DNA from: a bacterium
GTDB lineage: Bacteria; JACRDZ01; JAQUKH01
NCBI GenBank assembly: GCA_028719205.1
Contig: JAQUKH010000013.1
Location: forward strand, 1 to 58,133
DNA: 58,133 nt
Direction: 5' to 3'
Under the pieces are notes generated by a model. The model did not search any database. It saw nothing but the letters and a program-made list of their open reading frames with translations, and was not told where the DNA came from. Positions 1 to 58,133 of this stretch are shown here, one piece after another. Numbering within the stretch: position 1 is the first letter of the stretch; every line of letters begins with the position of its first letter. The translations under genes were made by a program, and so were the position numbers.

Positions 1-2412
1 CGTCGGTTCACTCAAATATCCCCAGTCTGCCATCATATCTTTAAAGGCGCCGGTTACGCCTTTTTGTTTTTCCCATTCCAATTTATATTTTGCCTCCCTG
101 CCCCAATATATCCGTAATTCTTCTCCGGCCGGTAAGTAAGGAGGAACACCTTTCATTATATAGAAATCTTCACGAGTTAATTTTTTTTGCCCGGGGTTTA
201 AGACCGGCAATCCATAATCCCCAACCAGAAATTTTGATAAAGGGATTTCTTTTCCCTCATTTTTTATATCAACTTTTATTTCAGCATTAAACGGATCGGT
301 AGCAAAATTAATCATCACGTTTTTACCGGTAATATTAAATTCTAAAATATTTGAATTTGCCTTGATCTCGCCTTGTCCATCCAAAGAATAACTTCCGATT
401 TTTCCTTCGGCTATTATTTGCCCTTTAATATTTTTATTTTCCGGATTGGAAAATCTTATTATATTTTCTTCGGGATCGGGTTCAAACCCGTCCAGAATAT
501 TTTGCATATCCCGGCGTATCAATGGTTCCTTATCAATAATGTTATTATTCTCCCATGTATCCTTTCCAAGATCATATAATTCTTCAGGAATCAATTCCTG
601 CATTTTTTTGCCTTGTTTGTCATACACCCCGAAGTTGCGGATATATTTATACTTGTCTTTAATTCTGACACCTTTATTAAATCTTCCCCGCATAAAAATA
701 ATTTCGTTATTATTTGTAGGGGCGGTTTGCGAACCGCCCCTGCTGGTTTCATAAATAATGTCACTAATGCTTTTCCCACGTAAATAATCTGTTGTTTTAA
801 TATCCATTAGATCAAAAATAGTAGGTATTAAATTCAATAGTTGAACAGTTTGTTTTACCTTAGTACCTTCCGGGATCTTTCCGGGCAGGCGCATAATTAG
901 CGGCACATTAACATCATCTTCTTTCAGCGAAATGCCGTGGTCGTGAAAAACAACTTTTTTATTGCTGCCGGGTATTTTATGCAGCGCGAGATTTTCTCCG
1001 TGGTCGCTTAAAACCACGATCAGCGTATTACTGCTTAAATTTAATTTTTCTACCGCGTCCAAAAGTATGCCAAGGTATACGTCAGTGTAGGTTACGTCCG
1101 CTTCATATAATGTTCGGTACCATTTTTCACTTGAAAACTTATCCAATATTTTTAATGCTTTCCGGAAATACCTGAAAGGAGGTTTATAGGGGCCGTGGGG
1201 CGCGTCGTAATAAACAAGCAGGCCGAAAGGTTTATCTCCGTATCGGCCCAGCCAGCTCACAGCCTCGTTTGTAATATATACATTACTGTACCCATAACGC
1301 TCAATGATCCTTGTATCATTAAAACCAAAATCAACCCCGAAACCGGCGCCATCGGTAAGCAGTGAAACTGTTCCGATCGATCCTGTGTAATAACCGTTTT
1401 TATTTAAAATTGTAGCCAGTGTCGGAACATTTGACCTGTAAAAATTATCCCGGCTTTCTTTGCCTGACACATATTCCAGAGAAACCTCGCCTAATTCAAA
1501 GGGCAGGCGCGAAGTTAAAAAAGATGTGACGGATTGTTTGGTCATATTGCCGTTTGCGATCGCCTTTTCAAAACTTACTCCTTCGTTGGCCAATTTATCA
1601 AGATTCGGAGTCAGATCATTTATCCCTACCGCGTCCTTACGCAGGGAATCAATTATGACAAAGATCAAATTTGTTTTTTGGTATAAATTCCCGGTTTCTT
1701 CCGTGATTATCGGGTTTGCCCAGAAGGCGGGAGCGGCGTCCCCTTTTGTTTCAAAAACAAGTTTCATGTTTTGGCCGGCAAATGGAGTAAGGTCTATTTT
1801 ATATTCGTGCCACTTGCTGTCCCGGTCTTCCATTTGTACATCTAAATACTGATAAAGGTCTTTATTTAATTTATCCCTGTGCTGAAAAGGGAATTTCTTT
1901 ATGGGATTGATCTTTTCCCGGAAGATACTATATTCCTTATTTTGCGGATCAATTATTTTTACGATGAATTCGGCCGGTTTACTTATTACGCCGCATGAAA
2001 ATTCTAACCGCGGTTTATTTTTTGGAAGGGTTAATTCGTAAGAAATTGTAGTTGCCGGCGGCGCGAACATGGAATTTTGGTGAACTACCCTTAAAGGATA
2101 CCATCCCAGAGAGATATGCATATTTTCGCGTATTAAATGATAATCCCGGTTATCATTGATATATGTATAATTTTTTAAAAGGTCCTGATATTGGCTGGTA
2201 TAATCCTGGTGATCAATTTTTGCCTTTAGGCTTAGATCAATAAGATTATGCGTAATAACTCTTTTTTGTCTGATAGGTGCCAGCTCAAACTTCGGGGATT
2301 TTACCCGATGGTCATTGGGCAATATTAATGTAAAGAAAACTATAAGGATTGTTATAACCAGCAAAAAGCAGGTAATCCCGATTATTTTCATGATTTTCAA
2401 GAAAATTTCCAT
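1..2412 (-). CDS. Sulfatase-like hydrolase/transferase, membrane-anchored, 3' end outside window
   Basis: Reading on the minus strand from ATG 2412, an open frame of 804 codons runs off the left edge without a stop, so the C-terminus is missing. Residues about 8-30 form an N-terminal membrane anchor. A beta-rich domain follows, then an alkaline-phosphatase-superfamily sulfatase domain: FVIIDSLRKDAVG (metal-binding Asp), TPNLDKLANEG, SVTSFLTSRLP, a VVLSDHGEN metal site and VPLIMRLPG. The classical C/S-x-P-S-R sulfatase signature is not visible where expected (NMTKQSVTSF), so formylglycine chemistry is doubtful. A Ser/Thr nucleophile, as in phospho-transferases of this superfamily, is possible. 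The start lies 30 bp after the stop of the DUF1015 gene, suggesting co-transcription. A GTAG-type palindrome at 716-743 is read in frame as about nine residues (RGGSQTAPT). The substrate is unknown. Confidence 0.85.
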   Translation of the reverse strand, partial: MEIFLKIMKIIGITCFLLVITILIVFFTLILPNDHRVKSPKFELAPIRQKRVITHNLIDLSLKAKIDHQDYTSQYQDLLKNYTYINDNRDYHLIRENMHISLGWYPLRVVHQNSMFAPPATTISYELTLPKNKPRLEFSCGVISKPAEFIVKIIDPQNKEYSIFREKINPIKKFPFQHRDKLNKDLYQYLDVQMEDRDSKWHEYKIDLTPFAGQNMKLVFETKGDAAPAFWANPIITEETGNLYQKTNLIFVIIDSLRKDAVGINDLTPNLDKLANEGVSFEKAIANGNMTKQSVTSFLTSRLPFELGEVSLEYVSGKESRDNFYRSNVPTLATILNKNGYYTGSIGTVSLLTDGAGFGVDFGFNDTRIIERYGYSNVYITNEAVSWLGRYGDKPFGLLVYYDAPHGPYKPPFRYFRKALKILDKFSSEKWYRTLYEADVTYTDVYLGILLDAVEKLNLSSNTLIVVLSDHGENLALHKIPGSNKKVVFHDHGISLKEDDVNVPLIMRLPGKIPEGTKVKQTVQLLNLIPTIFDLMDIKTTDYLRGKSISDIIYETSRGGSQTAPTNNNEIIFMRGRFNKGVRIKDKYKYIRNFGVYDKQGKKMQELIPEELYDLGKDTWENNNIIDKEPLIRRDMQNILDGFEPDPEENIIRFSNPENKNIKGQIIAEGKIGSYSLDGQGEIKANSNILEFNITGKNVMINFATDPFNAEIKVDIKNEGKEIPLSKFLVGDYGLPVLNPGQKKLTREDFYIMKGVPPYLPAGEELRIYWGREAKYKLEWEKQKGVTGAFKDMMADWGYLSEPT
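716..743. repeat. REP-type palindrome inside the sulfatase-like gene
   Basis: GTAG is followed by an inverted repeat with 10-bp arms: AGGGGCGGTT, TGCG, AACCGCCCCT (718-741). It is nearly the same palindrome as at 18027-18054. Here it sits inside a coding region and is read through without a stop or frameshift. Confidence 0.75.
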
Positions 2413-2442
2413 AGGTGTATAAAAGTATTTGCAGCTCGTGAT

Positions 2443-3789
2443 TTAATAATCTTTTAGCGAATTAATTACCAGCCCTGTCAGTATTTTAGGGTAAAAATAT
2501 GTGGATTTGTGGGGCATTCGCTCGCCTAAAGACGCGATTTTTTTAACCTGGGAAATTTTAGTAGGATTGAGCAGGATAACCGCTTTAGCCTCTTTTTGGT
2601 CAACTTTTTTACATGCCGTTTCAGTGTCGGCAAGGTAAAAGATATCTTCTTCTTTTGCCTTAAAAATAGTGTGGATCAAGATATATTGCAGTACAACTAC
2701 ATCAAGTTCAGCCCATTCTTTTGGTTTGCCGTGCTCCATTTTTTCCAAAACATGATTATGGTCTTTTAATTTCAGGAGTAAAAATGATTTTTCTCCTGAA
2801 AGATATAACCCAAAAAGATGTTTTTTAAGGCCTTCTTTTTCCATTTGGCCAATTAAAATCTTTAATTGAGACGCCTTTTGCTTTTCATTTCTAAAGGGAA
2901 ACTTTTTAACTAAAAAATATTTTTCAAGCTCATTCATTTTTAAAGGCACAAAATCTTTGAGCAGGCGGTGTGTGGGTAAAATGGTTAAACCGGTATCATC
3001 CATATTGGAAAGGTACATCATTACATAATTATAAGGCTCTTCGCCTGTGAATTTTTTATCCTTCTTTCTTCTTTCGTTGCGGTAATTCAATGCTGTTTCA
3101 TAACGATGATGCCCGTCAGCGATAAAAAGCGGCTTTTTTTCAATATTTTTAACTATTTTTTTGATCGTATTTGTATCTGTGATTTTCCAAAGCCGGTGTG
3201 TTGAACCTTCTTCGTCTTTCAATTCAATATCCGGTTTACCCGCCGTGGAGGGCCTGCCCGCCTGGGCGGGCTTGCCGATGTTAGCCGTAAAGAGTTTATT
3301 GATATTGTTATTTTTATCAGGGTAAAGGGCAAAAACCTGGCTTAAATTTACCTGACAACTCCGTAAAAGGTCTAAACGGTCGGATTTAACATTTTTAAAT
3401 GTTTTCTCATGCGGCAGCACTACGCCGTTTTCAAAATCTTCAATTTTCACGAGAGAAATAAAGCCCGAACGAATTTTTTTCAAATTATTTTTTAAATTAT
3501 AAGTGTGTGTATGAAAATAAAAGGCGGGAACTTCGTCACGGGTAAGAACATCTTTTCCAAGCCACTCATTAATAAAATCATTAGCGCGGGTATATTTATT
3601 ATTTTTTAGATTATCGTCTTTGATTTCTTTCCCCAGGTCAAGGCGGACGATATTAAAAGGAGATTTTTTATAATATTCATCCTGTTTTTTAGGTGTGATT
3701 ACATCATAAGGCGGTGTGACCGCGTTACTTAAATTTTTTACCTTTTTTGTATTATACAAGATCCCGCGAAACGGAATTATATGCGCCAT
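2443..3789 (-). CDS. DUF1015 family protein with repeat-derived insertion
   Basis: The 448-residue protein matches the DUF1015 family in its N-terminus (MAHIIPFRGILY, AVTPPYDVITP, FNIVRLDLG), in the HRLWKITD segment and in the family hallmark FIADGHHRYETALNYRNE. The family is widespread, often near serine or sugar metabolism genes; its biochemical role is unsettled. Start: ATG 3789 has GAGGGG seven bases upstream. Odd: between LFTANI and KPDIELKDEEG lies a GKPAQAGRPSTAG segment encoded by a GC-rich palindrome (3251-3275), an apparent in-frame insertion of about 12-15 residues at a surface-loop position. The gene is followed 30 bp later by the sulfatase-like gene and is divergent from the LuxR-type gene. 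Confidence 0.85.
   Translation of the reverse strand: MAHIIPFRGILYNTKKVKNLSNAVTPPYDVITPKKQDEYYKKSPFNIVRLDLGKEIKDDNLKNNKYTRANDFINEWLGKDVLTRDEVPAFYFHTHTYNLKNNLKKIRSGFISLVKIEDFENGVVLPHEKTFKNVKSDRLDLLRSCQVNLSQVFALYPDKNNNINKLFTANIGKPAQAGRPSTAGKPDIELKDEEGSTHRLWKITDTNTIKKIVKNIEKKPLFIADGHHRYETALNYRNERRKKDKKFTGEEPYNYVMMYLSNMDDTGLTILPTHRLLKDFVPLKMNELEKYFLVKKFPFRNEKQKASQLKILIGQMEKEGLKKHLFGLYLSGEKSFLLLKLKDHNHVLEKMEHGKPKEWAELDVVVLQYILIHTIFKAKEEDIFYLADTETACKKVDQKEAKAVILLNPTKISQVKKIASLGERMPHKSTYFYPKILTGLVINSLKDY
3247..3280. repeat. GC-rich palindrome inside the DUF1015 gene
   Basis: The palindrome GCCCGCC-TG-GGCGGGC (3256-3271) is flanked by CCTG and TTGCC in a much more AT-rich gene. It encodes the extra KPAQAGRPSTAG loop. 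It lacks the GTAG end of the other palindromes and seems to be a different short repeat family. Confidence 0.6.
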
Positions 3790-3900
3790 GTTCCCCTCAA
3801 TTTAGAAAAAGTAATTATATCAAAAAATAGATTTTTTTCAACTATTATAATAAATTTTTGCATCTAAAATTTTATTGATAAGCCCAAGAATCGGAGTATA

Positions 3901-4692
3901 ATGAAAAAAAATGGAAATTTTTATTTACAAAATATGAATAATAATGATATTTTGTCAAAACAAGACGCAATCTGCCTTTTAGACCTTATTAATGAAAGCC
4001 TTTTCTGTGCAAAAGAGAAAGAATTCAGAATTCTTTTGGATAAATTAAAAAACCTGCTTAATTTTGAATATGCCGTTAGCGCATCGATAAATCTTGATAA
4101 AAAAGGATTAATAGAATCTTATGAGCTTGTCAATTTAAATTATCCGGCCCAATGGATGGAAGCTTATGTTGAAAAAAGATATGATCTGATTGATCCCATT
4201 GTTATAGAAAATATTACCAAATATAATGTTCAGTACTGGAATGATACTTACAAAAAACATAATGCTCCTAAAAAATTTGTAAATACAGCAAAAGATGTTG
4301 GACTAAAAGAAGGTTATACTTACGGATTGAAAAATCTTGAAGGTACTCATGGCACTATATTTTCATTTTCAGGGCCGAAATACAAACAGCAGCTTAGAAC
4401 AGAGTATATTTTAAAATATGTAATTCCACATCTACATCAGGCACTTATCCGCTTTTTAAAACCGAATATGAAACTGAACGCAGATAAGGATGATGTTTTA
4501 CTCTCTTCCCGGGAGAAAGAGATACTAAATTGGGTTAAATACGGGAAGAGTTCCTGGGAAATATCAGTTATCCTTCACATCAGCGAAAGAACAGTAAATT
4601 TTCATGTTACTAACATTATGCATAAGCTGGATGTCGTGAAAAGGTCTCAGGCCGTCGCAGTGGCGATTGATCAGGGGTATATTCAGATTTAA
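3901..4692 (+). CDS. LuxR-type regulator with autoinducer-binding domain (LuxR solo)
   Basis: This 263-residue protein has the two-domain LuxR layout. The N-terminal autoinducer-binding domain (about 40-185) keeps the residues that line the acyl-homoserine-lactone pocket in TraR, with the same spacing: W85, Y89, D98, P99 (motif YDLIDPI), W113, and a Gly near 142 (EGYTYGLK). The C-terminal LuxR helix-turn-helix (about 200-260) is LSSREKEILNWVKYGKSSWE followed by ISERTVNFHVTNIMHKLDV. Start: ATG 3901 preceded by CGGAG. No luxI-type synthase occurs in the window, so it is a solo here. LuxR proteins of this type are best known from Proteobacteria. A lux-box-like palindrome lies 92 bp downstream of the stop. 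It may sense a signal made elsewhere in the genome or by other cells. Confidence 0.88.
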   Translation: MKKNGNFYLQNMNNNDILSKQDAICLLDLINESLFCAKEKEFRILLDKLKNLLNFEYAVSASINLDKKGLIESYELVNLNYPAQWMEAYVEKRYDLIDPIVIENITKYNVQYWNDTYKKHNAPKKFVNTAKDVGLKEGYTYGLKNLEGTHGTIFSFSGPKYKQQLRTEYILKYVIPHLHQALIRFLKPNMKLNADKDDVLLSSREKEILNWVKYGKSSWEISVILHISERTVNFHVTNIMHKLDVVKRSQAVAVAIDQGYIQI

Positions 4693-5006
4693 TAAACCAT
4701 TCCATTTATCCATCTCAATTCCTCTCGAAAAATTATGCCTTAAATCAAAATTTATAAGTTATTCGGGAAAAAAGATTTACCCTACCTGTAATAAATTACA
4801 GGTGTTTTTTACGGATAAAAATTGTAAAGTATATATATTTAACGCAATAAAATCCCTGCGCTCGGAAGAACTGTAGATTTTAAGAAAACTGTTTCATCCC
4901 TCCGGTTTTTTTAAAAATGGCCGGGAGTAGTTTTCAGCCAGATAACTGCGTCTTCTGGGTGTGGGAGGTTTCATGTGAAAATATTGGAAATGCAAAAAGG
5001 AGCGGC
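4693..5006. other. Intergenic stretch with no firm gene, 314 bp
   Basis: It holds the lux-box-like palindrome (4784-4803) followed by TTTTTT, then AT-rich sequence with TAAAGT (4825-4830) and TATATA (4832-4837) as possible -10 elements. From about 4885 to 4980 a less AT-rich segment contains CCCTCC and, about 75 bases later, GGGAGG, which could pair, plus CCGG/CCGG arms. No known riboswitch consensus was recognised. A short overlapping frame starting in luxR was not accepted as a gene. Confidence 0.5.
4784..4803. promoter_or_regulatory. lux-box-like 20-bp palindrome (or weak terminator)
   Basis: ACCTGTAATAAATTACAGGT has perfect 8-bp arms and a 4-base centre. Its length and outer hexamers (ACCTGT...ACAGGT) equal those of the classical Vibrio fischeri lux box, with 15 of 20 bases identical by eye. 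It lies directly downstream of a LuxR-type gene. A run of six T follows one base after the palindrome, so a rho-independent terminator for the luxR gene is the main alternative, though the stem is AT-rich. Confidence 0.55.
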
Positions 5007-5159
5007 ATGCAAGATGATTTATCAAAAATTCTGGTGATTATTCAGGCATTGGAGGAGGCCGAAGAACAGGTTCGCCTGCGGCAAATGAAGGAAAGATCAG
5101 AAGAAAGCACGAAAGAATTAACGGAATTGCATACGGACCCGGCTGACAAGGACAAATAA
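5007..5159 (+). CDS. Small hypothetical protein, 50 aa, charged helical
   Basis: The frame opens further upstream, but ATG 5007 has AAGGAG at 4997-5002 and is the best start. It gives a 50-residue protein: MQDDLSKILVIIQALEEAEE followed by a very charged Glu/Lys/Arg-rich tail. It looks like a single amphipathic helix or coiled coil. No signal peptide or known domain was seen. It is the first gene after the lux-box-like palindrome and is a candidate target of the LuxR-type regulator. It could also be a chance frame; the good ribosome site favours a real gene. Confidence 0.45.
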   Translation: MQDDLSKILVIIQALEEAEEQVRLRQMKERSEESTKELTELHTDPADKDK

Positions 5160-5177
5160 AAGATAAAATTTAAGGTT

Positions 5178-6062
5178 CTATTTTTTTTCCAACGGTTCCA
5201 TATGGACCACTACATCTGTTATCTCTTTAATATTAATTTTGATCGTGGTTTCAATTGAATTGCTTATTTCATGGGCTTTATCTATGTGTGTTTCCGGGTT
5301 TATCTGGACGTGCAGGTCTAAATGTATATCGTCGGGCCTGCCTCGCGACCGTATCTTGTGGCATGCTTCTACTCCGTTGATACTGAGGACAATATTTTTT
5401 ATTTTATTATCATCTATCACCGCGGTATCACACAGGACTTGCGAACCCTCTTTTATTATCCCGTATGCCGCGTGGGCGATAAAAAACGATATGATGATCG
5501 CGGCGATCGGGTCAAATATCGGATAACCCAATTTAATCGCGGCTAAGGCAGTTAGAACTGACAGTGACGTGAAAATATCTGATTTTGTGTGAAGCGCGTC
5601 GGAAACAAGAAAGTCGCTTTTTAGCTCTTTTCCTTTTTTAAGTTCATATCTCATGACCAGAACATTGACGGTCATAGTCGCGATCATTATAATAAAACTT
5701 TTGTAATCTACCTCAGTAATAGCCGCGGCCGGATTGAGAAAACGATTTATGCTTCCTCTGATCAAATTGAAACAAACAACGCTTAATAACCCCGCGATGC
5801 TTAAAGACGCGAAGGTTTCATATTTTTTGTGCCCGTACGGGTGATCCTTGTCTATTGGCTTGGATGCGATAGCGATCCCGACCAGGCCTATTATGTTTGA
5901 AGCCCCGTCGGTTAATGAATGGAATCCATCCGCGGTCATACTCATGCAGTTGGTGTAAATGCCATAGAATATTTTTGCGAAGGCCACCAGCCAGTTTAAT
6001 AGCAGGGTGATGAATAAGATAAATTTAATATCTTTGTAACGGGTTTGTCCTGTGGATTCCAT
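5178..6062 (-). CDS. Cation diffusion facilitator (CDF) family metal exporter
   Basis: The 294-residue inner-membrane protein has six predicted membrane segments in about the first 205 residues and a cytoplasmic C-terminal domain. The metal site is seen as HxxxD in helix 2 (ADGFHSLTDG) and in helix 5 (SDALHTKSDIFTS). KPIDKDHPYGHKKYE is the usual loop between helices 2 and 3. The C-terminal part (GVEACHKIRSRGRPDDIHLD ... VVVHMEP) is the dimerisation domain. CDF proteins swap cytosolic Zn2+, Fe2+, Co2+ or Mn2+ for protons; the metal is not predictable here. No clear Shine-Dalgarno site precedes ATG 6062. It is convergent with the 50-aa gene and follows the signalling operon on the same strand after a 57-bp gap. 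Confidence 0.9.
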   Translation of the reverse strand: MESTGQTRYKDIKFILFITLLLNWLVAFAKIFYGIYTNCMSMTADGFHSLTDGASNIIGLVGIAIASKPIDKDHPYGHKKYETFASLSIAGLLSVVCFNLIRGSINRFLNPAAAITEVDYKSFIIMIATMTVNVLVMRYELKKGKELKSDFLVSDALHTKSDIFTSLSVLTALAAIKLGYPIFDPIAAIIISFFIAHAAYGIIKEGSQVLCDTAVIDDNKIKNIVLSINGVEACHKIRSRGRPDDIHLDLHVQINPETHIDKAHEISNSIETTIKINIKEITDVVVHMEPLEKK

Positions 6063-6119
6063 AGTTCGGAATTATAGCATAATTTTATTGATTATTTGAT
6101 ATTTATTTAAAGCAGTATC

Positions 6120-7172
6120 TCATTTTAATTTAAAATTCTTTTTGGTGAAAAGTTCCACACAGGCGTCTACTGCGACCGGTTCATAAAAAATACCTCTGTT
6201 TTCTGAAAGCTCTTTTAACGCGCCATCGATGCCGATAGCCGGCCGGTACGGACGGTGAGATATCATGGCCTCAAAAGTATCAGATACACGCAATATTTTT
6301 GCTTCCAAAAGGATCACATCACCGGACAGCCCCTGAGGATAGCCTGAACCATTGATATTCTCATGATGTTGAAATACTATCTTGGCGATAGGCCAAGAAA
6401 ATTCTATGTCTTTTAAAATAACGTAACCTGTTTCAGGGTGAAGGCGAACCAGATTCATTTCATGTTTGTTCAGCCAGGCCGGTTTAACCAGTATGTCGAT
6501 AGGGACGCTGATCTTTCCGGTATCATGTACTAATGAAGCTAAATACAAACCCTTGATCTGTTCCTCCGACAGCCCGACAAGTTCAGCGATAGCTGAAGAA
6601 AGCTGAGCTACGCGGCGCTGGTGGCCGGCAGTATAAGGGTCTCTTTTTTCAAGAGCGAAAGCGAAGGCGTCAATTGTTTCTATTAATATTCTTTGCAATT
6701 TCTTTTTTTCAACCTGCAATTCGGATGTACGCTCATTTACTTTAACCTCAAGGTCATTCTTCGAGTTCTGAAGTTTTTTCTGTATAAGGCTGCGTTCAAG
6801 CGTATAGTCTATAGCGCGCAGGAACATATTACATTCAAGCTGATTTTTAGTAATATAGTCCTGTGCGCCTTTACTGACCGTACGGATCGCCAGGGTCTCA
6901 TCTTCGGAACCGGTTAAAATAATCATAGGGGTATCGTGAGCCTGCTCTTTGACTTTTGTGAAAGTGTCAAATCCACGGGAGTCCGGCAAATTAAGATCCA
7001 GTAAGATCAGATCAAAGATATTATTTTTTTCATACTCTAATGCTTTTACTAAATTATCAGACCATGTGATCGCAAATTCTGTCCTTCCGGCAATTTTAAA
7101 TATCTTTTGATATAAGTCTACTGAGGATGGATTGTCTTCAATGATGAGTATCTTTGTATTTTCTCTTTTCAT
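6120..7172 (-). CDS. Response regulator with HD-GYP c-di-GMP phosphodiesterase domain
   Basis: Residues 5-125 are a receiver domain (LIIEDN acid pocket, LILLDLNLP with phospho-acceptor D59, ILTGS, ITKN). A coiled linker (about 128-165) joins it to an HD-GYP domain (165-350) with the catalytic HD pair in SLVHDTGK (H216/D217), the HHE triad at 269-271 and the GYP motif at 277-279 (INGSGYPQGL). HD-GYP domains with these motifs hydrolyse cyclic di-GMP. A good ribosome site (AAAGGAG) lies inside the end of the preceding receiver gene, four bases separate the two genes, and it is last in the five-gene operon. It is probably phosphorylated by the kinase encoded two genes upstream and lowers c-di-GMP as output. 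Confidence 0.93.
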   Translation of the reverse strand: MKRENTKILIIEDNPSSVDLYQKIFKIAGRTEFAITWSDNLVKALEYEKNNIFDLILLDLNLPDSRGFDTFTKVKEQAHDTPMIILTGSEDETLAIRTVSKGAQDYITKNQLECNMFLRAIDYTLERSLIQKKLQNSKNDLEVKVNERTSELQVEKKKLQRILIETIDAFAFALEKRDPYTAGHQRRVAQLSSAIAELVGLSEEQIKGLYLASLVHDTGKISVPIDILVKPAWLNKHEMNLVRLHPETGYVILKDIEFSWPIAKIVFQHHENINGSGYPQGLSGDVILLEAKILRVSDTFEAMISHRPYRPAIGIDGALKELSENRGIFYEPVAVDACVELFTKKNFKLK

Positions 7173-7176
7173 ATTG

Positions 7177-7560
7177 TTAACTCCTTTCGCCGAGTTTTTT
7201 AAACACTTCCTCTATTGTTGTTTTCAAAAATACCAGATCAACCGGTTTTTCCAGATATTGGTCAATATATTCGACGGGTAAATCTTTTTTATTTAATTCG
7301 TTTATTATCGCGGTTAAAATAATAACCGGTATCGCTTTAGTATTTTCATCTCTCTTCAATATTTTTAAAACCTCTATGCCGTTCATTCCGGGCATGTTAA
7401 TATCTAAAAGGATCAAATCAGGATTCAGGCTCTTTACGTTCATGATACCATCTTCTCCGTTAAACGCGATGTTTACTTCAAAAGCACCCATATGTTCCAA
7501 ACCGGCCTTTACTATATCGCAAATCCTTTTTTCGTCATCAATGATTAATATCTTTTTCAT
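7177..7560 (-). CDS. Single-domain response regulator (CheY-like)
   Basis: The 127-residue protein is one receiver domain: ILIIDDEKR acid pocket, LILLDINMPGMNG with phospho-acceptor D53, VIILTA with the conserved Thr, and LEKPVD with the conserved Lys-Pro. There is no output domain, so it acts by protein contact or as a phosphate relay or sink. It lies two bases after the histidine kinase gene and four before the receiver-HD-GYP gene. One kinase thus appears to feed two receivers. Confidence 0.92.
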   Translation of the reverse strand: MKKILIIDDEKRICDIVKAGLEHMGAFEVNIAFNGEDGIMNVKSLNPDLILLDINMPGMNGIEVLKILKRDENTKAIPVIILTAIINELNKKDLPVEYIDQYLEKPVDLVFLKTTIEEVFKKLGERS

Positions 7561-7562
7561 CT

Positions 7563-9554
7563 TTACGCTTTATCTCCCATCGGCAGAAGTATGGTAAAGG
7601 TAGTTCCCTTATTCAATTCGCTTTCTAATTTTAATTCTCCTTTATGCACCTCAATTATACCCAGACAAATTATAAGCCCTAACCCTGTTCCTTCTTCTTT
7701 GGTTGTAAAAAACGGATTAAATATCTTATTCTTGACCTCTTCTGACATACCGCATCCGGTATCCCTGAAATCAATGCGTAAATAGTCTTCCTCCTGGGAA
7801 GTTTTAATAGTGATGGTTCCGCCATCAGGCATTGAATCTTTGGCGTTACTGATTAAATTCATAAAAACTTCCTGCATCTGTTGTTCGTTCACTGATACAG
7901 AAAGATCCTTCTGATAATCTCTTATTATCTCCACATTTGCTAACTTTAGCTGTTGTTCCACTATATTCACTATAGTGTCAATGCTCATATTAATATCAAC
8001 TTCCTTAACCTCGCCTTTGCTGGGCCTGGAAAATTTAAGGAGCCTCCGGATAATATTCTTTGCCCTCTGAGATTCCTCTATGATAATTTGCAGGTTACGT
8101 TTTACCTCATCGCTTAAAGGCCCTGACATTAAAGAAACCTGCGCGTTACCGGAAATTATCATCAAAGGATTATTGAACTCGTGAGCGATCTCAGAAACAA
8201 GCTTTCCCAGAGAAGCCATTTTTTCAGACCGGATCAGGATATTTTTGGCGCGCTTTAGTTCTTCAATATGCTTCTCTAATTTTTCCCTGATCAGATTATT
8301 ATCCGCTAACATGCTTAATAAGATCTCGCGGGATTTTACCTCCTGTTTCAAGGACTGGTTTAAATGCTCTTCCGCTTTTTTGCGTTCGATCACTTCTTTA
8401 TTCAAAATATCTAAGGAAGTCGTGGTTTCCCTTATATTTTTCGTCATTTTATCAAATTCCCGGGAAAGCTGTCCGATCTCATCTCTGGAATCATTGCCTA
8501 TCTGGTAGTCCAGATTACCTTTACCGATTATTTCTGCACCTTTTTGCAGTTCCTGTATAGGATCGGAAATGGACTTGGCTATCGTGAAAACGGCTAATGC
8601 TGTAGAAAAAATAGTTATTAAAATGACAACGATCAATAATTTTTTCAGCCTATCGACAGGTAAAAATGCTTCTTCTGAGTCGATCTTTGATACCAACCCC
8701 CATCCCAGATCTTCAATCGGCAGCCACACGGACAGGACTTCTTTTCCCCGGTAGTCAATGGTTAAACCCGAGCCGGTTTCTCCTAATGCTGATTTTTGGG
8801 CCGGCAAACCATATTCCCCGCCGATATTTATTGTTTGTGCTGAGATAGCTTCCTGTTGGTATTTTAACGGGCTTAAGAATATAACCTTATTATCCGGCGT
8901 TTTTTTAACAATTATTGTCTCCAAACTTTTTCCAAGTTCAGAGTTATCCTGTATAAATTTAAACCACTTAACCATATCTAATTCCAGATAGATCAAACCT
9001 ATAACTTTATTCGCGTTGTCATAGGCCGGAGCCGCAAGAAATAAATTATATGAGTACCGTTTGTTGATAGTTTTATGAAGCTCCCCGACATATATACCAT
9101 TTTTTGATTGCTGGAAAACATCATCTTTATTGGGTATAGCATTACCTATTTCCGGCTCAAATGCCGTATCAAAAACATAAATAATCTTTCCATCTATGTT
9201 TGTCAGCTTAATATCAATATAGCTTTGCGTGAGCTGGGATACAGCAAAACGTTGATCGACCTCTTTCCTGGCATTAATGTAGGAAGGATTTGACCGGTCT
9301 TTGTAAAATTGATCCAGTACGCGAAAATGTGTTTTGTATATATCAAGCTGCTCCATTAGAAGGAGGTCCTGCTTTCTTTCATTAAAAAATGTCTCAATTC
9401 CGCTCTTTTCTTCATTGTTAATAATACTTAATTTGGAAAGTATCTCTTTTTCTATGATATTTTTAGAGTTATTAAAAACCAGATTGCTTACAAACATCAC
9501 AGGTATGATTGCGAATGCTAAAAATATAATGACTAGTTTGATATAAATGCGCAT
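7563..9554 (-). CDS. Sensor histidine kinase (dCache-like, HAMP, HisKA, HATPase_c)
   Basis: The 663-residue inner-membrane kinase has a first membrane helix at about 7-28 and a large periplasmic double-Cache-like domain to about 305 (TDIDGK-type strands such as NIDGKIIYVFD, and GGEYGLPAQKS, WLPIEDLGWGLVSKID). A second membrane helix (about 307-328), HAMP (330-382) and a coiled linker follow. The dimerisation/phosphotransfer helix has the H-box SEIAHEFNNPL with H458, and the ATPase domain has NLISNAKDSM, DTGCGM and GTGLGLIICLG. Cache domains usually bind small organic molecules. It sits two bases from both neighbours and is the kinase of this operon, with the two receivers as probable partners. 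Confidence 0.92.
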   Translation of the reverse strand: MRIYIKLVIIFLAFAIIPVMFVSNLVFNNSKNIIEKEILSKLSIINNEEKSGIETFFNERKQDLLLMEQLDIYKTHFRVLDQFYKDRSNPSYINARKEVDQRFAVSQLTQSYIDIKLTNIDGKIIYVFDTAFEPEIGNAIPNKDDVFQQSKNGIYVGELHKTINKRYSYNLFLAAPAYDNANKVIGLIYLELDMVKWFKFIQDNSELGKSLETIIVKKTPDNKVIFLSPLKYQQEAISAQTINIGGEYGLPAQKSALGETGSGLTIDYRGKEVLSVWLPIEDLGWGLVSKIDSEEAFLPVDRLKKLLIVVILITIFSTALAVFTIAKSISDPIQELQKGAEIIGKGNLDYQIGNDSRDEIGQLSREFDKMTKNIRETTTSLDILNKEVIERKKAEEHLNQSLKQEVKSREILLSMLADNNLIREKLEKHIEELKRAKNILIRSEKMASLGKLVSEIAHEFNNPLMIISGNAQVSLMSGPLSDEVKRNLQIIIEESQRAKNIIRRLLKFSRPSKGEVKEVDINMSIDTIVNIVEQQLKLANVEIIRDYQKDLSVSVNEQQMQEVFMNLISNAKDSMPDGGTITIKTSQEEDYLRIDFRDTGCGMSEEVKNKIFNPFFTTKEEGTGLGLIICLGIIEVHKGELKLESELNKGTTFTILLPMGDKA

Positions 9555-9556
9555 GT

Positions 9557-10183
9557 TTATTTGTTTCTTTCCGTTAAAACTATCCCTGCACCGAACAAGA
9601 CAAAAAGTATTGCGGTATGTATCGCCATGGCGCTGGATTTACCGGGAATATCAAAATAAAGTAAAGGCAGATTAATGCTATAACCCAGGATCGCTATTAA
9701 TCCGGTTATGGCTGCCGTTCCACAAAAGATTGCCGGTAATTTGTTCAGGCTCCTGATATTCATAGTCGTTAAGATTCCCGACATGGCTATCAGAATAAAA
9801 TTTATCATGGTAACAATAGACGGCCTGCCCGGGGTTACGCTTCCGACTGCAATCGTCGAATCCTTGACGAACATTTCCTCGACGCCCACATTTATTCCAA
9901 TGGCTGTAGAGGCGAGTAAACTTACCATAAGAAGTAAAATGGACATGCTTAGTATAGGTATAATAATAACTGCCAAATCGCGGTTTTTCTTCCGAAACCG
10001 CGCAATAAAATAGAGTTCTATTCCGCACAGGAAGAATGAAAGCGCCGTGGGAAATTTCATAGAGACCCAGACAGGCAAAATGCTTTTTAACACCCCGATA
10101 TTTAAGAACCATCCGACCATGACAACCACACTGCTTAGTGTAATTAAAATTCCAAGAGCTTCAGGAATATTATCTTTTTTCAT
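9557..10183 (-). CDS. Stand-alone multi-spanning membrane protein resembling kinase sensor domains
   Basis: The 208-residue hydrophobic protein has about six or seven membrane helices (near 9-28, 42-60, 71-92, 122-141, 149-168, 185-203). The segment ILPVWVSMKFPTALSFFLCG resembles the N-terminal membrane sensor region of some PAS-type histidine kinases, here as a separate polypeptide. It has no kinase or enzyme domain. Start: ATG 10183 with AAGGA upstream. It overlaps the PAS gene by 14 bp and ends two bases before the kinase gene, so translational coupling is likely. It is probably a membrane sensory or scaffold partner of the kinase; the ligand is unknown. Confidence 0.7.
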   Translation of the reverse strand: MKKDNIPEALGILITLSSVVVMVGWFLNIGVLKSILPVWVSMKFPTALSFFLCGIELYFIARFRKKNRDLAVIIIPILSMSILLLMVSLLASTAIGINVGVEEMFVKDSTIAVGSVTPGRPSIVTMINFILIAMSGILTTMNIRSLNKLPAIFCGTAAITGLIAILGYSINLPLLYFDIPGKSSAMAIHTAILFVLFGAGIVLTERNK

Positions 10184-11144
10184 TCAGTTCCTTTTTAAAC
10201 ATTTCAATTTCTTTTTTAAGCTCCAGTATCCGCTCCTCCCTGCATACGCTGGCTTTATAAAAAATTTCCAACTCCTGCAAACGCTTACGCATTTCTTCTT
10301 CCATCTTCTTGCGTTCGGTAATGTCGCGATGAAAAGCTACTACCAATTTTTCAAAACCAATTTCCACTAAATTTGTCACCACTTCAAGGGGAAAAATATG
10401 GCCGTCCTTATGATAATGTTCTGCTTCGAATTGTAATGTTTCACCTTTCAAAATACGCTGTATTCTTTCAGGAAATGTTTTTATTGTTTCCGGAGTATCC
10501 AGCTCATTTAATTCCATATTTAATATTTCTTCTTTATTGTAACCGTGCATCCTGGCAAAAGAATCATTTACCGCTATGATCTTGCCGCTTAAATTTAAGA
10601 AGAATATACCGTCGCTCGCGTTATTAAATAATTTCCGGTAGCGCTCCTCGGCGCGCTTTTGTTCAGTGATGTCGCGCGCGACATGCACACTGCCGATAAT
10701 CTGTCCGGTCTCGTCGCGTAAAGGATTTATTCTGGCTTCAAAAAAACCGTCAAGGTGTTTCTCCTTGAACTCGGCATATTCTTCTTTTTCGCTTTTCAGC
10801 ATTCTGGTGTGCGGGCAGAAATCAGGGGGCGCGGATAAACCATGCATAACCTCGTAGCAATAACGCCCCGTCATCTGGCTTGGGACACTTCCCAGCCGCG
10901 CTGCCATGGCCCAGTTTATCCGGATGATGCGGTATTCTCTATCTATCAGCGCGATAAGGTCAGGAACCAGATCAAAAGTCCGCTGCCATTCTTTTTTGTC
11001 ACGAGTGGCTCTTTCCTCAGCCTGCTTCCGCCTGACATCCGATATCTCGAGTTCCGCGATCCGCTTTTGCAGGAGCTTTATTTCTTCAATGAGTTCTTCT
11101 TTGGTTTTCTCTGTCATTATAACGATAATTATCGACAAAACCAT
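10170..11144 (-). CDS. Tandem PAS-domain protein without output domain
   Basis: Up to 324 residues. An N-terminal coiled coil (TKEELIEEIKLLQKRIAELE) is followed by PAS 1 (about 50-160, ending RDITEQKRAEERY), PAS 2 (about 167-280, ending RDITERKKMEEEM) and a C-terminal coiled coil ending FKKELNEKR. There is no kinase, GGDEF or DNA-binding domain. PAS 1 contains a GRYCYEVMHG...CPHT segment with Cys residues typical of some redox or haem PAS domains. ATG 11117 (MTEKTKEELIEE) is a more natural start than 11144; a 12-bp palindrome CGATAATTATCG (11123-11134) lies just before it. It is the first gene of the operon and probably signals to the kinase through coiled coils. Confidence 0.82.
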   Translation of the reverse strand: MVLSIIIVIMTEKTKEELIEEIKLLQKRIAELEISDVRRKQAEERATRDKKEWQRTFDLVPDLIALIDREYRIIRINWAMAARLGSVPSQMTGRYCYEVMHGLSAPPDFCPHTRMLKSEKEEYAEFKEKHLDGFFEARINPLRDETGQIIGSVHVARDITEQKRAEERYRKLFNNASDGIFFLNLSGKIIAVNDSFARMHGYNKEEILNMELNELDTPETIKTFPERIQRILKGETLQFEAEHYHKDGHIFPLEVVTNLVEIGFEKLVVAFHRDITERKKMEEEMRKRLQELEIFYKASVCREERILELKKEIEMFKKELNEKR

Positions 11145-11251
11145 TGATAAACTTAGTCTTTTAGTGATTAAGGATTTTCAAAAAATTATATAAAAATATT
11201 TAAAAATAAGTATATAATCAATATCGCGAATTACTAAAAGGAGGATCTCTA

Positions 11252-11482
11252 ATGGCAAAGAAAACAATTGTTGTTCTATGTATATTTTTAGCCGGTATTG
11301 CTGTTATCTACGGCTGTAAAGGCAGTGAAACAAGGAAAGTCGCGGAGGAAATAAGGGACGAAGTCACGGGGAACCGGGCAGTGCAGCAGGGTGAAAAGGC
11401 AAAAAAAAATATTGAAGAGATTGAAAAACAAAACGCTGAAAGGAATGAAAATTTTAAGAAACAAACAGGGGACAGCGAATAA
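11252..11482 (+). CDS. Small lipoprotein, 76 aa
   Basis: An excellent ribosome site (AAAGGAGG) precedes ATG 11252. A short positively charged start (MAKK), a hydrophobic stretch and the lipobox VIYGC (Cys at about 22) mark a lipoprotein signal. The mature part is a highly charged helix (KVAEEIRDEV...KKNIEEIEKQNAERN). No domain is recognised; the overall look is like small entericidin/Lpp-type envelope lipoproteins, without proven relation. TATAAT at 11213-11218 could be its -10 element. It converges with the pyruvate kinase gene, only 6 bp apart. Confidence 0.75.
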   Translation: MAKKTIVVLCIFLAGIAVIYGCKGSETRKVAEEIRDEVTGNRAVQQGEKAKKNIEEIEKQNAERNENFKKQTGDSE

Positions 11483-11488
11483 TGCGGA

Positions 11489-12517
11489 TTAAATATTTTC
11501 AGTAATAAAATTCCTTAAATTTTCCTGATATTTTTCTGTGCTTTTGATAATTTTGGTCATCATATCGACCACCAGCCATGGTTGTTTTCCAATAGCTGTT
11601 TCCCCGGAAAGCATGAGATATTCCGCGCCATCCAGAATGGCGTTAGCTACATCGCTGACCTCGGCGCGGGTTGGCGTATTATTTTCGGTCATGGTTTCAA
11701 GCATCTGGGTTGCAACTACTACGGGTTTTCCTTCAATGTTACATTTTTTAATAATCTCTTTCTGGAATATAGGAACTTTATAAATAGGAAGGCTTATTCC
11801 AAGGTCTCCCCGCGCGACAACAATGCCGTCGGACTCTTTGATGATATCATCTATATTCCGCAGCGCCTCCTTATTTTCTATTTTCGCGAAAACCTTGCAG
11901 TCAGAGCGGTTGTTTTTGATTATATCTTTAATAAGAAGTATGTCCCTTGCGTTCCTTACGAAAGACTGGGCAATATAATCAACTTTGTGTTTTATTCCGA
12001 AATTCAAGTCCATTTTATCCTTATCTGTCAAGGCATCAAAAGGAAGGTTTACGTCAAGGATATTGATCCCTTTTCGTTCCTTAAGTATTCCGGCAACTAA
12101 AATCTTTGTTTTAAGACGGTTTTTTTCTCTGGCAGTGACTTTTAAAAGTATTTTCCCGTCATCTATGCTGATCAGGTTTCCGGTTTTAATTAAATTAAGC
12201 GGCCCTTTATAGTCAAATGACGCTTCTTTTTCATTTCCGGTAATTTCTTCCTGTATAAGATAAAAAACGGAATTTTTGTTTAACGGGATATCCTTTCCCA
12301 GTTTTCCGATGCGGATACGGTATCCTTCCAGGTCCTGCATGATCTTTATGTTTTTATTAAGGCCGCGGACAAGCCTGATCCTCTGCAGTTGCTTTTGCGG
12401 TGACCCGTGCGAGAAATTAAGACGGATAACATCCAAGCCGGAGGAAATCATTTTTTTAAGAATTAATATATCATCAGTAGCAGGGCCCAATGTGGCAATT
12501 ATTTTAGTTTTCTTCAT
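11489..12517 (-). CDS. Pyruvate kinase-like protein without C-terminal domain
   Basis: 342 residues, while usual pyruvate kinases have about 470. The A-domain barrel is clear: KIIATLGPAT, VIRLNFSHG, DYIAQSFVRNARD, FAKIENKEALRNIDDII, DGIVVARGDLGISLP, VATQMLETM, ANAILDGAEYLMLSGETAIG. A B-domain lies between about residues 70 and 150. The protein stops soon after SGETAIG, so the C-terminal domain (effector binding in the full-length enzyme) is absent. The usual DLKGPEIR motif reads DLEGYRIR, losing the conserved Gly-Pro. The frame is otherwise clean, so this is a true short form rather than a broken gene. It probably converts phosphoenolpyruvate to pyruvate without allosteric control, but a changed substrate is possible. 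Confidence 0.82.
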   Translation of the reverse strand: MKKTKIIATLGPATDDILILKKMISSGLDVIRLNFSHGSPQKQLQRIRLVRGLNKNIKIMQDLEGYRIRIGKLGKDIPLNKNSVFYLIQEEITGNEKEASFDYKGPLNLIKTGNLISIDDGKILLKVTAREKNRLKTKILVAGILKERKGINILDVNLPFDALTDKDKMDLNFGIKHKVDYIAQSFVRNARDILLIKDIIKNNRSDCKVFAKIENKEALRNIDDIIKESDGIVVARGDLGISLPIYKVPIFQKEIIKKCNIEGKPVVVATQMLETMTENNTPTRAEVSDVANAILDGAEYLMLSGETAIGKQPWLVVDMMTKIIKSTEKYQENLRNFITENI

Positions 12518-12615
12518 GTTAATTTATATTCTATCCTTTTTTAAGATTTTGTCGATAGAAAATGATAAATGTTTTTCATCAGAAATAATTGTTTTTAATG
12601 ATATAATTTATACTT

Positions 12616-14028
12616 ATGCTGAATAAAATATTGAACAGAGAAACTAACTCGATAAGCGCGGGCGGGATCATATTCGCTTTTTCCGCGCTATTAAGCAGGA
12701 TACTGGGATTAGTCCGCGACCGCCTTCTGGCAAATCAATTCGGGGCGGGCGAGGTGCTTGACGTTTATTATGCCTCATTCCAGATACCGGACTTTTTTTA
12801 TAACCTTTTTATTCTAGGGACGCTTTCTGTCGCCTTTATCCCGGTCTTTACCAGTTATATCCAGAACGGGGAAAGGCAGAAGTTCAGCGAGGAAGCTTTG
12901 AGTTTCGCGAATTCAATATTGAATCTGGTATTCCTTCTTATGGGAGCTGGATGTTTTATCCTGATAATTTTAGCGCCTTATATTTTGCACTTTATTGTGC
13001 CTGGTTTTTCAGGGGGAAAATACGCGGAAACCGTGATGATGACGCGAGTTATGCTTTTTTCTCCGTTTTTTTTCAGCATCAGCAGTGTGTTCGGGAGCAT
13101 GCTGACAAGCTTCAGAAGGTTTATAGTTATTTGCATAGCACCCATACTTTATAACGCAGGAATTATTTTTGGCGTGATTTTTTTAGCGCCGATTTTCGGG
13201 GTTAAGGGACTGGCTTTAGGTGTAATTTCAGGCGCGTTTTTACATATGCTGGTCCAGTTTTTCGCGACGAAAAATCTTGGTTACCGTTACCAGAAAATTA
13301 TAGATGTTAATAGCGCCGGAATAAAAAAATTTACAAGGCTTTTTATTCCGCGGATCATTTCAATGGATCTTTCTCAGGTCAGCATCCTGATCGCCAATAT
13401 TTTCGGGTCTGTTTTAACAGGGGGAAGCATTGCTGTTTTCAACCTGGCAAATAATATACAAAGCCTTCCTCTGGGGCTTTTCGGTATCTCTCTTGCATCT
13501 GCCGCGTTTCCGCATCTTTCAGAAGCGGCGTCAGATAAAAATTTTATAAAATTCAGGGAACATCTTTCTAAAACAAGCTGGAAAATAATTTTTTTCATAC
13601 TGTCCGCGAGTGTGATCCTTTTTATTTTCAGCCAGCCGATAGTCAGGTTGCTTCTTTCCACCGGAAAATTTTCCGCTAAAGAGGCGGCGTTGACCTCAGC
13701 TGTTTTATCGTGTTTCTGCCTGAGCCTTTTTCCTCAGGGATTGATCCCGCTTTTCCTCAGGGCGTTTTATTCCCTGCAGGATACGGTTACCCCGCTTATT
13801 ATTAATATCGTAAGCATTATTATTGACGTTTTAGCAAGTTTTTTATTCGTCCGCTTATTGGGTTCGTCCGGCTGGATGAATAAATTTATCTATGATTATT
13901 TCGGAATTTTTCGAACAGAGGATATCCGTGTATTGGGGCTGGCACTGGGTTTTTCCCTGGCAAGCTGGATAAATCTTTTGTTGATTTATTCTTTAATATA
14001 TTTAAGGTTAAAAAAAATTGATGCATAA
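12616..14028 (+). CDS. murJ: Lipid II flippase MurJ (MviN family)
   Basis: The 470-residue polytopic protein of the MVF superfamily has about 13-14 hydrophobic helices. Family motifs are near the N-terminus (ALLSRILGLVRDRLLANQFG; VLDVYYASFQIPDFFYNLF), with SVAFIPVF and SLFPQGLIPLFLRAFYSLQDT in the middle. It moves lipid II across the inner membrane for peptidoglycan synthesis. There is no visible Shine-Dalgarno. TATAAT (12602-12607) ends only eight bases before ATG, suggesting a leaderless or near-leaderless mRNA. It overlaps the next gene by 8 bp. Confidence 0.93.
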   Translation: MLNKILNRETNSISAGGIIFAFSALLSRILGLVRDRLLANQFGAGEVLDVYYASFQIPDFFYNLFILGTLSVAFIPVFTSYIQNGERQKFSEEALSFANSILNLVFLLMGAGCFILIILAPYILHFIVPGFSGGKYAETVMMTRVMLFSPFFFSISSVFGSMLTSFRRFIVICIAPILYNAGIIFGVIFLAPIFGVKGLALGVISGAFLHMLVQFFATKNLGYRYQKIIDVNSAGIKKFTRLFIPRIISMDLSQVSILIANIFGSVLTGGSIAVFNLANNIQSLPLGLFGISLASAAFPHLSEAASDKNFIKFREHLSKTSWKIIFFILSASVILFIFSQPIVRLLLSTGKFSAKEAALTSAVLSCFCLSLFPQGLIPLFLRAFYSLQDTVTPLIINIVSIIIDVLASFLFVRLLGSSGWMNKFIYDYFGIFRTEDIRVLGLALGFSLASWINLLLIYSLIYLRLKKIDA

Positions 14029-15151
14029 ATTCAGCTTATTTTCATTTTTTTCTGTCTTTTTATTGATGTACTTTGGGGGACATTATTATATTTATAACCG
14101 CATTGTTAACGGAATGTGTCTTACAGCCGTTTCAAAATACTCTCTTCTGTCGTTTTTTTGCCTGGCATCATTATCTTTTTTCCTGACAAGGTTTTTCCCT
14201 CAAAATATTCTGACGGAATATTTTCGTCCGGTAGCTTATTTTGGTAATATATGGGTTGGAGTTGCCGCGATATCTGTTTCAGTATTTTTTATCAGGGACC
14301 TTATAAGGATATTTTTCAGGGGAGATAACTTCTCTTACTATTCTACGGTTTCCTGCATAATAATTATCGGCTTAATAAGCGTGTATTCCTTTTATAATGT
14401 CCGCCGAGGCGTGGCGGTAAAAGAAATAAAGATAAAAACGGATAAATTGCCCGAAGGAATTGACAATTTCTCGGTCGTCCAGATTTCAGACCTGCATCTG
14501 GATTATTTATCCTCAGGGCAGTGGTTGGAAAAAGTTGTGGAACAAACCAACGTGCTTAGCCCCGACCTTATTGTAATTACCGGTGATACGATAGAGCGGG
14601 GTATAGACCACCGGGATGATTTTTCCATTAAACTCAAAAGGCTTTCTTCCCGTTACGGCGTTTTCGGGATTTTGGGAAATCATGAATACTATACCGGGCT
14701 TAATACCTTTTTCAGGTTTGCCGGGCAATCAAACATAAAAATTCTTCGTAATGAAAAAGTTACCATTGATAATTTTATAGAACTTGTGGGCCTTGACGAT
14801 AAAACAGGAAAGCAGTTCGGAGAAACAGCCCCGGGTATTGAAAATCTTTTTAAAACAGTTGATGATAAAAAGCTGGTAATTGTTCTGGCTCACAGGCCGG
14901 ATGCCTATAAAGATATTTTAAAATTCGGTTTTGACCTTCAGCTTTCCGGGCACACTCACGCGGGGCAGATCCCGCCGGGGGACCTGATCGTCAGATTATA
15001 TTATAAGTATCCGTATGGTTTATATTCTTTGCCTGATCCAAAAAAGGGGAAGAATTCTTTTATCTATACCACATCGGGAACAGGAACATGGGCTCCCCCT
15101 CTCAGGCTTTTTTCACGGTCGGAAATTGTTAAGATCATTTTTGAAAGATAG
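14021..15151 (+). CDS. Membrane-anchored metallophosphoesterase (YkuE/LpxH-like fold)
   Basis: ATG 14021 is preferred over an in-frame TTG just before it; the gene overlaps murJ. Residues 1-135 contain four hydrophobic helices. The calcineurin-like phosphoesterase domain starts at about 150 with all metal motifs: VVQISDLHLDY, LIVITGDTIERG, GILGNHEYY, VLAHRPD, LQLSGHTHAGQ. This layout matches YkuE-type proteins, several of which act on UDP-2,3-diacylglucosamine or related lipids, but the substrate is not fixed by sequence. Coupling to murJ suggests a role in envelope biogenesis. Confidence 0.85.
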   Translation: MHKFSLFSFFSVFLLMYFGGHYYIYNRIVNGMCLTAVSKYSLLSFFCLASLSFFLTRFFPQNILTEYFRPVAYFGNIWVGVAAISVSVFFIRDLIRIFFRGDNFSYYSTVSCIIIIGLISVYSFYNVRRGVAVKEIKIKTDKLPEGIDNFSVVQISDLHLDYLSSGQWLEKVVEQTNVLSPDLIVITGDTIERGIDHRDDFSIKLKRLSSRYGVFGILGNHEYYTGLNTFFRFAGQSNIKILRNEKVTIDNFIELVGLDDKTGKQFGETAPGIENLFKTVDDKKLVIVLAHRPDAYKDILKFGFDLQLSGHTHAGQIPPGDLIVRLYYKYPYGLYSLPDPKKGKNSFIYTTSGTGTWAPPLRLFSRSEIVKIIFER

Positions 15152-15169
15152 CTTATTGGCAAAAATTTA

Positions 15170-15631
15170 TTATAATTCCTCCGGTGAAATTATTTCCAGC
15201 TGATGGTATCCTAACAGCTGGTTGATGCCTTTGATCTTGATCTTTGTTCCATACTTGATCAGATCCTGATCGTCTACAGTTACAATAGCAGGGATATTAT
15301 TTACAGAGGCTGACGCGATTTCTTTGTAAAGAATATTTTTACCAGAGGGGAACAGGCCGTATTTTTTATATTCATCGGAAAGTTCATTTATTTCCTGGTT
15401 TTCTACTATAATGATCGGTTTTAATTTTTCTACCAGGCTTTTAAATTTTTCTTTTGCCTGGTCTTTCCAGGTATTGGTTTTTTCGGCGCATCCATTAGAA
15501 ATAAAAACAACAAAATTATTATTTTGGATAATGGACAAAAATTGTTCTGTTATGTTTTTTTTCTGTGCGGGTTCATTCGATAATAATTCCCAAAGGGAAT
15601 ACTCAAAAAATAAATCTGTTTCTTTTTTCAT
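15170..15631 (-). CDS. Hypothetical protein, possible PIN-like fold
   Basis: 153 residues without signal peptide or membrane segment. The C-terminal half (IPAIVTVDDQDLIKYGTKIKIKG then LGYHQLEIISPEEL) resembles the end of PIN-domain proteins, where an Asp follows a 'VT.D..L' strand. The N-terminal acidic motif of PIN nucleases is not clear, so nuclease activity is uncertain. Its start overlaps the stop of the methyltransferase gene by 4 bp (ATGA), so the two are translationally coupled. It converges with the phosphoesterase gene. Confidence 0.55.
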   Translation of the reverse strand: MKKETDLFFEYSLWELLSNEPAQKKNITEQFLSIIQNNNFVVFISNGCAEKTNTWKDQAKEKFKSLVEKLKPIIIVENQEINELSDEYKKYGLFPSGKNILYKEIASASVNNIPAIVTVDDQDLIKYGTKIKIKGINQLLGYHQLEIISPEEL

Positions 15632-16329
15632 TTTTTCTCCAAAATAAAGATGTGGGGCGGATGTTCTTTTAAAAACAATTGCCAGAAAAAGTATGTTTTA
15701 TGTAAAAACCCATAAATAATTGTATTCTTTTTTATTTTTAATGGATCGAAGAAAAACGTAAAAGCTATAATATCTTTTTTTAATGAAAATCCTGATTTTG
15801 AGAATAAACGCGTATAATATTTTCTTGTCCTTAAAAAAAAGAAATCATTTTTTGTTTTTTGCAGCTTTACGATATGGTCACGAAAGATTATTAATCCGCC
15901 TTTTTTAAGGGAACAAAAAATTTTATTCACTAATTTTTCGCATTCTTCATCTTTTAACAGTTCAAGTATGCCGGAACAGATAATAAGATCATAGCATTCT
16001 TTATTATTTATGTTCCAGTCATTTATATCAGATTTTACAAGTAATATGTTTTCAATATTTTCGTTTCTGGCCCTCAGGCGGATAAACTTCAGCATTTCAT
16101 TTGAGATATCAAGAGCGGTAACTTCTTTTACTTTAGGCGCAAGCCAAAGGCTCCATCGTCCCATACCGGAGCCGATGTCGAGTATTTTCCAATTTGGAGA
16201 AAAACTAATATTTTGACCGATGATCCATTTTTCAAAAAGTTCAGTTTTTGTAGCATTGGTATTGTGTCCATGGATTGTATCAGCCAGATTATTTTTTGCG
16301 GTATCCCAATATTTGTTGTTAAAACTCAT
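15628..16329 (-). CDS. Class I SAM-dependent methyltransferase
   Basis: The 233-residue protein has the Rossmann-like methyltransferase core at about 40-150: motif I ILDIGSGMGRWSLWL, motif II VTALDISNEMLKFIR, a SDINDW acidic strand, LIICSGILELL and LKKGGLIIFRD. The C-terminal part is basic and hydrophobic (TRKYYTRLFSKSG). The acceptor is unknown. It is first of a two-gene unit with the downstream 153-aa gene and is divergent from the lytic transglycosylase. Confidence 0.85.
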   Translation of the reverse strand: MSFNNKYWDTAKNNLADTIHGHNTNATKTELFEKWIIGQNISFSPNWKILDIGSGMGRWSLWLAPKVKEVTALDISNEMLKFIRLRARNENIENILLVKSDINDWNINNKECYDLIICSGILELLKDEECEKLVNKIFCSLKKGGLIIFRDHIVKLQKTKNDFFFLRTRKYYTRLFSKSGFSLKKDIIAFTFFFDPLKIKKNTIIYGFLHKTYFFWQLFLKEHPPHIFILEKK

Positions 16330-16411
16330 GTTGGTTTATTTCCCCCATATTCAGTAAGGATTGTAATTTTTTTTGTGGAATATGTCAATATATTAGCAAG
16401 AAGATAGTTTA

Positions 16412-16440
16412 TTGACAAAAGGGCCTTATTTTGCTATCCT
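16412..16440 (+). promoter_or_regulatory. Sigma-70-type promoter for the lytic transglycosylase gene
   Basis: TTGACA (16412-16417), a 17-bp spacer and TATCCT (16435-16440). The -35 is perfect and the -10 is 4 of 6. It lies 36 bp upstream of the ATG in the divergent region between the methyltransferase and transglycosylase genes. Confidence 0.6.
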
Positions 16441-16476
16441 TTTTGTTTCAAAATAAAATCAGTATAGTATATTCAA

Positions 16477-17358
16477 ATGATCATGCAAAAAAAAATACTA
16501 TGTTTAATGTTGATTTCTTTTATACTTAATCTGTCTTTTGTTTTTGCGGAATCTAACGTATTCGAGACATTGAAGCAAAATCTGATTAAAGACGGGTTTG
16601 AGCCGGAATTTATCGAAAAAATATACAGCCAGCCATATTCTGAATTTATCCCTCATATAATCACAATTAATGTGAAGCAGGCCGTCAATGGTGCCAATTT
16701 TGTTCAATATAATGAAGATGCCGTTGCTGAAAAAGTGAAAAGCTACATAGCGGAAAATAATGAATTTCTGTCCAAACTTTATGAAAAGTATAATGTGCCT
16801 CCTGAGATAATCTGCTCAATACTTATGGTCGAATCGAAGCTTGGTTCATATATGGGAAAATACAGGGTGATAAATATTTACTCAAGTATGGCGGCTTCCA
16901 ATACGGATAAGGCGATAGATGATATCTATGAAAGGTATCAGGATGACGCGAAGTTAACTGAAGAGCAGAAACTTTCCAGGGAAAATATCGCGCAGAGGGT
17001 CAAGAAAAAATCCGATTGGGCGTATAGTGAATTAAAAATATTTTTAAAATTTGTAAAAGATAATAATATCGATCCCTTTGAAATAAAAGGTTCGTTTTCG
17101 GGGGCATTCGGGCTTGCCCAGTTTATTCCGTCCAGTTTTGCCCGTTTCGCGGTGGATGGCAATGGGGACGGGAAGATAGATCTTTATAACCAGTATGACG
17201 CGATGGCGAGCATCGCGAATTACCTGAAGGAAAACGGTTGGAAAAAAGACCTGACAAAAGCGCAGGAAAAAGATGTAATAGGGACTTATAACCATAATAA
17301 ATATTATGTTGACGCGGTTGCCAATATCGCGGAAAAAATAGTAAGCAGTAAACAGTAG
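16477..17358 (+). CDS. Lytic murein transglycosylase, MltB/Slt35-like
   Basis: The 293-residue exported protein has a signal peptide (about 1-25, ending FVFAES). The SLT_2-type domain shows the catalytic Glu in [15 protein letters not shown] (E119), [27 protein letters not shown], and [12 protein letters not shown], an EF-hand-like calcium loop as in Slt35. The end, [20 protein letters not shown], carries the usual Tyr region. It cleaves the MurNAc-GlcNAc bond in peptidoglycan to give 1,6-anhydro-MurNAc, acting in the periplasm. It could alternatively start at the Met two codons later. Confidence 0.9.
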
Positions 17359-17395
17359 ATATATTCTGTTTAAACTTATTGCCGGGGGATCTGAT

Positions 17396-18019
17396 ATGAA
17401 AAAAAGAATAGCTGAGATTAAACGTAAGACGAGCGAAACAAATATCAGGCTTTTGTTAAATCTGGATGGGACAGGAAAATACAAAATAAAAACACAGGTT
17501 CCTTTTATTACCCACATGCTGGACTTATTTTCGAAACACGGAAGATTTGACCTGGAAATAGACGCGTTGGGAGATATACAATTGGGGGATCATCACTTAG
17601 TGGAGGATCTTGGTATTTGTCTTGGAGAGGCGGTAAAAAAAGCATTAGGAGACAAAAAAGGAATAAAACGTTACGGAGAAGCGTCTGTGCCGATGGATGA
17701 AACTTTGGTAAAAGTCATTTTAGATATAAGTGGCAGGCCTTATCTTGTTTATAATGTTAATCCGAAAAACTTAAAGAGCATTTTTAGGGGGATAAAGGAT
17801 CCTGAAAAAATAGGTAAGTTTGATTATAGATTGACAAGGGAATTTTTTCAAGCCTTTTGTAATAACGCAGGGGTCACCCTTCATATCCGTTTGGAATATG
17901 GTGATGAGCTGCATCATATTATTGAGGCTATTTTTAAAGCCTTTGGCAGGGCGCTCGGTATGGCGACACAAAAGGACCCGAGGATTAAAACACTCCCTTC
18001 AACGAAGGGTAAATTATAA
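17396..18019 (+). CDS. hisB: Imidazoleglycerol-phosphate dehydratase
   Basis: The 207-residue monofunctional enzyme has both manganese-binding motifs: [16 protein letters not shown] and [18 protein letters not shown]. Other family segments are [20 protein letters not shown] and [15 protein letters not shown]. It dehydrates imidazole glycerol phosphate to imidazole acetol phosphate in histidine synthesis. There is no fused phosphatase domain. It is first of the hisB-hisH-hisA-hisF block, and a REP-type palindrome separates it from hisH. Confidence 0.96.
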
Positions 18020-18026
18020 AATTATC

Positions 18027-18054
18027 GTACGGGCGGTTCGCGAACCGCCCCTAC
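18027..18054. repeat. REP-type palindrome between hisB and hisH
   Basis: GTAC, a perfect 20-bp palindrome GGGCGGTTCGCGAACCGCCC (18031-18050), then CTAC. One base separates this from the GTAGGGG...CCCCTAC form of the other copies. In the transcript it would form a strong hairpin just before the hisH start and could affect the relative expression of the his genes. Confidence 0.8.
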
Positions 18055-18067
18055 AAATTAATGAACT

Positions 18068-18676
18068 ATGAAATACATTGCAATAATCGATTATGGTATG
18101 GGCAACCTCAGAAGCATTCAGAAGGCGTTGGAGTTTCTGGATTACCGCGCGGAAGTTACTGACGATAAAAATAAAATTAACGGTGCCTCAGCCGTTGTTC
18201 TGCCGGGTGTCGGGGCTTTTCCCAGGGCAATGGAGGAACTTAAAAAACGCGATCTGGTTGAGACGGTTAAAGATGGAGTGAGCTCCGGCAAACCTTTTCT
18301 CGGGATCTGTCTCGGTATGCAGATCCTTTTTGAAGAAAGTGATGAATTCGGCTCATCACAGGGGTTGGGTATTGTACAGGGAAAGGTCAAACGTTTTTCG
18401 GATAAATTAAAAATTCCGCATATGGGATGGAACGAGATTGAATTAATCAAAAGGCCGGATTTCATGGAGGATTTTCCAAAAAAATCGTTTATGTATTTTG
18501 TCCATTCTTATTATTGCGAGCCGAAGGATAAAAAAATAATTCTTACTAAAACCAGTTACGGCAAAAATTTTGTTTCAAGTATCTGCCGGGATAATTTGAT
18601 TGCTTGCCAGTTCCACCCGGAAAAGAGCCAAAAACTGGGATTGGAATTTTTGAATAATTTTGGAAGGCTAATTTAA
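18068..18676 (+). CDS. hisH: Imidazole glycerol phosphate synthase, glutaminase subunit
   Basis: The 202-residue class I glutamine amidotransferase starts IAIIDYGMGNLRSIQKALE. The oxyanion and nucleophile motif is KPFLGICLGMQILFEES (Cys at about 80), with His and Glu near the end (FHPEKSQKLGLEFLNNF). It frees ammonia from glutamine for HisF, which is encoded two genes later. The ribosome site is weak, and the preceding hairpin repeat ends 13 bases before the ATG. Confidence 0.96.
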   Translation: MKYIAIIDYGMGNLRSIQKALEFLDYRAEVTDDKNKINGASAVVLPGVGAFPRAMEELKKRDLVETVKDGVSSGKPFLGICLGMQILFEESDEFGSSQGLGIVQGKVKRFSDKLKIPHMGWNEIELIKRPDFMEDFPKKSFMYFVHSYYCEPKDKKIILTKTSYGKNFVSSICRDNLIACQFHPEKSQKLGLEFLNNFGRLI

Positions 18677-18710
18677 ATTCACGGAGCCTAAGTAAGGGGA
18701 GGAGGGGGAA

Positions 18711-19439
18711 ATGTTAATTATTCCCGCGATTGATCTAAGAAAAGGGCATTGTGTCCGTTTGATACAAGGTGACCCGAATCAGCAAACCGTTTACAGCAAA
18801 CAGCCTGTTTCTATGGCCAGGTGGTGGCAGTCCCAGGGCGCTAAGCGCCTGCATGTGGTGGATCTTGACGGCGCGTTTGAGGGGAGGATCGCGAACCTTG
18901 AAACTATCAAAGACATTGTAAAATCAGTTAAGATCCCTGTTCAGGTTGGAGGAGGGATCCGTGATATCGGGATGATTGAAGAGCTTTTTCACGCGGGCGT
19001 TGATTCGGTTATTTTAGGCACGTCGGTCTGCAAGAATAAAAGATTTTTAAAAAAAGCCCTGAAAGAATTTCCCGGCAAGATCATCGTGGGTATCGACAGC
19101 AAAAATGACTATGTTGCTATTTCCGGCTGGAAGAAACTGACAAAGATCAAAACGCTGGACCTGGTAAATGAAGTTGAGTTAATGGGTGTAAAGACAATTA
19201 TCTATACAGATATAAGCCGGGATGGAATGCTTAAAGGCCCTAATTTTTATTCGATCAAGGAGTTATTACAATCATCAACTATATCCCTGATAGCGTCAGG
19301 CGGGATTTCAGATCTTGCCGATATTAAGAAATTAAAAGAAATTGAGAGTGAAAGACTGGTCGGCGCTATTGTAGGGAAGGCGCTCTATTCAGGGAAAATA
19401 AACCTGGCTGAAGCGATAAAGATCGGAAAAAGATGCTAG
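18711..19439 (+). CDS. hisA: ProFAR isomerase (HisA)
   Basis: The 242-residue (beta/alpha)8 enzyme starts [20 protein letters not shown] with the catalytic Asp. [44 protein letters not shown] (second catalytic Asp) and LIASGGISD are the phosphate- and substrate-binding motifs. It performs the Amadori rearrangement of ProFAR to PRFAR. A strong purine-rich ribosome site (AAGGGGAGGAGGGGG) precedes ATG. It overlaps hisF by 7 bp. Confidence 0.96.
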
Positions 19440-20260
19440 CAAAAAGAATTATTCCATGCCTTGATGTGAAAGACGGCCGTGTGGTTAAAGGGGTAAAATT
19501 CCTTAACCTGCAGGATGCGGGAGACCCGGTTGAGGTCGCGAAAAAGTATGAAGAAGAGGGCGCTGACGAAGTAGTTTTTCTTGATATTACGGCTTCCCAT
19601 GAAAAGCGGAATATTATTCTTGATGTCGTGAAAAGAACAGCTGAAATGGTTTTCATGCCTTTAACGGTCGGGGGCGGTATCCGGACCATTGAGGATATAA
19701 GAAACCTTTTGGCTTCAGGCGCGGATAAAATTTCGTTAAACACAGCGGCGGTGAATAATCCTGATCTGATCTCTGAAGGCGCGAAACATTTTGGCGAGCA
19801 GTGTATAGTTGTCGCGATAGACGCGAAAAAGGTCACAAGTCACAAGTTACCAGTCACCAGTGAAAAGCAGAAAACAGAGGGCAATGTAGGGGCGATTCGT
19901 GAATCGCCCAAGAAATGGGAGGTTTATATACACGGCGGCAGAACTCCCACGGGAATGGATGTTGTTGAATGGGCGAAGAAGGTTGAAGGCCTCGGGGCGG
20001 GGGAAATCCTTTTAACCAGTATGGATTGTGACGGGACAAAGAACGGATACGACCTTGAACTGACCCGTGCGGTTTCCGAAGCAGTGAATATTCCGGTTAT
20101 CGCGTCAGGCGGCGCGGGAACACTGGAGCACCTTTACGAGGCGTTCAAAAAAGGCAAAGCGGACGCGGTGCTTGCCGCTTCAATTTTCCACTATCGCGAA
20201 TTTACAATTCGGCAGGCAAAAGAATACATCGCGAAAAAAGGTATCCCTGTAAGAATGTAG
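19433..20260 (+). CDS. hisF: Imidazole glycerol phosphate synthase, cyclase subunit, with in-frame insertion
   Basis: 275 residues, about 20 more than usual HisF. Catalytic Asp residues are in [15 protein letters not shown] (D11 equivalent) and VVAIDAKK (D130 equivalent). Other motifs are [59 protein letters not shown] and [15 protein letters not shown]. The extra residues lie exactly between VVAIDAKK and [10 protein letters not shown]: first [13 protein letters not shown] from a GTCAC/AAGT short-repeat tract (19832-19860), then VGAIRESPK from a REP-type palindrome. In HisF this loop lies near the active-site face, so activity may be altered, but all catalytic residues remain. The UAG stop is part of the next repeat (20257-20327). 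Confidence 0.95.
19886..19910. repeat. REP-type palindrome inside hisF
   Basis: GTAG, then palindrome GGGCGATTCGTGAATCGCCC (19890-19909, 9-bp arms). It is read in the GTA-GGG-GCG phase, which avoids the TAG stop, and adds about nine residues. Directly upstream (19832-19860) is a degenerate GTCACAAGT/CAGTCACCAGT tract that also looks inserted. Confidence 0.8.
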
Positions 20261-20327
20261 GGGCGCAATTCATTGCGCCCAGTGAATCATCAATAAACCG
20301 AAAGGGCGTGATAAATCACGCTCCTAC
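20257..20327. repeat. BIME-like double palindrome between convergent hisF and the redox-sensor gene
   Basis: 71 bp bounded by GTAG and CTAC. The left hairpin is GGGCGCAATTCATTGCGCCC (20261-20280) and the right hairpin GGGCGTGATaaATCACGCTC (20304-20323). The two REP units are in inverted order. The TAG in the left GTAG is the stop codon of hisF, and the TAG in the right GTAG (minus strand) is the stop codon of the 1197-aa gene. It may also terminate transcription in both directions. Confidence 0.8.
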
Positions 20328-23300
20328 ACCACAAAAAGTATTATTACCCCGAATACAAAAACGAATCCCAGCGGCAGGAGGGCGTCATAAAAAACCTTAT
20401 CTTTATTGCCTTTTAACCGCTCGACTATTTTAAAGGTCACTAAAAGGGACAGGCATAAAGAAAGAAACACAATAATTGTTTGGAGGCTGGCGGTAGCTCC
20501 TGAAGAGAGAACGCGTAAATCTGAGAAATCTTTTTTAATGCCAAACAGGAATAGTATACCGGAAAAAATAAGCAATGCCCCACTGGCAAATACCTCTAAA
20601 TAATGAGCCATAAAACCGCCGCGAATAAGAGGGACGAGCCCGTAGGAAATAGCCGCTCTATTCTCCGCGAAGGAAACTCTGACGCGTTTGCTTTGAAGGT
20701 AACACAATAAATTATACACCAGCCACAAAATTATGATCGCTGAGAAAAATAATAAGTTAGTAATAAGTTTTTCCGGTAATTTGCTTAACGAAGAATATTG
20801 CGCGTGAATTTTGTGGACAAAATTGTGAAAGGCAAAATAATAAACGTAAAAAAAGAAAGCCGTACCAAGAGAAAGGATCAAAAAACTATCCGCTAACCGG
20901 AAATTGCGCATGCTCCAGAGTTCATCAGGGACAACACGCAGGTTAAGCTGGATTGACTGGTTCTCGCAATTTTTAATGCAGTTTCCGCAAAGGGTACAGT
21001 CGCGGTTATTGTCTATCATAAATGGATGATCATACATCGGGCAGCCGTTAGACATATCAGTCCCTTTAAAACAGGCGTGGGTACGGCAGCGGTTAGTGCA
21101 AAGATCCCGGTTTGCCCGAAGCTCCACAAGGGAAGACATGGAAAATATGGCGTTTACCGCGCCAAGTGAGCAGAGATAACGGCACCATACCCCGCGTTCA
21201 TAAAACATGCTGAATACAAGAGACCCAAGGATGATCAAAAGGAGAATAATGCCCATAAATTGCGGATGCTCATAAGCGTTCCAGACCAGCTCCAGCCATA
21301 AGACCAGAATACAAAGAACTGTCATGATCCAGCCGGAGTGTTGTACGATAAAACGCGGAGCTTTACGTTTGGGACGCAATAGTTTCTGCGCTAAAAGCCC
21401 CGGTAATGAAAGGGAACAAATGCTGCACCAGATACGGGCAAGGAAAAAATTGGAGAAAAAAAGAAAAGTCCAGCCATAGACCCATACTATTGTCAGGCCG
21501 ATATTATATTTTGCGCTCTTTGGCCCGAAAAATAAAGATAAAATTCCTATATAAAAAATAACACTGATAATAATCTTAGGAAGAATTGGAAAATATGAAC
21601 TTGAAAAAAACTGCCGCACCTTATCAAAACGCAGTAAATTATAACCCAGTTTACCTTCAGTTCTTGGAAGCCCTAACAGGATCTGTTCCGAAAGGATCTC
21701 TCCTGTATCGCTTAAGATCACCGCGCGTTCGATAACGTTGGACATTTCCGTTAAATTACCCGGCCAGTCATAATTCATAAGCACTCCCAGGGCGTCAGGG
21801 GCAATGTTTTTTATCTCTTTAAAATTCTTTTTTCCAAACTGCTTTAAAAAATTTTGTGCCAAAGCCGGTATGTCGCGCTTGCGGCTCCTGAGAGGCGGCA
21901 ATTCAAAGGATTGTTCTGCCAGAAGATTATAAAAATCACGGTTAAAATTGCCGGAATTAACTAAAAACTTAACATCACCGTCAATGAGAAAAATAAACCG
22001 CACAGCAAGGAGAATCTTTCTTTTTCCTCCCAGGGATTGGAAATGTCCGGTTTTTATTGCCTCCAATAGCTTAAGCTGTACGCTTTTTTCAAGGTCTTCA
22101 ATATGAGACAACGCGATCGTTCCACCTTTAAACTGTTCCATATACCCCAGGCGGCGTACCGGCGCGAAAGAAAAAGAATCTTTTTCATAACCGAAAAGCT
22201 CTCCTCCCCAGAGGCGCGGATCAAAACGCCTGGCATCTACTTCGATATAGGGGCCGTCAAGATTCGGGCTCTCCAGGTGAATTTGTTTCGCAACCAGCCT
22301 TTTACCTGTTCCGGCTTCTCCTGTCAAAAGTACAGGACGCAAATTGGCTGAGAATTCGGCAATAGCGGCCCTCATTTGATTCGCCTGATGAGACTCACCG
22401 ACAAAATCACCGGCTTTGATAAGGTCCCCCTTCGCGCTGATCTTAGCGGTACGATCGCTGAAGATACGGGCATTTTCAATAGCGATTGAGGCCTGGCTGG
22501 CTATAGTATCCAGAAGCCGCTGATCATCATCCGTAAAAGGATGCCATTCTTCATCAGCTTTTTTATCATATACGGACATAGTTCCTATAACATTACCCTT
22601 CATAAAAAGAGGAACACAAAGAACCGAACGGATCTCCCCCGGGATATTATGCGCGAAAAGCGGGTTCTTTGCCACGTCATTTGAAATTATCGGTTTACCC
22701 TCTTCAGCTACTTTACCGGCTACACCTTCACCGATCTTTTGGGTTACTGTATGAGCCACTTCATCAGTGATACCATAATAAGACTTAATATGTAAAATGC
22801 CTTCCTGTTCATCTTTCAGCCTTAAAATGACGCCTTCAACTTTCATGAGAGACGCGGTCAGGCTGACGATCTTATATAAGAGGCGCGGCAGGTCATAAGA
22901 AGCGTTGAGTTCTTTGCCTATTTGTGAAAGTGCCTCAAGCTCATCACGCTGGCGGCGGGCTTCCTGATAAAATTGCATATTTTTTAAAAGCTGCGCTATG
23001 TGAGGCGCAAAAAAACTAAAAAGTTTTTTACTTTCGGGGCTGAAAATATCCGCCTCAAGCGCATAGATCGAAAGCGCCCCGAAAGGATCATTGTCACCCG
23101 TACATATGAGGGGAACAACAAGCGCGGCGTTATATTTTATATAATTATTATCAAATTCCTTGAGAGCCGCGTTATTTAAATAAATTATTTTTTTTGACCG
23201 CATTACTTCATAAATAGGGGACGATCCCTTCAGATACTCTTTTCGGGTCGCTTGTTTACTTTGGTCTATACCTCCGCAATAAGCGGATTCTTTAAGTCGT

Positions 23301-23917
23301 TCCGGAGTTCCAAGATAAAGCTCACAAAGGTCAGCGTTAAAATTATTTAAAACAAGCTCGGTAATTTTTTCTTTAATATCTTCAAAAGAGAGATCGGTTG
23401 AAGCAAGAGCATTTAATTTATTTAAAAATGATAATTCAATTTCTTTTTTCTTCAGGTCGGCCTGATCGGATTCTTCCGCCCGGTGAGCGGTTTCTGTCCG
23501 ATTTTTCGAAGCTTCGCGCAGCCTTTCAGCAAGTGCTTCATCAAGCAGGCGGTGGATGCGGGGATTTTCCAGGAGTATTTCATCAAAGGCTATTTTTTCC
23601 AATGAGAGTAAAATCAGGTCTTCGGAAGCTTTCACGCTGCGTGAACGGGGGCTTCCGGTCAAAAGAGATATCTCGCCAAAGTGGTTCCCGGCGGATAGAT
23701 GCCCTACGGTGCTTGTCCCTCCGTCATCATAATTCACAATAAGATCAACTTTACCCTGGACGATCACATAAAAGGCATGGCCCATCTCGCCCTGACGATA
23801 AACATAACCGCCTTTTTTTACAACAAGCTCTTCTGTAACGGAAGCAATAAGCGCAAGCTCATCCGGCTTGAGTTTGTGAAATAAAGGTGTATCAGCCAGT
23901 AATTTTGTTTTATCCAT
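20324..23917 (-). CDS. Fusion: cNMP-binding, two GAF, degenerate sigma54-type AAA+, membrane Fe-S (NapH/NosR-like)
   Basis: 1197 residues. Residues about 1-130: cyclic-nucleotide-binding fold (GQMGHAFYVIVQGKVDLIV-like core, HFGEISLLTGSPRSRSVKA). About 165-320 and 330-490: GAF domains. About 500-745: sigma54-activator AAA+ domain with Walker A GEAGTGKR (about 533), ELFGYEKDSFSFA where GAFTGA should be, and GTIALSHIEDL where Walker B Asp-Glu should be; the later LPPLRSRKRDIPALAQNFL and YDWPGNLTEMSNVIERAVIL are conserved. No Fis-type DNA-binding helix follows. Instead, about 770-1197 is a multi-spanning membrane region with WCSICSLSLPG, WCRYLCSLG, a CTNRCRTHAC cluster and the ferredoxin motif CTLCGNCIKNC (about 980). 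It is probably a membrane redox or electron-transfer protein gated by nucleotide and GAF ligands, not a sigma54 activator. Confidence 0.88.
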   Translation of the reverse strand: MDKTKLLADTPLFHKLKPDELALIASVTEELVVKKGGYVYRQGEMGHAFYVIVQGKVDLIVNYDDGGTSTVGHLSAGNHFGEISLLTGSPRSRSVKASEDLILLSLEKIAFDEILLENPRIHRLLDEALAERLREASKNRTETAHRAEESDQADLKKKEIELSFLNKLNALASTDLSFEDIKEKITELVLNNFNADLCELYLGTPERLKESAYCGGIDQSKQATRKEYLKGSSPIYEVMRSKKIIYLNNAALKEFDNNYIKYNAALVVPLICTGDNDPFGALSIYALEADIFSPESKKLFSFFAPHIAQLLKNMQFYQEARRQRDELEALSQIGKELNASYDLPRLLYKIVSLTASLMKVEGVILRLKDEQEGILHIKSYYGITDEVAHTVTQKIGEGVAGKVAEEGKPIISNDVAKNPLFAHNIPGEIRSVLCVPLFMKGNVIGTMSVYDKKADEEWHPFTDDDQRLLDTIASQASIAIENARIFSDRTAKISAKGDLIKAGDFVGESHQANQMRAAIAEFSANLRPVLLTGEAGTGKRLVAKQIHLESPNLDGPYIEVDARRFDPRLWGGELFGYEKDSFSFAPVRRLGYMEQFKGGTIALSHIEDLEKSVQLKLLEAIKTGHFQSLGGKRKILLAVRFIFLIDGDVKFLVNSGNFNRDFYNLLAEQSFELPPLRSRKRDIPALAQNFLKQFGKKNFKEIKNIAPDALGVLMNYDWPGNLTEMSNVIERAVILSDTGEILSEQILLGLPRTEGKLGYNLLRFDKVRQFFSSSYFPILPKIIISVIFYIGILSLFFGPKSAKYNIGLTIVWVYGWTFLFFSNFFLARIWCSICSLSLPGLLAQKLLRPKRKAPRFIVQHSGWIMTVLCILVLWLELVWNAYEHPQFMGIILLLIILGSLVFSMFYERGVWCRYLCSLGAVNAIFSMSSLVELRANRDLCTNRCRTHACFKGTDMSNGCPMYDHPFMIDNNRDCTLCGNCIKNCENQSIQLNLRVVPDELWSMRNFRLADSFLILSLGTAFFFYVYYFAFHNFVHKIHAQYSSLSKLPEKLITNLLFFSAIIILWLVYNLLCYLQSKRVRVSFAENRAAISYGLVPLIRGGFMAHYLEVFASGALLIFSGILFLFGIKKDFSDLRVLSSGATASLQTIIVFLSLCLSLLVTFKIVERLKGNKDKVFYDALLPLGFVFVFGVIILFVV

Positions 23918-23989
23918 AATTACTCACAATTTTACCACATCCCGCTTTTTTTTAAAGTAGTATAAAAGATTTAATTTTAATGAATATTA

Positions 23990-24018
23990 TTAACTAATAC
24001 TAAATAAAATGATATAAT
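23990..24018 (+). promoter_or_regulatory. Promoter of the kaiB-like operon
   Basis: TTAACT (23990-23995), 17-bp spacer, perfect TATAAT (24013-24018). ATG starts six bases after the -10, so transcription would begin at or next to the start codon: a leaderless mRNA. Confidence 0.55.
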
Positions 24019-24024
24019 AAATAA

Positions 24025-24303
24025 ATGAATAAATATACTTTTAAGCTTTTTATATCCGGTGAGAAAGAAGAGTCAAGCCTGTTAATAGAAAAATTAGAAG
24101 AGATCTTAAAGAAGCAGTTAAATAACAATTTTGAGCTTCGCATTGTCGATATTTTAAAAAATCCCGCAATAGCAGAAGAAGATAAAATTTTAATTATCCC
24201 GACGTTAATTAAGAGTTCCCCTCTGCCGGTAAAAAAAATATTCGGGGATCTGCTGAATGAAAAAATTATTTTGTCATATTTGGATATACCTGATAAAAAT
24301 TAG
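24025..24303 (+). CDS. KaiB-like protein
   Basis: The 92-residue thioredoxin-like protein matches KaiB along its full length: an N-terminal beta strand YTFKLFISG, then ELRIVDILKNPAIAEEDKIL, IPTLIKSSPLPVKKIFGDL and ILSYLDI. The EEDKIL...PTL....P.PV.KI.GDL pattern is the KaiB signature. In cyanobacteria KaiB binds KaiC and resets the clock kinase; in other bacteria KaiB-like proteins often accompany histidine kinases or stress genes. No kaiA or kaiC occurs in the window. No Shine-Dalgarno precedes ATG. It starts a row of sensory genes, with the PhnD-like gene 14 bp later. Confidence 0.88.
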   Translation: MNKYTFKLFISGEKEESSLLIEKLEEILKKQLNNNFELRIVDILKNPAIAEEDKILIIPTLIKSSPLPVKKIFGDLLNEKIILSYLDIPDKN

Positions 24304-24317
24304 GAGGTTAAATCAAA

Positions 24318-25232
24318 ATGAAAATCAATAAATATTTCCCATTAGTTTTTACAATTATATTCTGCGGCATAATTACTTCATCCGGTTTAACGGCAGGAGA
24401 AATAAAGAAGTTCAAAAAGGGGGATAAATTCACGATCGCTCTTATCCCCGAGAGAAATATCTTTGAACAGAGAAAACGGTATAAATATATAACGGATTAC
24501 CTGTCTAAACATCTTGGGCTGGATGTAAGGGCGGAGGTTTTATCAAATTATGGCAAGATCTGCGACGTGTTCCTGAATAATGAAGTCGACGCGGGTTTTT
24601 TTGGGAGTTTTAGTTATGTGTTAACAAGAGCACAGACAAATATTATTCCAATAGCAAGGCCGGTAGAACTTGACGGTACTTCCACTTACACCGGATATAT
24701 ATTTGTCCGCAAGGACAGTGGCATTAAATCGGCAAAAGATATGAAAGATAAAGTATTGGCCCTGGTTTCCAGGGCAACTACCGCGGGATATATTTTTCAG
24801 CTGGATTATTTTCAAAAAAACGGGATAAAGGACATGGAAAAATATTTATCTAAGATTTATTTCGCAGGTTCACACGACGCCGCGGCATGGTCTGTATATA
24901 CGGGAGAGGCGGATATCGGAGGATGTAAAAATCATATTTTTAATGAGTTATGCAAAAAAAATCCGGATTTTAAAAATAATATGGTTATTTTGGAAGAATC
25001 AGTACAGGTCCCAAGTAATGGTATTGCTGTCCGGGCTGATATTGATCCTGACCTGCAAAAACGCCTCAAAGACCTGTTATTAAACCTTGATAAAGATCAG
25101 GAAGGGAAAGAACTGTTGAAAAAATTTGCCGTGATAAAATTTATTGAGACTTCAGATAAAGATTATGATGCCCTTTATAAAATGGTTGATAGATTAAATA
25201 TTAACCTGAAAACTTATCCTTATCATGATTAA
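24318..25232 (+). CDS. PhnD-type periplasmic binding protein
   Basis: 304 residues with a signal peptide (about 1-26). The body matches the phosphate/phosphonate-binding-like family: TIALIPERNIFEQRKRYKYI, VDAGFFGSFSYVLTRA, YTGYIFVRKDSGIKSAKDMK, GEADIGGCKNHIF and VPSNGIAVRADID. It has a strong AGGAGG ribosome site. No ABC permease or ATPase lies beside it, and the next genes encode membrane sensors. It therefore probably works as a periplasmic ligand sensor rather than for uptake. The ligand is unknown. Confidence 0.85.
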   Translation: MKINKYFPLVFTIIFCGIITSSGLTAGEIKKFKKGDKFTIALIPERNIFEQRKRYKYITDYLSKHLGLDVRAEVLSNYGKICDVFLNNEVDAGFFGSFSYVLTRAQTNIIPIARPVELDGTSTYTGYIFVRKDSGIKSAKDMKDKVLALVSRATTAGYIFQLDYFQKNGIKDMEKYLSKIYFAGSHDAAAWSVYTGEADIGGCKNHIFNELCKKNPDFKNNMVILEESVQVPSNGIAVRADIDPDLQKRLKDLLLNLDKDQEGKELLKKFAVIKFIETSDKDYDALYKMVDRLNINLKTYPYHD

Positions 25233-25256
25233 ATTGTGATGCAAAAGGAAATATCA

Positions 25257-28200
25257 ATGAATATTTCATATAGGCATGTCCGCGCGCTTGGATTTTCAAT
25301 TCTGATATCATTATATGTCATAGGCTGCCTTATTGCCTATACCGCTCTGAAAAATAATTCTGATAATTTATCAGCTGTATTAAAAACCGAAGAATTAACA
25401 GGAGATAAATGGAATGATCTGTCGAAAATAATAAGCGATTGCAAGGACAGTGTCTATAATTTCAGTTCCGGCAGAAGTGAAGTTATATCACCCGCGCTTT
25501 TACTTATTAATAACGCGTCCAGGCAAATAGAAGAAATAAAAAATTCAACCTCTGACGAAGAAGTAAAAAATATCATAAAAGAAATAGAATTTGGCATGAA
25601 ATTATTAAGGCAGGCTGCGATCGGATATCAGTCTGAAATAAAAATGGGGCACAGGAGCGGTACCTCAACAAAAGAATTAGAAGAGATAATGTTAACGCAG
25701 GCTGACAACTTATCGCAATTATGCTGGGCCGCACTTGAATATATACACAATAAAATGGAAATAAAAAACAAAGAAATAATCAGATCCACAAACCTTATGA
25801 AGTTATTTTTGGTCCTCTCGATCTTTTTGGGAATCGGCACTGTGATTATTTTCTCGTTAATTATGAACAGGGCGCTCGCGAAACCAATTTACAGATTAGT
25901 GGAGGCGACTAAACTTGTCGCTAAAGGCAATTTAGCGCATGAAATAGAAATAAGTTCCAGTGATGAAATCGCGGATTTATCTTTATCCTTTAACCAGATG
26001 ATCAGGGATTTAAGGATTTCCCTGTCACTGCTTGTGGATAAAGAATATATTGATTCTATCATTGCAAATATGGGCGAATCTTTAATTGTGGTTAACCCTG
26101 ATGGAATGATAAGAACAGTTAACGACGCGACATTAAAACTGTTAGAGTACAGCGAAGAAGAAATTATCGGCAAGCCGGCCTCAATGATTTTCTCTGAAGA
26201 AGAAATTCTTAATGAATTGGATGAAGAGGCCTGTTTGATTTCCAGTGATTTTAAAATAATTGAAGCAAATAATTCTTTTTTAAAAAATACGGGATTTAAA
26301 AAGGAGGATATCATAGGCCAGTATTGTTTTAAAATATTGCACAATAGTGATAATATATGCCAGCCCCCCGGCCATAAGTGCCCTATATTGGAAGCTAAAG
26401 ATGTTTATGACCTTCAGGTTGAAATGCACACGCACTATGATTTTTTTGGGAAAAAGTATTTAGTTAATGTTGTCGCTGCCCCTATAAAAGAAAAGGATGA
26501 AATTATTTATTTGCACATGACAAAGCATGTTCTTGAAGAAGGCTTAAAAGGTAAACTATCACAGGAAAATGAAAAAAAGCTGAAGCTGTTTATATCAAAA
26601 TTGAAAAAGTCGCTCAACAGGTTAATTGATGAAAATATAGCGTCAGCGGATTCAATTGAAAAATATTCAAAGCTGGAAAAACTTAACAAACATAAAAATT
26701 TTGATATCTATTACAAAACAAAATCAGGGCATAATGTGCCTGTCAGTTTTTCCGGTTCTATTATGAAAAATAAAGAAGGCGATGTGCTGGGTATTATAGG
26801 CGTCGCGAGGGATATGAGGCCGACAAAAAAACTTATTTCAGATATTGAAGAAGCCAAAGAAATAATAGAAGAAAGCAATAAAAACTTTTTGAATATTGTT
26901 GAAGGAAGCCTGACGGGTATAATCGTGCTGGATAAAAATGGGATAGCGCGTTTTATAAATTCCACCGCTAAAAATATTTTTGGCGGTAAAATTGAGGATC
27001 TAAAAGATAAATATGTCGGATTGCCGATAATCAATAACAAACTGACGGAAGTCGATATTGTCAGGGACAAAGGTAAAGTGGGTATTGGGGAAATATCCTT
27101 TGTTGAGACAAAGTGGGAAGGAAAAAAAGCTTATCTTTTGTTTATCAGGGACATAACAGAATATAAAAAGTCACAGAAGGAAGTAAAAATATTATCGACG
27201 GCCATGGAACAGAGTACTACAAATATTATGTTCTTTTCAGATACTAACGGATTAATTGAATATGTAAATCCGATGTATGAAAAGTTTACGGGATATTTAA
27301 AAAATGAAATGATCGGAGAATATTTTGAAATACTGCTGGGAGAAATAAGTGATTACGGGGATAAAAACTTATTAGATATCATCAATGAAGATAAAAAATG
27401 GCAGGGTGTTATTAAAAATAAGAAAAAAGACGGAGAAGTATACTGGGCGTATTGTACTATTTCTCCCATTAAGGATAGTGAAGGAAAAATAAACCATTTT
27501 ATCGGGGTTCAGGAGGATGTTACGGATAAAATAATGTCAGAGGAAAAAATACAGTTTCTCAGTTCCTATGATGAAATGACGGGTGTGAATAACCGGTCAA
27601 GTTTTATGGGTAATGTAAATAATATTTTATCATCTGGAAAGAAACAGAACAGTGTTTTCATGCTAATAAATATAGATTATTTCCGGGCTATTAATGAAAC
27701 CTACGGCCATAAGATCGGAGATGAATGCCTGCATAAGATCGCTGGCATTTTAAAAAATGTTTTAGATAACTATTCTAAAAATAAATCGAATCCTGAAGGG
27801 AAAGAAATATTTACGATCGGGCGCATAAGCGGAGATGAATTCGCGATTTTTTATCCGTATATAAACCGTGAAGAAACGTTAAATATAGCTGAAGAGGTCC
27901 GTAAAAATGTGGAAAATGCCGCTTTCGCGAACGTGCTTTTACATTTAACCGTAAGTATTGGTATTGTTTTCTACCCGGATGATGGTTTAACTTCAAAAGA
28001 GCTTCTTACAAAAGCGGATGTTTCAATGTTTCGCGCTAAAGACAAGGGGAAAAATTGCTATCATATTTACAGCCCCGAGGACCATGACCTGGAAAAAATA
28101 CATTCTAAGATAAAATTGAAGGAAACTGTCGAAAGCGCGCTTAAAAATAACCGTTTAGAAGTGTGGTATCAACCGATAGTGGATCTAAAGAATAATAAGA

Positions 28201-28850
28201 TCAGGCATTATGAAGGATTAGTCAGGATCCGTGAAGAAAATAATACCGTTATTTTTCCCAGGCTTTTTATTGATGTGGCCGAACAATTCGGCCTTGTCGG
28301 TTCCATAGACAGGATCGTCGCGAGAAAGATCATGAAGACCCAGGTTTTAATGAAACAAAAACAACAGGATCTGTTTTTTAATATTAACCTTTCCGGAAAA
28401 GATCTGGGAGATAAAGACTTGCTTTCGTTCCTTAAATCCAGCATATCTGAGTTGAAAGCAAATCCTAATCATTTGATTTTTGAGATCACGGAAACTGTGG
28501 CAGTTCAAAACGTGACAAACGCTGTCTGGTTTATTAATGAGTTGACTTCTATGGGATGCCGTTTTGCCCTGGATGATTTCGGATCAGGATTCAGTTCGTT
28601 CTTTTATCTTAAGGATATGGCCATTGATTATATTAAAATAGACGGGTCATTTATAAAAAGATTGTATCGAAGCCCTAAAAACCAGTTATTTGTCAAGGCT
28701 ATTGTTGATGTCGCGCAGGGAATGGGGATCAAAACAGTCGCTGAATTTGTTGAGCAGGAAGAAACCCTTGAGCTGCTCAAAGGCCTGGGGGTTGATTACG
28801 CGCAGGGTTACCTGATAGGGAAACCGTTGCCTGAATTAATTTCTTCTTAG
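25257..28850 (+). CDS. Membrane sensor with HAMP, four PAS, GGDEF and EAL domains
   Basis: ATG 25257 is chosen over upstream GTG/ATG codons because AAAAGGA precedes it and it aligns with the start of the paralogous kinase. It gives 1197 residues. Membrane helices at about 8-30 and 178-202 enclose a helical periplasmic domain. Then come HAMP (about 202-260), PAS units near 268-320, 330-430 (with C...HKCPI cysteines), 540-640 and 645-760, GGDEF (about 765-925) and EAL (about 935-1190). The cyclase motif is RISGDEF (858-862), first Gly replaced by Ser. The EAL motif is EGL (986-988), but FEITET, LDDFGSGFSSF, IKIDGSFI and the catalytic Glu in VAEFVEQ are present. Phosphodiesterase activity is likely; cyclase activity is uncertain. 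Confidence 0.9.
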   Translation: MNISYRHVRALGFSILISLYVIGCLIAYTALKNNSDNLSAVLKTEELTGDKWNDLSKIISDCKDSVYNFSSGRSEVISPALLLINNASRQIEEIKNSTSDEEVKNIIKEIEFGMKLLRQAAIGYQSEIKMGHRSGTSTKELEEIMLTQADNLSQLCWAALEYIHNKMEIKNKEIIRSTNLMKLFLVLSIFLGIGTVIIFSLIMNRALAKPIYRLVEATKLVAKGNLAHEIEISSSDEIADLSLSFNQMIRDLRISLSLLVDKEYIDSIIANMGESLIVVNPDGMIRTVNDATLKLLEYSEEEIIGKPASMIFSEEEILNELDEEACLISSDFKIIEANNSFLKNTGFKKEDIIGQYCFKILHNSDNICQPPGHKCPILEAKDVYDLQVEMHTHYDFFGKKYLVNVVAAPIKEKDEIIYLHMTKHVLEEGLKGKLSQENEKKLKLFISKLKKSLNRLIDENIASADSIEKYSKLEKLNKHKNFDIYYKTKSGHNVPVSFSGSIMKNKEGDVLGIIGVARDMRPTKKLISDIEEAKEIIEESNKNFLNIVEGSLTGIIVLDKNGIARFINSTAKNIFGGKIEDLKDKYVGLPIINNKLTEVDIVRDKGKVGIGEISFVETKWEGKKAYLLFIRDITEYKKSQKEVKILSTAMEQSTTNIMFFSDTNGLIEYVNPMYEKFTGYLKNEMIGEYFEILLGEISDYGDKNLLDIINEDKKWQGVIKNKKKDGEVYWAYCTISPIKDSEGKINHFIGVQEDVTDKIMSEEKIQFLSSYDEMTGVNNRSSFMGNVNNILSSGKKQNSVFMLINIDYFRAINETYGHKIGDECLHKIAGILKNVLDNYSKNKSNPEGKEIFTIGRISGDEFAIFYPYINREETLNIAEEVRKNVENAAFANVLLHLTVSIGIVFYPDDGLTSKELLTKADVSMFRAKDKGKNCYHIYSPEDHDLEKIHSKIKLKETVESALKNNRLEVWYQPIVDLKNNKIRHYEGLVRIREENNTVIFPRLFIDVAEQFGLVGSIDRIVARKIMKTQVLMKQKQQDLFFNINLSGKDLGDKDLLSFLKSSISELKANPNHLIFEITETVAVQNVTNAVWFINELTSMGCRFALDDFGSGFSSFFYLKDMAIDYIKIDGSFIKRLYRSPKNQLFVKAIVDVAQGMGIKTVAEFVEQEETLELLKGLGVDYAQGYLIGKPLPELISS

Positions 28851-28895
28851 ACCAAAGGATTTGAGGATTAAAAATATTTTTTAAAAGGTGTATAA

Positions 28896-30749
28896 ATGGA
28901 TATTTCTTACCGCCAGATCCGTAAGATCGGTTTGCTGATCTTTATTTCACTATATATTATCGGCTGCCTTATCGCGTATATGGCTTTAAAAAAAAATTCA
29001 GATAATTTGTCAAATATACTGAATGTTGAAGAAATTAAACTGAAAAACTGGTATGACCTGTCAAAAGTAATAAGTGATATTAAAGACAGTATTAATAATT
29101 ACAGTTCCGGTAAAGTTGAAGTCATATCACCCGCGCTTTTACTTGTTAATAACGCCTTTTCACAAATAAAAACAATAAAAGAAAAAAATATTGAAGAAGA
29201 AGAAATAATTGGCGCTACAAAAGAAATAGAATACGGATTGAAAGTTTTAAGGCAGGCCGCGGCCGGTTACCAATATGAAGTAAAACTCGGGCACAAGAAC
29301 GGAACTTCAGCAAAAGAATTAAAAGATATGATGATAACAGAGGCGGATAATCTGTATCAGCATTCATGGGCGGCTGTTGAATACATACAAAACAGGATAG
29401 AAGAAAAGAATAAAGGGATCCTCAGGTCTACGAACCTTACGAGGCTGTTTTTAATTTTCTCGATATTTTTGGGTATTTTCATTGTAATTATTTTTTCGTT
29501 AATTATGAACTGGGCGCTTTCGAAACCTATTGACAGGCTGGTTGAGGCCATAAAATTTGTCGCGAAAGGGGATATGACTCATGAAATAGAGGTAAAATCA
29601 ACTGACGAGATCGGGGATTTAACTATAGCTTTTAATCAAATGATCAGGAATTTAAGAACTTCCCGGTCTATGCTTGTAAATAAAAAATATATTGAAAATA
29701 TTATAGAAAGTATTCCAGCAGCGTTGATAGCATGCGATAATGAGTTAAAAATAAAGACAATCAACAGGACCTGCTGTAATGTTTTTGGAGTAAATAAGCA
29801 TGAAATTATTGGTAAACACCTTGAGGATATTTTAGGGGTGGAAGTTATTAAAAATAAAAAACTCATAGAAAAAACGTTTGAAATTTTTAAGAAAGGCGGA
29901 GTTTCGGAAGAAATGGAAGTAAAATATGATTTCTCCGGAAAAGGAGAAAAAATATTGAATCTTAAAATAGTAGGAATAAAAGAGGAAAAAGAGGTCTTGC
30001 TTCTTTTAAATGACATTACGGAAAAAAAACAACTTGAAAAACAGCTTGTTATCACTGAAAAAATGGCAGGTATAGGCCAGCTTGCAGCGGGTATATCTCA
30101 TGAATTTAATAACCTTTTAGCGGTTATAAGAAGTTCCGCGGAGTTTGCCGGTAAAACCGGAAGGGAAGAGGATATAAATGATTCTTTCGCTAAAACATTG
30201 CAGTGTGTTGATAAAGGCAGTGAGATCGTTAAGAATCTGCTTTCCTTTTCAAGAAGGATCGCGGATAAAAAAGAAAAAGCGGACATAAATAATTTAATTG
30301 AGGAAGTTTTGTTTTTAATTAAGACGGACCTGGACAAGAGTAATATAAAAGTAATTAAAGAATTTGCCCAATTACCGTCGGTATCAATTAATATCGGCCA
30401 AATACAGCAGGTATTTTTAAATGTTATAATCAATGCCAAACAATCTATGTTAAAAACAGGAGATAGGCTGAAGATAACCACTAAAAACGTCGATGGGAAT
30501 GTGTTAATTATTTTTAATAATAACGGTGAGCTTATCAATGAAGAACATATTGGAAGGATTTTTGACCCATTCTTTACTACTAAAGGAAGCCTTGGGGGTG
30601 GCGATGTCGGCGGGACAGGGCTTGGCCTGTCGGTTTCTTATGGAATAATGCAGTCGCATGGAGGAATAATTAGTGTTGCAAGCAGCCAAAAAGAAGGTAC
30701 AACATTTACAATTAAATTACCTGTAACAAAAATGGGAAAAAACATATAA
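28896..30749 (+). CDS. Sensor histidine kinase sharing its sensor with the GGDEF/EAL protein
   Basis: 617 residues. The first ~270 residues are clearly homologous to the preceding GGDEF/EAL protein (for example ISYRQIRKIG, LYIIGCLIAYMALK, EVISPALLLVNNA, then HAMP), with well over half of positions identical by eye. A PAS domain (about 270-375) follows, then the H-box AAGISHEFNNLLAVI with H402, INAKQSM (N-box), IFDPFFTTKG and GGTGLGLSVSYGIM. It is an active-looking kinase. It lies 45 bp after the GGDEF/EAL gene and 11 bp before the receiver-XRE gene, its probable partner. Confidence 0.93.
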   Translation: MDISYRQIRKIGLLIFISLYIIGCLIAYMALKKNSDNLSNILNVEEIKLKNWYDLSKVISDIKDSINNYSSGKVEVISPALLLVNNAFSQIKTIKEKNIEEEEIIGATKEIEYGLKVLRQAAAGYQYEVKLGHKNGTSAKELKDMMITEADNLYQHSWAAVEYIQNRIEEKNKGILRSTNLTRLFLIFSIFLGIFIVIIFSLIMNWALSKPIDRLVEAIKFVAKGDMTHEIEVKSTDEIGDLTIAFNQMIRNLRTSRSMLVNKKYIENIIESIPAALIACDNELKIKTINRTCCNVFGVNKHEIIGKHLEDILGVEVIKNKKLIEKTFEIFKKGGVSEEMEVKYDFSGKGEKILNLKIVGIKEEKEVLLLLNDITEKKQLEKQLVITEKMAGIGQLAAGISHEFNNLLAVIRSSAEFAGKTGREEDINDSFAKTLQCVDKGSEIVKNLLSFSRRIADKKEKADINNLIEEVLFLIKTDLDKSNIKVIKEFAQLPSVSINIGQIQQVFLNVIINAKQSMLKTGDRLKITTKNVDGNVLIIFNNNGELINEEHIGRIFDPFFTTKGSLGGGDVGGTGLGLSVSYGIMQSHGGIISVASSQKEGTTFTIKLPVTKMGKNI

Positions 30750-30760
30750 GGAGTAAAAAG

Positions 30761-31369
30761 ATGAGAAGGTTAATAGACAAATTAAAAATACTTGTAATTG
30801 ATGATGATAAAAATTTATGTGAGAATATTGAAAAAATTCTTAGTTTTGAGGGTTATTCAGTAAAAACTGCTTTTGACGGGCCGGGCGCCTTAAAAATAAT
30901 CCAATCTGAAAAAATTCACATCGTTATATTGGATTTAATAATGCCAAAGATGAGCGGGATAGATGTTTTTAAGAAAATAAGGAATATAGATCCGAATATA
31001 AAAATAATCATTTTAACGGGTTACCCGACAATAGAAACAGCAGTTACTACTTTAAGAGGTGAAGCAAGTGATTATATAACTAAACCTTTTAAAAATGAAA
31101 ATTTATTGAAAGTGGTAAAAGCAGCTGTTATAAAAACCGGATTGTTTGAGGATCCTTTAAACAGGCTGGATAAACAAATAGGTATGAATATAAAAAATTA
31201 CCGAATGAAAAAATCACTTATGTTAAAAGACCTTGCTGAACAGGCTGGACTGTCAACGAGTTTAATTTCACAGTTGGAAAACGGGAAAAATGCCGCTTCA
31301 ATTTTAACCCTTTACAAAATCGCGCAGGTTTTGGGATTAAAAATAACTGATTTAGTCGAAGGTCTTTAA
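30761..31369 (+). CDS. Response regulator: receiver fused to XRE-type helix-turn-helix
   Basis: 202 residues. Receiver domain about 8-125: ILVIDDDKN, HIVILDLIMPKMSG with D58, IILTGYPT, DYITKPFK. Residues about 140-200 form a Cro/C1-type (XRE, HTH_3) DNA-binding domain: MNIKNYRMKKSLMLKDLAEQ, then GLSTSLISQLENGKNAAS and LYKIAQVLGLKITDLVEG. Most response regulators use OmpR, LuxR or Fis-type helices; XRE output is uncommon. A good AAGGAG ribosome site is present. It is the probable end of the kaiB-like operon and could control it or the binding-protein gene downstream. Confidence 0.92.
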   Translation: MRRLIDKLKILVIDDDKNLCENIEKILSFEGYSVKTAFDGPGALKIIQSEKIHIVILDLIMPKMSGIDVFKKIRNIDPNIKIIILTGYPTIETAVTTLRGEASDYITKPFKNENLLKVVKAAVIKTGLFEDPLNRLDKQIGMNIKNYRMKKSLMLKDLAEQAGLSTSLISQLENGKNAASILTLYKIAQVLGLKITDLVEGL

Positions 31370-31399
31370 TTAAGAAAAAAAGTAAAGAATAATTTCCGC

Positions 31400-31428
31400 T
31401 TGACAAATTTAGTATAATAGAATATAAT
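31400..31428 (+). promoter_or_regulatory. Consensus sigma-70 promoter upstream of binding-protein gene
   Basis: TTGACA (31400-31405), 17-bp spacer, TATAAT (31423-31428), an exact consensus match. It begins 31 bp after the receiver-XRE stop and drives the gene at 31479, so that gene is a separate transcription unit. Confidence 0.75.
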
Positions 31429-31478
31429 TTACTAATACTGAATTATGGGTTGTTAATAAAATCACTTTTCTAAAATTA

Positions 31479-32750
31479 ATGAATAATAAAAATAACGGTT
31501 TTTTTATTTTTATTTGCATGTTTTTTGCTGTTACAAATATTTTTGCCGCGAAAATGCAAGGTGCACAGTCTGTTTTAGAGAATACAAAACCTATTAAAAT
31601 CGGTATTCTTAGGCCGCATCCGAAAAATACGACAGTTACTGAGAAGTTTATTATTAACGCCACATTACTGGCAATTGAAGAAATTAACAAGCAGGGTGGT
31701 GTTTTAAAAAGGAAAATTGAACCTGTAATAATTAACTGTCCTTCCGATCAGAAAATAATAATCGAAGAAGTAGAGCAGAAGATCGATGAAAAAAAAGTAA
31801 GCGTGATATTTTGCTGTGGAAATTCCTTCATCAGTGAAACGGTAAGCCCTATCTGTGAAAAATATGATATTCCTATGTTTTTCCCTTGTAAATCCGGCAA
31901 ATTTAAAAAATTCCCTAATGTTATTTATACCGGTACTATGCCAAATCAGCAAATTAGCCCGGCAATAAAGTGGTCTTCTGATAATTTTGGTAAAAAATAT
32001 TTTCTCGTTGGTTCCGACACGAATTTTTCAAAAGTTTACAATTCAATTATTAAAGAAAATATAAATGTTTCAGGAGGAAAAATTATCGGAGAAATTTGTA
32101 TACCCGAAGACAGCGGAGATTTTGACGAGGCAATGAGAAAAATAATTGAGGTTAAACCGGATGTTATACTTAATACAATTTCAGGGGAGAGCAATGTCTA
32201 CTTTTTTATTAATCTATGGGTGAAAAAAATTAAATCTGACAAGGTTCCTGTTATATCATTCGATATCTCGGAAAATGATTTCAAAAATATGAGCCCTAAT
32301 GAGGCAGCTGGAAATTATATTATAAAAAGCTATTTCCAGAATATTGACTCTAAGGAAAACAATAAATTTTTTAGTGAATTAAAGGAAAAATGCGGTGAAA
32401 TCCAGATAATTGATGATTCAGTGGAGGCGGGTTATTTTGGAGTATACCTATGGAAACAAGCTGTTGAGGACGCGGAAACAGATAACGCTAAGGATTTCAT
32501 GCGATTTATGACTGCGCAGAACTTTAACGCTCCGGAAGGTATGGTTTGTGTGAGTATCGGGAATCAATATACGTGGAAAACAATAAAAATAGGGAAAATA
32601 GGAAAAAATAAACAATTTGAGATAGTTTGGTGTTCGGACGCGCCGGTAAATCCGGAGCCCGGCCTTTTACTTGTTGAAAAACCCAAATCGGGATCGAAAA
32701 ATACTCTTGAGGAATTACATAAGAATAGGGAAAAAAATGCAATGAGGTAA
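31479..32750 (+). CDS. Periplasmic ligand-binding protein, Leu/Ile/Val-type (Peripla_BP_6)
   Basis: 423 residues with a signal peptide (about 1-24, ending IFAAKM). The two-lobe fold is seen from IKIGILRPHPKN, ATLLAIEEINKQGGVLKRKI, VSVIFCCGNSFISETVSPIC, IPMFFPCKSGKF, FLVGSDTNFSKVYNSI, IIGEICIPEDSGDFDEAMRK and NAPEGMVCVSIGNQYTWK. It resembles the amide/urea-binding group (FmdD/UrtA). No permease or ATPase genes are near, so a sensory role with the neighbouring kinases is possible. It has no clear Shine-Dalgarno; an exact consensus promoter lies 50 bp upstream. Confidence 0.85.
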   Translation: MNNKNNGFFIFICMFFAVTNIFAAKMQGAQSVLENTKPIKIGILRPHPKNTTVTEKFIINATLLAIEEINKQGGVLKRKIEPVIINCPSDQKIIIEEVEQKIDEKKVSVIFCCGNSFISETVSPICEKYDIPMFFPCKSGKFKKFPNVIYTGTMPNQQISPAIKWSSDNFGKKYFLVGSDTNFSKVYNSIIKENINVSGGKIIGEICIPEDSGDFDEAMRKIIEVKPDVILNTISGESNVYFFINLWVKKIKSDKVPVISFDISENDFKNMSPNEAAGNYIIKSYFQNIDSKENNKFFSELKEKCGEIQIIDDSVEAGYFGVYLWKQAVEDAETDNAKDFMRFMTAQNFNAPEGMVCVSIGNQYTWKTIKIGKIGKNKQFEIVWCSDAPVNPEPGLLLVEKPKSGSKNTLEELHKNREKNAMR

Positions 32751-32832
32751 CAAAAAAAGGTATTCCATTTCGGAATTAATACTAAAATTTATCTAAAAAT
32801 TTTACTTGCGTTGTTAAACAATGAGGAGGATA

Positions 32833-33837
32833 ATGAAAATAATGAAAAGATCAACTTTAATATTATCATTCTTAATATTTCTTATAACTCAGAAAATATT
32901 TGCAGCTTCGCCGGTAATAGATTCGATCTATCCAATTTTCGGTTACACTGAGACTAATAATTCTATTACAATAATCGGGAGAAATTTTGCAATAAATTGC
33001 GTGGTATATATTATTTCAAAGGATAATTTTGATTCTCCTCCAGGAGCCTCCGGTATGGAGAGTGTTGTTTTTGTCAGTTCCAAAAAATTGGAAGTTAAAA
33101 CTAAAAATGATTTAGCCGAAGGGGATTATTATATAAAAATTGTAAATTCTTCAGAAGAATTTAATGTATATAAAAAAATATATAAAATAATTTCTAAAGG
33201 CTCAACGATGCCAAGTCAACCCCCTGTTCTGGAATTAACAGCGAATTCTGTTGCCGGGGATGCCCCCTTAAAAGTGGATTTTACTGTTACGGGAAGAGAC
33301 TATGATGGGAAGATATTGAATTATGATTGGGATTTTGAAGGAAAAGGGGATTGGAACAAAACAACTTACTCAGAGACCGAAAGCCATCAGGTGTCTTATA
33401 CTTATACTAATCCGGGCGGCTATACCGTAAAAGTTCGGGTTGTTGATAATAATGGTGAAAAAGCGGAAACCAAATTAAATATTACTGTTTTAAACAAGGG
33501 TTCTTCTGATAATTTGCAGCCGGCAGTTACAAATAAAAGAAGCGGTCCGGTAAATCAACTCCCGGTCCTGGAATTAATTGCCGAACCGAATTCAGGCAAG
33601 GCTCCTTTAAACGTTACACTAACTGTTACAGGTGAAGATCCCGATGGAACTATATTGAATTATGAATGGGATTTTGAAGGAAAAGGTGATTGGAATAAGA
33701 CGACTTATAGTAATTTAAGCAGCCACAAAGTTGATTATACATATAAAAATCCTGGAAATTATAACGCTAAAGTCAGAGCAGTTGATAATGATGGCGGAAA
33801 AGCTGAGGCCCAGGTAAATATCGGTGTGGAAAAATGA
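32833..33837 (+). CDS. Secreted protein with IPT/TIG and two PKD domains
   Basis: Start ATG 32833 (or 32842) follows GAGGAGG. A signal peptide ends near IFAASP. Residues about 30-115 form an IPT/TIG-like fold (VIDSIYPIFGYTETNNSITI; IIGRNF). Two PKD domains follow, about 113 residues apart: NYDWDFEGKGDWNKTTYSE and NYEWDFEGKGDWNKTTYSN, each ending YTY.NPG.Y..KVR.VDN.G.KAE. PKD and TIG folds mediate surface or carbohydrate contacts. There is no catalytic domain or anchor. The PKD copies are alike at DNA level (33313-33370 and 33652-33709), showing internal duplication. Confidence 0.8.
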   Translation: MKIMKRSTLILSFLIFLITQKIFAASPVIDSIYPIFGYTETNNSITIIGRNFAINCVVYIISKDNFDSPPGASGMESVVFVSSKKLEVKTKNDLAEGDYYIKIVNSSEEFNVYKKIYKIISKGSTMPSQPPVLELTANSVAGDAPLKVDFTVTGRDYDGKILNYDWDFEGKGDWNKTTYSETESHQVSYTYTNPGGYTVKVRVVDNNGEKAETKLNITVLNKGSSDNLQPAVTNKRSGPVNQLPVLELIAEPNSGKAPLNVTLTVTGEDPDGTILNYEWDFEGKGDWNKTTYSNLSSHKVDYTYKNPGNYNAKVRAVDNDGGKAEAQVNIGVEK

Positions 33838-33956
33838 ACGCAACTTCCCTTATAATTTTTTAATTGCATCTCTCTCTCCTCCTAAAATTCAAATAATAAA
33901 AGTAAAAGTTATATGATATAATATAAATTTATTGATTGAAAACGGAGGAGCCGGCC

Positions 33957-34265
33957 ATAGAAATTATTAATGATATTTACAAGGTAATCCTTGAGCGGAA
34001 AAAGAGCAAAAGTAAAAATTCTTACACTGTTTCTCTTTTTAAAAAAGGAAAAATCGCGGTTCTTAAAAAGATAGCGGAAGAAACAGCGGAGGTGATTTTG
34101 GCCTCCCGCGATGAGAAGAAAGAAGAAATTATTCACGAAATGGCGGATCTCTGGTTTCATACATTGGTTCTGTTAGGGTATCACGCTATTGCGCCGGATG
34201 AGGTTTATGCGGAGCTTAAAAAAAGGTTCGGAAAATCAGGACTTAAAAAAGTAAAGGGCAAATAA
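33957..34265 (+). CDS. hisE: Phosphoribosyl-ATP pyrophosphohydrolase, apparent AUA start
   Basis: About 102 residues. The MazG-like helical enzyme shows INDIYKVILERKK, SYTVSLFKKGKIAVLKKIAEE, TAEVILASRDEKKEEIIHEMADLWFHTLVLL, with the acidic EE.AE and E..D metal residues conserved. It removes pyrophosphate from phosphoribosyl-ATP, step two of histidine synthesis. A perfect GGAGG (33944-33948) lies eight bases before an ATA codon (33957) where family members start; no ATG, GTG or TTG occurs there. An in-frame TTG at 33936 lies before the ribosome site and has none of its own. TATAAT at 33917-33922 may be its -10. It joins trpE by a TAATG overlap. Confidence 0.88.
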   Translation: MEIINDIYKVILERKKSKSKNSYTVSLFKKGKIAVLKKIAEETAEVILASRDEKKEEIIHEMADLWFHTLVLLGYHAIAPDEVYAELKKRFGKSGLKKVKGK

Positions 34266-35764
34266 TGTATTATCCATCATTTGAAGAATTTAGAGAAAAA
34301 ACGAAAGAAGGGAATCTGATTCCTGTTTATAAGGAGATCCTGGCGGATCTGGAGACACCGGTTTCCGCCTTTTTAAAGATCGACAAACCTTCCCGACCGG
34401 GAGGGACTAAATATTCATTTTTATTGGAAAGTGTTGAGGGAGGGGAAACGATCGGGCGTTTTTCCTTTTTAGGAAGCAATCCATCGGTGATCATCCGTTC
34501 AAAAGGCAGAAAGATCGAGATTATTCGTAACGGTGTGACAGAAACAAAAGAATTTATTGATCCGTTATTCGGATTAAAGGAAATTTTAAAGGTATATAAA
34601 CCGGTAAAAATTAAAGGACTGCCGCGTTTCCACGGCGGGCTGGTTGGATATCTCGGATATGAATTCATACATTTTTTTGAAAATATCCCGAGGCCGAAAA
34701 AAGACAGCCTGGAATTGCCGGAATCGCTTTTTCTTTTAACAGATACAATTTTAGTGTTTGACCATGTTTCACATACAATAAAAGTTGTTTCAAACGCCTT
34801 TGTCACGCCTGATAAACCTTTAGAGGAATGTTATAAAGAAGCAACCGCGAAAATAGATGAAAAGATATTGCAGTTAAACGCCAATCTTTCTTCGAAAATG
34901 TCGAAGAAAAAAGAAATTGTTTCTCACAAAAGCGGAGAGGTTTCATCCAATATTGAAAAAAGAAGATTTTTGGATATGGTTGATAAGGCAAAAGAATATA
35001 TTAAGGCAGGGGATATCTTTCAGGTGGTTTTATCCCAGCGGTTCCAGACAAAGATAGAACAGAGCCCTTTTGATATTTACCGGAGCTTAAGAGTTGTTAA
35101 CCCGTCGCCTTATATGTTTTATCTGAAAATGGATAAGTTCCATTTGATTGGTTCATCGCCTGAGGTTTTTGTGCGAAAGGAAGATAATAAAATTGAATTA
35201 AGGCCGATAGCGGGAACAAGGCCGAGAGGAAACTCGGCAGAAGAAGACGAAAAATTAGTTATAGACCTGAAAAATGATCCAAAGGAATTGGCTGAACATA
35301 CCATGCTTCTTGATCTTGGAAGAAATGACCTCGGCCGTGTTGCTAAATTTGAAACTATCAAGGTGCCTGAGATGATGGTTATTGAAAAATATTCTCATGT
35401 CATGCATATTGTTTCTGATGTTGCAGGAGAGATCATGCCCGACAAGGATCAGTTTGATCTTATCAGGGCGACGTTTCCGGCGGGCACGGTTTCAGGCGCG
35501 CCGAAGGTGCGGGCGATGGAGATCATCGCGGAATTGGAAAAAGAAGAAAGAGGCCCTTACGCGGGAATGGTCGGTTATTTCAGTTTTTCAGGAAATCTCG
35601 ATTCGTGCATAACGATACGGACAATTCTGGTTAAGGGAAAAACAGCTTACATCCAGGCGGGAGCAGGTATAGTCGCGGATTCTGATCCTGAAAAAGAATA
35701 TCATGAGAGTATAAATAAAGCGATGGGTATGATCAAGGCAATAGAAATGGCGGAAGGGGAATAA
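34265..35764 (+). CDS. trpE: Anthranilate synthase component I
   Basis: The 499-residue chorismate-binding enzyme keeps the N-terminal tryptophan-feedback motif SFLLESVEGGETIGRFSFLG, so inhibition by tryptophan is likely. The catalytic half has GDIFQVVLSQRF, NPSPYMFYLKM, IGSSPEVFVRKE, RPIAGTRPRG, DLGRNDLGRVAKFETI, VMHIVSDVAGE, FPAGTVSGAPKVRAMEII, GPYAGMVGYFSFSGNLDSCI and IQAGAGIVADSDPEKEYHE. It converts chorismate to anthranilate using ammonia from TrpG. Its ATG overlaps the hisE stop, and trpG follows after 3 bp. Confidence 0.96.
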   Translation: MYYPSFEEFREKTKEGNLIPVYKEILADLETPVSAFLKIDKPSRPGGTKYSFLLESVEGGETIGRFSFLGSNPSVIIRSKGRKIEIIRNGVTETKEFIDPLFGLKEILKVYKPVKIKGLPRFHGGLVGYLGYEFIHFFENIPRPKKDSLELPESLFLLTDTILVFDHVSHTIKVVSNAFVTPDKPLEECYKEATAKIDEKILQLNANLSSKMSKKKEIVSHKSGEVSSNIEKRRFLDMVDKAKEYIKAGDIFQVVLSQRFQTKIEQSPFDIYRSLRVVNPSPYMFYLKMDKFHLIGSSPEVFVRKEDNKIELRPIAGTRPRGNSAEEDEKLVIDLKNDPKELAEHTMLLDLGRNDLGRVAKFETIKVPEMMVIEKYSHVMHIVSDVAGEIMPDKDQFDLIRATFPAGTVSGAPKVRAMEIIAELEKEERGPYAGMVGYFSFSGNLDSCITIRTILVKGKTAYIQAGAGIVADSDPEKEYHESINKAMGMIKAIEMAEGE

Positions 35765-35767
35765 CAT

Positions 35768-36346
35768 ATGTTATTAATGATAGATAATTACGATTCTTTT
35801 ACCTATAATTTAGTGCAGTATTTGGGAGAACTCGGCGAGGATATTCGTGTTTTCCGAAATGATAAAATAACTATTCCCGAGATCGAAAGCCTTAAGCCTG
35901 ACCGGATAGTTATATCCCCGGGGCCTTGTACTCCTAAAGAAGCAGGAATATCAAATGATGTTATTAAATCGTTTGCGGGAAAAATTCCTGTTCTGGGAGT
36001 ATGTTTGGGGCATCAATGTATTGCTTACTGTTTTGGCGGAGAGGTGATCCGCGCGCCTCGGCTGATGCACGGAAAAACTTCATTGATCCATCATGATGGT
36101 AAAAATATTTTTACAGGGCTTGAAAACCCTTTTACGGCAACGCGGTATCATTCTTTGATCGTTAAGAAGGAAACCTTACCGGACTACTTTGAAATTTCCG
36201 CGTGGACGCAAGAGGGTGAAATAATGGGGATCCGCCATAAAGAATTTCCTTACTTAGAAGGTGTTCAATTTCATCCTGAATCAATCTTAACCGTTGAAGG
36301 TAAAAAACTTTTAAAGAATTTTATAAAAATTAAAACAGATAAATAA
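35768..36346 (+). CDS. trpG: Anthranilate synthase component II (glutamine amidotransferase)
   Basis: The 192-residue class I amidotransferase starts [20 protein letters not shown]. Other motifs: [14 protein letters not shown], the nucleophile elbow [14 protein letters not shown] (Cys at about 79), LMHGKTS, RYHSLIV, and the His-Glu pair in [11 protein letters not shown]. It may also serve p-aminobenzoate synthesis (PabA), as these are often shared; adjacency to trpE favours TrpG. The remaining trp genes are not in the window. Confidence 0.93.
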
Positions 36347-36397
36347 CCAGGAAATAATAGAGCTGGTTGTTTAAAACCGGAGTTTTTTGGAATAAAA

Positions 36398-36811
36398 ATG
36401 AATTGTCCTTTTTGCAAAAATCCTATGGTTATTCTGGAACTTGCTGAGGTGGAGATAGACCACTGTTTTTCCTGCGGCGGTATATGGCTCGATTCGGGAG
36501 AACTGGAGCTGTTGCTGGAAGGTTCTGCCGAAAAAGAAGGCCTTTTAGCCTCGTTTACAATAGATAAAGATACAAAAGAAAAAAGCATAAAGTGCCCGAT
36601 ATGTTCTAAAAGAATGGAAAAGGTGTTTTGCGGGAAAGGGGTCAAAAGAACACGTCTGGATAAATGCGGTAATAATGACGGGATCTGGTTTGACAAGGGT
36701 GAATTGCAGGATGTTTTGGAAATAGGATGTTTTGATAAAAATAACAGGATTTTAGATCTGCTAAAAGATATGTTCGCGGGTAAAAATATTCACAAAGTGA
36801 TCACTTCGTGA
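36398..36811 (+). CDS. zf-TFIIB-type zinc-ribbon protein
   Basis: 137 residues with two zinc-ribbon units: MNCPFCKNPMVILELAEVEI then CFSCGGIWLDSGELELLLEG, and IKCPICSKRMEKV with RTRLDKCGNNDGIWFDKGEL. The pattern CP.C...M...(20 aa)...C..C.G.W.D.GEL is the zf-TFIIB family. In the second unit the last Cys pair has become CGNNDG, so zinc binding there may be incomplete. Its role is unknown. It lies 18 bp before lemA and an HtpX-like protease, forming a possible three-gene unit. Confidence 0.82.
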   Translation: MNCPFCKNPMVILELAEVEIDHCFSCGGIWLDSGELELLLEGSAEKEGLLASFTIDKDTKEKSIKCPICSKRMEKVFCGKGVKRTRLDKCGNNDGIWFDKGELQDVLEIGCFDKNNRILDLLKDMFAGKNIHKVITS

Positions 36812-36829
36812 AAAAAAGGAGGATTTGAA

Positions 36830-37387
36830 ATGATAGGATTTTTTATAGCATTGGGAATCATCGCTTTAATTGCCATGTTCTTTGCCGGGAATTATAATTC
36901 TCTTGTAACATTGAGAAATCAGGTGAAAAACGCGTGGGCGCAGATCGATGTCCAGTTGAAAAGAAGGTATGACCTTATACCGAACCTGGTAGAAACCGCG
37001 AAAGGATATATGGCGCATGAAAGGGATACGCTTGAAAACATTACGAAGGCGAGAAGCGCGGCGATGAACGCTCAGAGCGGGGGAGTTGGGGCTATATCAA
37101 AAGCGGAAGGCGCGTTGGGAGACGCGTTAAGTAAATTTTTGGTAGTTGTTGAAAGTTATCCCGAACTTAAGGCGAACCAGAATTTTTTAGCGCTTCAGGA
37201 AGAGCTTACATCCACAGAAAATAAGATCGCGTTCGCGAGACAAAGCTATAACGACCAGGTGCTGTTTTTAAATAATAAGATCCAGATGTTTCCTTCAAAC
37301 GTAATCGCGAATATGTTTAATTTTAAAAATGAAGAATTTTTTGAAGCGGAAGCGGGAGCAAAAGAAGCGCCGAAGGTTAAATTTTAA
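36830..37387 (+). CDS. LemA family protein
   Basis: The 185-residue protein has one N-terminal membrane helix (about 2-22) and a four-helix domain. Family motifs: YNSLVTLRNQVKNAWAQIDV, LKRRYDLIPNLVETAKGYM, HERDTLENITKARSAA, ESYPELKANQNFLALQEEL, TENKIAFARQSYNDQVLFLN and FPSNVIANMF. The mechanism of LemA proteins is unclear, but they frequently sit beside HtpX/M48 proteases, as here (6 bp apart). A strong AAGGAGG ribosome site precedes ATG. Confidence 0.93.
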   Translation: MIGFFIALGIIALIAMFFAGNYNSLVTLRNQVKNAWAQIDVQLKRRYDLIPNLVETAKGYMAHERDTLENITKARSAAMNAQSGGVGAISKAEGALGDALSKFLVVVESYPELKANQNFLALQEELTSTENKIAFARQSYNDQVLFLNNKIQMFPSNVIANMFNFKNEEFFEAEAGAKEAPKVKF

Positions 37388-37393
37388 TAAAAT

Positions 37394-38785
37394 ATGTGGG
37401 AAATAATAGAGTCAAATAAAAGAAAATCCTTAATTCTTTTTATCGCCATGGGTGTTTGTCTTGTTTTGCTGGGTTATTTTATAGGCCGGTTTTTTTCTCC
37501 TGATGGCGGGATTTTAGGTATTTTCATCGCGGCAGGAATATGGTGTGTTTTATCAATACTTAGTTATTTTGCGGGTGACCATATAGTGCTTGCCACAAGC
37601 AACGCGAAAGAAGTTTCTTATGATGTCCACCCTCAGCTTTTCAACATTGTTGAAGAGATGAAGATCGCGGCAAATTTCCCGTATATGCCTAAGATCTATA
37701 TAATTGATGACCTTGCCCCGAATGCCTTTGCGACCGGTATCAAGCCCGAAAAGAGTTCTATTGCTGTAACGGCCGGGATGCTTTCCATGTTAAACCGGGA
37801 TGAACTTCAGGGTGTTGTCGCGCACGAAATGTCACATATAGTTAATAGGGATGTTTTATTTGTAACATTCGCAGGGGTTTTGCTGGGAAGTATAACACTT
37901 ATTTCGGAGACGTTTTTGCGGGGAATAATTTACGCTCCAAGGTCATCAAGAAGGTATAAGTCGGACAAAGGCGGAGGGCAGGCCCAGTTATTTATTATTT
38001 TAGCGGCAATCCTTTTCGCGATCTTAGCCCCGATCCTGGCAAGGCTTTTATATTTCGCTATATCAAGAAAAAGAGAATATCTGGCCGACGCTTCGGCTGT
38101 AAGATTGACAAGGTACCCGGAAGGGCTGGCTTCAGCCTTAGAAAAAATTTCATCCGGAAATTTTAACCTTGAAAATGTTAATAGTGTTACCGCCCCGATG
38201 TATATAATAAATCCAATGGAAAAAAATGGGCTGAGATTATCAGACCTTTCAAGTACCCACCCCCCGATTTCAGAGCGGATACATATTTTACGGAGCATAA
38301 TGTATGGGGCGAGCTTCCAGCATTATCAAAAGGCGTTCTCAGATGTTAAAAAAATAACAGTAAAAATCATTCCAGGATCCGCGTTAACGGAAGAAACGGT
38401 TCCGATAAGAGCGGCATCCGTGGATTCCAAACCTGTGGCGGACAAAAAGGAAGAGGCGAGAAATCTGGGCGACTTGATGATGGCGGTCAACAAATATGTG
38501 TTTCTGACTTGCGTGTGCGGCCTGAAGATTAAGATCCCGCCTGATTTTGGCAAACCTAAGATACAATGCCCGCGGTGCAATTGCGAACTTGAAGTTCCGT
38601 CCGCGAAAGATAATAATGAACCTGCAGGCGTTTATACCGCTTCACCTGAATATATCAGGCAGGGTAACCGGTGGGAAACATTTTCCTGTTCCTGCGGTGC
38701 GTTACAGCAGATTTCACCCGCCTTTTCAGCCTCGCATCTTACCTGCAAGGTTTGCGGAAAAGCGATTCAGATCAAAAACCAGTAG
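37394..38785 (+). CDS. HtpX-like M48 membrane metalloprotease with C-terminal zinc-ribbon segments
   Basis: 463 residues. Two N-terminal membrane helices (about 13-34 and 45-64), the zinc protease motif VVAHEMSHIVNRDVLF (HExxH), two more helices (about 155-170 and 203-222), and the third ligand region SRKREYLADASAVRLT. It degrades damaged membrane proteins in the HtpX family. Odd: beyond the usual domain, residues about 370-463 carry two Cys4 units: CVCGLKIKIPPDFGKPKIQC (with PRCNCE) and CSCGALQQISPAFSASHLTC (with KVCG). These zinc ribbons may bind substrate or the zf-TFIIB neighbour. Confidence 0.9.
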   Translation: MWEIIESNKRKSLILFIAMGVCLVLLGYFIGRFFSPDGGILGIFIAAGIWCVLSILSYFAGDHIVLATSNAKEVSYDVHPQLFNIVEEMKIAANFPYMPKIYIIDDLAPNAFATGIKPEKSSIAVTAGMLSMLNRDELQGVVAHEMSHIVNRDVLFVTFAGVLLGSITLISETFLRGIIYAPRSSRRYKSDKGGGQAQLFIILAAILFAILAPILARLLYFAISRKREYLADASAVRLTRYPEGLASALEKISSGNFNLENVNSVTAPMYIINPMEKNGLRLSDLSSTHPPISERIHILRSIMYGASFQHYQKAFSDVKKITVKIIPGSALTEETVPIRAASVDSKPVADKKEEARNLGDLMMAVNKYVFLTCVCGLKIKIPPDFGKPKIQCPRCNCELEVPSAKDNNEPAGVYTASPEYIRQGNRWETFSCSCGALQQISPAFSASHLTCKVCGKAIQIKNQ

Positions 38786-38815
38786 ATTTATTCTTCTTAA
38801 GTATTGCCCGAAAAT

Positions 38816-40846
38816 TTATTTTTTTGAAACATCAGGTTTAATAATTTTTACTATTGACTTAATTGTTTCGACTGGAATATTAATATTCTCTGATATTCCG
38901 TTATTTTGATTTTTGGAACTGAATCCTATACTGCCGATATTTCCTTCTGAAGCCGGCATTTCGCCGAACCTGTTTTTAATCTTTTCTAAAGGAACAGGTG
39001 AATCTAAACTTCCGTGAGTTTCACATGTAACTTTACCTGAAGTGCTGTCTATAGAGTAGCTGTCACGCGGCCTTTTTTTGATTAAAGGTATTGTGTTTTC
39101 ATTAGCGAATAGTTCATCCAGATTTTGCGGATATTTTTTCATTTCATTATAGTATGATCCGGCAGCATTTTCAATGTTCTTAATGATGTCAAAACAAGAT
39201 TTTTGCTTATTTGATTTTGAGAAACCATTAATTGTTTTTATAATTGAGATTATTGATAAATATGATATTGAGTCGGTGTCTTCAGGTAAATTCATAATAG
39301 CCGCCTGATACTTTGGAGATTTTACAAGTGGAGAGCGGGTTCCGTTGTTTAATGAATCAATAGTTTGTTTTATTAAATCGTCTGATTCGGAAAAACAGAA
39401 TATTTGTTTATTTTTTGTGACTGCTTGCCATGAAATTAAGTCATTGAGCCATGAAAAAGTTTTCTCTATTTCAGGAAGATTAATATTAGTTTTAAAGGAT
39501 GTAATATTAACTCCATTATAATCAATAACCTCTTTAATTTCTGAAGGATGCTCTGGGTTTGAAAAAGGATTATTTTGTCCAAATGCCCTAAATAGCATTT
39601 TGGGGTTCTCCATACTTAACTGTTTTTGAATATTCGAGGCTTCCGGCATATTTGTAACTTCCCTGACCCATAAAATGTTAATCGGAAATTTTCCTGATGA
39701 CGGAAAAATCGCAATACTTTCTTCATTCCCTAGATATGAGGCCTGCCATTTTAGATTTTCTAGTAATGATTCCTTAAATTTTGTTATTTCCGTACTGTCT
39801 AATGCTAAAATGGTTGTGTCAACATTCTCCAATATTCTAGAATAAATATCCGGCAATGTTTCGGGATTTGATTTAGTGTCGGTGGCGAATATACAGTTAT
39901 CATTTATATATTCCATATGCCTCAGTTTTATGTTCTTTTGTACCAGATAATTTTGAATAAGGCTTTCTTTTTTGAATCCTAAATAAGAATCGATGACTAT
40001 TCCTTTTTCATGTAGATGAGCTGAAAAGCCGGCGCTTTCTAATTGTTCAAGCATCCAGGTAACTAGCTTTAAATACGACCTGGAAAGGTTTTGAAGCTGT
40101 TGAGGATCCATTTTTTGATTTTGAGGATTTTGACCCACATTTGGACTGCTGATTGCTTTTTGCGTATACATGTCTCCGAATAATTGGATCGTGGGCAAGA
40201 ACATATTCACTAATAATTCCGCATTTACATACATTACAATTTCATAATCTCTGATTGATTTATTGAGGTTTGAATATTTAGGGTTTGCCGTTATGGAATT
40301 ACTTTTTCCTTTATAACAATTAATGATCAACCTTGCAGTGGTTTCATCGCCGCAATTCACAAGGTAATCATCAATAAAAAAATAACATTCCTGTTTTGAT
40401 TGCGAAAAAATGTAAATTTCAATCCCTTCATGGATAGGGATCGGTTCAATAAGATTCCCTTTTTTATTTTTTAAGGATTCTAAAGTTTTATCTTTGTTAA
40501 TGATCTGATAAGCGTATGCCTTGTTTTTCCAGTTAAAGCCCGGCCAAAACAGGATCAAGTCGCCGTTTATTTTTATGCCTGTTTCATTTTGCAGTTCTTC
40601 CTTGTTTTTAGCTTTAACATCAATAAGCCCTCCTATTAAGCTGGAAACAGATTGCTCTTTTTGGTTATATGTCGAATCTATTTCATATGCAAGTTTATCT
40701 ACAGAACCTATGGTTTTTTCAACATCTGAGATCCTTAAATATCCGAGAGACTCTGAGGGCACAAATCGCAGGCTATCTGAATAAACATAAGGTGTTAATA
40801 TATTAATAATTAATATTATAAATAAAGCAGTAAAACATTTTTTCAT
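38816..40846 (-). CDS. Secreted protein of unknown function, DUF3352-like
   Basis: Start ATG 40846 has AAAGGAG nine bases upstream, better than an in-frame ATG 30 bp earlier. It gives 676 residues. A signal peptide (MKKCFTALFIILIINILTPY) precedes repeated alpha/beta units typical of DUF3352-like proteins (VPSESLGYLRISDVEKTIGS; EIVMYVNAELLVNMFLP; INILWVREVTNMPEA). Near the C-terminus, CFDIIKNIENAAGSYYNEM plus KKYPQNLDEL resembles the C-terminal region of type II/IV pseudopilins. It is probably periplasmic or on the surface. The assignment to DUF3352 is tentative. Confidence 0.6.
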   Translation of the reverse strand: MKKCFTALFIILIINILTPYVYSDSLRFVPSESLGYLRISDVEKTIGSVDKLAYEIDSTYNQKEQSVSSLIGGLIDVKAKNKEELQNETGIKINGDLILFWPGFNWKNKAYAYQIINKDKTLESLKNKKGNLIEPIPIHEGIEIYIFSQSKQECYFFIDDYLVNCGDETTARLIINCYKGKSNSITANPKYSNLNKSIRDYEIVMYVNAELLVNMFLPTIQLFGDMYTQKAISSPNVGQNPQNQKMDPQQLQNLSRSYLKLVTWMLEQLESAGFSAHLHEKGIVIDSYLGFKKESLIQNYLVQKNIKLRHMEYINDNCIFATDTKSNPETLPDIYSRILENVDTTILALDSTEITKFKESLLENLKWQASYLGNEESIAIFPSSGKFPINILWVREVTNMPEASNIQKQLSMENPKMLFRAFGQNNPFSNPEHPSEIKEVIDYNGVNITSFKTNINLPEIEKTFSWLNDLISWQAVTKNKQIFCFSESDDLIKQTIDSLNNGTRSPLVKSPKYQAAIMNLPEDTDSISYLSIISIIKTINGFSKSNKQKSCFDIIKNIENAAGSYYNEMKKYPQNLDELFANENTIPLIKKRPRDSYSIDSTSGKVTCETHGSLDSPVPLEKIKNRFGEMPASEGNIGSIGFSSKNQNNGISENINIPVETIKSIVKIIKPDVSKK

Positions 40847-40929
40847 AAAATGGTCTCCTTTAGGCAGTATTATCAATTTAATTAAAACGCTTTATTCTAA
40901 CCTTTCCTATTTTATTTGTCGAGTGATTT

Positions 40930-41439
40930 TTAGAACAGGGGTAAAGCGGAATTTATCAACAATGCCTGCAATGGTTTTCTATTTGATTTTAATTTTTTCT
41001 TTACAGGATAACCTAATGATATAACAGCCATAAGCTCTAAATTTTTATCTAATTTTAAAAATTTTCTCACGTCTTCTTTTTTATTTAAGATCTCGCCCAG
41101 CCAGCAGGCACCCAATTTTAAAGAATGCGCCATAAGCAGCATATTTTGAATGGACGCGCCAATCGCCATCAGATCCTTATCCCGGTTATAGGATGCCTTT
41201 AGATCCAGAAAAACTAAAATAAGAACAGGCGCGCCTTTAATTACTTTTGAATATTTTGTAAATTCCGATATGGCATTTATTACGCCTTTATTTTTAACAA
41301 TCAGAAATCTCCACGGCTGATTATTTAATCCCGACGGCGCCCATCTGCCCGCCTCAAGGATCTTCTTAATATCAGCATTCTTAGGTATAATTTCTTTATA
41401 TTGTCTCACTGAACGCCTGGTTTTTATGGTAGTTAACAT
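40930..41439 (-). CDS. Nitroreductase family FMN protein
   Basis: The 169-residue protein matches short nitroreductases: TIKTRRSVRQYKEIIP (FMN phosphate contacts), ILEAGRWAPSGLNNQPWRFLIV, IGASIQNMLLMAHSLKLGACWLGEI and LMAVISLGYP. It probably uses FMN and NAD(P)H to reduce quinones, nitro compounds or similar substrates. It is divergent from the Fe-S winged-helix gene, across a region with a strong inverted repeat. Confidence 0.9.
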   Translation of the reverse strand: MLTTIKTRRSVRQYKEIIPKNADIKKILEAGRWAPSGLNNQPWRFLIVKNKGVINAISEFTKYSKVIKGAPVLILVFLDLKASYNRDKDLMAIGASIQNMLLMAHSLKLGACWLGEILNKKEDVRKFLKLDKNLELMAVISLGYPVKKKLKSNRKPLQALLINSALPLF

Positions 41440-41471
41440 ATTTTTTTATATCTCTTCACATTTAATATCCC

Positions 41472-41516
41472 TGAAGCGATTAAACTTTCTAATCGCTTCA
41501 ATATATGAAGCAATTA
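41472..41516. promoter_or_regulatory. Inverted repeat plus third half-site in divergent intergenic region
   Basis: TGAAGCGATTA (41472-41482), 7-base loop, TAATCGCTTCA (41490-41500): an 11-bp perfect inverted repeat. A third direct copy, TGAAGCAATTA, differs by one base (41506-41516). No T-run follows on either strand, so an operator is more likely than a terminator. It lies between the nitroreductase and Fe-S genes. Confidence 0.55.
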
Positions 41517-41628
41517 TTACGCATAATTGTAACTAAATCAAGTGATTTTGAACCATTTTCCGGATTTTCTTTTCAATAATTATTGATTTTTATTATATAA
41601 TCAAATTTTAAAATATAAAAGGATAATT

Positions 41629-42909
41629 ATGGGCCATTTAGTTGGAAAAGATATTTACCGGGAGCTTGGTCAAAAAATTGATGGCTTGACAATGAGGACG
41701 CCGTGGAATGAAACGTTTCACGAAATACTGAAAGAGCTTTACACAATGGAAGAGGCGGATGTTATTGTCAATATGCCTTTTGTTTTGTCTGATCTTAACA
41801 GGATCCTGAGGGTTACAAAATACGAGGAAGCCAAATTACGCGGGATACTTGAAAGCCTTTGTTCTAAAGGATTAGTTATGGATCTTTTCATTGGCGGTGA
41901 ATATTATTACATGATCTCTCCGCTGGTTATCGGTTTTTTTGAATTTACGATGATGCGGATGGATGGAAATTATGACCCGAAAAAGATCTCGAGGCTATTT
42001 TTTAGGTATATGGCAAACAGGTCTTTTCAGGATGCTAATTTCGGCAAGGAAACTAAGGTTTCTATTATGAGGACTATTCCTCATGAAGAAGCGTTCATGC
42101 CGGATGAATATGTCGAGATACTGGATTATGAAAAAGCCTGGTCTATTATTGAATCTTCAAATAAGTTTTCGATCGGTATCTGTTCCTGCCGCCATGAGAA
42201 ATCCCATATCGGCAGAAGCAAATGTGTTGTTCCTCTGGATACCTGTACCTCTTTTGGACTTGCCGCGGATTATTTGATCAGGAGAAATCTGGCAAAAGAA
42301 GTTTCTAAATCTGAGATGCTGGAGCATTTTGCAAGGTCGAAAGAAATGGGGCTGGTCCTGAACGCGGATAACGTGAAAAACAATGTAGCTTTTATCTGTC
42401 AATGCTGTAAATGCTGCTGTAACCTGCTTTTAGGCGTAAGTAAGCTGGGGTACGCGAATACGATCGTTACCTCCAATTTTATTTCTGATATAAAGGAAGA
42501 TAAATGTACCGGCTGCGGGTTGTGTGTGAAAAAGTGCCCCGTTAACGCGATCAAAATGGATCAGAAAATCCCAAAGATAGATAAATCTATCTGTCTTGGA
42601 TGCGGGGTATGTGCGCTAAAATGTAACGCGAAGGCTGTTAGATTGATATCCCGCGGTAAGAGGCTGTTGACTCCCGAAACAACATTTGAGAGAGTTATTC
42701 TAACGGGCCTTGAAAAAGGCACCCTTCAGAACCTGATGTTTGATGATCCGCGAAGCATAACTCATAAATTTATGAGAGGTTTTATAGGCGGGTTCTTAAA
42801 ACTTCCGGTTACGAAAAAAGCCTTGATGAGCGATATGTTCCGGTCAATATTTCTTAGCTCAATGAAAACCGGAGTTGAAATGCAGGGCAAAGGATTTGTT
42901 GCCAAGTAG
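41629..42909 (+). CDS. Fe-S protein with N-terminal winged-helix-like region and two [4Fe-4S] motifs
   Basis: 426 residues. Residues about 45-115 look like a winged helix (VLSDLNRILRVTKYEEAKLR, ILESLCSKGLVMD). A Cys-rich middle has GICSCRHEKSH, a later Cys pair (SKCVVPLDTC) and CQCCKCCCN. Residues about 285-345 are a bacterial dicluster ferredoxin: CTGCGLCVKKCPVNAIKM and CLGCGVCALKCNAKAV. The family is common near anaerobic redox genes as a '4Fe-4S binding protein'; its reaction is unknown. An AAAGGA ribosome site precedes ATG. Divergence from the nitroreductase suggests shared control. Confidence 0.82.
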   Translation: MGHLVGKDIYRELGQKIDGLTMRTPWNETFHEILKELYTMEEADVIVNMPFVLSDLNRILRVTKYEEAKLRGILESLCSKGLVMDLFIGGEYYYMISPLVIGFFEFTMMRMDGNYDPKKISRLFFRYMANRSFQDANFGKETKVSIMRTIPHEEAFMPDEYVEILDYEKAWSIIESSNKFSIGICSCRHEKSHIGRSKCVVPLDTCTSFGLAADYLIRRNLAKEVSKSEMLEHFARSKEMGLVLNADNVKNNVAFICQCCKCCCNLLLGVSKLGYANTIVTSNFISDIKEDKCTGCGLCVKKCPVNAIKMDQKIPKIDKSICLGCGVCALKCNAKAVRLISRGKRLLTPETTFERVILTGLEKGTLQNLMFDDPRSITHKFMRGFIGGFLKLPVTKKALMSDMFRSIFLSSMKTGVEMQGKGFVAK

Positions 42910-42924
42910 CATTTTAGAATAATA

Positions 42925-43296
42925 TTAATTCACTGTTTTAACCTTAAGCATTTGTATATTATGCGCTGTCGTACTGCCTTTTCCAACTCTAACCGTGTTT
43001 GAATAAAATTGGTAACCTGTTTTTTCCGCGGTTATCAGTCGGTCGCCGGCACCTATGTTTTTTATGCTGTATATTCCATTTAAATCGGTCGAGGCAATAA
43101 GATCATCGATCTTAACGATAACCCCTGTAATAGGATTTCCGGTTGATATATCCTTCACAATACCTTCTACATTTCCGATGTTGCTGGAATCAATGACAGG
43201 GTTGCCTCCTGATATAAAATAGTTACAGTTTATATTTGCTGAAGATAAAAATATTATTGTGAATAGCAATAAAATATTATTAATTTTTAATTTCAT
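42925..43296 (-). CDS. Lipoprotein with carboxypeptidase regulatory-like domain
   Basis: 123 residues. The lipoprotein signal has a hydrophobic core and the lipobox SANINC (Cys at about 24). The mature part is one CarboxypepD_reg-like beta-sandwich: NVEGIVKDISTGNPITGVIV, STDLNGIYSIKNIGAGDRLI, TAEKTGYQF. Such domains are structural or binding modules on surface proteins. It is convergent with the Fe-S gene (15 bp apart). Confidence 0.78.
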   Translation of the reverse strand: MKLKINNILLLFTIIFLSSANINCNYFISGGNPVIDSSNIGNVEGIVKDISTGNPITGVIVKIDDLIASTDLNGIYSIKNIGAGDRLITAEKTGYQFYSNTVRVGKGSTTAHNIQMLKVKTVN

Positions 43297-43412
43297 AAAT
43301 TATAATAAATTTTGTTTTTACTATTTTACCCCTTTTTTCTGAATATTCCATTCAATTTAATAAAGGCAGATTTGAACCAGTCCCTGCGAATAAAAATGTT
43401 TTAAAATTTCTC

Positions 43413-43453
43413 TTGACAATTAAAACCATTGGTAATATAATGACCAACAGTCA
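43413..43453 (+). promoter_or_regulatory. Consensus promoter with TGAC-N5-GTCA operator (copy A)
   Basis: TTGACA (43413-43418), 17-bp spacer, TATAAT (43436-43441), with the inverted repeat TGACCAACAGTCA (43441-43453) starting at the last base of the -10. The sequence upstream of the -35 (TTTTAAAATTTCTC) and AAAACCAT in the spacer are shared with the tetR promoter at 45859. A repressor here would block transcription start. It drives the gene at 43522 and possibly the DUF4386/methyltransferase genes. Confidence 0.75.
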
Positions 43454-43521
43454 TAATCTTACTAGTAGATATTAAATAAATACAGGTATAAAGTTAAAAC
43501 CTATAAATTAAGGAGAATGTT

Positions 43522-44208
43522 ATGAGCAGGAAAAGTATTTTATTTTTGATTTTGTTTTTATTAACAGCAAATAACATTTATGGTTTTCAGATTAACATTG
43601 AAGTTGAGGATTCTACAGGAATAAGCGAAAAATGTAAAATTGACAGGCTGGATATAAAAAGCGAAAAAAATAAAGATTATAAGCATTGGGAAATAAGTCC
43701 GATGATTGCGTCAAGGTCCGGAATTGAATTCAATATAATGTATGATTCTTATAAAACAAAATTTTCTACGTATGAAAAACTGGATTCTACAAATTTTAAG
43801 CATAGAAGAACCTGCTATGGAAATTCAGTGTCCGGTATAAGTATAAAATACTTACCAGGGAAAGACGATATCCCAAGTTATGATAAGGTTGATAATGGCA
43901 TAAATTTAACTTATTTAGGTAAAAAAACAAAACAATCATTTGCAATAGGATTTAAAAGCAGGAGTTTGCATAGTAAAAATGAAAATGCCGGATTTGATGG
44001 TTTTGGAATGGGGTTTGGATATGGATTTGTAATTAATGACGGAGTTCACCATTATATTTCCGGAACTGATAATTTTGGTAAAAAAGATATTGATGTCCAT
44101 TTATATTTTGAATTTGAACCAGCATGGGAAAATAGATATTTTATATTAGGAGTTAACTATAATACTTATTTCCAGCAATTTTCAGGAAAAGTGGGCTATA
44201 AGTTTTAA
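43522..44208 (+). CDS. Exported protein, probable outer-membrane beta-barrel
   Basis: 228 residues with a signal peptide (about 1-22, ending NNIYGFQ) and an AAGGAG ribosome site. The mature part has alternating beta strands with Gly/aromatic residues (GINLTYLGKKTKQSFAIGFK, GFGMGFGYGFVIND, YFILGVNYNTYF) and ends in YKF, a C-terminal aromatic typical of barrel proteins. No named family was recognised. It lies directly downstream of promoter/operator copy A and is a likely member of the TetR regulon. Confidence 0.65.
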   Translation: MSRKSILFLILFLLTANNIYGFQINIEVEDSTGISEKCKIDRLDIKSEKNKDYKHWEISPMIASRSGIEFNIMYDSYKTKFSTYEKLDSTNFKHRRTCYGNSVSGISIKYLPGKDDIPSYDKVDNGINLTYLGKKTKQSFAIGFKSRSLHSKNENAGFDGFGMGFGYGFVINDGVHHYISGTDNFGKKDIDVHLYFEFEPAWENRYFILGVNYNTYFQQFSGKVGYKF

Positions 44209-44222
44209 TAGGGGAAATTGAA

Positions 44223-44354
44223 ATGACAAACCAAGCCGCAAGTGTATCACAAAGCAAAACTGGAAAAGCCGCAAGATTAGCATTTTTTCTTGTTATAATA
44301 ACCACTATACTCAAATGGATATGGTTTTTGATCAAAGGCGGAAACGGCCAGCCA
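44223..44354 (+). pseudogene. DUF4386 remnant, internally deleted, fused in frame to the methyltransferase
   Basis: These 44 codons start MTNQAASVSQSKTGKAARLA and end WFLIKGGN. The start matches the N-terminus of the intact DUF4386 protein at 45044 (MTNHTADASLIKTARIAG), and the end matches its C-terminus (LWFLIKGVN). About 190 internal codons are missing, so the two ends of a six-helix membrane protein have been joined. The frame continues without a stop into the methyltransferase at ATG 44355. Confidence 0.65.
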
Positions 44355-44997
44355 ATGGAAAAAACAGAAAAGTTTTGGGACATGATATCAAATGATTTTG
44401 ATAAGCAAGCCGGCAAGATAGCTGAACAGAATCACATTAATATTGTAGAAAAGGCAAAAAAATCTCAAAGTCGGCGATATTGTTTTAGATTGTGGCTGTG
44501 CGACAGGAACGGTAGCCATTGAAATTGCCGGCAATGTGAAAAGGATTCATGGTATTGATATATCGCCCAAAATGATCGATGCTGCGAAAAGAAAAGCAGC
44601 TGAGCGAAAAATTGGGAATATAGATTTTACACCAGCAACCATATTTGATGAGAAACACATGATAGCATCATTTGATGTGATACTGGCTCTCAATGTTCTG
44701 CATTTGCTGGAAGATACACAGAAGGTCATGAAGAGGATGAATGAATTATTGAAACCTGGAGGATTTGTTATTTCTTCAACAGTATGCATGGGTGAGAAGA
44801 AGACAGTTAGTAATATTCTTTTATTTCTCCTGATAAAAATAGGAATAATTCCATCTATGAGGTTCTTTAAAGCCTCTGAATTAGAAGATTCAATAGCTAA
44901 TGAAAATTTCCAAATTGTTGAAACTGAAAGTATCAATACTATTGATTTACAACAGAACTATTTCATTGTAGCAAAGAAGATATTGACAATGAGCTAA
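44355..44997 (+). pseudogene. SAM-dependent methyltransferase, frameshifted at an A7 run
   Basis: The first part, MEKTEKFWDMISNDFDKQAG to IVEKAKK, reads in one frame. The next part reads in another: LKVGDIVLDCGCATGTVAIE (motif I), HGIDISPKMIDAAKRKA, SFDVILALNVLHLLED, LLKPGGFVISST, and so on to the stop at 44997. The switch falls at seven A (44456-44462). Removing one A restores AKNLKVGD and a full protein of about 213 residues. This may be a real mutation, slippage-dependent expression or an assembly error. The intact second part without motif I would be inactive. A 5' fragment of a second copy lies at 45759. Confidence 0.75.
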
Positions 44998-45043
44998 CCT
45001 GTAGAACATGATAACAAAAACCAGCAAATCAGGAGAAAATGAA

Positions 45044-45754
45044 ATGACAAATCATACTGCAGATGCATCACTAATCAAAACAGCAAGAATCGCAGGCATC
45101 ATGTTTCTATTAAGCTTAATACTCCCAACACTTAACTGGATCTTTGTTCTATCCAAATTTATTGCAGCAGAAAATGCCATAGCTACAGCCAATAACATTA
45201 TGGTCAATGAGCTGCTATTTCGTATTGGTATTATTAACGAACTCATCATATCTGTCGTTGCGGTTGTATTGGCTACAGTTCTTTATATAATACTCAAACC
45301 GGTAAACAAGAATCTTGCGCTGCTTGCGCTTTTCCTGAAATTGACAGAGGCCATCCTAATGGCAGTTATTGCGCTCAGCAGTTTTATTTCTCTGCTGATT
45401 TTAAAAGGCCAAACCTCTTTGAAAGTATTTGAACCGGAACAGTTACAAACCCTAGTCGGATTACTTATCAACGAAAGAATGACTGTATCTGCTGTTCCTA
45501 TGGTATTTCTTGGGTTGAATTTTATGGTATTTTTGTATTTATTATTAAAGTCGAAATACGTTCCCGGCATACTGGCCGGTTTTGGAATTCTTTCATATAC
45601 GCTCATTTTCATTTATGCCTTAATAACTATTCTTTCGCCTAAGTGCGCGGCGGTAATAATAATTCAAATAATTTGCTGGGCTCCTAGTTGTTTTTTTGAA
45701 CTAATAATTGGTTTATGGTTTTTGATTAAAGGGGTAAACATCCAGCAGGAGTAG
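45044..45754 (+). CDS. DUF4386 family membrane protein
   Basis: ATG 45044 with AGGAG at 45031-45035 is preferred over an in-frame ATG 36 bp upstream. It gives 236 residues with six membrane helices (about 15-35, 50-75, 85-115, 135-165, 170-195, 205-230). Family features: SLIKTARIAGIMFLLSL near the start and FFELIIGLWFLIKGV at the end. The function of DUF4386 proteins is unknown. It is the intact copy of the duplicated module and is followed by a methyltransferase fragment. Confidence 0.85.
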   Translation: MTNHTADASLIKTARIAGIMFLLSLILPTLNWIFVLSKFIAAENAIATANNIMVNELLFRIGIINELIISVVAVVLATVLYIILKPVNKNLALLALFLKLTEAILMAVIALSSFISLLILKGQTSLKVFEPEQLQTLVGLLINERMTVSAVPMVFLGLNFMVFLYLLLKSKYVPGILAGFGILSYTLIFIYALITILSPKCAAVIIIQIICWAPSCFFELIIGLWFLIKGVNIQQE

Positions 45755-45758
45755 GTAA

Positions 45759-45827
45759 ATGAATAAAATAGAAAATTTCTGGGATATGTTATCAAATAAA
45801 TTTGATAAACGTTGTTGCTTAGTGTAA
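45759..45827 (+). pseudogene. Methyltransferase 5' fragment (second copy)
   Basis: 22 codons starting MNKIENFWDMLSNKFDK, closely matching the start of the frameshifted methyltransferase (MEKTEKFWDMISNDFDK), followed by RCCLV and TAA. A GGAG-like ribosome site lies upstream. The rest of the gene is gone; just downstream is the promoter of tetR. It shows that the DUF4386-methyltransferase pair was once present twice. Confidence 0.7.
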
Positions 45828-45858
45828 ATAACTATAGAAAAATATTTTAAAATTTCTC

Positions 45859-45898
45859 TTGACAAACAAAACCATGGATATATAATGACTACCAGTCA
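45859..45898 (+). promoter_or_regulatory. Consensus promoter with TGAC-N5-GTCA operator (copy B, tetR promoter)
   Basis: TTGACA (45859-45864), 16-bp spacer, TATAAT (45881-45886), with TGACTACCAGTCA (45886-45898) overlapping the last base of the -10. It is nearly the same as copy A at 43413, including TTTTAAAATTTCTC before the -35 and AAAACCAT in the spacer. It lies 42 bp upstream of the tetR start, so autoregulation is likely. Confidence 0.8.
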
Positions 45899-45939
45899 GT
45901 ATATAACTTATAGTCAATATATTGATTTGAAAGGATCTT

Positions 45940-46617
45940 ATGGGAATAAATGAAAGAAAAAAAAGGGAAAAAGAACAGCGGAAAACACAGATAATTAAGG
46001 CGGGTGAGAAACTTTTTCTTAAAAAAGGGCTTGGAAATACCACAATGGATGAGATAGCTAAATCCTGTGAGTTAAGCAAAGGGACCCTGTATCTTTATTT
46101 CAGGAGCAAAGAAGAGCTTTACCTGACAATAATGCTTAAGGCTATGAATATTCTTTATGAAATGATGAAAGAAAAATCAGAAAAAGCTCCGGTTCCGCCT
46201 GAAAAATTCAGGGCGATAGGGGAAGCTTATCTGGAGTATTATAAGAAATATCCTCACTATTTTAATATTATAACGCGCTTCGTTGACCATAGCTTACTTG
46301 CTGATAGGGCGGAGATAAAAGAAGTTTTGGGTGAAATATTTAAGGCGAACAATAAGGTATGGGAATTGATCACACGGATAATCGTTGAAGGTATTAAAAA
46401 GGGATTCTTTAATAATAAGGTTAATCCTATGGAATTGGCGATCATTATGTGGACCTCATCAAATGGGATGATACAGTTTATGGATCACTTGAAAAATGAA
46501 GAACATCACGAGGAAGACGGGGCGTTCATGCCTTTTAACCTGAACAGTGAAGATATGTTGAGGAAGACATGGGAACTGATAATGGATGGAATCATAAAAG
46601 AGGAGACAAGAAAATGA
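45940..46617 (+). CDS. TetR/AcrR family transcriptional regulator
   Basis: 225 residues. The N-terminal helix-turn-helix (about 10-60) is RKTQIIKAGEKLFLKKGLGN, TTMDEIAKSCELSKGTLYLY, FRSKEELYLTIM. The C-terminal ligand domain is helical (EYYKKYPHYFNIITRFVDHS). A GAAAGGA ribosome site precedes ATG. Its stop overlaps the ABC ATPase start (ATGA), so regulator and transporter are one operon. The palindromes at its own promoter and at 43441 are the probable targets; a transported lipid-like or hydrophobic compound may be the inducer. Confidence 0.92.
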   Translation: MGINERKKREKEQRKTQIIKAGEKLFLKKGLGNTTMDEIAKSCELSKGTLYLYFRSKEELYLTIMLKAMNILYEMMKEKSEKAPVPPEKFRAIGEAYLEYYKKYPHYFNIITRFVDHSLLADRAEIKEVLGEIFKANNKVWELITRIIVEGIKKGFFNNKVNPMELAIIMWTSSNGMIQFMDHLKNEEHHEEDGAFMPFNLNSEDMLRKTWELIMDGIIKEETRK

Positions 46618-47288
46618 TCGAAATAAAAGGGCTGAAAAAAAATTATATGCTCGGAGAAACGACCGTTCTTGCCCTTAGGGGTATTGATTTTAACGTTTCT
46701 GAGGGCGAATTTATAAGTGTTGTCGGGCCTTCCGGAAGCGGTAAAACCACGTTATTAAATATAATAGGATGCGTTGATTTTGCGACTGAAGGAGAGGTGA
46801 AGATCGGCGGAGTTAACTTGAGCGGTTTAAATGATAAAGAGATCACGGACCTGAGATTGAATAAGATCGGTTTTATTTTCCAGACATTTAACCTAATCCC
46901 GGTTTTGAATGTTATTGAGAATGTGGAATTTCCTCTTCTCTTAATGAAAAAATTTACGGCGGCGGAGGTAAGAAAACGGGCGGAAAAATTGATCGAGGAA
47001 GTAGGTTTAAAAGAATTCATCGCCCACAGGCCTGCTGAATTGTCAGGAGGCCAGCGACAGAGGGTGGCGATCGCGCGGGCTTTGGTGACAAATCCGGACA
47101 TTGTCCTCGCGGATGAGCCGACGGCAAACCTGGATTCCGTGACAGGCGCGTCGATCCTTGAATTAATGAAGGAAATGAACCAGATCGAAAAAACCACATT
47201 TGTTTTTTCGACGCATGACGCGAATGTTCTAAAGTATGCTCAGAAGGTCATTAAAATAAAAGACGGAAAAATAGTGGATGGAGAATAA
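46614..47288 (+). CDS. ABC transporter ATP-binding protein, LolD/MacB type
   Basis: The 224-residue ATPase starts MIEIKGLKKNYMLGETTVLA. Walker A is GPSGSGKTTL, the Q-loop region FIFQTFNLIPVLNVIENVEF, the signature LSGGQRQRVAIARAL, Walker B VLADEPTANLD and the switch His FSTHD. This is the MacB/LolD/FtsE group that works with FtsX-type permeases, exactly what follows. ATP hydrolysis would power extraction or export from the inner membrane into the periplasm. Confidence 0.95.
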   Translation: MIEIKGLKKNYMLGETTVLALRGIDFNVSEGEFISVVGPSGSGKTTLLNIIGCVDFATEGEVKIGGVNLSGLNDKEITDLRLNKIGFIFQTFNLIPVLNVIENVEFPLLLMKKFTAAEVRKRAEKLIEEVGLKEFIAHRPAELSGGQRQRVAIARALVTNPDIVLADEPTANLDSVTGASILELMKEMNQIEKTTFVFSTHDANVLKYAQKVIKIKDGKIVDGE

Positions 47289-48824
47289 ATGGGCTTAATA
47301 TTTAAAATTGCCTGGCGGAATATATTCCGCCATAAAGGAAAAAGTTTTGTGATCGGGACGATCCTTTTTCTCGGGGCGCTGTTCATGACTTTGGGAAATG
47401 GCGTCATTTCCGGTATGGACAGGGGATTGACTAAAAATATAATAGAGGGTTTTACGGGGCATATTGTTATTATTTCAGATAAACAGGAAACGGACAATGT
47501 GCTTTTTACCCTGATGGGCAAACCGATCGAGGCAATAGGTAATTTTATTGAAATAAAAAAAGTTTTGAATAAAGAGGATTACATTGATAAATATCTGCCC
47601 GTTGGCAGGAATCTGGCGATGCTTTTAAATGAAGAAGGCGGTTCCCCCGGGAACGGATTCCTTTTGGGTGTTGACTTCGCGAAATACAGGGCAATGTTCC
47701 CTGATAATATCAAGCCGGTTGAGGGTACAATTCCGGAAAAAAACGAAAAAGGTGTGATCCTGCCTTCGTTCGCGAGAAAAGAATTTTATGGATATACGAA
47801 TATCTGGTTTGTGCCCACGGGCGGTAAATTGATAGAGGAAAATTTCAAAAAGGAAACGAAGGAAAAAGAAGAACCTGTTGGTATAAAAGTAAAAGACAGC
47901 ATGGTTGTTATGGGATTTAATGACAAAAATACCACTATGGATGTAAGGGTTAATGTCAGGGCGGTTGTAAGATATAACACGCTGAATACGATCTTCGGAC
48001 ATTTCGCGCTTATTGATATTGAATCCTATAGAGAAGCATTCGGTTATTTTTCCGCGGAGTCAAAGGCTTCTGAGATATCCGAAGATAAGAAGAAACTGCT
48101 TGATATGGGTAATGAAAATCTGGATATGTTATTTTCGGAAAACACATTAATGACGGAAAATAAAAGTAACGGAAAAGCGGATGTAAAATTTACGCCGGCT
48201 GTTAAGCAGGAGAAGAGCGAAGTTGTTGATGTTGATACCGGCGCTTATAATCTTGTATTTATAAAACTTAAAAAAGGTATTTCAATAGATGACGCGTTAT
48301 TGAAAATGAATAAGGACCTAAAGTCCGCGAATCTTGGGGTCAGGGCTGTATCCTGGAAAAAGGCGTTTGGTTTGATCGGAAGCATGTCGACGGTTATTAA
48401 AGGCGCCCTATTTCTTTTTGTAATGCTGCTTTTTGTCGTGGCTGTCATAATAATTGTCAATACCTTAAGTATGGCGGCGATCGAAAGAACCCCCGAGATA
48501 GGCATGATGAGGGCGGTCGGGGCAAGAAAAAGTTTTATAAGCAATATGTTCCTCGCGGAAACAGGTATGCTCTCATTTGTTTTTGGAGGGGCGGGAGTTA
48601 TTGTCGGAATTATAACTGTAAATCTTCTCCCGTTGTTTAAAATAACATCAGAGAATGATATGGTCCAGCTTTTATTCGGCGGAGACATGTTTTATCCAGT
48701 GTTGTCCATGTCCGATATTATGCTTTCATTTTTACAGCTTGCGATAGTTACTTTTGCCGCAGTTATATATCCTATAAAAGTAGCGAAGAGTATTACGCCG
48801 CTGGACGCGATCGTAAGAGATTAA
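47289..48824 (+). CDS. ABC permease, FtsX/MacB-LolC type (first)
   Basis: 511 residues. One N-terminal helix (FKIAWRNIFRHKGKSFVIGT), a large periplasmic MacB-like core (about 45-370) and three C-terminal helices (about 375-400, 425-450, 475-500) with the FtsX motif TPEIGMMRAVGARKSFI and end KVAKSITPLDAIVRD. The periplasmic part has an Asp/Glu/Lys-rich insertion near 250-300. It starts right after the ATPase stop, with GGAG upstream. It pairs with the second permease, as LolC with LolE. Confidence 0.92.
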   Translation: MGLIFKIAWRNIFRHKGKSFVIGTILFLGALFMTLGNGVISGMDRGLTKNIIEGFTGHIVIISDKQETDNVLFTLMGKPIEAIGNFIEIKKVLNKEDYIDKYLPVGRNLAMLLNEEGGSPGNGFLLGVDFAKYRAMFPDNIKPVEGTIPEKNEKGVILPSFARKEFYGYTNIWFVPTGGKLIEENFKKETKEKEEPVGIKVKDSMVVMGFNDKNTTMDVRVNVRAVVRYNTLNTIFGHFALIDIESYREAFGYFSAESKASEISEDKKKLLDMGNENLDMLFSENTLMTENKSNGKADVKFTPAVKQEKSEVVDVDTGAYNLVFIKLKKGISIDDALLKMNKDLKSANLGVRAVSWKKAFGLIGSMSTVIKGALFLFVMLLFVVAVIIIVNTLSMAAIERTPEIGMMRAVGARKSFISNMFLAETGMLSFVFGGAGVIVGIITVNLLPLFKITSENDMVQLLFGGDMFYPVLSMSDIMLSFLQLAIVTFAAVIYPIKVAKSITPLDAIVRD

Positions 48825-48825
48825 T

Positions 48826-48878
48826 GTAGGGGCGCAATTCATTGCGCCCAATCAGGGCTTGATTAATCAAGCCCCTAC
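48826..48878. repeat. BIME-like double palindrome between the two permease genes
   Basis: 53 bp bounded by GTAG and CTAC. The first hairpin GGGCGCAATTCATTGCGCCC is identical to that at 20261-20280; the second, GGGCTTGATTAATCAAGCCC (48855-48874), is a perfect palindrome. It begins two bases after a stop codon and ends exactly against the AGGAG ribosome site of the next gene, so it may tune translation or mRNA stability within the operon. Confidence 0.85.
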
Positions 48879-48887
48879 AGGAGATGT

Positions 48888-50654
48888 ATGAATCTAATAT
48901 TGAAAATAAGCTTGAGAAATTTGTTCAGGCAGAAACGCAGGAATGTCCTGCTTGGGATCGCAATCGCCTTTGGCGTGATGATACTTGTTATTGCCAATTC
49001 TTTCGCTAACGGGATCACTGATGTCCTGCTTAATAAGCTTGTAGCCCGTATTGCCGGGCATGTTTCAATAGCCTTCAGCGAAAAAAGCAATTTTAACAGC
49101 CCTATTTTCCGTGACAAGGAAAAAATATTTTCAGTTATAAAAAATAATAATGAAGGCGTGCGTGAGGTTGAAGAAAATGTCGGGGTGTTCGGCAGGGCTA
49201 TAGGAAACGGAAAGGCGGATACTATTATTATCGTTGGGATAGATCTGAGCAAGGAATTAAGCGCGGAAACCAGGAAAGAGATCGAGGAATCATTCCGGAT
49301 GATAGAAGGGACCTTCCAGGACCTTTCAAGAAAGGATGTGGAGAACCCAACAATTGTTTCAGAGGAAAAGGCTAAATATCTTAAGGTGAAAAAAGGCGAT
49401 ATTATAAGAGTCCGGTACACGAATTTATTCGGGAATGACCAGGCGGCCAGGCTTACTATTGTCGGGATATTAAAAAATGACAATGTATTCATGCAGGGCG
49501 TTATTTTCGCGGAACTGGGTAATTTAAAGAAATTGATGGGTTTCAGGCCTTATGAGATAGGGAATATAAGTATCACAATGAATGACGCCCCGAAGAATGC
49601 CGTAAAACTCGCGAATAAAATACATTCGCAGCTAAAACCCGATATCGCAGTTATCTATGGGCAATTGAAATATAATGGGAAAATAATTAACGTATCAACG
49701 CTTGGATTTAAGACGGATGATGAATCTAAAAAAGTTTTGGAGAAAAAAATAAAGGTCATAAATGGCGAAATAGATAAGGTATCGTCCAAGAAAAATGTTT
49801 TAATAAATAAAACACTTTTTGATGCCCTTGGGATCAAGCCGGGTGAATCGTTTGAAATAGTTTATAAAAATAAATTTGAAGATAAAGAAACTATTGTTAA
49901 ATATAATCTCACTGCCGTTTTTGCGGATGATGAAATGACAGATAAAAATATTGTTTTTCTTTCAGAAGATAAATTTTATGAAACTTATTATGACAACCTG
50001 CCGGAAGATCCTAAAAAGATCAAGGATGCTTTTTATCCCAAGGCAAACAGTTCATTAACGGATATACTCGCGACTGAATGGATTTTGCTAAAGAGAACAA
50101 GTACAACTGATGAATTGACAAAAAAATATAAGGATATGGGTAAAGGCAAATGGAAGGCGACGATCGTGGATGTGCAGACTATGTATGAGAGCGCCAGTGA
50201 CGTTCTTAAACTTGAAAAAGCGTTAAACCTTATAACTATAAGCGCGGTACTGGTATTATTTTTTATTATTTTGATCGGCGTTGTAAATACACTGCGTATG
50301 ACGATCCGTGAACGGACGCGCGAGATCGGGACGATAAGGGCGATAGGCATGCAGAAAAATGATGTCAGGAATACCTTTATATTAGAAACATTTTTCCTGA
50401 CATTGTTCGCCTCTTTTATAGGAATAGCGTCTGCTTTTGTTGTAATGCGCCTGCTTTCAACGGTTACATTTAATGTTACGGATAATCCTATGTCGATCCT
50501 GCTGGTAAACAGCCATCTATATTTTTTCCCTACTTTTTTGGGAATATCTTCAAATGTTTTATTTATACTGATAATCGCCGTTGTTACGGCATATTTTCCC
50601 GCGCGCAGGGCCGCGAATTTGTCACCCGCGACGGCATTGAGGCATTATGAATAG
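48888..50654 (+). CDS. ABC permease, FtsX/MacB-LolE type (second)
   Basis: 588 residues. N-terminal helix in ILKISLRNLFRQKRRNVLLG, a periplasmic MacB-like core (about 45-445), and three C-terminal helices (about 448-475, 500-530, 545-575). The FtsX motif is RERTREIGTIRAIGMQKNDV, and the end is PARRAANLSPATALRHYE. It is a homologue of the first permease and probably forms a heterodimer with it. AGGAG at 48879-48883 abuts the BIME. Confidence 0.92.
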   Translation: MNLILKISLRNLFRQKRRNVLLGIAIAFGVMILVIANSFANGITDVLLNKLVARIAGHVSIAFSEKSNFNSPIFRDKEKIFSVIKNNNEGVREVEENVGVFGRAIGNGKADTIIIVGIDLSKELSAETRKEIEESFRMIEGTFQDLSRKDVENPTIVSEEKAKYLKVKKGDIIRVRYTNLFGNDQAARLTIVGILKNDNVFMQGVIFAELGNLKKLMGFRPYEIGNISITMNDAPKNAVKLANKIHSQLKPDIAVIYGQLKYNGKIINVSTLGFKTDDESKKVLEKKIKVINGEIDKVSSKKNVLINKTLFDALGIKPGESFEIVYKNKFEDKETIVKYNLTAVFADDEMTDKNIVFLSEDKFYETYYDNLPEDPKKIKDAFYPKANSSLTDILATEWILLKRTSTTDELTKKYKDMGKGKWKATIVDVQTMYESASDVLKLEKALNLITISAVLVLFFIILIGVVNTLRMTIRERTREIGTIRAIGMQKNDVRNTFILETFFLTLFASFIGIASAFVVMRLLSTVTFNVTDNPMSILLVNSHLYFFPTFLGISSNVLFILIIAVVTAYFPARRAANLSPATALRHYE

Positions 50655-50668
50655 GCAGAGCAAAAGAA

Positions 50669-50713
50669 CCTCCCCTAGTCCCCTCCTTGTGAAGAAGGGG
50701 ATAAAAGGGGCGG
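50669..50713. repeat. Short palindromic repeat of another family upstream of lolA-like gene
   Basis: CCTCCCCTAGT, CCCCTCCTT, GTG, AAGAAGGGG, ATAAAAGGGG: imperfect nested arms with purine/pyrimidine bias. It starts 15 bases after the permease stop and ends 20 bases before the lolA-like ATG. It has no GTAG end and is distinct from the REP-type elements. Confidence 0.6.
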
Positions 50714-50733
50714 TATGCATTAAAGGAGCGAGA

Positions 50734-51498
50734 ATGTTAAAAAGATTTTCATTTTTGATATTAATTTTATTATCAACCAGGTCGTTTGCCGAAGGAATAG
50801 ATGTTAATCTGATATTGAAAAAAGTTGAGAACAATCTGGAGATCACTTCAGATATAAAGGCGAACGTAATACTGACACAACAGAAAATAGAGCAGGGTGT
50901 AAAGGTCCTTGAGATGATATATTACCGGAGAGACTCTGATGATTCTTTTCTTATAGTTATGTCCAACCCTGAAGCGGAAAAAGGGAATGGTTATCTTCGA
51001 ATGGGCGACAATTTATGGATGTATCGAAGAAATACAAGGACCTTTCAGCATATTAACCGCGATGAAAGTATCGGCGGGTCGGACGCGAAAGCGGATGATT
51101 TTGAAAAGAGGAAACTTACTGAAACTTACGAATTCGCAAAGGATGAAAAAGGCAAGGAAATTATCAGCGAAGATAAGCTTGGCCAGATACCGGTTTATAA
51201 ATTAGAAATAAAGGCTAAGGTCAATGATGTTGATTACCCGAAAAAAATATATTGGATCAGAAGAGATAACTTCCTGCCCTTGAAAGAAGAATCATATTCG
51301 CTTTCAAATACTTTAATGCAAACAGCGTATTATCTTAAATATACGATCGTTGATAATCGATATGTACCGGTAAATCAGATGTTTATTGATGAGTTTGAAA
51401 AAGGCAATAAAACAGTGGTTGAAATCTCGAATATTTCCACCAAAAAAATCGACAATTCGATCTTTACAAAGGCTTATCTGGAAAATTTAAGCAAGTAA
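50734..51498 (+). CDS. LolA-like outer membrane lipoprotein-sorting protein
   Basis: ATG 50734, behind AAAGGAG, is chosen over upstream in-frame codons that run through the repeat. It gives 254 residues with a signal peptide (MLKRFSFLILILLSTRSFAE). The mature part matches the LolA_like family: VILTQQKIEQGVKVLEMIYY, FLIVMSNPEAEKGNGYLRMG, LWMYRRNTRTFQHI, DESIGGSDAKADDFEKR, YKLEIKAK, YPKKIYWIRRDNFLPLKEE. These periplasmic proteins carry lipoproteins or lipids between membranes. Following the LolD/LolC/LolE-type genes, it is probably their periplasmic carrier. Confidence 0.9.
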   Translation: MLKRFSFLILILLSTRSFAEGIDVNLILKKVENNLEITSDIKANVILTQQKIEQGVKVLEMIYYRRDSDDSFLIVMSNPEAEKGNGYLRMGDNLWMYRRNTRTFQHINRDESIGGSDAKADDFEKRKLTETYEFAKDEKGKEIISEDKLGQIPVYKLEIKAKVNDVDYPKKIYWIRRDNFLPLKEESYSLSNTLMQTAYYLKYTIVDNRYVPVNQMFIDEFEKGNKTVVEISNISTKKIDNSIFTKAYLENLSK

Positions 51499-51524
51499 GC
51501 AGACAAATATAGTATAATGCTTTT

Positions 51525-52778
51525 ATGGAAAAAATCCTTATTGTAGAAGACAGTAATTTTTTTGGGTCCATACTCAAAAGTAGATTAGAACATAATAATG
51601 GATATGAAGTTATGTGGGCCCGCAGCCTGTCTGAAACGGCCCGGATCCTTGAAGATCCAAATAATATATTTCTCGCGGGTATACTTGATTTTAATCTGCC
51701 TGACGCGATGGATGGGGAAATTATAGATGTAGTTGTCAGAAAAAGAATTCCCGTCATTGTTTTTACAGGTAACGCGAATGAAGAAACACGTAATTTAGTC
51801 TGGTCTAAAGATGTAGTTGATTATGTTCTTAAAGAAGACTCCCAAAGCATTGATTATATTCTTTCCATGCTTAACCGCCTTAAAAAAAATGCTGATATAA
51901 AAATAATTGCAGTAGCGGAATCAGACTCGTTCCGTATTATTATAAAAAACCTTCTTAATATACACCAATACAAGGTTTTTACCGCTAATGACGGCAAAAA
52001 GGCCCTGGAATTGCTTTCAACATATCCGGATACAAAACTGGTTATTGCTGAATATAGTATGCCGGGAATGGATGGTTTTGATCTGACAAAAAAAATAAGA
52101 GAAAATTATAAAAGGGAGGATCTTGCTATCATAGGGATTTTATCAGAAAAAGAAAAGGTTTCGGCTGCCCGGTTTTTAAAAAATGGAGCGAATGATTTTA
52201 TTATAAAAGAATCTTTTCTGACCGAGGAGTTTTACAGCCGGATTACCCAGAATATTGAAAACATTGAACGCATAAATACGATCAAGGAAGCATCAATAAA
52301 AGATTTTCTTACAGGGCTTTACAACCGCAGGTATTTTTTTGAATCCGGTAAAAAATTTTTCGCGAATGCCGTCAGAGGCCACCTTAACATAATTTGCGCC
52401 ATGGTGGATATAGATTATTTTAAAAAAGTGAATGATACTTACGGCCATGAAGTAGGTGATATAGCCCTTAGGCATGTTTCCTCGATACTTAATAATAGAA
52501 TGCGAAAAAGCGATATTGTAACAAGATTTGGCGGGGAAGAATTTTGTATCCTGGCTATCAATATGAAAGCGGAAAAGATAAAAGAAATATTTAAAGAGCT
52601 TTGTAAAAAAGTGGAAAGCTCCCCTGTTGAACTGGCCGACAAAAAAAATATAAAAATAACAATCAGTATCGGTGTTTCATCAAAGCTTACTGATAATCTG
52701 GAAGGTATGGTCAAGGAAGCTGATGAGCTCCTTTATAAAGCAAAAACAGCAGGGCGCAATAGAGTGGAAATAGATTAA
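51525..52778 (+). CDS. Diguanylate cyclase with two receiver domains
   Basis: 417 residues. Receiver 1 (about 3-120): ILIVEDS, GILDFNLP with D55, VIVFTGN. Receiver 2 (about 125-240): AVAESDS, VIAEYSMPGMDG where the phospho-acceptor is Glu (E176), and IIKES with the Lys kept. The GGDEF domain (about 255-417) has RFGGEEF (GGEEF at 336-340), an inhibitory RxxD site (R327-D330), FLTGLYNRRYF and VDIDYFKKVNDTYGHEVGD. It should make c-di-GMP from GTP with product inhibition. TATAAT at 51513-51518 lies six bases before ATG, hinting at a leaderless mRNA. No kinase lies alongside. Confidence 0.93.
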   Translation: MEKILIVEDSNFFGSILKSRLEHNNGYEVMWARSLSETARILEDPNNIFLAGILDFNLPDAMDGEIIDVVVRKRIPVIVFTGNANEETRNLVWSKDVVDYVLKEDSQSIDYILSMLNRLKKNADIKIIAVAESDSFRIIIKNLLNIHQYKVFTANDGKKALELLSTYPDTKLVIAEYSMPGMDGFDLTKKIRENYKREDLAIIGILSEKEKVSAARFLKNGANDFIIKESFLTEEFYSRITQNIENIERINTIKEASIKDFLTGLYNRRYFFESGKKFFANAVRGHLNIICAMVDIDYFKKVNDTYGHEVGDIALRHVSSILNNRMRKSDIVTRFGGEEFCILAINMKAEKIKEIFKELCKKVESSPVELADKKNIKITISIGVSSKLTDNLEGMVKEADELLYKAKTAGRNRVEID

Positions 52779-52780
52779 AG

Positions 52781-53962
52781 ATGAATCGAAAATTATTGAA
52801 ATATTTAGTTCTGATTATTTTGATCATAGGGGCAGGTTTTAAACCTGCCCTTTTATTTGTTTACAGCGCGGAATTGGGAGGAAACATCGAAGAAAATATT
52901 TCTTCTTCGGAATTTGATTATCACTTGCGGGGTTATATCGAAGCGTGGCTGTTCTATAAATATTCGATTGATACGGATCGCCTTAAAGTAAAAGTAAAAA
53001 ATGGTGTTGTAACACTTGAAGGGGGAGTATACAGCGATAAGGAAAAAAGAGTAATTCCATTGACGATCCGCTCATTTAAAGGTGTGACTGATGTCGTTAC
53101 CAGGCTGCAGATTTGGCCCAGCCTGGACAATCGATACAAGACTAAGTGGCAGTCATGGGCCGCGTGGCCTGTTCCAAATACGGGCGAGCGCAAGCTGCTT
53201 TTCCCAAAAGGGGATATTTTCGCGCCTCCCTTTGCTGATCCAAAACAACCGAAATTTTTTGCGTCAGTGCAACGGTATAAAACTGAATTTATTACTAATG
53301 ATTTTTTAGCAGTTGGTTTTGGAGAGGAAATCGGGCTTGTCCGCTGGCCGGGTGAATTTGAAGGTGATGGAAAACAGTTAGGTATCAGCGGGGCAGTTTT
53401 AGCTATATTTAATCTGGAAGCAAAATCAAAGGATCTTATTAACGCGGATTATATTATTGGATTTCCATTGAGTGTCAGAAAAGGTGTTTGGTCAGGCCGG
53501 GCCAGGATCTATCATCAGTCATCGCATTTGGGTGATGAATTCCTTTTATTCCCTCAGCCCGGGCCGAAGGTGGAACGGATTAATTTAAGTTTTGAAGCCA
53601 TGGAATTTCTCGGTTCCTGGGAAAAAGGGCGGTTGCGCCTCTATGGCGGAGGAAACCGGATTTTGCAGACGGATACTCCTCTCGATAAAAATCGTTTACA
53701 GAGTGGAATGGAATACCGCTTTACACCCGCGGGTTGGGAGAAGGCCAGTTTGATTTCAGGAATAGACCTTAATGGTATTTTAAAAAACAGCTACTGGGCA
53801 CCTGCCTTAAGTATTAAAGCAGGATTAATGTTCCACAGTCCGTATGATGATATACGCTCATTACAGCTTTTTCTTGAATATTATAAAGGCCGTTCTCCTT
53901 ACGGCCAGTTTTCCGAAAATAAAGTAAGTTATTACGGAATGGGATTTGCCTTTTCTATTTAA
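52781..53962 (+). CDS. BON domain plus DUF1207 outer-membrane protein, with repeat in signal peptide
   Basis: 393 residues. The signal region carries the residues GAGFKPAL encoded by a palindromic repeat, inside or next to its hydrophobic core. Residues about 45-112 are a BON domain (IEAWLFYKYSIDTDRLKV, GVVTLEGGVYSDKEKR, VTDVVTRLQ). The rest matches DUF1207: ERKLLFPKGDIFAPPFADPK, FFASVQRYKTEF, NLEAKSKDLINADYIIGFPL, RIYHQSSHLGDEFLL, ending in aromatic beta strands. It probably sits in the outer membrane. It is 2 bp downstream of the cyclase gene. Its function is unknown. Confidence 0.85.
   Translation: MNRKLLKYLVLIILIIGAGFKPALLFVYSAELGGNIEENISSSEFDYHLRGYIEAWLFYKYSIDTDRLKVKVKNGVVTLEGGVYSDKEKRVIPLTIRSFKGVTDVVTRLQIWPSLDNRYKTKWQSWAAWPVPNTGERKLLFPKGDIFAPPFADPKQPKFFASVQRYKTEFITNDFLAVGFGEEIGLVRWPGEFEGDGKQLGISGAVLAIFNLEAKSKDLINADYIIGFPLSVRKGVWSGRARIYHQSSHLGDEFLLFPQPGPKVERINLSFEAMEFLGSWEKGRLRLYGGGNRILQTDTPLDKNRLQSGMEYRFTPAGWEKASLISGIDLNGILKNSYWAPALSIKAGLMFHSPYDDIRSLQLFLEYYKGRSPYGQFSENKVSYYGMGFAFSI
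52827..52852. repeat. REP-type palindrome inside a signal-peptide coding region
   Basis: ATAGG followed by GGGCAGGTTTTAAACCTGCC and a final C (52830-52850; 10-bp arms around one T). Read in the same phase as the hisF copy (xTA-GGG-GCx), it encodes GAGFKPAL. ATAG replaces GTAG at the left end. Confidence 0.75.
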
Positions 53963-53993
53963 AAATTTCTAAAATTATGTTATTATTTCTTAT

Positions 53994-54467
53994 ATGAATG
54001 CAAGGCCTTTCGTGAAGATTAATATTCGGTCAATAATAATTCTTTCATTGTTAATCCTGCCTTTTATCCGGGTATCCGCGGAAAATAAAGAATTTGAAGA
54101 GAAAAAAATTCAAATTAATGAAAATATTTTGATTGTCGAAATTGCCGATACCGATAGCAAAAGAGAAAAAGGCTTAATGTTCCGCGAAAAATTAGATGAG
54201 AATAGAGGCATGCTTTTTATTTTTGAAACACCTCATTATTACACTTTTTGGATGGAAAATACAAAAATTCCTTTATCCCTGGCTTTTATTGACCAGGATT
54301 TTAAGATCACTGAAATAGTTGATTTGAAACCGCTGGATACAACCCTCGCGGTCCCTTCTAAAAAGATATCCTATGTTCTGGAAATGAATAAGGGCTGGTT
54401 CAAGAAAAATAAAGTTAAGGCAGGAGATATTGTAAATGGAATTAAAAAGGAATCAACTATCAGATAA
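53994..54467 (+). CDS. DUF192 family exported protein
   Basis: 157 residues with a signal peptide (about 1-30, ending RVSAEN). DUF192 motifs: VEIADTDSKREKGLMFREKL, DENRGMLFIFETPHYYTFWM, ENTKIPLSLAFIDQDFKI and VLEMNKGWFKKNKVKAGD. The family is widespread and its function unsettled. The Shine-Dalgarno is weak. The gene overlaps the next by 32 bp in a different frame. Confidence 0.9.
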   Translation: MNARPFVKINIRSIIILSLLILPFIRVSAENKEFEEKKIQINENILIVEIADTDSKREKGLMFREKLDENRGMLFIFETPHYYTFWMENTKIPLSLAFIDQDFKITEIVDLKPLDTTLAVPSKKISYVLEMNKGWFKKNKVKAGDIVNGIKKESTIR

Positions 54468-55791
54468 GTTTTTATTTTTATTTTTTATTATTTTTACATG
54501 TTCCAGTATTTACGCGCAGGAAAAGATCGATGAAAATTCACTGTTTTCAAATCCTGAAATGGGAATTGAGACAACAGGGGTTGTTGATAATAAATCTTCT
54601 GAAGGAGAAAAGCGGTCAGTCGGTTTTTCAGGCCAGATTATAAGTGTTGTGAGTTATACCGGAACAAAGGATTGGATCAATAAAGGTGATGACCGGAATA
54701 ACTATTTTGCGAATTTTATTTTAGGAGATTTTTTTATCGACGTGCGCCTTCCGAAAGGCACAAAAGGTTTTGTCAGTGTTGAAACAAACTTTATTGCTGA
54801 CACAGATACCACAAGTTCATCGCTAAAAGAATTATTTCTTGATTTTAACATAAAAGACAAGGTGTATTTCAGGACTGGCAAGCAGGTTTTGCAGTGGGGC
54901 AGATGCTATTTATGGAACCCGACTGACCTTATTAATATTGAAAAGAAGACTTTTTTCCAGAAGATCGGATCGCGCGAGGGGGCTTATGGAATTAAAATGC
55001 ATATTCCGTTTGGCACAAAATTAAATATCTATAGCTTCATTGATACCGGGAAAACTTCGGATGCTGATTCAACTGCAGTGGCTTCAAAAATAGAATTTTT
55101 AGTGGGAAATACCGAAATGGCTTTTGCCGTATGGGGAAAAAAAGGATATAAACCAGTATATGGTTATGATTTTTCCACAAGGATATTTAAAGTTGATACT
55201 TACGGCGAATTTGCCGCTTCCCACGGGGAGAATCATGACAGAATGATGGTCGAAAATGGTGTCCTCGTAAAATCAAGATCAGCGGATAAGTGGAATCCGC
55301 GGGCAAGTATCGGCTTTAACAAATCGTTTGATTTCCGTGATGTCAATGACAGGATCACAACTACCTTCGAATTTTATTATAACCATACCGGATACAAAGA
55401 GGATATCTTTAATGACGATGTAATTTATCCTTATCAGGATCCAATTGTGCAATTTGACAGTACAGGCGGTATTACACTTAAAACAAGCGGTACTAAAAAG
55501 GATTTTCTGCTGGATAATAATTTATATGAAATGAACAGCCTGTCAAGGTACTACGCGGCGCTATTTACAAGCTATGCAAAATTTATTATAAGCGACCTGA
55601 CATTAAACCTGAACATTATCGGGAACCTGGATGATAAATCTTCTATTTTGACAACAGGTGTTACTTACACGGACATAAACGATTTCACCCTCGGTTTTAA
55701 TATCTATTCATACCTTGGCTATTCCAACCGCGAATATACCTTCTTAAATAACGCGCTGACAGCGCAGGTCACAGCCGGGATTATTTTTTAA
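54436..55791 (+). CDS. Outer-membrane beta-barrel protein (DUF1302-like)
   Basis: 451 residues. AGGAG nine bases upstream supports ATG 54436 in spite of the 32-bp overlap. A signal peptide (about 10-28, ending SSIYAQE) is followed by a beta-rich barrel: VRLPKGTKGFVSVETNFIAD, KVYFRTGKQVLQWGRCYLWN then PTDLINI, GSREGAYGIKMHIPFGTKLN, ending in alternating aromatic strands and a final F. The LQWG...WNPTDLIN motif is typical of DUF1302-like barrels that often accompany LolA-like proteins and lipid exporters. It is a candidate outer-membrane partner of the ABC/LolA-like system. Confidence 0.75.
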   Translation: MELKRNQLSDKFLFLFFIIFTCSSIYAQEKIDENSLFSNPEMGIETTGVVDNKSSEGEKRSVGFSGQIISVVSYTGTKDWINKGDDRNNYFANFILGDFFIDVRLPKGTKGFVSVETNFIADTDTTSSSLKELFLDFNIKDKVYFRTGKQVLQWGRCYLWNPTDLINIEKKTFFQKIGSREGAYGIKMHIPFGTKLNIYSFIDTGKTSDADSTAVASKIEFLVGNTEMAFAVWGKKGYKPVYGYDFSTRIFKVDTYGEFAASHGENHDRMMVENGVLVKSRSADKWNPRASIGFNKSFDFRDVNDRITTTFEFYYNHTGYKEDIFNDDVIYPYQDPIVQFDSTGGITLKTSGTKKDFLLDNNLYEMNSLSRYYAALFTSYAKFIISDLTLNLNIIGNLDDKSSILTTGVTYTDINDFTLGFNIYSYLGYSNREYTFLNNALTAQVTAGIIF

Positions 55792-55828
55792 ACTTGAGTT
55801 AAGCGGAAGGTTCCGGGAAGGGGATAAT

Positions 55829-56365
55829 TTATTTTTTGAATATGTCTATTATGCTTTTTGGATACAGGGCTCCGAGGAAAGAGCCGGCAAGACTGCCGGT
55901 CTTTTCTTTTTTATCTATGCTCTTAATAATATCTTCAGCGTTTTTACTTTCCAGAAGGTCGTTTAAAAACTCGGTATCCGTGCATAAACGGTTCAGGTAT
56001 GTAAGGTATTGCAAATGGCTTTCAAGTTTTTTGAAACATAATATGAAAAAAACAAAAGTCGGGTCTTCATCTATTGAGTCAAAGTCAATTCCATCTTTAG
56101 AAATGCCAATACCAATAGCGGGTTTATTTACGATTTCTTCAACATCATATCTGGGATGAAGAAAGGCTACCCCGTCTTCAAGCCCGGTACTGCATAACTT
56201 TTCTCTTTCAATAAGTGAATTAGTAAACCTGTTTTTATCAGTTAAAACATTATCTGCATCAAGCAAATCTACTAATTCTTTAATTACATTTTCTTTATTT
56301 TTTGAGCGTAGATTCGTATTTATGCATTTTATGGAAATTAATGGAAGTATTTTTATATCCTTCAT
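55829..56365 (-). CDS. PTS EIIA-like protein (fructose/nitrogen type)
   Basis: 178 residues matching PTS_EIIA_2: KENVIKELVDLLDADNVLTD, LIEREKLCSTGLEDGVAFLH with the phosphorylatable His (H70), VNKPAIGIGISKDGIDFDS, PTFVFFILCFKKLESHLQYL and FLNDLLESKNAEDI. No EIIB or EIIC gene is nearby, so a regulatory role like EIIA-Ntr is more likely than sugar uptake. Residues 150-178 extend slightly past the usual domain. It is divergent from the hydrogenase-like operon. Confidence 0.88.
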   Translation of the reverse strand: MKDIKILPLISIKCINTNLRSKNKENVIKELVDLLDADNVLTDKNRFTNSLIEREKLCSTGLEDGVAFLHPRYDVEEIVNKPAIGIGISKDGIDFDSIDEDPTFVFFILCFKKLESHLQYLTYLNRLCTDTEFLNDLLESKNAEDIIKSIDKKEKTGSLAGSFLGALYPKSIIDIFKK

Positions 56366-56447
56366 TTATTTCACCTATAAAATTTTCTACAACTTATATG
56401 CTACTTTAAAACAAAACAGATGTCAAGTGGGAAAAATAATCTGTATC

Positions 56448-56477
56448 TTGACAAGAGCAATAAGTAAGTCTTATAAT
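56448..56477 (+). promoter_or_regulatory. Consensus promoter of the hydrogenase-like operon
   Basis: TTGACA (56448-56453), 18-bp spacer, TATAAT (56472-56477). The in-frame ATG at 56476 overlaps the -10 and so cannot be the start. ATG 56527 gives a leader of about 40 bases. Confidence 0.75.
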
Positions 56478-56526
56478 GAATATATTCGGTTTATACTTAA
56501 AACCAGGATATTTACAACACAATTAT

Positions 56527-57066
56527 ATGTTTAAACTTTTTTTAAAAATATTAAAGACTCCAAAAAATATAATCCCATTACAAGATAAGGGCTTTGATCA
56601 AGCCGGTATTGTTGCTGTCGGCGAAAAAATAGAGAATAAAGTAAAACGCTTATTTAGCGGATCTCTTGCTATCAGGCAAATAGATGCCGGCTCTGATAAT
56701 GCCTGCGAGCAGGAACTAACCGCTCTTTCTAATTCATTTTATGATATTGAACGCTTCGGGATCCATTTTGTTGCTTCCCCAAGGCACGCCGATATGCTTT
56801 TGGTAACCGGGCCGGTGACGCGCAATATGGCCGAGGCAGTCAGGCGGGCATATGAAGCAACGCCTGATCCGAAAATTGTTATTGCCGTTGGCGATGACGC
56901 TATTGATGGCGGAATTTTTAAGGACTCTTACGCGGTTTTAGGCGGAGTTGATTCTATTTTGCCGGTGCATTATCAAATTCCGGGCGATCCGCCGTCACCA
57001 AAAACAATACTTTTTTCTCTTCTGGGGATTCTTGAAGATTTAGATAAGGCAGTTCTCAAATCATAA
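56527..57066 (+). CDS. NuoB/HycG-like small subunit lacking three of four Fe-S cysteines
   Basis: 179 residues from ATG 56527, chosen because the upstream frame runs into the promoter. It matches the small electron-transfer subunit of complex I and group 4 hydrogenases: ELTALSNSFYDIERFGIHFV, ASPRHADMLLVTGPVTRNMA, PKIVIAVGDDAIDGGIFKDS, YAVLGGVDSILPV and IPGDPPSP. In the family the proximal [4Fe-4S] cluster is held by CxGC, one Cys in the GDC/GAC motif and PGCPP. Here these read D57-N-A-C60, GDD124 and PGD154PP, so only C60 remains. Electron transfer through this site looks lost. The next gene (5 bp later) is an HyfB-like proton-channel subunit. Confidence 0.9.
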   Translation: MFKLFLKILKTPKNIIPLQDKGFDQAGIVAVGEKIENKVKRLFSGSLAIRQIDAGSDNACEQELTALSNSFYDIERFGIHFVASPRHADMLLVTGPVTRNMAEAVRRAYEATPDPKIVIAVGDDAIDGGIFKDSYAVLGGVDSILPVHYQIPGDPPSPKTILFSLLGILEDLDKAVLKS

Positions 57067-57070
57067 TAAT

Positions 57071-58133
57071 ATGACAGAAATTATCACAGCACCCATAAGT
57101 TTTTATATTTTGGTTTTGCTTTTTTCCATCGGCGCGGCCGGTTCTTTATTATTAAGAAAAGATGATATATCGGCAAATATCTGGAGCAGTTTTTTTGCCA
57201 TTGCCGGTTCTTTGTGGGGCTTGCTTTTTTCACTCATGATAATCATTTCTGGAAACGCCTTATCTTTTATGGCGGGAATATCTCCTTTTCCTCTCCTTTC
57301 CCTCTCTTTGCATATTGACATGCTGTCGGCATTTTTTATTTTCACTATTTCGCTGATTGCTCTTTTTTGCTCTATCTATGGAATCGGATATGTAAAACAT
57401 TTTTATAAAAAATACAACATCGGCGTTTTGGGATTTTTTTACCATCTGTTTATCCTTGGGATATTATTTGTCGTTACTGCGTCAAATGGGATCTTTTTTC
57501 TGGTTGCGTGGGAAATTATGGCCGTTGCCTCGTATTTTCTCATTGTTTATGACCGCGATGAAAAAAATAATATAAAAGCCGGTTTTTTATATCTCGTTAT
57601 GACATATGTCGGTACGGCCTTTATCATTGCTTTTTTCCTACTGCTCTACAAATTTACCGGTTCTTTTGATTTTGAAGTAATCAGGGCCGGCGCTATGCTT
57701 ATTCCTTTGTATATTAAAAACATAATTTTTGTACTTGCCATGATTGGTTTTGGCACAAAGGCCGGCATTATTCCGTTCCATATCTGGCTTCCGGCCGCTC
57801 ATCCGGCCGCTCCTTCCCATACCTCCGCTTTCATGTCCGGCGTTATGCTTAAAAGCGGAATTTATATGATGATCAGATTGTTCCTTGATATCCTCCAGCC
57901 GGTTCCGGCCTGGTGGGGGCTTGCAGTTCTGGTTGCTGGAGCAATATCTTCTTTACTCGGAGTTTTGTACGCACTGACGGAGAATGATATAAAAAGGCTC
58001 CTGGCATATTCCAGTATTGAAAATATCGGAATTATCTTGCTTGGCCTTGGAAGCGCGATGACTTTTTCCTCGCTTGGCATGCAATCCTTGGCGCTTCTTA
58101 GTTTAGTTGCGGCGCTTTTTCATACTTTAAATC
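57071..58133 (+). CDS. Proton-translocating membrane subunit, HyfB/NuoL-like, 3' end outside window
   Basis: 354 codons from ATG 57071 are visible and the frame is open at the right edge. About ten membrane helices can be seen. Family residues: HIDMLSAFFIFTISLIALF, the Glu in FFLVAWEIMAVASYFLIV, AGFLYLVMTYVGTAFI, the Lys and His in MIGFGTKAGIIPFHIWLP, AAHPAAPSHTSAFMSGVMLK and DIKRLLAYSSIENIGII. This matches hydrogenase-4 component B and related antiporter-like subunits. With the preceding subunit it starts an energy-converting hydrogenase-like or hydrogenase-related operon. The large subunit, needed to tell which, lies outside the window. Confidence 0.92.
   Translation, partial: MTEIITAPISFYILVLLFSIGAAGSLLLRKDDISANIWSSFFAIAGSLWGLLFSLMIIISGNALSFMAGISPFPLLSLSLHIDMLSAFFIFTISLIALFCSIYGIGYVKHFYKKYNIGVLGFFYHLFILGILFVVTASNGIFFLVAWEIMAVASYFLIVYDRDEKNNIKAGFLYLVMTYVGTAFIIAFFLLLYKFTGSFDFEVIRAGAMLIPLYIKNIIFVLAMIGFGTKAGIIPFHIWLPAAHPAAPSHTSAFMSGVMLKSGIYMMIRLFLDILQPVPAWWGLAVLVAGAISSLLGVLYALTENDIKRLLAYSSIENIGIILLGLGSAMTFSSLGMQSLALLSLVAALFHTLN

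What the first reader, a model, noticed from the sequence alone, without database searches (positions are those of the whole stretch)
20324..23917. cNMP-GAF-GAF-pseudo-AAA+-NapH/NosR-like fusion in one polypeptide
Seen: a full sigma54-activator AAA+ domain frame in which GAFTGA is replaced by DSFSFA and the Walker B Asp-Glu by Ser-His, no DNA-binding helix, and a C-terminal multi-helix domain with CTLCGNCIKNC and other Cys pairs. Established: GAFTGA contacts sigma54 and Walker B Glu drives ATP hydrolysis. Inference: a transcription-factor core reused as a regulatory or scaffold domain on a membrane electron-transfer protein, gated by nucleotides.
Basis: partly seen in the sequence, partly recalled or inferred. 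Interest (0 to 1): 0.78.

Follow-up and report, generated by a model that had tools for sequence, protein, structure and literature searches.

The report
Dead-ATPase regulator fused to redox membrane protein
This gene belongs to an apparently undescribed family, found in cyanobacteria, sulfur-metabolising bacteria and several other groups, in which the ATP-powered core of a gene switch has lost its catalytic and RNA-polymerase-contacting residues and become part of a membrane protein that probably moves or senses electrons through iron-sulfur clusters.

Summary
One intact 1197-aa ORF (20324-23917, minus) encodes cNMP-GAF-GAF-AAA+(sigma54-activator type)-polytopic Fe-S membrane domain. GAFTGA reads DSFSFA, the Walker B Asp-Glu reads Ser-His, and no HTH follows.

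It is not local decay. Of 62 family members collected from the window's small phylum, Desulfobulbia, cyanobacteria and other lineages, none has GAFTGA, a Walker B Asp or Glu, or the first Arg finger, while 61 keep a Walker A Lys/Arg. The bEBP 'glutamate switch' pair (Asn/Glu) became Asp plus His/Asn/Gln in 55/62. Family and true bEBP AAA+ domains split on one supported branch. 71/291 cyanobacterial genomes have a family match; three tested carriers have no sigma54.

Twelve Cys of the membrane part are invariant even among distant members, including a ferredoxin-like CxxCxxCxxxC predicted to face the cytoplasm.

Best reading: a hydrolysis-dead, sigma54-independent AAA+ adaptor coupling ligand-sensing domains to a NapH/NosR-like redox module. 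One cyanobacterial subgroup sits beside cysK and sulfur genes. Signal direction, nucleotide binding and redox partner are unknown. No literature on the family was found. It fails membership in bEBPs, NapH and NosR.

The parts
20324..23917 (-). whole gene, 1197 aa: cNMP-GAF-GAF-pseudo-AAA+-Fe-S membrane fusion
   Evidence: ORF and domain scan; same-genus orthologue 80-81% identical over the full length
23498..23896 (-). cyclic-nucleotide-binding domain, residues 8-140
   Evidence: Pfam PF00027; AF2 pLDDT about 85-90, best matches PKG/PKA cNMP domains Z about 20
23627..23680 (-). phosphate-binding cassette FGEISLLTGSPRSRSVKA (80-97) with Glu82 and Arg91
   Evidence: sequence; Glu in 51 and Arg in 22 of the 52 aligned members with a residue there
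22973..23440 (-). GAF domain 1 (about 160-315)
   Evidence: Pfam, two GAF stretches; fastest-evolving domain, 62% identity to the orthologue
22457..22945 (-). GAF domain 2 (about 325-487)
   Evidence: Pfam GAF_2 346-481; 91% identity to the orthologue
21917..22402 (-). sigma54-activator-type AAA+ core (506-667), catalytically degenerate
   Evidence: Pfam PF00158 4e-33; Foldseek/VIA best match NtrC1 1ny5/1ny6, Z about 26-27
22298..22321 (-). Walker A GEAGTGKR (533-540), retained
   Evidence: K or R in 61/62 family members
22235..22237 (-). Asp561 at the bEBP 'switch Asn' position
   Evidence: D in 56/62 family members; N in 29/37 controls
22163..22180 (-). DSFSFA (580-585) in place of GAFTGA
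   Evidence: 0/62 family members have GAFTGA; nearly all controls carry GAFTGA or a one-residue variant
22103..22123 (-). Walker B GTIALSH (599-605): Ser604-His605 in place of Asp-Glu
   Evidence: Glu position H 33, N 25, Q 2, G 1, S 1 of 62; controls E 35/37
21923..21943 (-). lost Arg fingers (N659, L665)
   Evidence: first finger R in 0/62, second in 3/62; controls 36/37 and 37/37
21683..21889 (-). AAA+ lid (677-745); sensor II Arg replaced by T723
   Evidence: Pfam AAA_lid_14; R in 2/62 family members
21587..21682 (-). conserved lid-membrane linker LGLPRTEGKLGYNLLR... (746-777), in the place of an HTH domain
   Evidence: L748, G749, P751, E754, G755, K756, N760, L762, R763 invariant in 48 sequences
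20327..21586 (-). polytopic membrane domain, about 9 TM helices (778-1197)
   Evidence: hydropathy averaged over homologues; AF2 mean pLDDT 79
21416..21427 (-). CSIC (C831, C834) after TM2
   Evidence: invariant in 48 sequences and in the 11 diverse sequences of A1
21170..21184 (-). CRYLC (C912, C916) after TM4
   Evidence: invariant
20966..21100 (-). ferredoxin-like loop, 8 Cys (940, 944, 949, 959, 974, 977, 980, 984)
   Evidence: all 8 invariant; predicted cytoplasmic from TM count and charges

Best explanation
The protein is a member of a conserved, apparently undescribed family of membrane redox proteins. Its C-terminal part is a polytopic Fe-S module of NapH/NosR type, probably exchanging electrons between the quinone pool and a cytoplasmic partner. 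Its N-terminal cytoplasmic part senses small ligands (cNMP and GAF domains). The AAA+ domain between them derives from a sigma54 activator but no longer hydrolyses ATP or touches sigma54. It acts as a nucleotide-bound or constitutively assembled adaptor whose lid, through an invariant linker, passes ligand-induced change to the membrane Fe-S domain. Shown: architecture, loss of catalytic and sigma54-contact motifs, retention of Walker A, family-wide conservation, invariant cysteines, occurrence without sigma54. Inferred: ATP binding, lack of hydrolysis, oligomeric state, Fe-S clusters, quinone reactivity, direction of coupling.
For: Domain scan and ORF. Homologues: 48 high-coverage loci, most from Desulfobulbia; all 4 genomes of the window's phylum; 13 of 386 diverse genomes, one with the membrane domain only; 71/291 cyanobacteria; 65/145 genomes of the Desulfobulbia class, a large share of them with only a free-standing membrane domain. 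Motif counts for 62 members against 37 bEBP controls: Walker B E 0 vs 35, first Arg finger 0 vs 36, sensor II R 2 vs 37, but Walker A K/R 61 vs 37. The switch pair is D with H/N/Q in 55/62. AAA+ tree: family and bEBPs split by one branch, SH-aLRT 99. AAA+ fold kept. Invariant Cys and linker. Three cyanobacteria with the protein have phycobilisome genes and no sigma54. PspF E108Q, a Walker B Glu mutant, binds ATP more tightly, hydrolyses poorly and forms constitutive hexamers (PMC4132715), a precedent for a locked state.
Against: No biochemical data. The Arg fingers are gone too, so a bEBP-like hexamer is doubtful, and 27/62 have Arg for the Walker A Lys, so nucleotide binding may be lost in some. 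No solved structure resembles the membrane domain, and no partner enzyme is conserved beside the gene across lineages. The cNMP Arg is lost in many members, so cNMP binding cannot be a general feature.
Confidence: 0.6

Rival explanations
1. Reverse direction: the membrane Fe-S domain is the sensor (quinone redox state, oxygen or sulfide) and the cytoplasmic AAA+/cNMP/GAF part is the output, recruiting a partner such as a histidine kinase, response regulator or transcription factor.
For: In three genomes of the window's phylum the paralogue lies between a hybrid GAF-PAS histidine kinase-receiver gene and a CheY-like receiver gene. NosR/NirI are a precedent for membrane Cys-motif proteins with regulatory roles (PMC8139620). 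One cyanobacterial subgroup is followed by cysK in 6 of 9 loci and lies near DsrE, rhodanese and Hdr-like genes, so a sulfide-responsive role is possible.
Against: cNMP and GAF domains are normally inputs, not outputs; no DNA-binding domain; no conserved partner gene across lineages.
Confidence: 0.25
2. The AAA+ domain is still an active ATPase or remodeller that uses replacement residues (His/Asn at Walker B, Asp at the switch position) on a new substrate, for example to load or mature Fe-S partners.
For: Walker A is kept in 61/62, the switch pair changed in a coordinated way and the domain is under strong purifying selection.
Against: The Walker B Asp, catalytic Glu, both Arg fingers and sensor II Arg are all lost; about 44% have Arg for the Walker A Lys.
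Confidence: 0.1
3. Local decay or misassembly: a broken sigma54 activator fused by chance to a neighbouring membrane gene.
For: One relative (G002) has a stop codon inside the AAA+ domain, and a few members are split (L170, L056).
Against: Same fusion and same lost residues across phyla; dN/dS about 0.04 in the AAA+ domain.
Confidence: 0.02

Closest known systems
NifA and other NtrC-type bacterial enhancer-binding proteins (bEBPs)
   Same: GAF-AAA+ order and AAA+ fold; the NifA model matches 326-748 at 6e-68; NtrC1 is the best structural match
   Different: No GAFTGA, Walker B acids, Arg fingers, sensor II Arg or HTH; a membrane Fe-S domain follows the lid instead; family present in genomes without sigma54
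NapH/MauN ferredoxin-type membrane proteins (TIGR02163)
   Same: Paired membrane-adjacent Cys motifs and a ferredoxin-like CxxCxxCxxxC loop; weak profile match 2e-10
   Different: 40.8 bits against a cut-off of 213; about 9 TM helices predicted; fused to cNMP/GAF/AAA+ domains
NosR/NirI
   Same: Membrane domain with Cys pairs and an Fe-S-type loop; a regulatory role is reported for NosR/NirI (PMC8139620)
   Different: 18.2 bits against a cut-off of 1000; no FMN-binding domain found; cytoplasmic AAA+ half
FleT and VpsR-like atypical bEBPs
   Same: bEBP relatives that depart from the standard plan (FleT lacks receiver and DNA-binding domains, PMC7175178); VpsR is a non-canonical relative among the structural matches
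   Different: From my own knowledge none has a membrane redox domain, and VpsR still binds DNA

Membership tests
bEBP (sigma54 activator) | AAA+ fold of the NtrC type | tested here: met
   PF00158 4e-33; Z about 26 to NtrC1
bEBP (sigma54 activator) | Walker A | tested here: met
   GEAGTGK; K/R in 61/62
bEBP (sigma54 activator) | GAFTGA loop for sigma54 contact | tested here: not met
   DSFSFA; 0/62 in the family
bEBP (sigma54 activator) | Walker B Asp-Glu, Arg fingers, sensor II Arg | tested here: not met
   SH, N/L and T here; lost family-wide
bEBP (sigma54 activator) | C-terminal HTH (usual, not universal) | tested here: not met
   No HTH model; lid followed by linker and TM helices
bEBP (sigma54 activator) | works with sigma54 (co-occurrence) | tested here: not met
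   For the family: cyanobacteria G050, G194, G325 have the protein but no sigma54. The window's own genome does have sigma54.
NapH/MauN | score over the curated cut-off of TIGR02163 | tested here: not met
   40.8 vs 213 bits
NapH/NosR-like Fe-S membrane proteins (broad) | two membrane-adjacent Cys pairs plus CxxCxxCxxxC | tested here: met
   Invariant C831/834, C912/916, C974-984
NapH/NosR-like Fe-S membrane proteins (broad) | bound [4Fe-4S] clusters and quinol reactivity | not testable with these tools
   Needs EPR and enzymology
NosR | FMN-binding domain and NosR profile score | tested here: not met
   18.2 vs 1000 bits; no FMN-binding domain among Pfam hits
cNMP-binding (CRP/PKA) domain | phosphate-binding cassette Glu and Arg | tested here: met
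   E82 and R91 in the window; Arg absent in many relatives

The most novel reading that the evidence does not exclude
A widespread class of redox gate in which a sigma54-activator AAA+ domain, frozen in a nucleotide-bound state by an altered switch pair (Asn/Glu to Asp/His-or-Asn), couples second-messenger sensing to electron flow through a membrane Fe-S module, independently of transcription.
Probability: 0.4. Interest if true: 0.85.

Novelty: new variant of a known kind. Interest (0 to 1): 0.7.

Why it matters
It shows a transcription-activating AAA+ machine recruited, once as far as the tree can tell, into membrane redox biology. About a quarter of sampled cyanobacterial genomes carry the family, and three tested carriers have no sigma54; annotation still calls such proteins regulators (one is named 'nitrogen assimilation regulatory protein'). 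It offers a natural experiment on what a bEBP fold does without hydrolysis, and a testable link between second messengers, sulfur metabolism and membrane electron transfer.

Tried and rejected
Local decay of one gene: rejected, since the same losses occur in all 62 collected members. Missed gene boundary: rejected, same single ORF in nearly all homologues. Fold search of the membrane domain against PDB gave only chance-level matches and a profile search only short ferredoxin hits; absence of a match proves nothing. Gene neighbourhoods: in Desulfobulbia the gene often follows hisD-rsmG-leuB-prs and precedes mlaA, housekeeping genes that gave no functional clue; free-standing membrane-domain homologues lie beside a trypsin-like protease and transport genes, also uninformative. 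Literature searches found no description of the fusion; only open-licence PMC papers were searched. The GAF regions had no homologues in the structure alignment and are poorly modelled.

Full report
CHECK. The ORF at 20324-23917 (minus) is intact and codes for 1197 aa. Pfam finds a cNMP-binding domain, two GAF stretches, a Sigma54_activat domain, the AAA+ lid and a Fer4_5 match, but no HTH. The nearest curated model over the GAF-AAA+ part is NifA (6e-68), and the best sequence match among solved structures is the NifA chain 9qq6_C.

FAMILY. A scan of GTDB genomes gave 48 high-coverage homologues, most from Desulfobulbia, usually about 880 aa: cNMP, AAA+, membrane domain, without the GAF domains. 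All four genomes held for the window's phylum have it. The same-genus orthologue is 80-81% identical. A paralogue, GAF-AAA+-membrane without a cNMP match, is present in three of the four genomes. A profile of 11 diverse members (A1) found the family in 13 of 386 diverse genomes at E<=1e-75, one of them (G204) with the membrane domain only. It was found in 71 of 291 cyanobacteria, most matches spanning both AAA+ and membrane domains. In the Desulfobulbia class 65 of 145 genomes had a match, but a large share of these matches cover only the membrane domain. So the membrane module exists both fused and free-standing.

MOTIFS. In 62 family members against 37 ordinary bEBPs aligned to one model: Walker A Lys/Arg 61/62 (27 are Arg); Walker B Asp 0/62 and Glu 0/62 (His 33, Asn 25, Gln 2, Gly 1, Ser 1) against 36 and 35 of 37; no intact GAFTGA against nearly all controls; first Arg finger 0/62; second 3/62; sensor II Arg 2/62. 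The bEBP glutamate-switch Asn is Asp in 56/62, so the pair Asn/Glu became Asp with His/Asn/Gln in 55/62. Five of 37 controls also have Asp there, so that residue alone is not diagnostic. The control model was built from bEBPs, so alignment of the most divergent members at the loop positions is approximate. In the AAA+ tree the family and the bEBPs are separated by one branch (SH-aLRT 99). This is compatible with a single origin of the degenerate form; some member branches are long and the root is arbitrary. dN/dS against the same-genus orthologue is 0.038 in the AAA+ domain and 0.048 in the Fe-S loop, with dS around or above 1 and therefore approximate. The domain is constrained, not decaying.

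SIGMA54. The window genome, its three relatives and several other carriers have sigma54. Three cyanobacterial genomes with the protein, recognised as cyanobacteria by phycobilisome genes, have no sigma54. The family therefore does not need sigma54.

STRUCTURE. AlphaFold2 of the full protein (48-sequence alignment) models the cNMP domain and AAA+ domain well and the GAFs poorly, because the aligned homologues lack them. The AAA+ domain matches NtrC1 (Z about 26-27) and the cNMP domain matches PKG/PKA domains (Z about 20). The membrane domain alone reaches mean pLDDT 79 but resembles no solved structure beyond chance. Hydropathy suggests about nine TM helices, with the Cys loops on the AAA+ side. 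Thirteen cysteines are invariant in 48 sequences: 831, 834, 869, 912, 916, 940, 944, 949, 959, 974, 977, 980, 984. All but C869 are also invariant in the 11 diverse sequences. The lid-membrane linker is nearly as conserved as the Cys.

CONTEXT. In the window the gene is convergent with hisF (63 bp) and divergent from kaiB (107 bp). In the sister genome a PocR-PAS-HD-GYP-like gene (my reading of the sequence) lies upstream on the same strand. In Desulfobulbia the neighbours are housekeeping genes. In one cyanobacterial subgroup cysK follows the gene in 6 of 9 loci; in L165 and L166 the gap is 5 and 17 bp. Nearby are DsrE, rhodanese, Rieske, a D1 protein, a MerR regulator, or Hdr-like genes. This is a lead towards sulfur or redox stress, from a small and non-random set. 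Ten of 11 carrier genomes tested encode class III nucleotide cyclases, which is compatible with cNMP sensing but common.

MECHANISM. PspF E108Q, changed at the same Walker B Glu, hydrolyses poorly, binds ATP better and is a constitutive hexamer (PMC4132715). GAFTGA mutants usually fail to activate (PMC7175178). By analogy the family AAA+ is most likely a nucleotide-stabilised adaptor. The missing Arg fingers argue against a normal hexamer cycle, so the oligomer may differ. What the protein does to electrons, and in which direction the signal runs, cannot be decided from sequence.

NOVELTY. No single Pfam or NCBIfam model describes the whole protein; annotations seen are 'cyclic nucleotide-binding domain-containing protein' and 'nitrogen assimilation regulatory protein'. 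Literature searches in the open PMC library found no description. The parts are known kinds; the combination and the family-wide loss of the AAA+ active site appear new.

Noticed in passing
19886-19909: A palindromic repeat GTAGGGGCGATTCGTGAATCGCCC lies inside hisF (19433-20260) within an in-frame insert of about 30 codons. The genome has 11 matches at about 8 places (0 in the reversed control), and the sister genome has a different insert at the same spot.
   Followed up: partly
24025-24303: kaiB-like gene divergent from the fusion gene, conserved close to it in the sister genome; whether kaiC is nearby was not examined.
   Followed up: no
24318-32750: Plus-strand cluster of a PhnD-like binding protein, PAS-GGDEF-EAL protein, histidine kinase, response regulator with Cro-type HTH, and a UrtA-like binding protein.
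   Followed up: no
L122 4000-9966: Paralogue GAF-AAA+-membrane protein flanked by a hybrid GAF-PAS histidine kinase-receiver gene and a CheY-like receiver gene; same three-gene order in L119 and L120.
   Followed up: partly
38816-40876: 686-aa minus-strand ORF starting at TTG with no NCBIfam match at 0.001.
   Followed up: no
L126 1495-5124: In genome G002 the homologue has a TAA stop within the AAA+ domain, splitting it into two ORFs; sequencing error and pseudogene not distinguished.
   Followed up: no
L170 3039-5758: Cyanobacterial copy split into two overlapping ORFs next to cysK.
   Followed up: no
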